The notes below the pieces were generated by a model. It did no database searches. It had not been told where the DNA came from and was given only the letters and a program-made list of their open reading frames with translations. The position numbers and the translations under genes are program-made. 39,997 bases of DNA from a virus. The stretch lies in the IMG/VR virus record IMGVR_UViG_3300033994_001464, positions 1 through 39,997 of that record; one strand, given 5' to 3'. This document shows positions 1 through 39,997 of the stretch, piece by piece (position 1 is the first letter of the stretch; each line of letters starts with the position of its first letter).

Positions 1-55
1 GATTTTGTGACGCTGTGACAGAATAATTAGACAGACACAATAAATACACATCCCA
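1..55. repeat. Left copy of 55-bp exact terminal repeat
   Basis: Bases 1-55 are identical to bases 39943-39997. A 55-base end overlap equals a common assembler k-mer size, so it most likely marks a closed circular or circularly permuted molecule rather than a biological terminal repeat. True phage terminal repeats such as those of T7 are usually longer. The genome should be read as continuous across this point. Confidence 0.95.
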
Positions 56-59
56 CACA

Positions 60-136
60 ATATTAAGATATAGCACACACACTATTATATTATATCTATA
101 TATATTTACTGTCACAATAGAGATATATATATAGAA
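60..136. other. A+T-rich tract, candidate DNA-unwinding element
   Basis: About 75 bp made almost entirely of A and T with alternating TA runs, notably 82-108 and 122-134. One TGTCAC site at 110-115 sits inside it. On the circular map it lies about 370 bp clockwise of the three DnaA boxes at 39604-39635. Such low-melting DNA next to initiator sites is typical of replication origins, but here the role is inferred from context only. Confidence 0.5.
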
Positions 137-380
137 AAGCCTGATTCTAACAGGGTTTGCGGCGTGACAAATTTTGTGACAAGGGGCGTCACCCGTGACA
201 AAGGGGGGTAGGCTTGTCTGAAAACACGCCTCCGCTATGTCCATGTTGTTTTGACATAAAAACGATTTCTAGACCCCCTGCAGGCCCAAAGCGGGCATAT
301 CGTATAGTGAAACTCGATCCCGCAATGCAGCGAACCCCTAAAACCCCAGAATTTGATTTCGGTGATGGCTTCCGGGGCTC

Positions 381-537
381 TATGCGCGCGCGTGTGCGTA
401 GGGGCGCGTGTGCCCGCGTGCAGGCGTGCCCGTGCGTGTGCCCGCGTGTGTGCGTCCGTGCGCGTGTGTGCCCGCGTGCGTGTGCGCCTACGTGTGTGCG
501 TATGCGTGTGTGCCCGTGCGTATGCGTGGGCGTGCGT
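381..537. repeat. Alternating purine/pyrimidine GC/GT tract (Z-DNA-prone)
   Basis: About 157 bp consist of GC, GT and CG dinucleotide steps with only about six A residues on the plus strand. Phase is broken by occasional GG or CC. Open frames cross it in all three plus frames, giving Arg/Val/Cys/Ala-only translations, so it is not convincing coding sequence. It lies 80 bp upstream of the first rightward gene. Sequence of this type can adopt left-handed Z-DNA under negative supercoiling. The biological role is unknown. Confidence 0.85.
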
Positions 538-616
538 TAATTTTTATATTGCTGGCAGCGGTGCTGAAAAACCGGGGTTTGTTGCCGTAAATCGGGGTTC
601 AGGGTATGGTGCGCGC

Positions 617-1252
617 ATGAAAAAATTCATCGTAAATGCGGGTAAAGTCGCTGATTTGGGCCTGAAATTGAAGCTGTGCGACTTCGAAGAGGGGAAAGAC
701 TACGTGTTTAAACGGAAACACAACGGGATGAAGGTTCTCTGGAATAAAGACCTAATTGCTAAATTAGTATCAGGTGAGCCGATCGAGGCAGATACAGAGG
801 AAACCGTGGAGACTAAGGGTATGATCCCGAAACAGATTTCGGTATCATCCCATAAAGAGGAATGCCTACAGGTTATAGAGACTGAGGACCATATTCGTGA
901 CGCCACGGAAATGGTGGAAATCGAACTACCTGAAAGCGAAAATAGTATCAGTCAGAATGAAACTGATACTGAATTGACTTGGATTGACGCTCCGAAGATC
1001 AAGGAATGCGAAAATAGTATCAGCAAGGTGGAAATACCGACTAAAACAGTAGAGATTAGTAGTAAATTAGTAGAGATTGCCTCTGAGATCAGTCCAGAGG
1101 AGACCTACACAGCCCGGGTCAAGAAGTTGTTCCCGAATCATCGGTTTGTGCTTTTGGAAAGTAATGTCATGGTGGCATCCGGGAAGCTTGCCGGTCGATT
1201 GCGCCCCGGAAACACTGTTTTTGTCCGGAATGGCACAGTTATTCGCGGTTAA
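617..1252 (+). CDS. Unknown protein encoded just upstream of terL (positional small-terminase candidate)
   Basis: A 211-residue protein starting at the ATG at 617. The frame stays open upstream to 353 but only through the GC/GT tract, whose translation is Arg/Val/Cys-rich and unlike a protein, so I reject the longer start. An N-terminal lysine-rich segment (about residues 1-55) is followed by an acidic, low-complexity middle (about 55-155), in which ENSIS occurs twice, and a compact C-terminal segment of about 50 residues rich in Val, Arg and Gly. I recognise no family. The position, 30 bp before terL, is where many phages carry the small terminase subunit, and the repeats inside the gene would suit a packaging-recognition site. 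That role is inference from position. Confidence 0.75.
   Translation: MKKFIVNAGKVADLGLKLKLCDFEEGKDYVFKRKHNGMKVLWNKDLIAKLVSGEPIEADTEETVETKGMIPKQISVSSHKEECLQVIETEDHIRDATEMVEIELPESENSISQNETDTELTWIDAPKIKECENSISKVEIPTKTVEISSKLVEIASEISPEETYTARVKKLFPNHRFVLLESNVMVASGKLAGRLRPGNTVFVRNGTVIRG
765..1023. repeat. TAGTATCAG repeats inside the gene upstream of terL
   Basis: TAGTATCAG occurs at 765-773, 943-951 and 1015-1023. The last two copies lie in an identical 16-mer (936-951 and 1008-1023). The sequence ACTGATACT at 962-970 is the inverse and can pair with AGTATCAGT at 944-952, giving a 9-bp stem. Repeats inside a small-terminase-position gene recall pac sites of headful-packaging phages, but short repeats can also arise from duplicated codons (ENSIS). 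Confidence 0.45.
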
Positions 1253-1282
1253 TGCCCTGAAATTGCAGTTTTAATCTACTGT

Positions 1283-2989
1283 ATGTCTGATTTACTCCAG
1301 AAAGCACTTAGTTTTAGGATGAGCGATCATCCGCTGATGCCTGTTTTCAGTGAAAAACAGCGCCTTAAGATGATCGAGAACGTCGGGCCTCAGCAGGTTC
1401 TTGATTTGCTGGCGTTGAGAGAAGAGCGGATTAAAGCAGAGTTATTTGACCCGTGCAGGTATGGCAACGAGCTTGAATCATGGAAGCTGGCCGATAATTT
1501 GCTGTCTGAATGCAACGATTTGCTGATTAACGGCGGGAATCGAAGCTCTAAGACTGAGTATGCGAGTAAACGGATGGCACAAGCGTTTGTTGGCTCAGAT
1601 CTGTCCGGCACGATGCCTGCATGGCTGAAAGAGAAAGCCGAAACACAGGGGATTAGGATCTGGTGCCTGCATACCACGCACATGACGAGCGTGAGTAGCC
1701 AGCAGAACGTTTTCTATAAGTATCTGCCTCAAGAGTTGAAAAACGCGAAACGAAGCGCACACACACAGATTAGCTGGACTCAAAAGAACGGGTTCTCTGA
1801 TAACACGGCTGTATATAAGAAGAACCAGATTTGGTTTCTAAACTACGCTCAGGATATTAAGGTGGTTGAAGGCGCAGAAGTGGATTACGTTTGGTGTGAC
1901 GAATTGGTTCCTGCGGACTGGCTTGAAACGCTAAGGTATCGGTTGGTGACGAGGAACGGGAAGATGTTGGTCACGTTTACACCGATTGTAGGCTATACTC
2001 AGGTGGTAAAAGAGTATGTTTCAACGAGTAAAATCACGGCTTGGGAGCCCAGTGAGTTGTTGCCGAACGTGAATGTTATTGGTGTGCCTCCCGGGAATAT
2101 GCCGACACTGGCTAGGCACCAGCAGAATAAACATGCCGTTGTGTGGTTTCACAGTAAATGGAATCCCTATAATAACTGGGAGCGGATGAAGGACACGCTA
2201 AAAGGCCGGTCCAGCAACGATATTAAAATCCGTGCCTATGGCTGGGCTGAACAGGTTGTTGGGAGTCAGTTTCCGATGTTCGGGGAACATAACGTGTTTG
2301 GAGGCGATATTAACGAGGTTGTGCCAGACGGAACGTGTTACATGGTGGCGGACCCTGCCGGAGCGCGAAACTGGTTTATGCTTTGGGGTAAAGTAGACTC
2401 AGATGGTATACTATGGATTTACAGAGAATGGCCAGATCAAAGCTATGGCGAGTGGGCGCTTCCCTCAGAGAAACCTGATGGCCGAGTTGGCCCCGCACAG
2501 AAGCAGGGTGCAGGCCGAGGAATTGACGTGTACAGCGAATTGATCTGGGCTTTGGAGACTCAGGGAGACGCCAGAGAAGAAATCGCAGAAAGGTATATCG
2601 ACCCGCGTTCAGCCGGATCAGAGACGATTACCCGCGACGGCGGTATTACTCTAGTCGATTTATTGGCGGAGGCTAGAGATCCGTTGTATTTTCTGCCAGC
2701 GGTAGGTATGCAGGTAGATGATCGAGTTTTGCAGATTAACGATATGCTCTGCTGGAACCGGGAGGAGCCGATGGTGCGCGGCAAGAATCATCCACGGATT
2801 ATGATCCATGAGGATTGCAGGAATTTAATCTGGTCCATGAATGAATGGACTAACCAAGACGGACAGAAGGGGGCAAGTAAAGATCCTATTGACGCACTGG
2901 GCTACATGGTAGTGATGCAACCCCAGCACGTTAATAAGAAAGAATGGGCAAAGAAATGGAACTCTATGAGTAAAGCGGGGACATATTAG
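1283..2989 (+). CDS. terL: Terminase large subunit (packaging ATPase-nuclease)
   Basis: A 568-residue packaging motor subunit that would drive DNA into the procapsid through the portal and cut the concatemer. The N-terminal ATPase has a Walker A of the podovirus type, GGNRSSKT at residues 84-91, and a Walker B, VDYVWCDE at 200-207. The C-terminal RNase H-like nuclease shows acidic residues in the expected order: D357 in the VADP segment, D440 in YIDPRSAG, and D534/D537 in KDPIDALG. Length and motif order match complete TerL proteins. It precedes the portal gene, from which it is separated by an oppositely oriented small gene. No strong Shine-Dalgarno sequence is seen before the ATG at 1283. 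Confidence 0.95.
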   Translation: MSDLLQKALSFRMSDHPLMPVFSEKQRLKMIENVGPQQVLDLLALREERIKAELFDPCRYGNELESWKLADNLLSECNDLLINGGNRSSKTEYASKRMAQAFVGSDLSGTMPAWLKEKAETQGIRIWCLHTTHMTSVSSQQNVFYKYLPQELKNAKRSAHTQISWTQKNGFSDNTAVYKKNQIWFLNYAQDIKVVEGAEVDYVWCDELVPADWLETLRYRLVTRNGKMLVTFTPIVGYTQVVKEYVSTSKITAWEPSELLPNVNVIGVPPGNMPTLARHQQNKHAVVWFHSKWNPYNNWERMKDTLKGRSSNDIKIRAYGWAEQVVGSQFPMFGEHNVFGGDINEVVPDGTCYMVADPAGARNWFMLWGKVDSDGILWIYREWPDQSYGEWALPSEKPDGRVGPAQKQGAGRGIDVYSELIWALETQGDAREEIAERYIDPRSAGSETITRDGGITLVDLLAEARDPLYFLPAVGMQVDDRVLQINDMLCWNREEPMVRGKNHPRIMIHEDCRNLIWSMNEWTNQDGQKGASKDPIDALGYMVVMQPQHVNKKEWAKKWNSMSKAGTY

Positions 2990-3015
2990 ATAAGCCAGAA
3001 AAAAGCTATGGTTTC

Positions 3016-3354
3016 TTAACTGTGCGGCTCATCTGATTTAACTAAGGCAAAACTAAAGTAGTATTTATATGGTCCATCTAGAATAAAAAATTCCCATCCT
3101 TTATATTCTGGAAACGATATAACTGTGAATGAGTTTTTATTTTCTTCATTAAAATACTTAGTGTGACTGCTTACTGAAAAATACAATACTGGAAACCTTT
3201 CTTCATTCACTTCTGCATTTACAAGTTCAGCATGTTTTGTTTTTAGGACTAAATGCCCTAGAACTATTTCATCTGATTTTTTTCTCCAATAAGCACAATC
3301 TGCAATCACTCCTCCTTGCTCTTCAATTTCAATTTCAATAAAATCTGGCTTCAT
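3016..3354 (-). CDS. Unknown small protein, A+T-rich leftward insertion between terL and portal (moron-like)
   Basis: A 112-residue, moderately acidic protein with aromatic-rich segments and no family I recognise. It is the only leftward gene inside the 23.5-kb rightward virion module. Two 60-base lines of the gene that I counted are about 27-28% G+C, while flanking genes look close to 50%. A single, differently oriented, differently composed gene between two conserved morphogenesis genes is the usual picture of a recently acquired moron, which should carry its own promoter. Its start at 3354 faces the portal start across a 65-bp gap holding a short inverted repeat. The function is unknown. 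Confidence 0.7.
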   Translation of the reverse strand: MKPDFIEIEIEEQGGVIADCAYWRKKSDEIVLGHLVLKTKHAELVNAEVNEERFPVLYFSVSSHTKYFNEENKNSFTVISFPEYKGWEFFILDGPYKYYFSFALVKSDEPHS

Positions 3355-3375
3355 ACGCGAATTTTACAATTTCCC

Positions 3376-3388
3376 GTCAAAAATTGAC
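3376..3388. promoter_or_regulatory. Inverted repeat GTCAA-AAA-TTGAC between divergent genes
   Basis: Perfect 5-bp arms with a 3-base spacer lie between the leftward gene starting at 3354 and the portal gene starting at 3420. Each arm supplies a TTGAC resembling a -35 element pointing outward in both directions (TTGACA rightward, TTGACG leftward). It could be a back-to-back promoter or operator. No convincing -10 element is seen at standard spacing. Confidence 0.35.
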
Positions 3389-3419
3389 AGAACTTTTTTT
3401 TGGTGAGATGTTAGTGAAG

Positions 3420-5543
3420 ATGAGCGAAAAAACCACCGATCCTCTGGCTATCGCCAAGGATAATCCAGAAATCGGAGAACTCCTGAGCGAATACAATAGG
3501 AGCATGGTGAACTCGTCGCAAGGAAATCTTGTCACGAAATTCGACAATATCCGGTTTTCACGGTGGGCAGGACAGACTGATGACGGTAAAAAACACTCTG
3601 AAAATCGCCCGGAAGGAAGTCCGGCTTGGCCGTTTGAAGGAGCAAGTGATGTTCGGAACAGGCTAATTGACTCTACGTGCAACGAGTTGACGGCGCTTCT
3701 CATGACGGCGTTCACCCGGGCGGAACTTCGTTCTCCGGGTGTTGATCTCACTGATGGTGAGATTTCTGGGATTGCAGGCACGTTACTACACTGGATTAAG
3801 GATAGTAAGATGCCGATGGAGCTTCGTAAGGAAGCGGAGCTTGCGGCTCAGTATGCTTTGCAGTATGGCTGGAGTGCGTTTTTTGTAGGCTGGCAGCAGA
3901 AAATTTCCAAGCGTAAACAGCCGATTTCTTTGGATGAAATCATGGCTATTGCTCAGCAGAGCGAGGGTTCTATCTTGCAGGATCTTCCTCGCATGATTAT
4001 GAAATCTCAGGAGGAAGCGCAGGCTACTCTGATTGCGCTAATTCCAGAGCTTACTAAGTCAGAGGCGAAACGGATTGTAAAAGAGCTTTCTGAGACTGGA
4101 AGCTCCTATCGAGAAGAGGAGTATGTAAGCCGGAATCTTCCCGAAATTGTCGCCTTGAAACCTTGGGATGAGATTATTTTTCCTCCTGAAACCGCTGACC
4201 TACAGAGGAGCCGTGTTATTTTTCGTCGAACATGGATGTCAGAGGTTGAGTTGCGCGAAAAAGTGATTACTGACGGCTGGAATCCTGATTGGGTGGATAA
4301 AGCGATTCAGCAGCTTGGCAAGAGTAGTTCGTTCTATAACATTAACTTGCTGCCTACCACGACTATGTTGGTGTATAACGGCACTAACTATAACAACATG
4401 GTGGAAGTTGTTTATGCTTACACTAAGAGTCTTGACGGTGACGCACCTGCTATTTTTTACACTGTATTTTGTCCTCAGGCTGCATCGAATCGTTATGAAG
4501 ATAAAAGCTCATGGGCGATTCATGAACGGCTTGACTACGCGCATGGGGAATACCCGTTTGTAGAATTTAGACGGGAACAGTTGCGCCGGGCAATTACTGA
4601 TACCCGTGGCATCCCAGAGCTTGCAAGCACGGATCAGGATGAGATTAAAGCGCAGCATGACTCTATCCGGGATCACACTGCGTTTTCTACGCTTCCTCCT
4701 ATCAAGGTAGTTAAGCGAATCGGAGCGATCAATAAAGTTGCTCCTGGACTTCCGTTGCCGGTCACTAACCGTGATGACTATACATTCATGGAGCCTCCGG
4801 CCCGTGAGCCTAGTGTTGCGTTTAAGTTAATCGAGCGAGTTGAAGCTAATCACGCTGCTTATTTTGGAACTAACAACCCGCTTGTTCCACCCGTTAAGAC
4901 TCAAATGATTCAGCAGATGCTAGTTAATAGCTGGCTGATGAGTTGGCGGAATGTTTTCCGGCAGATGTTTTCTTTGTGTTGCCAGTATATGACCCCGGAA
5001 GAAATCCAGCGTATTACTGGTGGCTCATTGCCACAGAATATCTCTGATATTCATAACGAATTTGATATTAACATCAGGTTTGATGTCATGGATCTTGACG
5101 GCGATTATATCAGTAAGAAAATTGAAGGACTGATTAAAACAAAGCAATTGGATGCTGGCGGTGTTCTTAATAGCAATAAAATTACAGAAATGTTAACCAG
5201 AGCCTTAGCTCCAGAAATGGCGAATGATCTTATCCTTAATCAGGAAAAAGCTAGTCAGAAAATGTATAAGGATGTTCAAAGTGATATTGCCCTTATGCTA
5301 CTTGGAAATGAGGCGCTTTATCAGGAGAACGATCCTACCGCTTCTACCAAAATGCAGTATTCCCAACAGATTATTCAGAGCAATCCGAAAGCTCAGGCGG
5401 CATTGCAGCAAGATGAAAACTTCCAAGCTCTATTCCAAAACTACATCAAGAACCTTCAAATGAGCATGATGCAACAGCAAAACGCCCAGATTGGGCGCAT
5501 TGGAGTTAGTCAGATTCAAGGGCAGCAACCGCCTAGCGCATGA
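3420..5543 (+). CDS. Portal protein
   Basis: A 707-residue protein from the ATG at 3420. In-frame starts at 3384 (TTG) and 3408 (ATG) would add 12 or 4 residues. It would form the dodecameric head-tail vertex through which DNA is packaged and ejected. The length is that of P22-type podoviral portals. The sequence has the mixed alpha/beta core, a PAWPFEGASDVR-like segment near residue 60 (polar, Pro/Trp-rich, common at this point in such portals), and a glutamine- and methionine-rich C-terminal tail that could form a helical barrel. It follows terL and precedes scaffold and capsid genes, as expected. The assignment rests on size, order and family resemblance rather than a catalytic motif. Confidence 0.88.
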   Translation: MSEKTTDPLAIAKDNPEIGELLSEYNRSMVNSSQGNLVTKFDNIRFSRWAGQTDDGKKHSENRPEGSPAWPFEGASDVRNRLIDSTCNELTALLMTAFTRAELRSPGVDLTDGEISGIAGTLLHWIKDSKMPMELRKEAELAAQYALQYGWSAFFVGWQQKISKRKQPISLDEIMAIAQQSEGSILQDLPRMIMKSQEEAQATLIALIPELTKSEAKRIVKELSETGSSYREEEYVSRNLPEIVALKPWDEIIFPPETADLQRSRVIFRRTWMSEVELREKVITDGWNPDWVDKAIQQLGKSSSFYNINLLPTTTMLVYNGTNYNNMVEVVYAYTKSLDGDAPAIFYTVFCPQAASNRYEDKSSWAIHERLDYAHGEYPFVEFRREQLRRAITDTRGIPELASTDQDEIKAQHDSIRDHTAFSTLPPIKVVKRIGAINKVAPGLPLPVTNRDDYTFMEPPAREPSVAFKLIERVEANHAAYFGTNNPLVPPVKTQMIQQMLVNSWLMSWRNVFRQMFSLCCQYMTPEEIQRITGGSLPQNISDIHNEFDINIRFDVMDLDGDYISKKIEGLIKTKQLDAGGVLNSNKITEMLTRALAPEMANDLILNQEKASQKMYKDVQSDIALMLLGNEALYQENDPTASTKMQYSQQIIQSNPKAQAALQQDENFQALFQNYIKNLQMSMMQQQNAQIGRIGVSQIQGQQPPSA

Positions 5544-5791
5544 CGGAAGATCAAAAAAACGCATTTGGGTTTTCAGGTAAAATCCTGTTATGGGAAGAAA
5601 TCTGCAAAGTTCTTAATGCGATGCAGGAGCAAGAAATCTTTATCGCTATAAGTAAGGATACACGCGGCGAAGATAGGATTCATGCCGCTGGAAGGGTAGA
5701 TGGTATCAATATGGTTATGAATACTTTGAACTGGTATAGGGAAGAGGCGCGTAAGTTGAACGGGTTGACTTCTAGCGAAACTTTGGCATAA
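5540..5791 (+). CDS. Small conserved-looking protein downstream of portal
   Basis: An 83-residue, mostly helical, charged protein whose ATG overlaps the portal stop codon in an ATGA junction, so it is probably translationally coupled. The centre contains a DTRGEDRIHAAGRVDGIN segment, and the C-terminus is an amphipathic helix with WYREEARKL. I have the impression of similar small proteins after portals in other podoviruses but cannot name a family. It is presumably a virion-assembly accessory. No metal-binding motif or membrane segment is present. Confidence 0.8.
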   Translation: MTEDQKNAFGFSGKILLWEEICKVLNAMQEQEIFIAISKDTRGEDRIHAAGRVDGINMVMNTLNWYREEARKLNGLTSSETLA

Positions 5792-5859
5792 AGCCATTAA
5801 CGGACATATCAGCGTTACTGGTATGAAAAATAACTAAATAGGACTTGCTGCCACTCAGC

Positions 5860-6861
5860 ATGAATACAGAAAACTCACAGCCTGATTCCGGGAGTCAGGA
5901 GGCAGTAAGTGCTCCCGTTGCAAGTAAACTCGGTTTGCTGGATGCAAAATCTCTAAGCGAGATTATTAAGTCTGGCTCATTCCTAGACGAGAAGGAGGCG
6001 GTTCCAGCCAAAGAGGAACAAAAATCCGAGGTAGAAACCGATGAGGTTGAAGCCGAGGAAGCCGAAAAAGAAGAAGAAGATACTCAGGAAGAAATTCCAG
6101 AGGAGAAAGAAGATTCTAGCCAGCTAACTAAAGGAGTTCAAAAGCGGATCAATAAACTTGTAGCCGCAAAGAAAGCCGCACAGTCAGAACTGGAGGCACA
6201 GAAATCTCAGTTGCTTAATATGCAACGCGAGCTTGATACCTTGAAACAAACTCAAGGCTCAAAGCAAGCAGAGCTTTCTAATGCTGTTGAAGCTCTTTCT
6301 ACTCCCGATCAAGTCAGGTCTGAATATAACAAAGCCGTGGAAGTGATTCTCTGGTGTGAAGATAATCCAGACGGTGGAGTTGTTACGATGCCTGATGGCC
6401 AAGAATCCGAATTATCATCCGATGATGTTAGGAAAATGAAACGGTTGGCTATTCGGCGCAAAGAAATCGAGCTGCCGGAGCGTATGCGGTTTGTTACTAA
6501 CGAGCAATCCGCTGAGACTGAGGTGGTTAAGGATTTCCCTTGGTGGAATAAACCTGACACAGAGGAATATCAAGCGGCACAAGTTGTGTTGCAAGAATTT
6601 CCAGAGCTAAAGAAACGTCGGGCAGATTGGAAGCATGTAGCAGGTTTGATTGTGTTAGGCATGAAGGCCTACACTGATCAGAAAGCGGCCAAAAAAGCTG
6701 TTCCTGCAATTAAGAAAGCTCCCTCTCAGCCGGGTGTAACTAAAGCCCCGCCAACTTCTTCTTCAATGAATGATATTGCAAAAGCCAAACAGCTATTTGC
6801 AAAGAGCAACTCGGATAAATCCGGGTTGACTGACCTAGTTAAAGCAATGGGATTCGTTTAA
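5860..6861 (+). CDS. Capsid scaffolding protein
   Basis: A 333-residue protein from the ATG at 5860 (a TTG at 5845 is also in frame). Residues of about 45-90 are a strongly acidic Glu-rich stretch. They are followed by a long Lys/Glu/Gln heptad-like region (about 95-150) predicted to be a coiled coil, and a basic, Lys/Pro/Ser-rich C-terminal tail ending in a short helix. An acidic helical rod with a basic capsid-binding tail immediately before the capsid gene is the standard scaffold layout. It would template procapsid assembly and leave before or during packaging. No protease domain is visible. The 68-bp gap before it may hold a promoter, but I see no clear one. Confidence 0.82.
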   Translation: MNTENSQPDSGSQEAVSAPVASKLGLLDAKSLSEIIKSGSFLDEKEAVPAKEEQKSEVETDEVEAEEAEKEEEDTQEEIPEEKEDSSQLTKGVQKRINKLVAAKKAAQSELEAQKSQLLNMQRELDTLKQTQGSKQAELSNAVEALSTPDQVRSEYNKAVEVILWCEDNPDGGVVTMPDGQESELSSDDVRKMKRLAIRRKEIELPERMRFVTNEQSAETEVVKDFPWWNKPDTEEYQAAQVVLQEFPELKKRRADWKHVAGLIVLGMKAYTDQKAAKKAVPAIKKAPSQPGVTKAPPTSSSMNDIAKAKQLFAKSNSDKSGLTDLVKAMGFV

Positions 6862-6883
6862 CAACCAAACAACTATTTAGTAT

Positions 6884-7933
6884 ATGCCTATTCTTACAGA
6901 ACCTAATTTGTCCGGTCGCGGTAAACGCGAGGATTTGATGGATATGATTGCGCTTGTTGACGCGAAGGATACTCCCTTCACGTCGATGGCCCGTAAGGGC
7001 TCTAAACCCGGAAATATGTATTTCCGATGGCAGTCTGATAGCTTGCCTGCTCCTCAGGTGGGTGGCGTTGTGGACGGCGCGGACGTTTCCGCTTATGACA
7101 ACTATGTTGTTGGCTTTCGCTCTGAGCTTGCCAACTACGCTCAGGTGTTCCGGCGCTCGGTGCGCGTTTCGCGGCTCACGAAGGATGTAGCTGATACCGC
7201 TGGCGTGCGTGACGAACTGGCTGAAAACGTCAGTAAAGCTATCACTGGGATCAAGCGTGATATGGAGGCTACTTTCTGCTCCAATCAGGTTTCCCAGCAG
7301 GATAACGGTACGGTGGCTTATCGGACGGCTGGCATCCAGACTTGGATTAGCAACACTGGAACTGGAACCCCTACCCCGGGTGATGTTCCCGCCGCGTTTC
7401 GGACTCCTGCCGCGAGCATCCTGACCGGCGCTTCGTCCACGTTGTCGGATACGTCGCTGCAAGGTGTGCTCAAGTCGATTTTCGATCAGACTGGTCACTT
7501 CACCAGCTTTGACGCAATCGTTGGCACGGACCTTAAACGGGCGTTTACTAACCTGATTGGAACTACCGCGCTTACTACCACCACGGGAGCCGGTATCACT
7601 GGCTCTGGTGCGACTAGAGTCCAGACGTTCCAGAGGGATGCCGCTGCTGATACGTTTATCCAGTCCTTGGACGTGTTTGAAGGTGATTTCGGCTTGGTTC
7701 GACTTCATCCGACTACGTTCATGGGCACTGTGTCCGGCGCTACTTGGACCCCAACGGCCTTCAAGGGTTTGCTGCTTGATATGAATCTCATCGAGGTTCG
7801 TTACGGTGGAAACGTGGCTAACGTCACGGCGCTTCCAGATTACGGCGGCGGTCCCGCTCGCCTTGTGGAAGCTGTTGCTGGACTTGTGGTTGGCAATCCG
7901 CTCGGCTTGGGTAAGTTCGACTTCTCCTCCTAG
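6884..7933 (+). CDS. Major capsid protein, SU10/DUF5309-like
   Basis: A 349-residue protein that would form the icosahedral shell. The N-terminal DAKDTPFTSMARKG segment (about residues 26-39), followed by a YFRWQSDSLPAP strand (about 46-57), is characteristic of the SU10-type capsid family (Pfam DUF5309), an HK97-fold lineage. The remainder is alanine/glycine/threonine-rich as usual for shells. It follows the scaffold gene by 22 bp. The leader is A-rich with no Shine-Dalgarno sequence, despite this being expected to be the most expressed gene. The opposite strand is also open for 392 codons, which I regard as a codon-bias shadow. Confidence 0.9.
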   Translation: MPILTEPNLSGRGKREDLMDMIALVDAKDTPFTSMARKGSKPGNMYFRWQSDSLPAPQVGGVVDGADVSAYDNYVVGFRSELANYAQVFRRSVRVSRLTKDVADTAGVRDELAENVSKAITGIKRDMEATFCSNQVSQQDNGTVAYRTAGIQTWISNTGTGTPTPGDVPAAFRTPAASILTGASSTLSDTSLQGVLKSIFDQTGHFTSFDAIVGTDLKRAFTNLIGTTALTTTTGAGITGSGATRVQTFQRDAAADTFIQSLDVFEGDFGLVRLHPTTFMGTVSGATWTPTAFKGLLLDMNLIEVRYGGNVANVTALPDYGGGPARLVEAVAGLVVGNPLGLGKFDFSS

Positions 7934-8006
7934 TAATTCCTCCGCGACACCTGCGGTCTTAATCGACAAAAGTGGTGTGACAGCCGGAGAGACGGCACTA
8001 TTTTCT

Positions 8007-8351
8007 ATGATTAACATTGACCCTGAGCTTGTTGGACAACTTGAGCAAGAATTGCGAACAGGCTGGAATAAAAATAGAGTTGACGCCGCTATTCAAGCGA
8101 AAAAAACTCATGAAATCAATGTTCAACGGCATCGTGCAGTTGAAGGTCTTGGCGCTTTGAAAGCGAGAATTCCACCGACTGCGTATCATTTCTGGGGTCA
8201 GAAGCTCGGTTACGGATGTTGGAACGATAAAACCTTCATGAAAGAGTTTATCCGGGACAACCCTGAATGCCGAGTTAACTCAGGTGGAACCAAAGAAATT
8301 CACGTCGGTTACACTCCCGGCGTAGTTAGAAGCAGAACCGTCTATCAATGA
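8007..8351 (+). CDS. Small head-associated protein after the capsid gene
   Basis: A 114-residue protein from the ATG at 8007. The frame is open further upstream, but only by running antiphase through the capsid gene. It begins with an acidic helix, then a basic middle containing WGQKLGYGCWNDKTFMKEFI, and ends in a Gly/Val/Arg-rich tail (HVGYTPGVVRSRTVYQ). Its stop overlaps the next gene in an ATGA junction. Position between capsid and head-tail adaptor suggests a head completion or decoration role, but I do not recognise the family. Confidence 0.8.
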   Translation: MINIDPELVGQLEQELRTGWNKNRVDAAIQAKKTHEINVQRHRAVEGLGALKARIPPTAYHFWGQKLGYGCWNDKTFMKEFIRDNPECRVNSGGTKEIHVGYTPGVVRSRTVYQ

Positions 8352-9517
8352 AAGCAGTTCCATTCAGTGACATTCTAGCAGAGGTGTGCCAGCTTGCCGG
8401 CCTGGATAGATTGACGCTTAATGATAAGAGCTTCTTTGCGATTCGTGATTTCACTAATCGACGGATCGGCACTATCTGGGATCGAGAGGAATGGCCTGAT
8501 AACGAGCGTTACATTGATACGTATCCTGGCAACCCGATTAGCTCTATTGCGTCTGGCGGCTCTGTTATTGTCACTAATAACAATGAAGCTATCATTACAA
8601 GTGACGGTGAATTTCTAGTTTTTAGCGATGTTGAAGATATTACGTTCACTCTTACCACTGATTTTCCTCGCGTGTATCTGGCCGATTTTGAAGATGATGC
8701 CTATAAGAAAGGACAGGTAGGCTCTACAAAACTCAAGATCAGCAACGGGTTCTACATCACGAAAGAGGATGGCACGCTGTATAACACGAATGAGTATGAG
8801 TATGAGTTTACTTATACAACTCTTAGTGATGACATTGGCGAATACATCGCAACTGTAACAATTGACGTTCCCCTTGGTGTTACTGGGATTTTCCAGACTT
8901 CCGTTAACGGAAAGCTAACTCCAGTTATTACGTTTCTCAAAAATAAGAACTATATCGTCAAGTTGCCTACAACGATTGTTCACGGGCTGGATGCTTGGGA
9001 TAAAGATCCGCGCAATACGTCTAGGACGAATCAAGAAGCATTTATCGTTGAGGATAACGTGCTCTCAGATGGGACGTTTCTTAGGTTTGCAGACGCTAAG
9101 AAGAAGTTCATTAAGTATCGCGTTGAACCGCCCCGGCTTTTGGGTGCAAAGTTGCAAACGCAAGTTTACGTTCAAGGATCGTCTGCTTATTACGATGTTT
9201 TGCAGGAGTCCGCTAATTACTTTCCATCTGTGACTTCGAAGGGAAGTAGCGGGGATTTTTGGGTTGCAAAAAGCAGTGTTAGCGCCGGGACATTTCCGGC
9301 TGTAGGAAGTTCCTATTGGACTAAGATTGAGATTCCTATGCGGTTTAAGGAGTATCTTGTTAATGGAGTATCTGCTGACTTCCTAAGGTCTGAGGGTAGG
9401 GCGGAAGAAGCAAATATATTTGAACAAATTGCTGAGAGCAATATACAACAGCAAATAGATGTGTATATTAGACAGCAAGGACAGAACCAGCGCATGAACA
9501 TGGTTTTCACTTACTAA
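8348..9517 (+). CDS. Head-tail adaptor (tail tubular A-like) candidate
   Basis: A 389-residue protein starting in an ATGA overlap with the preceding gene. The first about 65 residues form a helical domain with FAIRDFTNRRIGTIWDREEW, reminiscent of gp4/gp11-type adaptor proteins. A long beta-rich insertion rich in Thr, Asp and Tyr follows, and a helical C-terminus (EEANIFEQIAESNIQQQIDV). Podoviruses use such a protein to join the portal to the tail nozzle. Its place after the capsid gene and the recognisable 646-residue nozzle-like protein downstream support this. The assignment is by layout and general resemblance, not a diagnostic motif. Confidence 0.68.
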   Translation: MKAVPFSDILAEVCQLAGLDRLTLNDKSFFAIRDFTNRRIGTIWDREEWPDNERYIDTYPGNPISSIASGGSVIVTNNNEAIITSDGEFLVFSDVEDITFTLTTDFPRVYLADFEDDAYKKGQVGSTKLKISNGFYITKEDGTLYNTNEYEYEFTYTTLSDDIGEYIATVTIDVPLGVTGIFQTSVNGKLTPVITFLKNKNYIVKLPTTIVHGLDAWDKDPRNTSRTNQEAFIVEDNVLSDGTFLRFADAKKKFIKYRVEPPRLLGAKLQTQVYVQGSSAYYDVLQESANYFPSVTSKGSSGDFWVAKSSVSAGTFPAVGSSYWTKIEIPMRFKEYLVNGVSADFLRSEGRAEEANIFEQIAESNIQQQIDVYIRQQGQNQRMNMVFTY

Positions 9518-10413
9518 TGGCAAAGCAAATCACACAACTTCCAGTAGCCGCGTCTTTAGCCGCGTCTGATGTTTTTCCTTTGGATCAATCAGGAACGACT
9601 AAGCAGGCTACGTTGAGTGTTATTGCGGATGGATTGCCTTCTGCTACTGGAACAGGTGGTTTGGTTAGGCAAGGGTATCCTGTATTTAGTACTGGATTTG
9701 CCACAAATGCAATTAACGGAATTTCTAATTCTAGCTCATATGCTGTAGTTGGTGGAGCTGGTTTGGGACCGTCTAGTGGTGGTTTTGTTAGTTTTTTTGG
9801 AGGCGCGCACGCAACTAATCCCGGATTGTTGCAGCTAGGCACTAATGGCGTTGGGATTCTTCACGTTCTTCCTGGTGGAAATGTTGGCCTCGGGACGCTT
9901 TCGCCTTCCGAGCGACTTTCCGTGGCGGGAAACATTCGTTTAGCAAATTCTAACGGAGGCCTACTTTTTACTGATACAGGCTCAACAAGCCCTTACATGG
10001 TTTCTTCTTCTGACGGTAATTTTTATTTTACCGGAACTAACGCGGCTGGAGCTGGTCGGGTTGTTTTTCAGTGCTTGATGAGAAGTAACACTTCTCCTTT
10101 TGTTGTTTATCCTCCGCTACAAATTGGCGCTTCTGGCTCGCCAATTCAAAACGTAATTGTTACGGCTTTTAATCACACTCCCGCGACTATTGCGGCCAAC
10201 GGTGGCATCCAAACACTTGATGTTACTGTTACTGGCGCATCAAGTAGCGGAAGTTATTTAGTAAATTGTCCCGGTGGATTAAGTAATGATTTAATTATTC
10301 TTAAAGCAAATTATATTTCAACTAACACCGCAAGGGTTTATTGGATTAATCCAACTGCTTCTTCTATTACATTAGCTGCTAGAAATTATAACATATGTGT
10401 TATTAACTTTTAA
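9517..10413 (+). CDS. Tail fibre/spike-like structural protein
   Basis: A 298-residue, Gly/Ser/Thr/Asn-rich, acid-poor protein starting one base inside the previous stop (TAATG). The N-terminus (MAKQITQLPVAASLAASDVF) is typical of fibre proteins that attach to the tail. In the middle is a GNVGLGTLSPSERLSVAGNI segment, the repeated-strand pattern common in phage and bacterial fibre shafts ahead of a C-terminal head. The C-terminus is beta-rich. Likely a receptor-binding or appendage protein on the virion surface. No enzymatic motif is seen. Confidence 0.75.
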   Translation: MAKQITQLPVAASLAASDVFPLDQSGTTKQATLSVIADGLPSATGTGGLVRQGYPVFSTGFATNAINGISNSSSYAVVGGAGLGPSSGGFVSFFGGAHATNPGLLQLGTNGVGILHVLPGGNVGLGTLSPSERLSVAGNIRLANSNGGLLFTDTGSTSPYMVSSSDGNFYFTGTNAAGAGRVVFQCLMRSNTSPFVVYPPLQIGASGSPIQNVIVTAFNHTPATIAANGGIQTLDVTVTGASSSGSYLVNCPGGLSNDLIILKANYISTNTARVYWINPTASSITLAARNYNICVINF

Positions 10414-10415
10414 CT

Positions 10416-10784
10416 ATGGAAATTCTTGTTACTTCTCCGCGTTCTGTTATTGTTGACGGCGTTAATTTTGGCGCTGTAGCTGATGCTATTGCCAACAATA
10501 AACCGCTAGCTTCAGGTATTCAAATTGCGCTTCAGAAATATGATGAAGAGCAAAAAGCCTTGCTTGACGCGGTTAAAACTGAGCTAGCTGGAAATCAGTC
10601 TTATCAAAAGGAAGCAATCAAGCGAGCCAAAGAGGTTATTGCTTCTGGTAATTTTCAGGCATTGGAGGGCGTGCTTTCGTTTGCCGAAGCTGATTTTAAA
10701 GAAAAAGAACGCCAGAAAGCCCTTAAGGAAATTCAGAAACAGGAAGAAGAACTTAACAAGCGTAAGCAGGAACTTGGTCTATGA
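10416..10784 (+). CDS. Helical protein with C-terminal coiled coil between fibre genes
   Basis: A 122-residue protein with a short beta N-terminus (about residues 1-18) and then almost uninterrupted helix. Residues 80-122 are Lys/Glu/Gln-rich with heptad spacing and should form a coiled coil. It starts 2 bp after the fibre gene and ends in an ATGA overlap with another structural gene, so all three are probably made together. A fibre chaperone or a small virion linker are both plausible. I do not recognise a family. Confidence 0.75.
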   Translation: MEILVTSPRSVIVDGVNFGAVADAIANNKPLASGIQIALQKYDEEQKALLDAVKTELAGNQSYQKEAIKRAKEVIASGNFQALEGVLSFAEADFKEKERQKALKEIQKQEEELNKRKQELGL

Positions 10785-12172
10785 GTAATTTAGCTGCAAC
10801 AAAGAAGGCGCTTCGCCTTGTTAATACTACTGTTAACGGTGATGCTATTGATCGAAATAGCTATGCCGCAACTATCGCTAGTGGATGGGACTCGTCTTAT
10901 TGGACTCCTATTGCTGTTGGCCCGGGGATGGTCGCCAGCCAGTCTGCTGGCAACGGTGTTATTACTACTGGTGTAACTACCAACTCGGAAACGATTTTCA
11001 GGCATCCTGTAGCGGTTAATAACAACCTTTGCTTTCGCTATAAAACCACGCTTTCTCAGCGTATTGCCAACCAGACTGTTTTTTATGAGTTGGTCGATGT
11101 TATTGGTGATAGCCTTGCTATTACTGTAAATAGCGCGACTAGCATCACTGTAACTTTTCCTAATAGCTTTGTCCCTTCTACTGCTAATGTCGGCCAAAGC
11201 ATGTCTATTTGCGCCATTAGCGTCGCTAACTCTCCTAGTGGACGGTATGTTATTGCGTCTGTTTCTGGCCAGAACGTAAACTTTACTGTTTCTGGCTTTC
11301 CGGCTTCTGGCTCTGGAACTTGCTCTGTTTTTGGGTGGAACGGCATTCGTTTTACTTATGACGGTGCAACTGCTACATCCGCTAAATTTGATTCTTATCG
11401 CAATGGATATAGCTCTGGTGATACAACTATTACTATCAACACTACGGCTTCTGGCCATGTTGCTGCTGCGTATCTTGAGGATGGATTTATTTATTCGCTA
11501 GATGCCGCTACAAATAGTGTTCTGTTTACTCAGCGCGCTGTTAGGTCTGAAAATGTCCCGGATCAAAACACAAACCTTTTCTTGCAGGTTCGTATCGTCA
11601 ACGGTGCGACGGCTCCGGCATCTACAACTACTGTAACGACTGGGTTTGTTCACGTTAACGACTGGGTTTCTAGCATTATTTCTTTGAGTCGTCAGCCCGG
11701 AACTCAAGGTAATAACATGGTTAACGTGGCTTCAATGCCTTCTGTTGTTATTGGCTCTGGAACTATTACGACTGTTTCTACGGTTACTGCTGTTACGACT
11801 TCTGGAACTCCGTTAGCTCCTGCTACGCCATACATCCTTAACTCGCTAGCTACAACGAACATCGCCTTAATTCTTACTGGCACAAGTGGACTTCATGCGT
11901 TTTACGCAACAAATACTGGCGCAACAGCAGCGTTTGTGAAGCTGTATAACAAAGCTACGGCTCCGGTGTTGGCTTCTGATGTTCCCGCAATGATTATTGT
12001 TGTGCCTGCTGCTGTTGGTGGTATTCCGGGTGTTGCTACGCTCCCTATCGGGCATAATGGCTTCCGGTTTGCTCTTGGCCTAGGCATTGCAATCACTGGT
12101 GGCGTTTCTGATACAGACACGACCGCTGTTGCTGCCGGTCAGGTTAAGGTTATTCTCTCCAGAACTGTTTAA
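10781..12172 (+). CDS. Beta-rich structural protein, likely appendage or head decoration
   Basis: A 463-residue protein dominated by Thr, Ser, Val, Ala and Asn, with very few charged residues and no catalytic motif. It begins in an ATGA overlap and ends one base into the next start. The composition is that of phage surface beta-structures such as fibres, spikes or Ig-like decorations. The N-terminal half contains a lectin-like strand pattern (NNLCFRYKTTLSQR, GIRFTYDGATATS), but I cannot assign a named domain. The role is inferred from composition and its place between fibre and lysis genes. Confidence 0.72.
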   Translation: MSNLAATKKALRLVNTTVNGDAIDRNSYAATIASGWDSSYWTPIAVGPGMVASQSAGNGVITTGVTTNSETIFRHPVAVNNNLCFRYKTTLSQRIANQTVFYELVDVIGDSLAITVNSATSITVTFPNSFVPSTANVGQSMSICAISVANSPSGRYVIASVSGQNVNFTVSGFPASGSGTCSVFGWNGIRFTYDGATATSAKFDSYRNGYSSGDTTITINTTASGHVAAAYLEDGFIYSLDAATNSVLFTQRAVRSENVPDQNTNLFLQVRIVNGATAPASTTTVTTGFVHVNDWVSSIISLSRQPGTQGNNMVNVASMPSVVIGSGTITTVSTVTAVTTSGTPLAPATPYILNSLATTNIALILTGTSGLHAFYATNTGATAAFVKLYNKATAPVLASDVPAMIIVVPAAVGGIPGVATLPIGHNGFRFALGLGIAITGGVSDTDTTAVAAGQVKVILSRTV

Positions 12173-12384
12173 TGAAACTAAAACATTTATTCATCGACTA
12201 CGTAAACCAAACTGTAACTTGCCAATGTGTTTTGATTGTGCAGGGAAACCCAGTTATCGTGCCTTTTACTGTGCCTGAGGCTGACCTTTATGCCGTTGCT
12301 GCTACGCGAGGCATGGACACTTGGGAAAACGAAGATGTTTGCACTGTGGGCTCTCAAGTCGCGGGTCAATCTGTAAGTATTTAG
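12172..12384 (+). CDS. Small beta-rich protein of unknown function
   Basis: A 70-residue protein with no membrane segment. It starts in a TAATG overlap with the large structural gene upstream, which suggests co-translation. It has alternating hydrophobic residues consistent with a small beta domain, and two cysteines in TCQC near residue 18. A 37-bp gap separates it from the lysis peptidase. I cannot name a family. Its coupling suggests a partner of the upstream virion protein. Confidence 0.68.
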   Translation: MKLKHLFIDYVNQTVTCQCVLIVQGNPVIVPFTVPEADLYAVAATRGMDTWENEDVCTVGSQVAGQSVSI

Positions 12385-12421
12385 TATTGCATTTTTTAGA
12401 TGGATTAGCCATGTTTATCGC

Positions 12422-12895
12422 ATGGATGAACGTTCTCTAAAAAATCTCAACACGCTGCACCCTTATGTTTTGCCAAACTTTACCAAATTCATTGAAGAAT
12501 GTCAGGTTCTCGCCGCAAAGCGAGGAATGGAATACAAGGTTATTTGTGGAACGAGAACTTACGAAGAGCAGGAAAAACTTTGGAGACAGGGTAGAGCTGG
12601 AAACCCCGGTAAAATCGTCACAAACGCTAGAGCGGGTTATAGTTTCCACAATTTTGGTTTGGCAATTGATTGTGGCGTGTTTAAAAATGGCAGGTATCTA
12701 GACTCGGATCAGCCATCTATTGCTGAAAACTTCCATGAGCTTGTATCTAAACTAGCTCCTAAATACAATTTGAGATGGGGCGGAAATTTTAAAAGAATTT
12801 TTGATCCTCCTCATTTTGAATACGATACTCCGCTAACGCTTAGTGAGCTTAGATGTCGAAAAGACAATGTGTTCTACAAGCAACTCCTCCCATGA
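12422..12895 (+). CDS. M15-family peptidoglycan peptidase (endolysin)
   Basis: A 157-residue enzyme of the M15 (VanY/D-Ala-D-Ala carboxypeptidase or L-Ala-D-Glu endopeptidase) family. The zinc ligands are visible: SFHNFGLAIDC gives H76 and D83, and PPHFEY gives H131. An N-terminal helix and an RTYEEQEKLWRQGRA segment (residues 45-59) match the family before the first histidine. It would cut peptide stems of host peptidoglycan for lysis. There is no signal peptide, so export needs a holin. Two small membrane proteins follow in ATGA-coupled order. Length is similar to single-domain phage endolysins of the T5 type. Confidence 0.9.
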   Translation: MDERSLKNLNTLHPYVLPNFTKFIEECQVLAAKRGMEYKVICGTRTYEEQEKLWRQGRAGNPGKIVTNARAGYSFHNFGLAIDCGVFKNGRYLDSDQPSIAENFHELVSKLAPKYNLRWGGNFKRIFDPPHFEYDTPLTLSELRCRKDNVFYKQLLP

Positions 12896-13077
12896 CGGAA
12901 CAACTTTTTCTAACATTCCTAAAGGGCGCTCAAGATCAAGGCTTTGTTGCTATCATGTTCGTGATTGCAATCTGGTATGTTCAAAAGCGTGTTGATAGGC
13001 TTGAGGAAAAGATTATTGAATGCGAAAATGATCGTAAGTCTCTTTGGGAACGTCTTATTTCACAAAACCACAAATGA
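12892..13077 (+). CDS. Small membrane protein, BhlA-like holin candidate
   Basis: A 61-residue protein starting in an ATGA overlap with the endolysin stop. An N-terminal hydrophobic segment (about residues 5-25, ending FVIAIWYVQKRV) is followed by a charged helix with basic and acidic residues. This one-TM layout with a charged C-terminal coiled tail resembles BhlA/UviB-type phage holins. It would permeabilise the inner membrane so the endolysin can reach the wall. It sits within the lysis cassette, which supports the call. The next gene is another coupled small membrane protein, so roles of holin and antiholin could be swapped. Confidence 0.72.
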   Translation: MTEQLFLTFLKGAQDQGFVAIMFVIAIWYVQKRVDRLEEKIIECENDRKSLWERLISQNHK

Positions 13078-13241
13078 ACACTATCAAAAACTACCTTAAA
13101 CAGCCTTCTACTTGGCTTGGCGCAATCAAGATTGCTGGATCTGCTGGCTTGTTTGCTGTCGGATTTATCGAGCCTGTTTCTGGGATTGTCCTTTCTGTGT
13201 TTGGCGTTATTGACGTTCTACGCAAGGAAAAAACCAAGTAG
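13074..13241 (+). CDS. Second small membrane protein of the lysis cassette
   Basis: A 55-residue protein starting in an ATGA overlap with the preceding holin candidate. It has a basic N-terminus, one long Gly/Ala/Val-rich hydrophobic stretch (about residues 18-48, possibly a hairpin of two short segments around a proline), and a basic tail LRKEKTK. It could be a holin, antiholin or pinholin-like partner. No lipobox or second cysteine suggests it is not an outer-membrane spanin. Confidence 0.7.
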   Translation: MNTIKNYLKQPSTWLGAIKIAGSAGLFAVGFIEPVSGIVLSVFGVIDVLRKEKTK

Positions 13242-13243
13242 TT

Positions 13244-13483
13244 ATGCCAGACTACGGTATGGCTGATTCACTAATGTCTGCGTTTGGGATGCGCCGTAAA
13301 GGTTTGTGTCCTGATTGCGGTGGCGGAATGAAAGGCGGCGAATGCGAAGAGTGCGGATATGGAAATGAAGAAGAAGATGACGATGAAGAAGAGCCTTCAA
13401 ATGTTTCTGCTTTGCTTGAAATTCGAGACGATTTGCAGCGTTTGTCCAATAAAATTGCGGAGCTAATTAAAAATGGCGACTGA
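13244..13483 (+). CDS. Zinc-ribbon protein with acidic linker
   Basis: A 79-residue protein with two CxxC knuckles (C22/C25 and C34/C37) that should bind one zinc ion. They are followed by a run of about 12 consecutive acidic residues (41-50 region) and a C-terminal helix (about 57-79) with Leu/Ile heptads. It begins 2 bp after the membrane protein and overlaps the start of the next tail gene by 11 bp. A zinc ribbon is unusual between lysis and tail genes. It may be a virion or host-interaction factor, and no DNA-binding role can be shown. Confidence 0.75.
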   Translation: MPDYGMADSLMSAFGMRRKGLCPDCGGGMKGGECEECGYGNEEEDDDEEEPSNVSALLEIRDDLQRLSNKIAELIKNGD

Positions 13484-15413
13484 AATCTCCGCTGAGAGTG
13501 ATGAAATGTATGTTGGCTTTGCTAGCAGGATTGACCCTGCTAACTTGCAGCCGAACTACCTTCAATTCTCTCAGAACATGAGATTGCAGCGTGGTGTAGC
13601 GCAACCCCGCAAAGGAACTAAGCGGCTTACGGATGCCTCGCTTAATTCGCAAACGATGGTCGGTGAAGGCCTGTGGATCGACGCGGAAGGCCGTGACAAT
13701 TTTGTTCTCGTTTTCACGAACAGATTCTATTTGTATCGCCCAGAACAAGGCGCAAGCCCCGAGTATCTCTCTCCTGCCTACACGTTCCCTGCTGGCAGGT
13801 TAATCGCGTCTGGCGGCGTCTGTAACGTGGTGCAAGCCCTTGATAAGCTCTATATCTTCAGGGGCAAAGAAACTGATGCTCGGCTAGGGACTGGGATATC
13901 TGGAGCCACTGCCGGATTGCATATTTCGCAACCAGCGATTGCAAATGGTGCTTCTGGCACGGCTACTGCTACTTGCATAAATGGTTATGCTCATAATTAT
14001 GCAATAGGTGATGAGGTGACGGTTTTTAACATTGATTCAATTTCTCATGTTTATTTGAGAGATTCTTTTATTGTTACGGGCGTAACCGGAACAACTGCAT
14101 TCACGTTTACAGTCACAAACAATTCAGGCTCTAGCTATAACGCATTTAGTAACCAGAATGCGTGTTGCGTGCGTGTTAAGCCTCCGCTTGCTTGGTCTGG
14201 CTCTGGGAACCCGTATGTTATTCCTCAGGTTAGCATTCCTGATAACTCCGAGACTCATGCGCCGCTAATTACGTCCGGCAGCGTGCCTCCGGCTGATTTC
14301 GCGTTTTATTTCCAGAACCGTTTGGTCTGCAACACCAGCAAGACTGACCTTGCTGTGTCTGACTTGCTTAGTGAAGAGTTTGATTTTAGTCTAAATAACT
14401 TCATTATCAATCAAGGCGGCAATGATTCGATTGTCGGAGTATTGCCTTGGATCGAAAATCAATTCTTGGTTTTCATGACCAAATCCGTGTATGTGGCTTA
14501 TGTTGAGCCAAGCATTTACACGGTTGGCCTGCCTCCGGGTTCTAAAAGCTCTATTACGGTTGTTAGCACTGAGGTGGGTTGCCTTAGTCGCAGGAGTATC
14601 GTTTCTGCCGGGCAATACGTGTTTTTCCTGAGTGGCAAGGGTGTTTACCTGCTTTCCCCTCAGTTGGATTTGAAACTGATTGGCAACACGCTTCCGTTGT
14701 CTGAGCCAATCGAAGATGTTTTTGACATTGTAAACTTTAGCGCAATCAGTAGCGCGGTAGCGAGTTACTACGGAAACAGGTTTTACATCGCGCTTCCAAC
14801 TAATGGAGCTACACGGAATAACCTTGTTCTTGTTTACAACACGCTAAATCAGGCTTGGGAGTCTCGGGATACATACCCTGCTGGCATGTGGGCGGATGGC
14901 CTTTCTGTTGCGGCGTATCAAAACCAAAGGCGCTTGTTTCTACTGACAAATTTCTCTGGCACTGGAAGTTTTGGAGGGATTTTTCTTTGTGACGAATACT
15001 CAGGTGGCGATCAATACACGGCTGTAAACGGCACCCCAGTTTTGCCTTTTGTCCTACCTGCTGTTATTTCAAGTGGAGCCCCTCAGTTGGTTCCTATTGA
15101 CGCATACGTCAAAACCCGTGAATACACTTTTGGTAGTCTAAACGAAAAGAGATATTCCCGTGGAGAATTTCAATTTAACAATTCTGCTGGCGATTTTGTG
15201 CGAATTTCGACCGGAACTCATGACCCTGATGTTATGGAAGAGGTTTTGGCGTATCAATTCAGCAATTCAGCGGATGGAACATTGCGGGCGCGTATTGCGG
15301 CGCGAGGAACGTCAATTGACGCAAAAATAGAATTTGTTACTGGCCGTCCGGCATTGAAGGGAATATCTATCTATGCTATAACCGCCAACAGGCAGATGGT
15401 CTCTCAAGAGTAA
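13473..15413 (+). CDS. Tail nozzle-like protein (gp12/P22 gp10-like)
   Basis: A 646-residue, beta-rich, mildly acidic protein. The first about 110 residues contain ANLQPNYLQFSQNMRLQRGV followed by a GLWIDAEGRDNFVLVFTNRFYLY segment. This order of a conserved coil and blade-like strands is typical of nozzle proteins that form the beta-propeller tube at the tip of short tails. The central region (about 300-480) has repeated blade-like strands with aromatic and Gly/Ser residues. It overlaps the zinc-ribbon gene by 11 bp. Alternative: another large structural tail component. The enzyme motifs of tailspike depolymerases are not evident. Confidence 0.72.
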   Translation: MATEISAESDEMYVGFASRIDPANLQPNYLQFSQNMRLQRGVAQPRKGTKRLTDASLNSQTMVGEGLWIDAEGRDNFVLVFTNRFYLYRPEQGASPEYLSPAYTFPAGRLIASGGVCNVVQALDKLYIFRGKETDARLGTGISGATAGLHISQPAIANGASGTATATCINGYAHNYAIGDEVTVFNIDSISHVYLRDSFIVTGVTGTTAFTFTVTNNSGSSYNAFSNQNACCVRVKPPLAWSGSGNPYVIPQVSIPDNSETHAPLITSGSVPPADFAFYFQNRLVCNTSKTDLAVSDLLSEEFDFSLNNFIINQGGNDSIVGVLPWIENQFLVFMTKSVYVAYVEPSIYTVGLPPGSKSSITVVSTEVGCLSRRSIVSAGQYVFFLSGKGVYLLSPQLDLKLIGNTLPLSEPIEDVFDIVNFSAISSAVASYYGNRFYIALPTNGATRNNLVLVYNTLNQAWESRDTYPAGMWADGLSVAAYQNQRRLFLLTNFSGTGSFGGIFLCDEYSGGDQYTAVNGTPVLPFVLPAVISSGAPQLVPIDAYVKTREYTFGSLNEKRYSRGEFQFNNSAGDFVRISTGTHDPDVMEEVLAYQFSNSADGTLRARIAARGTSIDAKIEFVTGRPALKGISIYAITANRQMVSQE

Positions 15414-15414
15414 T

Positions 15415-16278
15415 ATGGCACAGATTCTTAAAGGCACTACTTACACAACTGGTGACAGCGTCACGGCGGCAAACATTAACGCCCATGTGGACGCGGCTAT
15501 TTTGCTGCCGGGAGCTATTGGCGATCAAGTTGCAAGTGGCGCTCTGGTTGGAGCTGATACTATTCTTGTTAGTAAATCTGGTGGATTGGTTAAAGCTACA
15601 GTTTCGCAAGTAGCTGATGCCGTTGAGGCTGAAAACCTTTATATTAAGCGTGATGGTTCCTTGGCGATGACTGCGGACCTTCCGTTGGTTAATAACCTTC
15701 CTGCTGGGGATTTATCTGCGGCATCCAAGGGATATGTAAACGCTCAGGACACGATTCGAGATTCTGCTATTGCTGGGAAAGTCGCTAAATCTGGCGACAC
15801 GATGACGGGCGCATTGACTCTTCCGGGCAACCCGGTGAGTGCGCTTCACGCGGCTCCTAAGCAGTATGTTGAACAGTATGCTAATCAGCAAGATTCCACC
15901 CTTGTTCCAACGGGTGCAGTCATGCATTTTTACAGAAGTTCTGCGCCTTCTGGATGGCTTGAGTGCAATGGTCAATCAACCTCTGGGTATCCTGCGCTAG
16001 CTGCGCTTGTTGGCGCTAATGTCCCGGATCTTCGTGGTGAATTTGTCCGTGGATGGGATAATGGGCGTGGAATTGATCCAAGCCGCGCTATTGGAACAAC
16101 TCAGGCTCAGGCTATTCAGGCGCATACGCATACGGTTGCAGCGGTTAGCGGAGGCGGTGGTACTTTTGCCTATCAGTGGGCTCAAGGCGGCACTCTTGGA
16201 GGGTCTAATGCCCAATCCACCGGAGGAACTGAAACACGCCCTCGCAATATCGCTCTAATGTATTGCATCAAAACCTAA
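15415..16278 (+). CDS. Tail fibre protein with phage tail-collar domain
   Basis: A 287-residue protein. The N-terminal half has fibre-like repeats, including an LTLPGNPVSALHAAPKQYV segment around 135-152, a motif common in tail-fibre shafts. Residues of about 164-217 match the tail-collar domain, with VPTGAVMHFY, GWLECNG and PDLRGEFVRGWD. The C-terminus is Gly/His/Thr-rich (AHTHTV) and ends in TRPRNIALMYCIKT, also typical of this domain. It probably contributes to receptor binding. It starts 1 bp after the nozzle-like gene, and its stop overlaps the cupin gene start in TAATG. Confidence 0.88.
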   Translation: MAQILKGTTYTTGDSVTAANINAHVDAAILLPGAIGDQVASGALVGADTILVSKSGGLVKATVSQVADAVEAENLYIKRDGSLAMTADLPLVNNLPAGDLSAASKGYVNAQDTIRDSAIAGKVAKSGDTMTGALTLPGNPVSALHAAPKQYVEQYANQQDSTLVPTGAVMHFYRSSAPSGWLECNGQSTSGYPALAALVGANVPDLRGEFVRGWDNGRGIDPSRAIGTTQAQAIQAHTHTVAAVSGGGGTFAYQWAQGGTLGGSNAQSTGGTETRPRNIALMYCIKT

Positions 16279-16760
16279 TGAGTGCCGCGCTTATCCGAGC
16301 TGATTTAGATGCAGAAGCTCAGTCTGAGCTTGAGGCAGTTGTCGGGAAGATAGCTGACTTTGAGCAGATTTCGCTGCCTTTGACGCATCATTTCTCTCCG
16401 GGGATTTACATGCGTGAGATTTTCATGCCTAAAGGAGCGTTTGTTATCGGGCATAAGCATAAGACGCAACACCTTAATGTTGTGTTGTCTGGTGCGGCGC
16501 GTGTTATGGTTGATGGCCAGATTTACGATATGAAGGCTCCTTATATCATGGAGTCAGGCCCGGGCGTTCGTAAGGTTCTTTTTATTGAGGATGATATGCG
16601 ATGGGCAACTGTGCATGTTAACGCGGATGAAGAGCGTGATGTTGCAAAACTTGAGGAGCGCCTTATTGATGTTTCTGAGGAGTTTTTAAAGGCAAAAGGT
16701 GACATGACACTTGAAGAATTTCGCATGAGCGCAAACAAACAGAAGGAGATTAACGTATGA
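16278..16760 (+). CDS. Cupin-fold protein in the tail module
   Basis: A 160-residue protein from the ATG at 16278, one base inside the collar-gene stop. Residues of about 45-120 form a single cupin barrel. GHKHKTQH supplies H59, H61 and H65 as metal ligands, and a later histidine lies near residue 114 in WATVHVN. A charged helical C-terminus follows (130-160). Cupins are metal-dependent enzymes or small-molecule binders. The substrate cannot be told. Its TAATG and ATGA coupling on both sides places it firmly within the virion operon, suggesting a role with the fibre or ejection proteins rather than metabolism. Confidence 0.82.
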   Translation: MSAALIRADLDAEAQSELEAVVGKIADFEQISLPLTHHFSPGIYMREIFMPKGAFVIGHKHKTQHLNVVLSGAARVMVDGQIYDMKAPYIMESGPGVRKVLFIEDDMRWATVHVNADEERDVAKLEERLIDVSEEFLKAKGDMTLEEFRMSANKQKEINV

Positions 16761-18088
16761 CAATGGCAGCTATTGGTATTGGATCTGCGGTTGTTGGTGC
16801 TGGAGCCTCTCTTTATTCGGCGGCTCAGAATCGTAAAGCGCAACAAAACGCCATGCAAGCAACTCAGGGCTCTCCTTCGTATGGTGGCACAATGCTGGAT
16901 GCCCTCAGGCAGCAGCAGAAAGCCGCTAAAAAGCAGTATGAACTAGAGGCGCAATACCAGCCTAAATACGCTGATTTGCAGTCCCAGATTCAGGGGCAAC
17001 TTTCTGGCGCTGGGATGCAGCAAGCAGGCCAGCTTTACAATCAAGCGGCTAATATCGAGAATCAGTATCTTAATAAAATTAGGTCTGGTGACATTAGCCA
17101 GCTTAATAAGTATCTTCCTGCTTATCGCAAAGCGTTTGAGTCTCTTTATCCGGGTGGCTCTCAGGCTATGGATGCCACTGGCCAGCTTGCATCTCAGTCC
17201 GCGCAACGTGCCTTGGAGCGTCCAGAGCTTACAGCTTTTGAGTCTGGTGTTGCAGGCCCTCAGTTGCAGTCTGGACTCGGCACGATTGACCAAGGCATCG
17301 TGAACCAATACATGAGCCAGCAGCCCGGGGTTCAGGGCATCGCTCAGCAACTTGGCCAGCAGGCTCAGGCGGATCTTTCAGCGGGGCGCTCCCTCACTCC
17401 AGAAGAGGAGCGTATGGCGGCGCAATCGGCGCGTGCAGGATATGCAGCCCGTGGCACCGCGCTTGGGAGGCAGTCGATGGGCGCTGAAATTCTGAATCGT
17501 GCTGATGTATCTAACCAGCGTTATCTCCAGAGGCAGCAGCAAGCGGCTGGAATTGCTGGGACGATTTCTAACCTGTATTCTCCAGCGTTGCAGGACGCAT
17601 TTAGGAGGCAAGCAGGCGCGGAAGAGTATAACCTTGGCGCACAAGGTCAAGCGTTTCAGCAGGCCCTTCAACGGGGTCAAGCTGAGATGGGGCGGATGCA
17701 AGGAGCCACTGCTATTCAAGCGGGAAATGCGGCGCTTAGTCAGGCGGCAATGGGACAGTTGCAGAACGAACGGAATAACATTCTATCGGCATTTTACAGG
17801 CAGCCAATGCTTGCTAATCTTCCCGTCCAGCAGCAGCAGCTGGCGCTCCAGAATCAGGGCGCAATGGGTCCGGGGATGTTCAACCCAGAAAGTCAAATGG
17901 CGTTTCAAAGTGCATTCATGCCTTATCAAGCGAGGCAAGCCGCTGCGCTCGGTGGCGTTCAAACCACAGCGGCAAACAACGCCGCGATGATGGGTATGGT
18001 TGGCTCTGGTATGCAGATGGCCGGTAACATGTATGGTTCTTATATGCGGAATCAGCAAGCTAGACCCACTATTGGCGGAGGCGCTTAA
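16757..18088 (+). CDS. Ejection/internal virion protein candidate (gp14 or P22 gp7-like)
   Basis: A 443-residue, Ala/Gln/Gly-rich protein with a small hydrophobic N-terminal helix (AIGIGSAVVGAGASLYSAA, about residues 5-23). A long helical Gln-rich body and a Met/Gly-rich C-terminal helix follow. This is the composition of DNA-transfer proteins such as T7 gp14 and P22 gp7 that leave the virion to form the channel across the periplasm. A strong Shine-Dalgarno sequence (AGAAGGAG at about 16739-16746) lies 10 bp before the ATG, one of the few in the window. The start is also ATGA-coupled to the cupin gene. Confidence 0.78.
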   Translation: MTMAAIGIGSAVVGAGASLYSAAQNRKAQQNAMQATQGSPSYGGTMLDALRQQQKAAKKQYELEAQYQPKYADLQSQIQGQLSGAGMQQAGQLYNQAANIENQYLNKIRSGDISQLNKYLPAYRKAFESLYPGGSQAMDATGQLASQSAQRALERPELTAFESGVAGPQLQSGLGTIDQGIVNQYMSQQPGVQGIAQQLGQQAQADLSAGRSLTPEEERMAAQSARAGYAARGTALGRQSMGAEILNRADVSNQRYLQRQQQAAGIAGTISNLYSPALQDAFRRQAGAEEYNLGAQGQAFQQALQRGQAEMGRMQGATAIQAGNAALSQAAMGQLQNERNNILSAFYRQPMLANLPVQQQQLALQNQGAMGPGMFNPESQMAFQSAFMPYQARQAAALGGVQTTAANNAAMMGMVGSGMQMAGNMYGSYMRNQQARPTIGGGA

Positions 18089-18091
18089 TCC

Positions 18092-19693
18092 ATGAAACCT
18101 ATTTCACCGTTTGATTCTGCGCCTGTGAGCGCGATGAATTTCCCTGTGTCTGAGTATGTCTCAGCGTTCCGTGATGCCGGCAAGATGCAGATGGCAGGCC
18201 AGCAGTCAATTATGGAAGGGATTAGCAAGGGTGTTTCTAGCGTCACTGATTACCTTGAGGAATCCCGCAAAAGCCAAGCTCAGGCAAATGCTTTCAAGCC
18301 GTTCTTCAATAAGTCTACCTTGCAAAACCTGATGGGAATTGGCGGAGATGAAAGCGCCGCTGTGATTGAGCAGTTTAAGAATGCCAGCACGGATGAGAAG
18401 ATTGCGCTCGGAAAGGTTTTGACCGGGACTCTGGTTGAGGCTGAAAACAAGCGTAAAGCATTGGAACTTGAAAAAGACAGAGCTAGGGCCGAAATGATTA
18501 TCAGGTCTGGGTATATTCCTCCTAGCCAGCCTAATCAAGCTCCTGATGGATATGTTGACGTTGGTGAAACTCAGCCATTTGCATCGGGAGGAGTGCGGAC
18601 AGAAGCGGATGTTAATGAAGCCGCTGCCACCATGACTTCTGGAGAATCTATTGAGGGCGCGATGCCAGACGGTGAGTCGGGCTTTGGTGTTCCTTTTATT
18701 CCGGGAACGATTCCAGAAGGTAAAGCTAGGCCCGGTATCACTCCGGCTAAAAGCAATACACTTTCAGGGGAAGCCGAAGATATAGTCACTGCTAAAGCGA
18801 ATGCTGCGGCAGAGCGCGAAAGAGCATTACAGCAAAAAATCTCTAATGTTGACAGGGGTTTTCAAGGTAAAATAAATGAAATTTACAATACTCAAGCAGG
18901 GACTTCTCAAGGCGATCCGTATGCGGAGCATGAGCAAATGAAAAAAGCTAAATTAGCTGAAATCAAATCCCTTCAAGAAAAAGGTAAAATCTGGCGTAGC
19001 GCAGGAGATAAAGGAATGGCAGAGGATTTCAAAGCCGAGGCAGATGATATAAGGCAAAATCAACCTGATCTATTGAAGCCATTTGGAGAGCTAAAAGAGG
19101 TATCAAGTATAATTGAAAACTATAGATCACCAAAAATTGAAGGCTATAAAAATAAACTCACAGATTTGAAAACCGTAGTTAATACAGCCAGAAAAGCGTT
19201 TCTTGGTGCTGATGGCAAATCTGCCGCTATTAGTATTATCCAAAAAGCTATTGCTCCAAGATTAGCTTCACTAGCTAGTGATAATGCTCTTGGAGAAACC
19301 GAAGCTAGACGTTTGATGGATGAAGTAAGTAGCGTTTTTGGTAAGGATTTTATTTCTAGATCATTTGAAAAACTTAAAAAAGGTGAAGGAATTAGTGGTT
19401 TGATTGGGGATAATGTTGAGCCATACTTGGATCGCATTGATAATATTTCAACTGATTTGATGTTGAGATATAATAAAAATATTGAAGAGTCAGTAATAAA
19501 GCCATTGGGCTCATACGCCATTAAACAAGGTATAAATCCAATCAATCTTAGTGAGTTTGGAATTAAAAAAACAGAGCAACCCGATAGTATCCCCGGAGTA
19601 AACCAAAAAGGAGGAGAAACTCCTGTTAAAAATAAATATAGAATTAAGAACGGTAAAATCGCTCCTTTTAACGAGCCTTCCTACAACTTCTAA
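18092..19693 (+). CDS. Second ejection/internal virion protein candidate
   Basis: A 533-residue protein, largely helical and rich in Lys, Glu, Ala and Ser. The centre (about residues 165-240) is a Pro/Gly/Thr-rich linker. The C-terminal half contains long helices (about 310-480) and the end is basic. It lies 3 bp after the gp14-like gene and directly before the 1479-residue protein, the three-gene order seen for internal core or ejection proteins of short-tailed phages. I see no enzymatic motif. The last third of the gene is visibly more A+T-rich than the first part. Confidence 0.68.
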   Translation: MKPISPFDSAPVSAMNFPVSEYVSAFRDAGKMQMAGQQSIMEGISKGVSSVTDYLEESRKSQAQANAFKPFFNKSTLQNLMGIGGDESAAVIEQFKNASTDEKIALGKVLTGTLVEAENKRKALELEKDRARAEMIIRSGYIPPSQPNQAPDGYVDVGETQPFASGGVRTEADVNEAAATMTSGESIEGAMPDGESGFGVPFIPGTIPEGKARPGITPAKSNTLSGEAEDIVTAKANAAAERERALQQKISNVDRGFQGKINEIYNTQAGTSQGDPYAEHEQMKKAKLAEIKSLQEKGKIWRSAGDKGMAEDFKAEADDIRQNQPDLLKPFGELKEVSSIIENYRSPKIEGYKNKLTDLKTVVNTARKAFLGADGKSAAISIIQKAIAPRLASLASDNALGETEARRLMDEVSSVFGKDFISRSFEKLKKGEGISGLIGDNVEPYLDRIDNISTDLMLRYNKNIEESVIKPLGSYAIKQGINPINLSEFGIKKTEQPDSIPGVNQKGGETPVKNKYRIKNGKIAPFNEPSYNF

Positions 19694-22600
19694 ATGGACG
19701 AAGAAATTCTACCAAAGGGATCTGTTATTGAAATCCCTCAATATAAAGAGGGTAAGGTTTACAATCATGAGGTAACTCTTGATGAGGATATTGCCGCGTC
19801 TAAATTTCAGGAAATCATTGACCAGCAATTCCCTCGCACCCTGAAAGATGTCGTCGAACAGATGACAGTGACTAGCACTCCTGTCTCTCGGGAGGAGTAT
19901 GAGCTTGCAAAGAAAGAAGGTTTACTCGGGCAAGGCGGAACTGATAAACGTCCGTTATACAATCGTGCTTATGACGCTTTAAGCGAAGGTATCGTCGCTC
20001 TTCTTGGTGGCGTTGTGCAGACTGGTAAATCAGCCTTAAACCGTGAAGGCAACGTGCTGATGCAAGCCACGGCATCCGGAACTAGGGATTTACTTAACCT
20101 AGGTCAGATTGGGTATAGCCTTGGATTGGAGGCTGTTCTTCCTGAGTCGCTGTATAGTGACTATGATACATACCTTGTAAATACAGATATTAAGCGGCAA
20201 GCGGAGGATCTTGATAAGGGTATTCCGCTGATTGGCAATCAGCAACTTACTCCTGAGGAAATCGCAAAGGTTAAGTCTGCTGCGAACTTTGTAGATGCGA
20301 CTATGATTTTTCCAGCGTTTAAGCTGGCAACGGCAGGGTTTAAGGCTGGCGCTAAGGCGCTTGGTAAATCAGCCGCAAAAGAGGTTTTAGGAGAAGCTGC
20401 CGAGGCTGTAGGCAAGGAAACCGCCGGGGAAGCCGCTGAGTCCGTTGGGAAAATGAAGCCCGTTGGAAGCGCAGATTTCGCATCCAAGGAAGAGTTTCTC
20501 GATGGTCTAAAGAAAATCGCTGACGAAAGAGCCCCTTGGTATCGTCGTGCTGCGGCGAAAACGGCAGAGAAAGTGAGTGAATACGGACTTGAGGGGCCGT
20601 ATGATGCACTAGCTAAAATGAGCAAGTATGCTCAAGAATATGTTGGCAAACGTCCTGTCAGAATGGCGACAACTGCGCTTGGCGCAGGCGGTCTTATTGA
20701 TGAGGAATATCGCGGCACTACGCTTGGCTTGGGCGCTCTTATTCTAGGGACCAAAGGAGTAGGCAAAGTTACCACTACTGCCGCTAAAATCCTTGGCGAG
20801 AAACGCGCCGCATCGTCTATTCTCGCTGAGATGATTGAGCAAGTTCCTGCCGGGAAAACACGTCATGAGCTTCGCATTCTAGCGCAGGTTCCTGATCCTG
20901 TTTACAACATGGCAAGGAATGTTCTAGACTCCGCATTAGAGACAACTCTTCTGGGGACTGCCATTGGCTACATGCGCGCCGAGGCTGATCCCATTTCGTC
21001 TACTTCTGACAAGGTTCTTAGTGCTGTTTCTGGCGGCGCTACTGGCACTGTTGTGGGCGCTATTGGTGGAGTCCCGGGAAGCGCTTGGAAAGAAATCAGC
21101 GGCAAGTCTCGCAAAGAGAATTTCACTCGTGAGTTTGCGAAGGATATTCTGCAACGTCCTGAAAGCCGCAAAACTACTGTCAGGGGCAATGACGTAGATA
21201 TTCCTAATGAACGGGATAACCGCATTAAGTTTTTCGCAAACGAGAATATCCCACTCAAGGAAAAGCAACTTATTCATAACATCCTTGCATCTAGTGAGCT
21301 TGCTGGCACTGAGGTTTTGTTTATTGATAGCGCGACTAAACTCCCCGATGTCCTTGCTGGATCTGGCGATAAAATGGGAGCGGGAGCTTATGTCACAAAT
21401 GACAATGGAACTCCCGTTGTTATCGTCAATGTTGATAGAATCAATGCACGCACAGCGATCGAGGAGATAGCGCATTCTCTCATTGCTGATAAAGAAGCCT
21501 CAAAAGCTATTGATGAGCTTGTTAAAACCGCTGGCGATCCTGAAAAGGTTATTCAGGATATTGCTAATGGTATCGGCAAAGAATACATCGACGCTACACG
21601 GAAGGTTGACCCTAAAAGGGCGGATGGTTACCAGCAAGATTTGAATTTTGCGTTAGATCCTAAAAATTCGATGGAGGACAGGCGCGTTGCTGTCATGGAT
21701 ATGGTTCATGAATATCTTGCCCGTGGAGTTGCGGAACGTCTTGCGGGAAAGCGTCCTGAGGCATTCCTGAAAGGCGGACAGGAGCCACTGATTTCTAAGG
21801 TCTGGAATGACGTAACGAATAGCATTAAGTCTGCTATTGCGTCCCCTTCAACTGGAGCCACGTTTGATCCGATTAACAAGGTTTTCTACAAGGACGGTAA
21901 GCTGATTAAAGATCCGGTTCTTGATAGCATGACGGCTAGTGTTTTTGGCGATGTAGCCGGTTCTACGGCGCAGAAAGCGCAGGCTGAAAAGCAAGCGAAG
22001 AAAGCCAAACCGGCTAAAGATAGTCCTCCTTCTCCGGGTGAGAAAGGAGCTGGCGGCGAGACTGTTATTGATATTGTAACTGAGCCGCGATATGAAGCTA
22101 GGACGATTGACCCTAAAACCGGGCAGATTCGCGTATCTACTCCCGATGAAGTGTCATGGAGGCATGACCATATCTATCAAGCACTAAGGCAAATCTTTCC
22201 AGAGGTTGAGGCAAACGCGGCGCTTGGTGTAGGCGCTGGACGCATTAACGATGGAACTACGTTGGCGTTTGCTGATAAAGTTACTCCAGAGCAATTATCT
22301 GCGCTTTTCCAAGTTAAGCACGCTAATGGCACTCCGTTAATTAAGCCTGAAAATCAAAAAGCTGTTGCTGCTGTTTTTGATTCATTAAACAACTCTCATA
22401 TTACTGATATTGAAGGTGTTGTTTCTTTGGCTAAAACTTTAGATTCTAATACCACTTGGACGGTAAGGAGCGGTGTGAAGATTTTGCCAATGGCAATTCA
22501 GCAGACTTCTCCGGTTAAAAAAGAGAGGGTAAGGAATAGGGAAGAGAAAGGACCGATCATTATCAAGGGCGGAAGCGGTCCTATGCTTGTTGCTTATGAT

Positions 22601-24133
22601 TTAGATTTGCTCAATGATCTTATTAACCACCAGCAGGAATTTACTCCTGCTGTAAAAAATGCACTCAAAGAGTTTAAAATTAAAACTCTAGATGACGTTA
22701 TTCCAGTGGTTCAGGAATACTTTGCAAATTACTCGTCTGACTCTGCGAAACCTGCTGCTAAAGCATTAGCCGAAGCATTCAAGGTTTCTGATGAGAGCGC
22801 AACTGTGATGCGCGATTTGTTGCACCTTGGAGGAGGCTTGAAGCCCGGCAAGGATCTTACTTATGCCGACGTTAAGGGGAATGTTCCGGGTATTGATTTC
22901 ATGGAACTTCCGCCCAGTGTTCGCAAGGCATTTACTATCAAGGGCGAGAAAACGCAAGGCAGTGAGATGCGAGACAGAAACGTCTTTAAGTTCATTCGAC
23001 TAGATGAAATTTACAACGCAAAGCCGTATGCACCTACAGGTGAGCCTGTAAAAGTTGATCTTGATCGTTCTAGGATTTTTCCTCGCATTAAAGCAAACTT
23101 CTCTCCCGGAAGCGGAGTCAGGATTGAGGAGATTAACGGCGGTAAAATCATCACTGATGATAATATCAAAGCTAAGATGTTTGTCGCTCCTGATGGCAAA
23201 ACAAAACTGTTTATGGAGGGTAAGCCGATGCGTGAATTTAGCGATGAATACGCGGCGCGTCTTGCATCCAAGAAAGCAACTGAATCCAAGGAAGGATTTA
23301 CTCAGGGGTTTACTAAAAAAGAAATCAAGGGCATTGCTTCTGATGTAAAATACAGTGACCTAAGGAACGGTGTTGCGGCAAAAGAAATCCAAGCCGTTCA
23401 GCGTGCAACTCGTAACGAGCTTGAATCCCCGGACGTTTTGCCTTCATGGGTGAATGCGAAAAATGAGCGTGAAGCCGCTGCGGCGAAGGTTCAGACTGAA
23501 ATGCGGAAGCGGCGCAGGAGCTACCAGAAACTCCGTGAAGAAGGTGAGGGCTGGATTACTAAACCTAAATCCGAGAAGCCAGAAGTATCTACTGAGAAAA
23601 AGAAACCCTCACAAAGAGTTGAGGTTTCCCCGGAGGTTCTAGAAGCCCTTGCAATGGCGCAAGAAGGCGTCTCTGTGACTCCGGCAGCCGGGAAGAAGGC
23701 CGATGTATCCAAAGCTGTCGCCGGTCAGTTTAAGGCGCTTTCTGATATTCCTGAATATGTCGGAAAGCGTGAGCCTGCTGTGACTCCTGCACCTAAAGCT
23801 AAACGCCCGGAGGCTGTGAATCTCATCGGGCGCAAGGAACGTGCTAAATTCCCCGGATCTAAACCAGAAGAGAAATACCCTGAAAGCATCCTTGGTGTTT
23901 ACAATGTATTCGAGAAAACAAAGAAGGCTGAGCCTAAAAAAGCTCAGCCTCCTAAATCGGAAGAACCTAAAACCAGCAAGCAAGATGCAAGAATCCCTCA
24001 GGGGTTTACTATCAAGAAATCTCCCTCTGGGAAATATCGCATCATTATCACTAGTTCAGCAACGGTTAAAGGAATTGAAAACGATTACGAGCAAGCCGTG
24101 AAATCCGCTAAACGGTTTGCGGCTCGGAGGTAG
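19694..24133 (+). CDS. Giant ejection/polyvalent virion protein
   Basis: A 1479-residue protein whose ATG directly abuts the preceding stop. Three glycine/alanine-rich hydrophobic stretches occur near residues 95-110, 330-360 and 430-455. Residues of about 580-600 contain RTAIEEIAHSLIAD. This matches the place and context of the HExxH metallopeptidase motif found in large polyvalent phage proteins, but the first histidine is glutamate (E590), with E591 and H594 retained. The protein continues with mixed alpha/beta regions and a Lys/Pro-rich C-terminal third of flexible linkers and basic tails. It is probably packaged and injected with DNA, like T7 gp16 or DarB-type proteins. No lysozyme or transglycosylase motif was recognised. 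Confidence 0.78.
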   Translation: MDEEILPKGSVIEIPQYKEGKVYNHEVTLDEDIAASKFQEIIDQQFPRTLKDVVEQMTVTSTPVSREEYELAKKEGLLGQGGTDKRPLYNRAYDALSEGIVALLGGVVQTGKSALNREGNVLMQATASGTRDLLNLGQIGYSLGLEAVLPESLYSDYDTYLVNTDIKRQAEDLDKGIPLIGNQQLTPEEIAKVKSAANFVDATMIFPAFKLATAGFKAGAKALGKSAAKEVLGEAAEAVGKETAGEAAESVGKMKPVGSADFASKEEFLDGLKKIADERAPWYRRAAAKTAEKVSEYGLEGPYDALAKMSKYAQEYVGKRPVRMATTALGAGGLIDEEYRGTTLGLGALILGTKGVGKVTTTAAKILGEKRAASSILAEMIEQVPAGKTRHELRILAQVPDPVYNMARNVLDSALETTLLGTAIGYMRAEADPISSTSDKVLSAVSGGATGTVVGAIGGVPGSAWKEISGKSRKENFTREFAKDILQRPESRKTTVRGNDVDIPNERDNRIKFFANENIPLKEKQLIHNILASSELAGTEVLFIDSATKLPDVLAGSGDKMGAGAYVTNDNGTPVVIVNVDRINARTAIEEIAHSLIADKEASKAIDELVKTAGDPEKVIQDIANGIGKEYIDATRKVDPKRADGYQQDLNFALDPKNSMEDRRVAVMDMVHEYLARGVAERLAGKRPEAFLKGGQEPLISKVWNDVTNSIKSAIASPSTGATFDPINKVFYKDGKLIKDPVLDSMTASVFGDVAGSTAQKAQAEKQAKKAKPAKDSPPSPGEKGAGGETVIDIVTEPRYEARTIDPKTGQIRVSTPDEVSWRHDHIYQALRQIFPEVEANAALGVGAGRINDGTTLAFADKVTPEQLSALFQVKHANGTPLIKPENQKAVAAVFDSLNNSHITDIEGVVSLAKTLDSNTTWTVRSGVKILPMAIQQTSPVKKERVRNREEKGPIIIKGGSGPMLVAYDLDLLNDLINHQQEFTPAVKNALKEFKIKTLDDVIPVVQEYFANYSSDSAKPAAKALAEAFKVSDESATVMRDLLHLGGGLKPGKDLTYADVKGNVPGIDFMELPPSVRKAFTIKGEKTQGSEMRDRNVFKFIRLDEIYNAKPYAPTGEPVKVDLDRSRIFPRIKANFSPGSGVRIEEINGGKIITDDNIKAKMFVAPDGKTKLFMEGKPMREFSDEYAARLASKKATESKEGFTQGFTKKEIKGIASDVKYSDLRNGVAAKEIQAVQRATRNELESPDVLPSWVNAKNEREAAAAKVQTEMRKRRRSYQKLREEGEGWITKPKSEKPEVSTEKKKPSQRVEVSPEVLEALAMAQEGVSVTPAAGKKADVSKAVAGQFKALSDIPEYVGKREPAVTPAPKAKRPEAVNLIGRKERAKFPGSKPEEKYPESILGVYNVFEKTKKAEPKKAQPPKSEEPKTSKQDARIPQGFTIKKSPSGKYRIIITSSATVKGIENDYEQAVKSAKRFAARR

Positions 24134-24317
24134 GTTTCTTGATTGTAAGCATTGGAAGCTCAGTAATTCTGAATTTAGTTAGCTGCTGAAAATCAATTTC
24201 TTGGTCCTTTAGCCAGTCAAGGAAGATATGCGTAGCGTCACCTTCATCGGTGGCGATAACCGCCCAATCTTTCTTCACAGATTCATGAGTCCAAAGCTCA
24301 ATAGAGTAGATATTCAT
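24108..24317 (-). CDS. Small unknown protein, convergent with the giant virion gene
   Basis: A 69-residue protein with an alpha/beta look (MNIYSIELWTHESVKKDWAV). It contains the pattern of small Trp/Asp proteins often seen in phage early operons. Its last 26 bp overlap the end of the giant virion gene on the opposite strand. No terminator hairpin is seen at this convergence, so transcripts from both directions may overlap. It is the last gene of the long leftward block. Confidence 0.65.
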   Translation of the reverse strand: MNIYSIELWTHESVKKDWAVIATDEGDATHIFLDWLKDQEIDFQQLTKFRITELPMLTIKKPTSEPQTV

Positions 24318-24320
24318 ATT

Positions 24321-24914
24321 CTAAATCTGTCCTTTCAATGCGTTTTCAAATGCTTTATTTAGGTCTTTAGGTGCGTGCAAGTGGATATGTTGGTGCAGGG
24401 TTTCTGCGCCTTTATCCTTATCGAGTTGAGCCAGTTTATCCATCATAATTCCGAGCGCGATTGCCGCGTCTTTCGCGCTCATCTCATCGAGTAGGCTCAT
24501 CACACGGTCCGCTACACCGTGGCTGGCAGCGTGTAGTTTCTCCCGGATTGAGTTGCGGAAATTCACCTGCCGGAACTGACTGTCATGATCTAGCTGATGC
24601 TGTTTAATCGCGGTGATGGTGCCTTTGTCCAGCCCTGTAGCCTCGCAGATAGCTTTCTCGGCGTGACCCTTACAGTATAGGTCAATCACGTTTTTCTTAA
24701 CGTCATCCGGGATCGTTGCAAGCGCACCTTTCCCGTTTGATTTCTCAATCTCTACGTTAACATGATCCTGCACGCGGACACCAGACAACCCGGCAAGCTG
24801 GCGAGCGCGAGCTTCCTCTGACTTATATGTCCGCTTCTTAGTCTTTAGCGGATTCTTTGGGGGTTCTGCTTCCGTTTCCTTTTCTTTGCGAGGTTGTCGT
24901 TTTTTGGCTGGCAT
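24321..24914 (-). CDS. Helix-turn-helix protein, small-terminase-like candidate
   Basis: A 197-residue protein with a very basic N-terminus (about residues 1-35). A putative helix-turn-helix (about 68-105: IPDDVKKNVIDLYCKGHAEK, then ATGLDKGTITAIKQ) is followed by a long helical region and an acidic/His-containing tail. An N-terminal HTH followed by a helical oligomerisation part is the plan of small terminase subunits and also of some phage regulators. The location, at the far end of the early block and not beside terL, is unusual for a terminase. Either it is the DNA-recognition subunit encoded away from TerL, or a regulator. Confidence 0.7.
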   Translation of the reverse strand: MPAKKRQPRKEKETEAEPPKNPLKTKKRTYKSEEARARQLAGLSGVRVQDHVNVEIEKSNGKGALATIPDDVKKNVIDLYCKGHAEKAICEATGLDKGTITAIKQHQLDHDSQFRQVNFRNSIREKLHAASHGVADRVMSLLDEMSAKDAAIALGIMMDKLAQLDKDKGAETLHQHIHLHAPKDLNKAFENALKGQI

Positions 24915-25116
24915 ATTTTCTAATCACTAAATCTACCTTGATATTCTGATAGCTCTGATTCTCCGGATTCTCGCAGTTTAGATTAACATACTGCAGGCAC
25001 TTATCTTTCGTCCCTTTGAACATCACTGTTCTAGTGACTTTAGGGCGAGGCAGCAGGTTGACACCTTCAACGTCTGTTATGCGGATAACTACGTGCTCGC
25101 TAATAGAAGGTCTCAT
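24838..25116 (-). CDS. Small unknown protein overlapping the HTH gene
   Basis: A 92-residue basic protein. The first about 65 residues look like a genuine beta domain with NPENQSYQN and a VVIRITDVEG strand. The last 25 are Lys/Ser/Thr-rich and lie within 77 bp of overlap with the next gene, so the tail may be read only because the frame happens to stay open. It overlaps its upstream zinc-finger neighbour by 17 bp. No family recognised. Confidence 0.55.
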   Translation of the reverse strand: MRPSISEHVVIRITDVEGVNLLPRPKVTRTVMFKGTKDKCLQYVNLNCENPENQSYQNIKVDLVIRKYASQKTTTSQRKGNGSRTPKESAKD

Positions 25117-25402
25117 ATCTTTCTCCGCGTCCTTTGCCTGATTTTGTTTGAATCATGTTTTTAGGCTTTGATTTTCCCTTCCATTTCTCGCCGGTGTTAT
25201 AGATGGAACAGATTTTTGTGCAGAATCGTTTAGTGTCATTGTCTTTCTTGGCGAATACTGTTCCACACCTCTCACAAGCACACTGGATGATTGGTCTAGC
25301 CATACCTATGAGCATACACTTCCTGCCGCAGAAATACTCGTTTCTTTTTGGGGTTTTTTTGCTACAGACTTTGCATTTGTTGGCGTTGAGAATTTCAGAC
25401 AT
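25100..25402 (-). CDS. Double zinc-finger protein
   Basis: A 100-residue, very basic protein with two cysteine clusters: C10/C13/C25/C29 and C41 or C43/C46/C61/C65. Each should bind zinc, and the second has CxxC near a TKRFC segment, like treble-clef or HNH-associated knuckles. No HNH catalytic histidines are visible, so it is not called an endonuclease. The basic C-terminus (KWKGKSKPKNMIQTKSGKGR) suggests nucleic-acid binding. Its first 97 bp overlap the upstream ORF in the +2 phase. The overlap contains an A7 slippery heptamer that would join the two by -1 frameshifting. Confidence 0.75.
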   Translation of the reverse strand: MSEILNANKCKVCSKKTPKRNEYFCGRKCMLIGMARPIIQCACERCGTVFAKKDNDTKRFCTKICSIYNTGEKWKGKSKPKNMIQTKSGKGRGERYETFY

Positions 25403-25509
25403 TTTGCAGACGAGTATCCAAGTTCAATTCGTTTTTGTTCGTTTTCAGCAAACTGTTGCGCTGATGCTAAATTGCTAAAAATCAGCGTCACTTTGTATCT
25501 GTTAGACAT
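25306..25509 (-). CDS. Small protein overlapping the zinc-finger gene (possible frameshift partner)
   Basis: A 67-residue frame whose ATG overlaps the dUTPase stop in TGATG. The first about 38 residues (MSNRYKVTLIFSNLASAQQF and the next helix) look like a small alpha/beta domain. The remainder is a Lys/Thr/Ser-rich tail in the 97-bp overlap with the zinc-finger gene, which resembles an out-of-frame copy. Ribosomes slipping back one base at 25354-25360 would fuse residues 1-52 to the zinc fingers. If no slip occurs the product is as listed. Confidence 0.55.
   Translation of the reverse strand: MSNRYKVTLIFSNLASAQQFAENEQKRIELGYSSAKCLKFSTPTNAKSVAKKPQKETSISAAGSVCS
25354..25360 (-). promoter_or_regulatory. 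A7 slippery heptamer, candidate -1 frameshift site
   Basis: On the minus strand seven A residues follow GC, so that in the frame of the 67-residue ORF the codons read GCA AAA AAA, i.e. the A_AAA_AAA heptamer used by E. coli dnaX. A -1 slip gives AAA AAA ACC, exactly the frame of the zinc-finger ORF (codons 15-17 of that ORF). No downstream stem-loop was proven by eye. Confidence 0.4.
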
Positions 25510-26030
25510 CACTTCCCGGTTGAACCGTGCCCGCCAGCGCCTCGCTCAGTTTCATCAAGCTCGTCGACTTCGATGAAGTCCACGGGGATTAGCTTCTCAA
25601 TGACAAGTTGAGCGATCCTATCCCCGGAATTGTAAATCTCAGATAGATCGTGTTGGCGAAACGTAACCTGAATCTCACCAGTGTAACCAGCGTCAATGAT
25701 GCCTACACTGTTTGACAGCGTGAGCGATAGCTTCCTAATGCTTGACCGCGGGTAAATCTTGCCAACGTATCCCTCTGGAATCTGGACGCAAAGCCCGGTC
25801 CCGTAAATAACTTGTCTATTAACGCCATAAGACACGCTAACGGCGGTTAGATCATAACCAGCGTCTTGCTTGTGTTGTTTTTTAGGGATCTGCGCTTTCT
25901 GGTGGATGCGCTTAAACTTGATTTTGAGCTCCATCGGGACTACCTTATATGTTTCTGTGATATAAGGTAAATTTACAATAGAATGCGCGTTATCACTAAA
26001 TAACCCTGATTTCAATTCATCGTATTCCAT
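25509..26030 (-). CDS. dut: dUTPase (dUTP diphosphatase)
   Basis: A 173-residue trimeric-type dUTPase that hydrolyses dUTP to dUMP, lowering uracil incorporation and feeding dTTP synthesis. All five motifs are present in order: AGYDL (57-61), PRSSI (94-98), GIIDAGYTGEI (110-120, with catalytic D113), GDRIAQLV (136-143) and the C-terminal RGAGGHGSTG (163-172). I choose the ATG at 26030 because it lies one base after the upstream stop. This adds about 32 residues ahead of the usual start. Alternative starts are 26051 and 25934, the last giving a standard 141-residue enzyme. The extension may be a leader or a fused short peptide. Confidence 0.93.
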   Translation of the reverse strand: MEYDELKSGLFSDNAHSIVNLPYITETYKVVPMELKIKFKRIHQKAQIPKKQHKQDAGYDLTAVSVSYGVNRQVIYGTGLCVQIPEGYVGKIYPRSSIRKLSLTLSNSVGIIDAGYTGEIQVTFRQHDLSEIYNSGDRIAQLVIEKLIPVDFIEVDELDETERGAGGHGSTGK

Positions 26031-26031
26031 A

Positions 26032-26247
26032 TTAAAAATCTCCTGATTCAATTTTTGAAGCTACATCAAATAGGCTATTAGTGAATTGATATTCATAATC
26101 ATATTTGCCTTTTTTCATTACTCCTACGTTGTAGCCGATTTGTTTGGATATTTTAATCTCAGTCAAATGCGCTCCAACTTCAATTTCATTACACGATTCA
26201 AGCAGATACCTTAATGCTTCTTCTATTTCTTCTGTTTTAGTTTTCAT
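26032..26247 (-). CDS. Small unknown protein in the early block
   Basis: A 71-residue, acidic, helical-then-beta protein. I choose the ATG at 26247 (MKTKTEEIEE); the open frame extends upstream to 26319 but that part overlaps the cysteine-rich neighbour. The start overlaps that neighbour by 11 bp, and the stop is one base before the dUTPase start. No family recognised. Confidence 0.7.
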   Translation of the reverse strand: MKTKTEEIEEALRYLLESCNEIEVGAHLTEIKISKQIGYNVGVMKKGKYDYEYQFTNSLFDVASKIESGDF

Positions 26248-26419
26248 CTTCTTCTGTTTTATCTGACTCCCAACACGGCATTGTCTTTGGCTCGCTGCAT
26301 CTAGACACCCTAGCATCAATCCTTCGCGCTTCCTGCATCACTTCATGCGTAAGGCTTCGGTGACACGGGCCGAAATGTTTGCATCCGTCGCCTGAACAAA
26401 AAGTTCTATCGAAATTCAT
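26237..26419 (-). CDS. Cysteine-rich small protein
   Basis: A 60-residue protein with five cysteines. The N-terminal part has CSGDGCKHFGPCHRS (C8, C13, C18), and later ones are in RCSEPKTMPCW. The spacing suggests a small metal-binding or disulfide domain, and Cys-rich proteins of this size starting MNF-R-FC are often seen in phage early operons. It overlaps the upstream gene by 14 bp and the downstream one by 11 bp, which indicates translational coupling. Function unknown. Confidence 0.72.
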   Translation of the reverse strand: MNFDRTFCSGDGCKHFGPCHRSLTHEVMQEARRIDARVSRCSEPKTMPCWESDKTEEDEN

Positions 26420-26603
26420 TTAGTAAATCTGTCAATTCCTTGCGATTATCTTGGATAGCAAGCAATTCCTCATATTCGCTAATGAATCTGGGTGTTCCTG
26501 GAATTTCCCGGCTTCCATAATCGTATCCCATCTTCTCAGCGAGCTTGAGGGATTTTTCTATTTTTCCTAAAAACTCAACATCAACAAGAATTTGCTTATT
26601 CAT
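26406..26603 (-). CDS. Small helical protein
   Basis: A 65-residue, charged, mostly helical protein from the ATG at 26603 (an in-frame start at 26612 would add three residues). Hydrophobic residues are spaced as in two amphipathic helices separated by YGSREIPGTPRFI. Its start lies in one copy of a 19-bp near-repeat shared with the end of the upstream gene. No family recognised. Confidence 0.7.
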   Translation of the reverse strand: MNKQILVDVEFLGKIEKSLKLAEKMGYDYGSREIPGTPRFISEYEELLAIQDNRKELTDLLNEFR

Positions 26604-26660
26604 ATTATGCACTTTTTTAACAACAAACAGTTTTGTCGCTCATATTATGCGCTTTTTTCA
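26601..26660 (-). repeat. Near-identical 19-bp direct repeat flanking an 8-codon ORF
   Basis: On the minus strand AAAAAAGYGCATAATATGA occurs twice, 40 bp apart, with one mismatch (26641-26659 region and 26601-26619 region). The first copy overlaps the end of the upstream gene and offers an ATG beginning an 8-residue ORF (MSDKTVCC, 26643 to 26617). The second copy supplies the real start of the next gene at 26603. It may be a duplication that left a remnant leader, or a short upstream ORF controlling the next gene. Confidence 0.55.
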
Positions 26661-26842
26661 CGCCATTCGCGAAAAGCAATCGAAAGATATTCCTTGCCGC
26701 CGCTCTTTGGGGTCTTGATCCAAGCGGAAATGTCCCACTTCTGGCCTGACACGGTTGCTTGCCCTTTGTAGTCTGGGTGCTTCTCTTCGACTTTATTCTG
26801 ATTCAGGAACAGGGCGGCGGTGTTGTCTTTAGTTTCAAACAT
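26645..26842 (-). CDS. Small DUF736-like or ssDNA-binding-type protein
   Basis: A 65-residue protein beginning MFETKDNTAALFLNQNKVEE, followed by HPDYKGQATVSGQKWDISAW and a GGKEYLSIAFREW end. This order (an N-terminal short strand with asparagines, a G-x-W core, then K-S-G-G-K-x-Y-L-S) is typical of the small OB-like proteins in phage early operons, grouped around DUF736. Such proteins are thought to bind single-stranded DNA. It overlaps its upstream neighbour by 8 bp. Role inferred from resemblance. Confidence 0.65.
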   Translation of the reverse strand: MFETKDNTAALFLNQNKVEEKHPDYKGQATVSGQKWDISAWIKTPKSGGKEYLSIAFREWREKSA

Positions 26843-27029
26843 TAGTTATTTTGTAGTTAGTGTTAGTGAGGCTGAATTGTTTTGCGGCTGCTTTAGCCTC
26901 ATCGGTAGTCGCAAATTTTGTAGCGTGTTGTTTATCGCGTAATTCAAGCCACGAGTCACGCTTTTTTTCTCCGTATCCTTCAATTAACAGAAGGCAATTC
27001 GTCTCCCGATGTTGCAGGCAGAACGGCAT
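26835..27029 (-). CDS. Small unknown protein
   Basis: A 64-residue protein with a short cysteine/histidine N-terminus (MPFCLQHRET), then a beta strand and an alanine-rich helix (TTDEAKAAAKQFSL). The ending NTNYKITNV is a strand. This layout, with a helical -DEAKAAA- element, is like small SPOR/WGR-like host-interaction domains, but I cannot assign one. It starts one base into the stop of the previous gene (27029 shared) and overlaps the next gene by 8 bp. Confidence 0.65.
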   Translation of the reverse strand: MPFCLQHRETNCLLLIEGYGEKKRDSWLELRDKQHATKFATTDEAKAAAKQFSLTNTNYKITNV

Positions 27030-27214
27030 TAAACGTCCTCAGGGTGCTTAAACCCGTGAAGTGCTTTGTATAGCTCGAAGTTTTCCTTGCGGAGTTTATG
27101 GATTGTTTCCTTAACTAACGCTTCTGCTTCTTTAATAGCCTCACAGACAGATTCCTCGCCATCAAATGTTGAATCCCAGCAGATTTTCTTAAACGCTTCT
27201 TCAATTTCTTTCAT
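27029..27214 (-). CDS. Small helical protein
   Basis: A 61-residue, acidic, helical protein from the ATG at 27214 (MKEIEEAFKKI). An upstream in-frame start at 27229 adds five residues and overlaps the neighbour. A likely coiled-coil stretch is at about 30-52 (ALVKETIHKLRKENFELYKA). It sits 2 bp after the upstream gene. No family recognised. Confidence 0.68.
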   Translation of the reverse strand: MKEIEEAFKKICWDSTFDGEESVCEAIKEAEALVKETIHKLRKENFELYKALHGFKHPEDV

Positions 27215-27216
27215 AA

Positions 27217-27414
27217 TTAAAACCACCAAGTTGAGAAGCCACCAGCATTAACTTTCTCTGAAAGCTCATCATGAAACATATCTTCCATATCATGAGGGAT
27301 TTCAAACTCATCACCGTTTTTCCATACCTTCACAGGCTCAAGCGATTCAATGGTTAGATCAAAATTAACACGGTAAGTATCCCCGTCTATTTCAAGCGTA
27401 GCGTTACCCTTCAT
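27217..27414 (-). CDS. Small beta-rich acidic protein
   Basis: A 65-residue acidic protein: an N-terminal beta hairpin (NATLEIDGDTYRVNFDL), an aspartate/glutamate-rich helix around HDMEDMFHDELSEK, and an unusual C-terminus GGFSTWWF. Its ATG is inside the last codons of the micro-ORF at 27404-27469 (11-bp overlap), so it is the downstream member of a coupled chain. No family recognised. Confidence 0.68.
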   Translation of the reverse strand: MKGNATLEIDGDTYRVNFDLTIESLEPVKVWKNGDEFEIPHDMEDMFHDELSEKVNAGGFSTWWF

Positions 27415-27469
27415 TAGATATAAAATTACTGATTGCCATAACTAACAAACATGCGAGCAGGAAGCTCAT
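27404..27469 (-). CDS. Micro-ORF, 21-residue hydrophobic peptide
   Basis: The peptide reads MSFLLACLLVMAIS followed by NFISNEG. It consists mainly of one hydrophobic helix. Its ATG overlaps the stop of the 33-residue micro-ORF in ATGA, and its end overlaps the start of the gene at 27414. It is too short for statistical support on its own. The coupling and consistent hydrophobic nature of the series are the only evidence. Confidence 0.4.
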   Translation of the reverse strand: MSFLLACLLVMAISNFISNEG

Positions 27470-27567
27470 TTAAGTATATTCTTAATTTCGGCGGTTAGGA
27501 AAATGCAAGTCAATATAAGCAAGTAACACGATATAATCAGGAATATCGTAAATAAAATATCAATCAT
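27466..27567 (-). CDS. Micro-ORF, 33-residue single-membrane-segment peptide
   Basis: The peptide has one long Ile/Leu/Cys-rich segment (about residues 2-25) followed by a charged end, AEIKNILK. This ending closely resembles LEIKDIFK of the preceding 37-residue micro-ORF, so the two may be duplicates. It starts and ends in ATGA junctions. Likely an inner-membrane peptide with its C-terminus in the cytoplasm or periplasm. Confidence 0.5.
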   Translation of the reverse strand: MIDILFTIFLIISCYLLILTCIFLTAEIKNILK

Positions 27568-27677
27568 TTGAAAATATCCTTAATTTCTAGAATTGTATTT
27601 GCCAGAATAGATAGGCATAGCAACGCTAATCCAAATGAAATAATTCCTAATATGATAATAATTAACGTCTCAATCAT
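27564..27677 (-). CDS. Micro-ORF, 37-residue single-membrane-segment peptide
   Basis: The peptide is a hydrophobic helix (about residues 4-27, ILGIISFGLALLCL core) with the charged tail LEIKDIFK. Its ATG overlaps the stop of the two-TM gene upstream in ATGA and its stop overlaps the next micro-ORF in ATGA. Similar in size, arrangement and tail to the following 33-residue peptide, which suggests tandem duplication. Confidence 0.52.
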   Translation of the reverse strand: MIETLIIIILGIISFGLALLCLSILANTILEIKDIFK

Positions 27678-27874
27678 TTTTTGTAAATTAGTAAAACCGC
27701 AAGCAACCCGCTGGTAACTGCTAGAACCAGAGAAGTCCACCCAGTTAGTGAGTAAGCATTATTTGACGCTACATCGAAAAACACAATGGAAAAAAACACG
27801 TTGAGCCCAATCCAAACACCCGTGTTTCTCGGGGGCTCCTCTAGCACGTATGGCTTTTTTTCTGGGATAAACAT
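27674..27874 (-). CDS. Small two-TM membrane protein
   Basis: A 66-residue protein from the ATG at 27874, one base after the upstream stop. Two hydrophobic segments are visible: about residues 20-36 (VWIGLNVFFSIVFFDVA) and about 46-64 (WTSLVLAVTSGLLAVLLIY). A short polar N-terminus rich in Pro/Glu/Lys precedes them. It would sit in the inner membrane as a hairpin. ATGA coupling to the 37-residue micro-ORF makes it the head of the membrane chain. It could be a superinfection or lysis-timing factor, but there is no specific motif. Confidence 0.65.
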   Translation of the reverse strand: MFIPEKKPYVLEEPPRNTGVWIGLNVFFSIVFFDVASNNAYSLTGWTSLVLAVTSGLLAVLLIYKK

Positions 27875-27875
27875 A

Positions 27876-28382
27876 TTAACGCAACTCTTTAAGAAAGGAC
27901 TGCTTATTTTCAAGAATTTCCGTCAAGCATTCAAGCTCTTTTATCATAATTTCAATGTCGATATTTGTGTATTTAGACATGAGCCTTAGTGTTAGAGATT
28001 CTTTTGTGAAATCCTCACTCCAAGCATAAATCGCAAGTGAGCATTCTTTAATGTGACGGTCGGGCGTTAAAGTTATTGGAAACGTTGATGCTGTGATATT
28101 GCTGTACCACCCTTTATCTTCTAGCCATAAGTTTATAGCATCTTGGGAGATGTTTAATTTTGGGTAATAAACATTTGGATTATATTGAAAGTAATACCTA
28201 TTTACTTCCTCTCGGTGTTCTTCCTCTGTTAATTTGTATCCGTCAATATACCAATCTACACATTGTCCATGCGGACCAATTACAGCAGGACCGTGGATTC
28301 TGTGCAGTCTGCGGTGAAAAAGAGGATTGTAATGGTAAGTAAATCCAGCGGAAGAAGTTCTTACTGATGGATGTTTGCTCAT
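27876..28382 (-). CDS. Unknown protein with one hydrophilic WYIDG-type repeat unit
   Basis: A 168-residue protein from the ATG at 28382, one base after the ERF stop. Residues of about 20-52 carry one unit of the pattern HRxHGPAV ... WYIDG, otherwise found as tandem repeats in larger phage and bacterial proteins. The rest is helical and charged. A lone repeat copy suggests either a degenerate relative or a small adaptor. Function unknown. Confidence 0.68.
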   Translation of the reverse strand: MSKHPSVRTSSAGFTYHYNPLFHRRLHRIHGPAVIGPHGQCVDWYIDGYKLTEEEHREEVNRYYFQYNPNVYYPKLNISQDAINLWLEDKGWYSNITASTFPITLTPDRHIKECSLAIYAWSEDFTKESLTLRLMSKYTNIDIEIMIKELECLTEILENKQSFLKELR

Positions 28383-28383
28383 A

Positions 28384-29067
28384 TCACTTCCAACCCTCAT
28401 CAATTGTTTCGGTTTTCTTGGCCGGTTTGGACAGCGACTTCAACTCATATTTTCTGACTTCCTTAACTTCTCCGGACCCGAGTTTTTCCTTTACTTTGTC
28501 TTTAACCTGAGTGAGTGCCTCAGTTGACGCCTTGTTCACCGTGGCTTCCCTGTAGGCTTTCTTGTATTCTGTCTCAAGCTCTTCCAGAGTTGTCACAGAC
28601 TCCAATTTCTCGCAAGCATCCGCAAGCGAAAAATATTTATGCTCGCACTCTGGTTGCTGTGTTTGCTGTGTTTGCCGGGGCATGGCGGCGTTCCCGTCGT
28701 CATCATCTTGCACGACGCCAATAGCGGAGGCTAGAGCGTAGCGACGAGCGTAGCTAATCGCGCTGCCTAGTCCCTGCGGGTCTTGCTTGCCCACAGGAAT
28801 TTGCCAAGTGGATTCAATCCACTCGCCAGACACGTGTGTTACACGTGTTGTCAGTGTGGTTTTCTCAAGCTCATTCGAGCCCACCATCTGGATCACTGAC
28901 AAGCCGCTTGATGTTAGCGGCTCCCTGATGGCATCCCATACGCTCGCAAGGTCTGCATACTTGCTGTTGAAATGCGGATTCCGCGAATCCTTGATGGCCG
29001 GTTTCATTGCGGCTTGAGCCTTAACCAAGGCATCTGCGATTTTCGTGATTGTATCTGATGTTTTCAT
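28384..29067 (-). CDS. erf: ERF-family single-strand annealing protein
   Basis: A 227-residue recombinase that anneals complementary single strands in phage recombination and genome circularisation. The N-terminal domain fits the ERF family: an AAMKPAIKDSRNPHFNSKYA segment (residues 19-38), a strand-rich middle (TLTTRVTHVSGEWIESTWQI), and GLGSAISYARRYALASAIG (99-117) with the Gly/Arg/Tyr pattern typical of the fold. An acidic run (DDDDG) and a lysine-rich tail follow. It lies just after the exonuclease gene, making a two-component recombination pair of the Redβ/exo or RecT/RecE type. Confidence 0.93.
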   Translation of the reverse strand: MKTSDTITKIADALVKAQAAMKPAIKDSRNPHFNSKYADLASVWDAIREPLTSSGLSVIQMVGSNELEKTTLTTRVTHVSGEWIESTWQIPVGKQDPQGLGSAISYARRYALASAIGVVQDDDDGNAAMPRQTQQTQQPECEHKYFSLADACEKLESVTTLEELETEYKKAYREATVNKASTEALTQVKDKVKEKLGSGEVKEVRKYELKSLSKPAKKTETIDEGWK

Positions 29068-29069
29068 AT

Positions 29070-29819
29070 TTATCTGAGGCTAATTGTTTTCACTTCTGGT
29101 AAGCCGTTCCAAACTCCGCTGGTCAGGCACTCCGCGTAAATTTCGATGTCTTTTCTATACTCATCGCGTCCACGGGCAAGAAAAAAATCGTCTGAACAAA
29201 AAACTTGACAGAGGTATGGCGGCTCCTTCTCAACCACGATAAAGTTAAACCGGCTGATTTTCAGCGCATCGCAATAGAAAGCCGCTTGAACGTGGTAACG
29301 GAATTTCATTGCGTCCCATTCAAACCCGCCAATGTCCTTTGTGGTTTTTAGGTCTGTGATTAGGTTTGACCCCACGATGTCCGGGCGTGCCCGGCAAAGG
29401 ACTTCGCTGTCCTGATCCATCCAATACACCGACGGCTCAATGAGTTGAGCCTCTAAAAGAATCCGCCTTGCCTCTGAGTTTTTAAGGATTGACTCACGAA
29501 TTTCAATCAGTTGCTTGGTCTCCTCTGCCGTCACGATTTCCAGACCTCTGAGCTGGGCATCCTCAACGAATCGCTTACCTGCCGATGTCCGCTTATCGAA
29601 ATCTGGCGGGGCAATGACATAATCCTCAGGGATTTCATTTGGCTCCAACACCCACGTGTGAACCAACTCCCCCCAGCGCATTGCAGGCGTCTGTTTCGTC
29701 GGATTTTCCTGATGGTATTTGTAGAGTGCTGGGCACCTGCGGATTAGGTCCAGCCCGTGCTTTGAGATGTGCTCTCTGTCCGCGTGGTATGTCGATGCTT
29801 TTTGGTTCTCGATAATCAT
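29070..29819 (-). CDS. PD-(D/E)XK exonuclease, RecE/exodeoxyribonuclease VIII-like
   Basis: A 249-residue nuclease from the ATG at 29819, 7 bp after its upstream neighbour's stop. The PD-(D/E)XK core is complete: GELVHTWVLEP (H54 region), ARPDIVG (D147), DLKT (D156 and K158), and FRYHVQAAFY with the characteristic glutamine near 173. This fits the RecE-type (PDDEXK_1/DUF3799) 5'-3' exonucleases that make single-stranded tails for the annealing protein encoded immediately downstream. Its role would be in recombination-dependent replication or in repair of ends. A long in-frame extension to 29885 overlaps the upstream gene and is not used. Confidence 0.9.
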   Translation of the reverse strand: MIIENQKASTYHADREHISKHGLDLIRRCPALYKYHQENPTKQTPAMRWGELVHTWVLEPNEIPEDYVIAPPDFDKRTSAGKRFVEDAQLRGLEIVTAEETKQLIEIRESILKNSEARRILLEAQLIEPSVYWMDQDSEVLCRARPDIVGSNLITDLKTTKDIGGFEWDAMKFRYHVQAAFYCDALKISRFNFIVVEKEPPYLCQVFCSDDFFLARGRDEYRKDIEIYAECLTSGVWNGLPEVKTISLR

Positions 29820-29826
29820 TTTGTTT

Positions 29827-30090
29827 CTATTCTGAGATTTCAGTATTTCCGCATACCCACGCGTTTTCGGATGCCCAACATTCACCGTTTTGGCTCAGGT
29901 TTCGCTCGGCTTCAATCCACCCGCCAAGATAGCCATCCTTCACGTCGCCAAAATCTTTCAGTGCTCGGATTCTGCGGACAGTCACGCCGCGCACTTCTTT
30001 CGTCTCTTCTGTTAGTTCGTATTTCGTTTTGTTTAATTTCCCTTGCGTTGGCGCAAGTTCGAGCGGATGATGGGCACCTGATGAAAACAT
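29827..30090 (-). CDS. Small-repeat protein, head of the leftward operon
   Basis: An 87-residue protein from the ATG at 30090. The region from about residue 20 onward (KTKYELTEETKEVRG, RIRALKDFGDVKDGYLGGWI) is the conserved start of a family of phage proteins that otherwise continue into many polymer-forming hexapeptide-like repeats. Here it ends after about one repeat (ENAWVCGNTEIS), so it looks truncated or minimal. The first 19 residues are poorly conserved-looking. Its start codon overlaps that of the divergent HTH gene by 10 bp. No other ATG, GTG or TTG is in frame closer to the conserved part. Function unknown. Confidence 0.72.
   Translation of the reverse strand: MFSSGAHHPLELAPTQGKLNKTKYELTEETKEVRGVTVRRIRALKDFGDVKDGYLGGWIEAERNLSQNGECWASENAWVCGNTEISE
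30042..30057. promoter_or_regulatory. Inverted repeat CTTGCG-TTGG-CGCAAG, candidate operator
   Basis: Perfect 6-bp arms with a 4-base spacer lie 23 bp upstream of the HTH gene ATG and inside the 5' end of the divergent small-repeat gene. It is the obvious candidate binding site for the HTH protein at a divergent control region. A stem-loop in the leftward mRNA is the alternative, since the repeat lies within that coding sequence. Confidence 0.5.
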
Positions 30091-30260
30091 TGCAACAAGA
30101 AATTTTAGAAAAAATCGAAGCGAAGCGAGAGAGAAAAAAACTCCCTCGCTACTTGCTGCTAGAGAAGGCCGGGATTGCTGAATCCACCTACTACAGGTGG
30201 ATTTCGGGCGAGTTTCGCCCACGGCTTTCAACGCTGGAGAGGCTGTTAAACAGTATTTAA
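30081..30260 (+). CDS. Small helix-turn-helix regulator
   Basis: A 59-residue protein with a charged N-terminal helix (EILEKIEAKRERKKL), then LLLEKAGIAESTYYRWISGE, a classical XRE/Cro-type helix-turn-helix with the second helix TYYRW typical of the recognition helix, and a short end (LSTLERLLNSI). It lies directly before the helicase gene (3 bp gap) with its ATG overlapping the divergent gene start. It probably controls the switch between the leftward recombination block and the rightward replication block, via the inverted repeat at 30042-30057. Confidence 0.82.
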   Translation: MKTLQQEILEKIEAKRERKKLPRYLLLEKAGIAESTYYRWISGEFRPRLSTLERLLNSI

Positions 30261-30263
30261 AAA

Positions 30264-31682
30264 GTGTTTAAACTACGTCAATACCAGGAAGATGCCGTCA
30301 CGGGGTTGCGCGATGCTTTCAAACAAGGCCGTCGAGCCCCACTTCTAGTTGCCCCCACGGGCGCAGGAAAAACGATGATTTTCTCTCACATCACGCAAGG
30401 TGCGGCAGCTAAAGGAAACCGCGTGCTAATCCTCGTCCATCGCGCTGAGTTGCTCCAGCAGACTCACGATGCTCTCAACTCACTAGGTGTTAAACACGGT
30501 TTAATCGCCGCTAACAGGACGCCGGACCCTACGCAAATGGTTCAACTTGCCAGCGTCCAGACGCTTGTGAGGCGGATGGATAGGCTACAGCCCCCGGACT
30601 TAATCGTGCTTGACGAAGCGCACCACTGCGCGGCTGGCTCATGGAAGAAAATCATCACTCGATTCCGTGCTGCTAGGCTTATTGGAGTCACAGCAACTCC
30701 CGAGAGGCTTGACGGCAAGGGGCTCTCTGATGTTTTTGACGCACTGGTGCTCGGTCCAGAAGTCAAGGCGTTAATATCTGACGGATTCCTTGCGCCTCCT
30801 GTTTATTATGCTCCGAGCGTGCTTGACCTTTCTGGAGTCGGGAAACGGATGGGCGATTTCTCGGTCTCTGACCTTGAGAAAATCACGAACAAGCCTTCGA
30901 TCACTGGGTGCGCGGTCGATCATTACGGGAGGCTTGCGTCTGGCCTTCCTGCCGTGGTTTTCTGTGCCTCAATCCGTCATGCCGAGGAAGTCGCCGCTCA
31001 GTTTTGCAACGCTGGCTATAGGTTTGAAGTTATCGACGGGACACTCGCGCCTGAGATTCGCAAGCAGAGAGTGAAAGATTTAGCAAGCGGAAAAATCCAA
31101 GGTTTAACATCGTGTGACATTATCAGCGAGGGTTTTGACTTGCCAGTTGTGACGGTGGCAATCTTACTCCGAGCGACTCAAAGCCTTGGATTGCACTTGC
31201 AACAAGTGGGGCGTGTGTTGCGGACGCACCCCGATAAAAGTCAAGCGATAATTCTTGACCACGTTGGGAACTGTATGCGTCACGGATTAGCAGAGGAACC
31301 TAGGGACTGGTCACTTGAAGGTGCGAAGGCTCGCAAATCCAAAGAGAAGTCTGACCCGTCGCTTCGTAACCGGCAGTGTCCAGCGTGTTACGCTGTGCAT
31401 CCCGTTGGCCCGTCTTGCCCTCAGTGCGGTCATATTTACGTTGTTAAAACACATGAAATTGAGCGCCGTGAAGGAGAGCTTGTGATGATTCACACTGAAA
31501 TGTATGGCAGGCAATCAAAGAGTGAACGGGAGGAATTAGAGCGTGCTCTATCCAAGGAAAAACGAGCAGAGCAAGGAAAAGCGCAGGATTTAAGATCTTT
31601 GATTGACCTTGCGAAGCTACGCGGATACAGAAACCCTTACGCCTGGGCAGGACATATTTTGAAATCACGCGGAAAATTATGA
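30264..31682 (+). CDS. SF2 DEAD/H-box helicase with C-terminal zinc ribbon
   Basis: A 472-residue helicase starting at GTG 30264, 3 bp after the HTH stop. Motif I is APTGAGKT (residues 30-37), motif II DEAH (117-120), motif III TAT (143-145), and motif VI QQVGRVLR near 305-312. It belongs to the SF2 group of type III-restriction/UvsW-like helicases often found in phage replication operons. A C-terminal zinc ribbon (CPAC ... CPQC near residues 373-393) follows the second RecA domain, and a charged coiled tail ends it. It may unwind or reanneal branched DNA during recombination-dependent replication. Confidence 0.93.
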   Translation: MFKLRQYQEDAVTGLRDAFKQGRRAPLLVAPTGAGKTMIFSHITQGAAAKGNRVLILVHRAELLQQTHDALNSLGVKHGLIAANRTPDPTQMVQLASVQTLVRRMDRLQPPDLIVLDEAHHCAAGSWKKIITRFRAARLIGVTATPERLDGKGLSDVFDALVLGPEVKALISDGFLAPPVYYAPSVLDLSGVGKRMGDFSVSDLEKITNKPSITGCAVDHYGRLASGLPAVVFCASIRHAEEVAAQFCNAGYRFEVIDGTLAPEIRKQRVKDLASGKIQGLTSCDIISEGFDLPVVTVAILLRATQSLGLHLQQVGRVLRTHPDKSQAIILDHVGNCMRHGLAEEPRDWSLEGAKARKSKEKSDPSLRNRQCPACYAVHPVGPSCPQCGHIYVVKTHEIERREGELVMIHTEMYGRQSKSEREELERALSKEKRAEQGKAQDLRSLIDLAKLRGYRNPYAWAGHILKSRGKL

Positions 31683-31903
31683 AAACAGAAGAAGAACAAA
31701 AAATGAGCGAAATGCAGGCAGGTGCGCCTTACGTTGTCACTAGGGGAAGCAAGGATGGCGAGTTTCGCAAAGGCGACCGTATTGTATTGATGTCAGGCGG
31801 GGATATAGTGCTGCCTAGCTTTGGGTTGATGCACGCTGCCGATGTGCCGGAAGCAACACGCGGAATGCGGGTTTGTCCCATACCTCAGGAGGACGAGGAA
31901 TGA
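31679..31903 (+). CDS. Small unknown protein in the replication operon
   Basis: A 74-residue acidic protein, starting in an ATGA overlap with the helicase stop. It has a beta domain with TRGSKDGEFRKGDRIVL and a Gly-rich loop (MSGGD), and ends in an acidic tail. An alternative ATG (MSEMQAG) lies 9 codons in. Its stop overlaps the VRR-NUC start in ATGA, so it is coupled on both sides. No family recognised, though similar small proteins of this kind are common near phage primases. Confidence 0.72.
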   Translation: MKTEEEQKMSEMQAGAPYVVTRGSKDGEFRKGDRIVLMSGGDIVLPSFGLMHAADVPEATRGMRVCPIPQEDEE

Positions 31904-32241
31904 AAGAAAAAGAACTTCAGCAGTTAATCCACCGGACCCTCGGGAGCAGGAAAGACACGCGGCTTTTCCGTAACCAAGTGGGCGTGTATCGCCTTGAAGA
32001 TGGCCGTGTTATTGCAAGTGGCTTGCATAAGGGAAGCGCGGATCTTATCGGTTGGCAGACGATTGAAGTGACGCCTGAAATGGTTGGGAAAAAACTTGCT
32101 GTTTTCCTCTCAGTTGAAGTAAAAACTGAGACCGGGCGTGTGTCGCCTGAGCAAAGTGTGTGGTTAGACGTAGTTAAAAAAGCCGGTGGCATTGCGTTTG
32201 TCGCAAGAAATCTTGAAGAGCTAGATAAAAATTTACTATAA
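31900..32241 (+). CDS. VRR-NUC nuclease (Holliday-junction/flap type)
   Basis: A 113-residue stand-alone VRR-NUC domain of the PD-(D/E)XK superfamily. The core is visible: an early glutamate (E4/LQQLIHRTL), GSADLIG (45-51, D48), and VEVK (72-75, E73, K75), with a Q near 85 in SPEQSVWLD. Short viral members of this family cut branched or looped DNA structures and are usually found beside primase-helicase genes, as here. The start at 31900 has a strong AGGAGG-type Shine-Dalgarno 8 bp upstream and an ATGA overlap. The longer frame to 31873 is not used. Confidence 0.9.
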   Translation: MKEKELQQLIHRTLGSRKDTRLFRNQVGVYRLEDGRVIASGLHKGSADLIGWQTIEVTPEMVGKKLAVFLSVEVKTETGRVSPEQSVWLDVVKKAGGIAFVARNLEELDKNLL

Positions 32242-32246
32242 AATAA

Positions 32247-34748
32247 ATGATTGATTTTTCTGCAGTGAACGAGCAGGCGCTTGCTTGCTCTGAGGCGATT
32301 CTTTTTGCCCTTTTTCCAGAGGGGAAGCGGGCCGGGACAGAGTTTCGTGTTGGCTCGCTTAACGGCGAAGCTGGCAAGAGTCTCTCGATTAACATTCACT
32401 CAGGAGTTTGGAAGGATTTCTCTGGTGGTGAAGGCGGGTCTGACCTTGTTTCCCTTGTGGCAGCGAAACACCAGTGCTCTCAGGCGGAAGCCGCGAAGAA
32501 ACTCATGGAATCGCTAGGGATGGCATCACCCGAGAAGGACAAGAAGCCTACAGCGAAGCATGTTATTGCAACGGAAGAGAATTTCCCGCTGGCGCATCCG
32601 AAGCTAGGTAAACCGTCCGCGTCATACATTTATCGCTCTGCCGATGGCGCTGGCATCCTCGGTTTGATTTGTCGTTTTGACACTGATGGCAAGAAAGAAA
32701 TCATGCCGCTCGCTCTGTTTGAGGAAGGCGAAAATAAGGTCTGGCGTTGGAAGGGTTTCTCAAAACCGCGCCCGCTCTATGGGCTGGACAGGCTGGCAGC
32801 TAAACCATCGGCCCCTGTTGTGTTAGTTGAAGGCGAAAAATGCGCGGATGCTCTAGGGTCCGTGCTGCAAAATGCCGTTGTCGTTACGTGGCCGGGCGGC
32901 GCTGGCGCATTCAGACAAGCCGATTGGAGTCCTCTAGCTGACAGGCGGGTTGCTGTCTGGCCTGACAACGACACTCCCGGGATTGAAGCCGCGCAAGGCA
33001 TTGCTGATATTCTGAGCAACTCAGCGGCCAGTGTTAAGATTCTGCCAACGATTGAAGGTAAACCAAAAGGATGGGATGCAGCGGACGCTATCAGCGACGG
33101 GTGGACGTATGAGGATATTTTAAACCACATTAAAAGCGAGCAGGTTGAGGAAGAGATTCCGGCCGATGAGCCTATCCAGTCTGATGATAGGGTGTGGCCG
33201 TTTCGCCTATTAGGGTATGACAAAGGCAATTACTTCTATCTCCCTAAATCTAGCAATCAGCTTGTTTCCCTTACAGCTAATGAACACCGGGAGCTACAGC
33301 TTTTGCAGCTTGCCCCCATGAATTTCTGGGAGGGATTTTTCCCTAGTGAAAAAGGCTGTGATTGGAAAGCCGCTGCTAATGCACTCATCCAACTCAGTCA
33401 CGCTAGAGGCATTTTCTCGGCGCGGAAGATTAGAGGTCGAGGCGCATGGATTGACGAAAGCCGCGTGGTTTATCACTTAGGCGATAAGCTCCGGGTGGAT
33501 GGCAACAACGTAGAAGTGCATGAGCTTGATTCCAAATTCGTATATGAGTTGAGCCAGACGATTTCTTGCCCCACTCAACCGCCTGCGCTGAATGCTGATG
33601 CCGCTAAACTCATTGAGCTTTGTGTCGAGATGCCGTGGCGCAACCCGCTATCCGCTAAATTCTTCGCCGGTTGGCTTGTGCTTGCTCCTATTGCTGGCGT
33701 CCTTAACTGGAGACCGCATATTTGGCTTAATGGCCCCTCGGGAACCGGGAAAAGCTGGATACTATACAATGTTTTACAACCTTTAATAGGTGACTCGGCT
33801 CTTAACGTGCAGTCCGTATCAACTGAGGCGGGGATTAGGCAGGTTCTAGGGACCGATTCTTTGCCTGTTATTTTCGACGAAGCTGAGTCAGAGGATAAGG
33901 CTGGCCAGCTACGTATCCAGAAAATCCTGGAGCTTGCCCGTGGCGCATCATCCGAGAGTGGATCGAGTATTGTTAAGGGTTCTGCCGGTGGCGGCGCAAT
34001 CGAGTATAGCATCAGGACTTGCTTTTGTTTTTCTTCTATCGGTGTAGGCGCAACCCAAAGAAGCGACTTGTCTCGCGTCACTCCGTTGGAACTCCAAAAG
34101 AGAGCCGACGGGAAGGCCCAATTTGAGCGCTTAAAGGCCCTCAGGAGCGTTACAACGGCTAATCCGCTATGGTGTGACTCAATCCGCTCCAGATCGTTGC
34201 ACAACGCCAATACGATCCGGCATAACGCTATCGTGTTTGCCGCTGCGGTGGCTAGCCACTTAGGCGACCAGCGTGTAGGCGACCAGCTTGGTGCGTTGCT
34301 TGCGGGTGCGTATTCGCTTACCTCCACGAACATCGCGACTCCAGAGTTTGCCGCGCAGTGGGTGGCTAATCAAGATTGGCAGAATTTTGAGTCCGTCGAT
34401 ATTGATAAGGACGAATATCGGGCTCTCTCAGTTTTGTGTGACCACTTGATAAAACTTGATGGTGACACGAATAAAACGCTTGCCGTAAGCGAGCTAATCA
34501 AACAAACAATTAACGGGTGCGAAGATTCGCACTCGGCACTAATCCGTCACGGAATAAAACTAACCCATGAATATATCGCTGTCTCAAATTCTCACTCTGC
34601 TATTGCTCGAATCTATAAAGAAACCCCATGGGCAGGGAAATGGAAAGATCAATTCTCACGTATCGACGGCGCAACCGCAGACAGAGAACGATATAACGGA
34701 ATCCAACAACGAGTCATCCGAATCCCCATCGGACTCTTCCAACATTGA
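32247..34748 (+). CDS. Primase-helicase fusion
   Basis: An 833-residue replication protein. Residues of about 50-75 include VWKDFSGGEGGSDLVSLVA, a pattern like that near the zinc-binding end of DnaG-type primases, without an obvious full CHC2 finger. The TOPRIM region has VLVEGEKCADA (about 192-202, EGEK 195-198) and WPDNDTPG (238-245), the acidic catalytic signature. The C-terminal half contains a P-loop ATPase: GPSGTGKS (496-503) and VIFDEAE (541-547), in a DUF927-type helicase domain. It would make primers and unwind the fork. No polymerase domain is seen, so the host polymerase presumably extends. Confidence 0.9.
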   Translation: MIDFSAVNEQALACSEAILFALFPEGKRAGTEFRVGSLNGEAGKSLSINIHSGVWKDFSGGEGGSDLVSLVAAKHQCSQAEAAKKLMESLGMASPEKDKKPTAKHVIATEENFPLAHPKLGKPSASYIYRSADGAGILGLICRFDTDGKKEIMPLALFEEGENKVWRWKGFSKPRPLYGLDRLAAKPSAPVVLVEGEKCADALGSVLQNAVVVTWPGGAGAFRQADWSPLADRRVAVWPDNDTPGIEAAQGIADILSNSAASVKILPTIEGKPKGWDAADAISDGWTYEDILNHIKSEQVEEEIPADEPIQSDDRVWPFRLLGYDKGNYFYLPKSSNQLVSLTANEHRELQLLQLAPMNFWEGFFPSEKGCDWKAAANALIQLSHARGIFSARKIRGRGAWIDESRVVYHLGDKLRVDGNNVEVHELDSKFVYELSQTISCPTQPPALNADAAKLIELCVEMPWRNPLSAKFFAGWLVLAPIAGVLNWRPHIWLNGPSGTGKSWILYNVLQPLIGDSALNVQSVSTEAGIRQVLGTDSLPVIFDEAESEDKAGQLRIQKILELARGASSESGSSIVKGSAGGGAIEYSIRTCFCFSSIGVGATQRSDLSRVTPLELQKRADGKAQFERLKALRSVTTANPLWCDSIRSRSLHNANTIRHNAIVFAAAVASHLGDQRVGDQLGALLAGAYSLTSTNIATPEFAAQWVANQDWQNFESVDIDKDEYRALSVLCDHLIKLDGDTNKTLAVSELIKQTINGCEDSHSALIRHGIKLTHEYIAVSNSHSAIARIYKETPWAGKWKDQFSRIDGATADRERYNGIQQRVIRIPIGLFQH

Positions 34749-34767
34749 GCAGGATTTATTGGAGTGC

Positions 34768-34890
34768 ATGATGGATGTTGCGGATCTCTGCGCTCAATGC
34801 GGCATCACCGCCTACAGCCGGGAATTTGAGTGCCAATCAGGCCAGAATGACGGAGTGATTTATTCGGTGACAGTAAATAGATTGCAGTAA
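34768..34890 (+). CDS. Short unknown protein after the primase gene
   Basis: A 40-residue frame starting at 34768 with GGAG about 6 bp upstream. It contains three cysteines (CAQC and one later) and a compact beta ending. The frame is open further left to 34567, but that stretch lies inside the primase-helicase gene and is Ser/Asn/Glu low-complexity, so I prefer the short start. It ends right at the next gene's ATG (stop TAA at 34888-34890, ATG at 34891). Weak support. Confidence 0.45.
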   Translation: MMDVADLCAQCGITAYSREFECQSGQNDGVIYSVTVNRLQ

Positions 34891-35070
34891 ATGGATGCGA
34901 TTAAAGATAATATCAAAACGTTATTTGCTTGGCTTTGTTTTTTAACTGTTTTTCTTGGTCCATTTGTGGCGCTTTGCTACCTTTTGGAAATTCAGGAAGA
35001 GAAATCTATAGAAAAACTTGCCTCACTGATTAACTCACGAACTTGTAGATGCGAATCAACCAATAAATAA
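34891..35070 (+). CDS. Small single-TM protein
   Basis: A 59-residue protein, starting immediately after the previous stop. A basic/acidic N-terminus (about 1-10) is followed by a hydrophobic segment, about residues 11-31 (LFAWLCFLTVFLGPFVALCY), and a charged helical tail with two further cysteines near the end. It is likely an inner-membrane protein with a soluble C-terminus. It lies between the primase gene and the RNA ligase gene. Function unknown. Confidence 0.6.
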   Translation: MDAIKDNIKTLFAWLCFLTVFLGPFVALCYLLEIQEEKSIEKLASLINSRTCRCESTNK

Positions 35071-35074
35071 AAAC

Positions 35075-35692
35075 ATGAACACAAATACACTAACCCCTGA
35101 GTTCTCCGAGTTTCCAAAAATGGCTCGGCTATCCCGCGAATGTATCATCACGGAGAAAATCGACGGCACTAACGCCCAGATTTATATCACGGATGACGGC
35201 CAGTTTTACACTGGTTCACGAACACGCTGGATCACACCTGAGTCTGATAACTTTGCGTTTGCCGCGTGGGCTCAGGACAACAAAGCAGAGCTTATGAAAC
35301 TAGGTCCGGGCCGTCACTTTGGCGAATGGTGGGGCCGTGGCATTCAACGAAACTATGGCCTTGAGGATAGGCGATTTAGCCTGTTTAACGTGTCTCGCTG
35401 GTGCCTGCATGGCGCTCAGCCTAAGCAAATTCCTAGCGCCGATCCTCGCGTTATTAAAATGCAGGAAGAGCTCCCGTCATGCGTGGGATTAGTTCCGGTT
35501 TTGTATCGAGGAGAGTTTCAGACGAATCTTTGTGTTGCCGCTCTGTCTGATCTACGTTACGGAGGCAGCCAAGCCGCTCCAGGATTTATGAGGCCTGAGG
35601 GTATCGTCTGTTTCCATGTTGCGGCTAACATCGGATTCAAGAAAACATTAGATGATGATGGAGTCCCGAAATCACTAGTAAAACATCAATAG
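35075..35692 (+). CDS. RNA ligase, Rnl2-type nucleotidyltransferase core
   Basis: A 205-residue ATP-dependent ligase. Motif I is EKIDGTN with the nucleotidyl-accepting lysine K28, and TGSRTRWI (46-53) follows. Motif III is HFGEWWG (81-87), IIIa FSLFN (101-105), IV PEGIV (174-178), and V FKK (188-190). This order and the length fit the Rnl2 family of RNA-sealing enzymes lacking a C-terminal domain. Such ligases repair breaks in RNA, for example in tRNA cut by host anticodon nucleases. No polynucleotide kinase-phosphatase gene was seen in the window, although that is the usual partner. The leader is A-rich with no Shine-Dalgarno. It ends just before a terminator. Confidence 0.92.
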   Translation: MNTNTLTPEFSEFPKMARLSRECIITEKIDGTNAQIYITDDGQFYTGSRTRWITPESDNFAFAAWAQDNKAELMKLGPGRHFGEWWGRGIQRNYGLEDRRFSLFNVSRWCLHGAQPKQIPSADPRVIKMQEELPSCVGLVPVLYRGEFQTNLCVAALSDLRYGGSQAAPGFMRPEGIVCFHVAANIGFKKTLDDDGVPKSLVKHQ

Positions 35693-35701
35693 CAGTAAAA
35701 G

Positions 35702-35729
35702 AAAAACCCCGCTAAAAAGCGGGGTTTTT
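35702..35729. terminator. Bidirectional intrinsic terminator
   Basis: A perfect 12-bp stem, AAAAACCCCGCT / AGCGGGGTTTTT, with an AAAA loop. It has a T-run on the rightward side and, on the opposite strand, the complementary T-run. It lies 9 bp after the RNA ligase stop and 20 bp past the end of the leftward gene ending at 35749, so it can end transcripts of both converging operons. Confidence 0.93.
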
Positions 35730-35748
35730 CGTTTAGATTGATTCTCTG

Positions 35749-35931
35749 TTAGATAATGTTTGCCTCTTCTATTTCACCGTTGCCTACACAGTATTTAGCT
35801 ATATTAAAAACAGGATAATTAGCGTCGGCTGATTCTTGAGTTACTCCATATTGTTTCTTTAGTTTAAGTAATTCTTGCTTGAAATGGCGCAATGCTTGTC
35901 TGGCTTCTTTCTTAGTGTTGTAGATTTTCAT
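35749..35931 (-). CDS. Small basic helical protein
   Basis: A 60-residue protein, last of the leftward operon before the shared terminator. The first half is a basic amphipathic helix (KKEARQALRHFKQELLKLKKQYG). The second half is polar with a short strand and an acidic end (NGEIEEANII). It starts 3 bp after the stop of the preceding gene in the recurring TAG-TTT-ATG arrangement of this operon. No family recognised. Confidence 0.65.
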   Translation of the reverse strand: MKIYNTKKEARQALRHFKQELLKLKKQYGVTQESADANYPVFNIAKYCVGNGEIEEANII

Positions 35932-35934
35932 AAA

Positions 35935-36345
35935 CTAATCCGCCCCGCACTGAATAGCGATGCCTTCCCATTCTCCATCGCTAGACACGCTGTGTAGTAT
36001 GGAATCATCAAACACGGCGAAATCGTATTGACCTATATGTGCATATTCATGTCCTACTTGTAAATAAATAGGGTGTTGAGTTTTCTTCTTAGTCACCCAG
36101 AACATAGACCTAACTACCTTGGCTTCAATGAAATCCTCGTCTATATGCGGGGCAACTGATTTCCCCCGAAGATACAATGTAGTTTTGTAGTCATAAACCA
36201 AGCCACTGTTTAACTTTGGAAGATCCTTAAACGCATCTATCTCTTCTTGCGTCTTACGGAAGTGAGACATGAAATCATTTGTCGCTCTTTGGCTAATGAG
36301 GCGCTTTAATTCTTTAGTCGGTTTTAATTTGTTTTTGAAAATCAT
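35935..36345 (-). CDS. Possible Fe(II)/2-oxoglutarate-type oxygenase fold protein
   Basis: A 136-residue protein. PHIDEDF gives the H67-x-D69 pair, and SILHSV gives H118, matching the 2-His-1-carboxylate facial triad of Fe(II)/2-oxoglutarate oxygenases, with strand-rich sequence between (YLQVGHEYAHIGQYDFAVFD). The conserved arginine that binds 2-oxoglutarate is not obvious after H118, so the cofactor is uncertain, and a cupin-like fold without activity is possible. The N-terminus is a basic helix. It would act in the cytoplasm on DNA, protein or a small molecule. Substrate unknown. Confidence 0.55.
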   Translation of the reverse strand: MIFKNKLKPTKELKRLISQRATNDFMSHFRKTQEEIDAFKDLPKLNSGLVYDYKTTLYLRGKSVAPHIDEDFIEAKVVRSMFWVTKKKTQHPIYLQVGHEYAHIGQYDFAVFDDSILHSVSSDGEWEGIAIQCGAD

Positions 36346-36348
36346 AAA

Positions 36349-36516
36349 CTAATCCGTGCTATATTCTCTTATCATAGTTAATAGTTCAACGCAGGCATCG
36401 TAAGTAAGCCATTTATCATAACCCTCGGGGTCAATAAATGCAGCTTCATCAACAATCCCATAATGAGCTAGCAAGTCTGTAAATGCTTTTATTGTAAGTC
36501 TTGGTTTTTCATTCAT
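36349..36516 (-). CDS. Short protein, 55 residues
   Basis: The protein (start MNEKPRLTIKAFTDLLAHYG) is acidic and helical, with a single loop DPEGYDKW. Its ATG overlaps the TGA of the next upstream gene in an ATGA junction, and its stop precedes the next gene by 3 bp in the recurring TAG-TTT-ATG pattern. Both junctions match those of its neighbours, which is the main support. No family recognised. Confidence 0.62.
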   Translation of the reverse strand: MNEKPRLTIKAFTDLLAHYGIVDEAAFIDPEGYDKWLTYDACVELLTMIREYSTD

Positions 36517-36782
36517 AAACTAATTGCTACGTATTCTTCTGGGCCTTCCTCAGCTACAACCCATTTAGCTGTCATAACATCAGAGTGCTTATATTTATTT
36601 AGCCAGTTAAGACAAAACTCCTCTAGAGCTTCATCAACTGCTTTACTGTAATCCATTTTTGTAAACCTATCAGTAATTGCAACCCCGGAAACCCCCTGGC
36701 ATTGAGCCAGAGCCCATACTTGGTGCTCTTTTTTGTAGAGGTCTATCTTCACAACAAATCCTCCGTAATGTTTGATATTCAT
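36513..36782 (-). CDS. Small unknown protein
   Basis: An 89-residue alpha/beta protein with an N-terminal strand (GGFVVKIDLYKKE), a helix containing DYSKAVDEALEEF, and a C-terminal strand. Start and stop are ATGA-coupled on both sides (36779-36782 and 36513-36516). No metal-binding or membrane motif. Common in small phage host-takeover operons, function unknown. Confidence 0.68.
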   Translation of the reverse strand: MNIKHYGGFVVKIDLYKKEHQVWALAQCQGVSGVAITDRFTKMDYSKAVDEALEEFCLNWLNKYKHSDVMTAKWVVAEEGPEEYVAISL

Positions 36783-37183
36783 AGCCAGTCTCCTCTTAGT
36801 TTTTCATCTCCTGATTTCATTTCAAATCCGTGTGCGTAGAATCCATTATGGTCATTCCAAAGCATAAGGAATATCTCTTCCTTGTCTTTAGTTAACCTAA
36901 ATATAGCAGCGCTCCCGTGTGCATATAAATCAGCCTCAGTTTTTAATACAGTTTCACTAGACACATCCCAATCAGTAACAGGGAATCTTTGCTCAAAATA
37001 AGCAGCGTCAAATTGATACCCTGCCGGGTCAATCCCGTTTTCTCCTTCTTTCAATACTGATGGAAACTCTCGTGTTAAACACCATCCAAAGCTCTCGCAG
37101 CACAATTTCTCATATTCAAAACCGACAAACACGTTGTTATCATCTACAAAATTAACTTTTCCGTCTCTTTCAAATATTTTCAT
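36779..37183 (-). CDS. Unknown protein at the head of the middle leftward operon
   Basis: A 134-residue acidic alpha/beta protein with an N-terminal strand pair (FERDGKVNFVDDNNVFVGFE), then YEKLCCESFGWCLT with three cysteines. The CC-ESFG-C pattern is reminiscent of a family of small phage/bacterial proteins of unknown function (DUF7448-like). A C-terminal Asn/His/Gly loop follows. It is the first gene after the repeat-rich intergenic region, so transcription of the operon to 35749 should begin just upstream (37184-37260). Confidence 0.65.
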   Translation of the reverse strand: MKIFERDGKVNFVDDNNVFVGFEYEKLCCESFGWCLTREFPSVLKEGENGIDPAGYQFDAAYFEQRFPVTDWDVSSETVLKTEADLYAHGSAAIFRLTKDKEEIFLMLWNDHNGFYAHGFEMKSGDEKLRGDWL

Positions 37184-37225
37184 AAGGTTTTCAGTTTTTC
37201 AGATTTCAAATTCAAATTCAATTTC

Positions 37226-37244
37226 AAAATCATAAAATGATTTT
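37226..37244. promoter_or_regulatory. Inverted repeat AAAATCAT-AAA-ATGATTTT
   Basis: Perfect 8-bp arms with a 3-base spacer, about 43 bp upstream of the first leftward gene's ATG at 37183. Site and symmetry suit a repressor binding site over the promoter of the leftward operon. TTCAAAT/TTCAAAA steps run through the adjacent 37205-37225. Confidence 0.45.
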
Positions 37245-37257
37245 TCCCCGGGGCCGA

Positions 37258-37278
37258 CCCCCCCCTCCCCCCCCCCCC
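37258..37278. repeat. Poly-C tract (G-quadruplex-prone on the minus strand)
   Basis: C8-T-C12 on the plus strand, following a CCCCGGGG palindrome, gives twenty G in 21 bases on the minus strand. Such G-runs form quadruplexes or slip in replication. Length may vary between clones and may also be a sequencing-error hotspot. Confidence 0.75.
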
Positions 37279-37318
37279 GCCGCCGGTACAAGCGCCTCGA
37301 TTATGCGCCACCGCTTGT

Positions 37319-37374
37319 TTATACACACGGTTGTTTATACACGCGTATGTTTAACACACGGTTGTTTATACAAA
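37319..37374. other. DnaA-box cluster with 19-bp direct repeats
   Basis: TTATACACA at 37319-37327 matches the DnaA box consensus TTATNCACA exactly. Near matches lie at 37335-37343 (TTATACACG) and 37366-37374 (TTATACAAA). The 19-mer ACACACGGTTGTTTATACA occurs twice, at 37323-37341 and 37354-37372, 31 bp apart (about three helical turns). This is a candidate initiator-binding array. It may be a second origin or a titration/regulatory site. Confidence 0.6.
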
Positions 37375-37623
37375 GATTTTTATTGCTTTGATTTGTTTTT
37401 GCGTGCTAAATTTGGCCGTCGAAGTGGCGTTTTTTGTTTGGCGTTTGCGTGTTACGGGTGCGGGTGCCGATTAAAGCGGGTCCAGCGGTCCGGCCTCCTA
37501 CCCTCGGCGGAGTCGATAGGCCGCCACGCCCCACACTGCTAGAGCGTGAATTGCCCACACAAATACGGGGCCGTAGCGATTAGCAATTCGGAGCAACTCC
37601 GGGGGAGCGTGAAATGTGCGCAT

Positions 37624-37782
37624 TTATAGGATCCCCAAAGGCAAGCCATGTTTAATTTCCAGCACTCTCTTTAATGATGAGTGGGATCCTCTCGCGTCCC
37701 TTATTGCATCCATCAAAAAACCATACTCCTCGCTCTGTTTAAGCTTTTTTATTGCCGAGGATAATTTCTCTCGCGTTGTCAT
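37624..37782 (-). CDS. Small basic helical protein, 52 residues
   Basis: A short protein (MTTREKLSSAIKKLKQSEEY start) that is basic and entirely helical, ending LEIKHGLPLGIL. Two helices separated by RDARGSHSSLKRV could be a small DNA-binding HTH, but the fit is weak. It lies isolated in the intergenic region between a leftward terminator 7 bp before its start and the repeat-rich region. Isolation suggests its own promoter or leaderless expression. Confidence 0.45.
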   Translation of the reverse strand: MTTREKLSSAIKKLKQSEEYGFLMDAIRDARGSHSSLKRVLEIKHGLPLGIL

Positions 37783-37788
37783 ATATAT

Positions 37789-37826
37789 AAAAAAAGCTCC
37801 CGCCCTAGCTAGGCCAGAGAGGGAGC
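37789..37826 (-). terminator. Leftward intrinsic terminator
   Basis: On the minus strand GCTCCC (37826-37821) pairs with GGGAGC (37801-37796), with an inner perfect palindrome CCTAGCTAGG in the loop (37804-37813), followed by seven T (37795-37789). It follows the leftward gene ending at 37884 and should end the operon from 39356. Confidence 0.8.
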
Positions 37827-37883
37827 GTGTTAGGTTTGTGTTAATATTTATCTACAAAAAAAGAGTGCATGTATCTTTTATAC

Positions 37884-38231
37884 TTAATCAGCTATAATAA
37901 TGCCGCCGTCAAACTCTATAACGCTCGTCCTATCCCGTAGCCAATCCAGAGCAAATTGGTTGTTTTCCTCCTCTACCTCGTAGGAGGGGCGCAGATTTCC
38001 ATCATCATCATGCGTGTCGGCCATTGGTTTCCAGCCGTTATCTACAGCCGCTCTGATTGCGCTCTCATACTCCGAGTATCCGCACCTAATTGCGACTCGA
38101 TCAAATTCCTGAGGTTCCCCGCAATCCTCTTCTAGATCCTCTAGATATTCAAACAAGGCCATTGCGGCATCCCGGGAGAAATTCTCCGCCATGCGATCCG
38201 CAAACTGGTGACAATCAAGTCTAATAAACAT
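37884..38231 (-). CDS. Small acidic phage protein of a widespread unnamed family
   Basis: A 115-residue acidic protein: FADRMAENFSRDAAMALFEY is followed by LEDLEEDCGEPQEFDRVAIR and CGYSEYES, and the end is VIEFDGGIIIAD. This order (helix, Glu-rich segment, C-x-Y-x-E-Y, strand) is one I associate with small phage proteins of unknown function in many genomes. It starts 85 bp after the previous gene, which leaves room for the palindromic region between. No enzymatic motif seen. Confidence 0.72.
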   Translation of the reverse strand: MFIRLDCHQFADRMAENFSRDAAMALFEYLEDLEEDCGEPQEFDRVAIRCGYSEYESAIRAAVDNGWKPMADTHDDDGNLRPSYEVEEENNQFALDWLRDRTSVIEFDGGIIIAD

Positions 38232-38255
38232 AATATTTTGGTGTTTTGTATTAGT

Positions 38256-38298
38256 GAAGCTTGCAAGCTTCTATCTATCCCCCTTGAAGAGGGATAGA
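38256..38298. promoter_or_regulatory. Perfect 16-bp palindrome beside a hairpin
   Basis: GAAGCTTGCAAGCTTC at 38256-38271 is a perfect palindrome. Two bases further, TCTATCCC (38274-38281) and GGGATAGA (38291-38298) form an 8-bp stem with a 9-base loop. Both fall in the only long gap of the rightmost leftward operon, upstream of the gene starting at 38231. It could be an operator, RNA-processing site or attenuator. No T-run follows on the leftward transcript. Confidence 0.6.
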
Positions 38299-38316
38299 AA
38301 GAAACCGGCTTGCTTT

Positions 38317-38613
38317 TTATAGGCGGACAGAAGAGCGCAAAATTGCTTCCCTTATCCACGCCGGGCCCTCTTCTGCGTTTGCCAAAATTTTATGTAATAA
38401 ACTTATCGCATCGCTAAGCTGTTCCTCTGGTTTCCTATCTGTCTCTGGAGTTGTCTTTGCAAGCTCCTCTATAAGTAGGATGTCATGCGCTTTTTCTATG
38501 GCCGCGACGGCCTTATTTAAATTGGACATTGCAGACTCTCCTATGTCTTGCACCTTAAGTATTTTTCCTAAATAAACAATAGCCTCTTCTAAATTTTTTA
38601 TTGGTGTTTTCAT
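38317..38613 (-). CDS. Helical protein of unknown function
   Basis: A 98-residue protein almost entirely helical, with two related halves: each contains an EAI-x-x-LGKIL or DAISLLHKIL type helix (about residues 9-19 and 67-77), suggesting an internal duplication. It starts after a short C-rich gap and precedes the palindromic region. No family recognised. Confidence 0.65.
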   Translation of the reverse strand: MKTPIKNLEEAIVYLGKILKVQDIGESAMSNLNKAVAAIEKAHDILLIEELAKTTPETDRKPEEQLSDAISLLHKILANAEEGPAWIREAILRSSVRL

Positions 38614-38625
38614 ACGAGCCCCCCC

Positions 38626-39087
38626 TTAATAGTCGCGAAACGCTTCCTCTAGTTCCGCAATTTCATTAGGCGAAAATAGCCTATTAAGCTTATCGCTGTT
38701 ATTTTTGCACGCGTCCCATATTGCAAGCGCGTTGCGGGAATACTCATTATATCCAAACGAGACGCAAAAATCCTTAAACGTTTCCCGCCCGCCTTGCCAG
38801 TCAGTCAGGAGCGCAAAAATAACGTCACCCAACTCTGGCGGAGTCGGCACCCCGTTTTTGACGTATCCTGTCCCGCGGTGATAGTTTAAATAAATCGGCT
38901 GTGTCGTGTATTTGTGTTTTTTGTAGTTTTTCCAGCCATCTTTCACCTCAAGCTCGATACTCCAAAGGTAATTTTTCCAGCCGTCCGAATTTACCCGGAG
39001 GCCGACAAGGCGCGGAGTAAATTTCAGGGATTCCATTATTTCAGAGACCTCTATCATAACTTCCTCTTTGTTATTTGTTATTTTCAT
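38626..39087 (-). CDS. Small phage protein with the GYNEYSRNA family pattern
   Basis: A 153-residue protein from the ATG at 39087; a TTG at 39093 would add two residues and overlap the upstream stop. The C-terminal part (FKDFCVSFGYNEYSRNALAI, then a helix ending NRLFSPNEIAELEEA) is a recurring pattern in small proteins of many phages. A Trp/Tyr-rich N-terminal domain with DGWKNY twice (about residues 36-41 and 51-56) precedes it. Those two DGWKNY copies may be a short duplication. Function unknown. Confidence 0.72.
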   Translation of the reverse strand: MKITNNKEEVMIEVSEIMESLKFTPRLVGLRVNSDGWKNYLWSIELEVKDGWKNYKKHKYTTQPIYLNYHRGTGYVKNGVPTPPELGDVIFALLTDWQGGRETFKDFCVSFGYNEYSRNALAIWDACKNNSDKLNRLFSPNEIAELEEAFRDY

Positions 39088-39089
39088 GC

Positions 39090-39356
39090 TCAATCCAGAT
39101 TGGCAAACGTGGTGAACCAGTCGCCGTCCTCGTCCTGCTCGAGTTTGTAAACCGCATGATCCGCGAACGCGCTTAACTCCTCCGCCCGGGCAGAAGCTTC
39201 TTCGAGAGTGGCAAAACCCTCAGGGAGAGGGTCGCAACCCTCTTCCCGGCACTCGCAGACGAAGACAAGGCCCTGCTCCGCCATTTTCTGGAGTTCCCCG
39301 GAATAAATTGGCGTCAGGCCGTCAAGGTATTGTTTTCTGTGTTTGCTCGTTTTCAT
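39090..39356 (-). CDS. Small acidic protein, first gene of the rightmost leftward operon
   Basis: An 88-residue acidic protein from the ATG at 39356 (an in-frame start at 39374 adds six residues). Residues of about 31-45 have CECREEGCD, a possible metal or disulfide site. An alanine-rich helix follows, and the end is a Trp/Phe strand. It lies directly downstream of the 39377-39495 repeats, from which the operon is presumably transcribed. No family recognised. Confidence 0.68.
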   Translation of the reverse strand: MKTSKHRKQYLDGLTPIYSGELQKMAEQGLVFVCECREEGCDPLPEGFATLEEASARAEELSAFADHAVYKLEQDEDGDWFTTFANLD

Positions 39357-39444
39357 GCGCGAATATTTCCCCAAAACTAGCAGTAACGCTAGCTTTTTCT
39401 TCTCGGTTCATCTATTTAGTGCAAAATATGTCTTTTCAGGCTTC

Positions 39445-39495
39445 GATTTGTCCAGTTTAGGACATTTCAGAGTCGGATTTGTCCAGTTTAGGACA
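39445..39495. promoter_or_regulatory. Two 20-bp repeats with TGTCC-N6-GGACA symmetry
   Basis: GATTTGTCCAGTTTAGGACA occurs at 39445-39464 and 39476-39495, exactly 31 bp apart. Each contains the inverted repeat TGTCC-AGTTTA-GGACA, and they lie 89 bp upstream of the leftward operon start at 39356. Paired symmetrical sites at a helical-turn multiple are typical of operators for a dimeric repressor or ParB-like protein. No cognate gene is identified. Confidence 0.65.
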
Positions 39496-39587
39496 GATTT
39501 GACTGAAATGATGCTGAAAATGCGTTCCAGCGAGCGTGTCCACTCCTTAATGAGACTCAGCCTCAATAAGCCTACACAGTTACCGCT

Positions 39588-39665
39588 TGTTTAAACAACT
39601 GCTTGTGAATAACTTTGTGAATAACTTGTGAATAACTATTAGCCTCACCTAAGTTTGTTTAAACA
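39588..39665. other. DnaA-box cluster between TGTTTAAACA palindromes, candidate origin
   Basis: TGTGAATAA, the complement of DnaA box TTATTCACA, occurs at 39604-39612, 39616-39624 and 39627-39635, spaced 12 and 11 bp. The palindrome TGTTTAAACA flanks them at 39589-39598 and 39656-39665. An A+T tract and GTGAC repeats follow through the junction. This is the strongest replication-origin candidate in the genome. Confidence 0.7.
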
Positions 39666-39942
39666 TCCGTTCTGATACTATTTTTGCATTCACAGACACG
39701 GTGGGTTGCCTTCACGGAATGTAGACTGATCGAGTGTAGATTAAACGAATGCATTTTAAGACATAGCAGACAGGGGGAGGGGGTCGAGGCGCGCACGGCG
39801 GACGAAGAGCCAACGCATCACACCCCCCGGAATTTTATTTTGCAAATGGGCTTCCCCCTTCGACTGTCACTCTGTCTCGACCGTGCCTCGCAAATGTCAC
39901 CGCGTAAGTGCCTGATTTGCAGAGACTTACGACTCAAAACCC
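39666..39942. other. Gene-free region between DnaA boxes and contig end
   Basis: About 280 bp without a convincing gene. It holds a G-rich run near 39770-39784 (GGGGGAGGGGG), a C-rich run near 39822-39830, and two TGTCAC sites at 39865-39870 and 39895-39900. It continues directly into bases 1-616, so the whole gap on the circle is about 1.2 kb. A rightward open frame from 39684 is not credible. Confidence 0.7.
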
Positions 39943-39997
39943 GATTTTGTGACGCTGTGACAGAATAATTAGACAGACACAATAAATACACATCCCA
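39943..39997. repeat. Right copy of 55-bp exact terminal repeat
   Basis: This is the second copy of bases 1-55, so the non-redundant genome is 39,942 bp. The repeat lies inside the gene-free region between the leftward gene starting at 39356 and the rightward gene starting at 617. The arbitrary cut therefore splits a regulatory region, not a gene. Confidence 0.95.

Follow-up and report, generated by a model that had tools for sequence, protein, structure and literature searches.

The intergenic region at the circular junction

The window, i.e. the whole stretch of 39,997 nucleotides of viral DNA that was analyzed, has ends sharing 55 bp, and the unit genome is a circle of 39,942 bp. A major head protein could be assigned by PHROG match, and genes of terminase size and of structural type have many relatives among phages; DNA searches of annotated phages using the window gave no match. 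The gene-free region of about 1.2 kb that a first-pass annotation had placed across the circular junction was verified by the end overlap and by two further contigs (L002 and L003, 99.97% and 99.95% identical), which are continuous across it. It comprises 1,184 bp (39375-39942 and 1-616), lies between a leftward gene starting at 39374 and a rightward gene starting at 617, and contains no convincing gene. Searches for RNA families and tRNAs found none, and the promoter scan gave a single weak sigma70-like site without any excess. The features of this region and of two further loci are listed in Table 1.

Table 1. Features of the putative origin region, the second array and the primase-helicase gene.
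Feature	Position	Strand	Remarks
Primase-helicase, 833 aa, proposed initiator	32247-34748	+	PHROG DNA primase match; AlphaFold models with pLDDT 84 and 87
Second array, same iteron class, four TTGTTTATACACnCGG-type units at 16, 16 and 15 bp	37315-37377	+	
Palindrome TTGTTTAAACAA, first array unit	39587-39598	.	First unit and 16-bp step common to G004 and L007
Three exact DnaA boxes TTATTCACA	39604-39612, 39616-39624, 39627-39635	-	Steps of 12 and 11 bp; identical in L002 and L003
TTGTTTAAACA, last array unit	39655-39665	+	
Outer left TGTCAC repeats	39865-39870, 39895-39900	-	
ACTTACGAC element	39925-39933	+	Found by eye
Left GTGAC repeats adjoining the A+T tract	GTGACG 7-12, GTGACA 15-20	+	Again at 39948-39961 via the 55-bp end overlap
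A+T tract, probable DNA-unwinding element	59-138	.	Least stable 80 bp of the genome, z -4.0; syntenic in G004, L004, L007 and L008
TGTCAC repeat inside the A+T tract	110-115	-	Same place in G004, L007 and L004
Right GTGACA repeats	164-169, 176-181, 195-200	+	Plus GTCAC 188-192

The A+T tract noted in the first-pass annotation proved to have the lowest duplex stability of the circular genome, and the GTGAC/GTCAC repeat family was confirmed with eight core sites in 293 bp, compared to 0.21 expected. GTGACA occurs three times on each side of the tract (flank score log10P -7.9), so that the iterons lie on both sides of an A+T tract as in PICI/SaPI-type origins. The nearest divergent relative, G004, is a syntenic, circular genome of 41.3 kb with a primase-helicase that is 62% identical. 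Here, 10 of the 27 genome copies of GTGACA are located in the corresponding cluster (log10P -15); the tract ranks seventh by stability at 80 bp and has a flank score of -13.1. The tract with its GTGACA repeats was also found in L004, L007 and L008, and GGCGTGACAAANTTTGTGACA is confined to this phage group. A GCACTTACRAYG-like form of the ACTTACGAC element adjoins the A+T tract in G004, G020 and G021, as seen by eye.

The cumulative GC skew, proposed earlier as a check of the origin, has its minimum at 347; as skew follows gene direction here, it was dropped as a stand-alone proof. In rightward genes, the skew at codon position 3 is 0.135 at 0.6-20 kb versus 0.002 at 30-36 kb, which is only suggestive.

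Within the intergenic region, the dyad GATTTGTCCAGTTTAGGACA is present in two copies (39445-39464 and 39476-39495) that are 31 bp apart and overlap the weak leftward sigma70-like promoter (39454-39425). In G004, this operon is preceded by another dyad pair, of the GAACGnCGTTC type, and the repressor operator seems to have been exchanged. Towards the terminase gene, the origin region is followed by a low-complexity, alternating GTGTGCGCGT tract (383-535); a similar tract is found in G021 (L319, 18810-18977), 2 kb from the origin-like element of that genome.

The DnaA boxes and their array

The three perfect DnaA boxes described in the first-pass annotation are exact copies of TTATTCACA, all on the minus strand, and the flanking copies of TGTTTAAACA are present at 39588-39597 and 39656-39665. 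Genome-wide, four exact TTATNCACA sites compare to 1.25 expected, and in 300 first-order simulated genomes, boxes never occurred as a pair within 20 bp or as three within 40 bp. The only exact box outside the trio (37319-37327) is part of the second array.

The array in the window begins with TTGTTTAAACA; after a 16-bp step, three TTGTGAATAAC units follow at 11-12 bp, and a final TTGTTTAAACA lies 29 bp further on. At the same place in G004, TTGTTTAAACA comes first as well; the 16-bp step leads to four TTGTGTARCA units spaced at 15 bp, with a final unit 26 bp further on, and the array of L007 has the layout of G004, with two TTGTTTAAACA units. Both relatives carry TTGTGTAACA units where the window has DnaA boxes. 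Because these arrays share their layout at the same place, the boxes are the central part of an orthologous array of iterons (TTGTKTAAACA family), to which the two flanking TGTTTAAACA copies belong as units as well. Arrays of TTGTGTAACA were considered as a widespread DnaA-like site and rejected, as matches outside this phage group were coding repeats only.

A cluster of DnaA boxes was found in none of 80 terminase relatives, save for the two near-identical contigs, and 15 phages that share this kind of primase-helicase had no paired boxes. The two exact boxes of G004 are both located in the structural-gene part of its genome. Lack of conservation in close relatives had been named beforehand as a refuting observation, and the boxes are indeed missing in G004, L007 and the 15 primase relatives, which speaks against dependence on DnaA. 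Furthermore, the distance between the last box and the A+T tract is 366 bp. As judged by this comparison, the conserved element is the A+T tract with its GTGACA repeats, whereas the trio is peculiar to this one phage and does not form the core of the probable origin. Binding of host DnaA at the trio is possible, as an accessory function at most.

Tandem TTATNCACA triples with spacers of 2-3 bp were found in at least 120 stretches of IMG/VR, compared to one for a reversed-letter control. Among the matches listed, 37 of 115 distinct triple arrays (about a third) have mixed middle bases and 73 of 115 carry AG before the first box; the spacers of the window array and its AG before the first box fit this class. 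Isolated phages carry triple arrays as well, mostly unannotated, e.g., in T7-like and T5-like terminal regions, and the features listed for the T5 injection stop signal include DnaA boxes (PMC13250531).

Tandem TTATNCACA arrays in general are widespread in non-coding regions of phages, including phages with their own replisome, and are largely unannotated (IMG/VR loci L082-L201; MK685668, NC_092900, MW394389). One unrelated phage contig (L168, 700-1250) has more than 10 GTGACA/TGTCAC repeats and several successive TTATCCACA boxes within about 400 bp, a composite region of iterons and DnaA boxes.

The primase-helicase and the iteron-flanked A+T element

The primase-helicase is composed of a DnaG-type TOPRIM primase (residues ~106-298) and an AAA+ helicase (~308-832). 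The TOPRIM primase fold matched T7 gp4 and DnaG with Z 14-15. For the helicase half, modeled alone (pLDDT 87), the fold search gave SCCmec Cch (5dgk; Z 14.2 over 418 of 527 residues, rmsd 11.7) and SaPI5 PriRep (7ola; Z 13.5), with MCM chains nearly tied (~13) and poxvirus D5 helicases close behind. Since MCM and D5 score nearly as high and the rmsd is large, the fold match of the model singles out no one helicase family, and the primase-helicase has no match to Pfam DUF927 or D5_N. In SaPIs, related helicases bear the name rep, and a title cited in PMC10061031 describes them as self-loading.

A gene for a phage-encoded DnaA or a family-A polymerase was not found in the window, the latter in agreement with the earlier statement that the phage has no polymerase, and the Rep_3 initiator PF01051 had no match in the window at E <= 1. 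An initiator of the DnaA or Rep_3 type encoded by the phage was considered and rejected, as neither gene was found.

Relatives of the primase-helicase were found via a two-sequence alignment with the protein of G004; a single-sequence search found none. Whole genomes were tested by determining the least stable tract and then searching for any hexamer repeated on both sides. In five genomes, the single least stable tract is flanked by a repeated hexamer, which differs between lineages (TCTGCA in G020 and G021, GTAACA in G022, GTAAGA in G025 and GCTTAC in G026). G023 gave a weaker match (-6.7), and the scan for this iteron/AT/iteron arrangement gave nothing in G024, G027, L240, L255 and most of the partial-primase relatives.

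In a blind scan of all loci on equal terms, with a cut-off of log10P <= -10, the element was detected at 7 of 14 loci with full-length relatives of the primase-helicase, at 16 of 65 loci matching the primase half (partial relatives), at none of 73 terminase-only loci and at 2 of 113 DnaA-array loci. The resulting Fisher P values versus the terminase-only loci, 6e-7 for full-length and 5e-8 for full-length and partial relatives, are nominal, because the loci vary in length and the relatives are not independent. The element goes with the primase-helicase (23 of 79 relatives) and not with the terminase (0 of 73). Together with five elements that passed a looser scan, 28 elements were available for analysis of their position relative to the primase gene, a property not used by the scan. 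For 22 of these, the distance to the primase stop codon is -14 to 355 bp, which places them at the 3′ end of the gene; elements elsewhere are those of the window, G021, L232, L239 and G026. Some of the partial-primase contigs may be prophages or satellites.

A putative PICI-like origin and its alternatives

The origin-like character of the region, already noted in the first-pass annotation, is supported by the stability minimum, the flanking iterons, the skew minimum, the conservation and the same architecture in many phages carrying this primase-helicase. We assign a probability of roughly 0.7 to the reading that 39860-205, across the junction, is a replication origin of PICI-like design that is fired by the phage's own primase-helicase. 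The primase-helicase would recognize the GTGACA repeats flanking the 80-bp A+T tract, melt the tract and load itself as a hexamer; primers would be provided by the fused DnaG-type primase and extended by host polymerase III. The DnaA trio (39604-39635) would belong to a second, neighboring array of the TTGTKTAAACA family, at which DnaA may bind without being needed for the core mechanism.

PICI and SaPI origins with Pri-Rep (PMC6092414; 7ola, 7om0, 7pds, 5dgk) share with this design a lineage-specific iteron sequence, a primase fused to an AAA+ helicase and a location that is usually directly 3′ of the primase/helicase gene; PICI origins lie at the 3′ end of the primase gene (PMC6092414). In 2018, the authors of that study knew this origin design from no other bacterial replicon (PMC6092414). 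In contrast to PICIs and SaPIs, the phages described here are tailed phages of full size that carry terminase, portal and capsid genes of their own, the primase of the window is of the DnaG/TOPRIM type, and the element of the window is located about 5.1 kb from the gene instead of immediately 3′ of the initiator gene. PICIs are satellites without a full set of virion genes, which the phage of the window is not. Because of the position and the structural genes of its own, the window is said to work like a PICI-type origin, and we do not count it as a PICI or among the members of that group. Besides the distance to the primase gene, several points argue against the PICI-like reading: the flank score of the window is weaker than in relatives, several primase relatives gave no match for the element, the fold search leaves MCM and poxvirus D5 nearly level with no DUF927/D5_N match, and repeats adjoining the terminase gene could also serve packaging.

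It is possible, although we consider it doubtful, that the locus is a composite origin like those of the plasmids P1, RK2 and F, in which the GTGACA iterons bind a phage initiator and the DnaA trio acts as an accessory or required helper. P1 oriR, RK2 oriV and F ori2 likewise have iterons, an A+T tract and DnaA boxes in one region (PMC4980987, PMC5043065); unlike these, the window lacks a Rep_3 gene, has short hexamer iterons on both sides of the tract and has its boxes 366 bp away. The excess of triple arrays over the reversed-letter control suggests that such an array is rarely a chance iteron, all four exact boxes of the genome are located in the two arrays, and both the fit of the window to the triple-array class and the combination of iterons and boxes in L168 are consistent with a composite origin. 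Against it stand close relatives that have the same iteron/AT element without boxes, the position of the box units in the orthologous array of another iteron, and the identity of all three boxes, as expected from duplication of one unit. A composite origin is compatible with the PICI-like reading, as its extension.

The dependence on host DnaA-type initiation suggested in the first-pass annotation is not supported. An oriC-like origin, where host DnaA would act from the trio to open the A+T tract and load host DnaB, is very improbable: bacterial oriC resembles the window in having clustered exact DnaA boxes together with an A+T tract, here within the same intergenic region of a phage without polymerase A, but the boxes are not next to the tract and are not kept in relatives. 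The conserved repeats at the tract are GTGACA, another iteron occupies the orthologous array, and the phage has its own AAA+ helicase, the fold of which resembles that of self-loading initiator helicases. That the region is not an origin at all is unlikely. The TTGTKTAAACA arrays would then be operators of a phage regulator before leftward operons, and both are indeed situated ahead of leftward genes, at distances of 132 and 229 bp; the GTGACA/A+T element, which is near the terminase gene, would be a packaging or DNA-entry site. The tandem TTATNCACA boxes in non-coding terminal regions of T7-like phages and in the T5 injection stop signal (PMC13250531) fit such a role, whereas the boxes of the window lie inside the genome of a circular contig. 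The distribution of the element argues against it, as it follows the primase gene, usually directly at its 3′ end, and was found at none of the terminase-only loci.

Coming back to the PICI-like origin, we slightly favor the generalization that many full-size tailed phages with a fusion of TOPRIM primase and initiator-type AAA+ helicase replicate from PICI-type origins. If this is true, the origin of an uncultured phage could be predicted from sequence by searching 3′ of the primase gene for the weakest tract flanked on either side by a hexamer, and each lineage would offer a testable pair of initiator and iteron. Furthermore, the replication of free-living phages would be linked to that of satellites by a shared and exchangeable replication module. 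As a caution, DnaA boxes in a phage genome are no proof of DnaA-dependent replication.

Elsewhere in the window, a 197-aa protein (24324-24914) has a weak match to the terminase small subunit family; its gene lies far from the terminase large subunit gene and on the opposite strand. A terminase with 66% identity is encoded on a contig binned as Pedosphaera (Verrucomicrobiota), possibly by a binning error (L227), which is a hint about the host that is too weak for naming it. The RNA ligase gene (35075-35692) is 84% identical in G004 and located at a different position there, and 35948-36805 is 92.7% identical to G004, compared to about 65-77% for most other matches. Both stretches (35075-35692 and 35948-36805) may be moved or recently exchanged genes.
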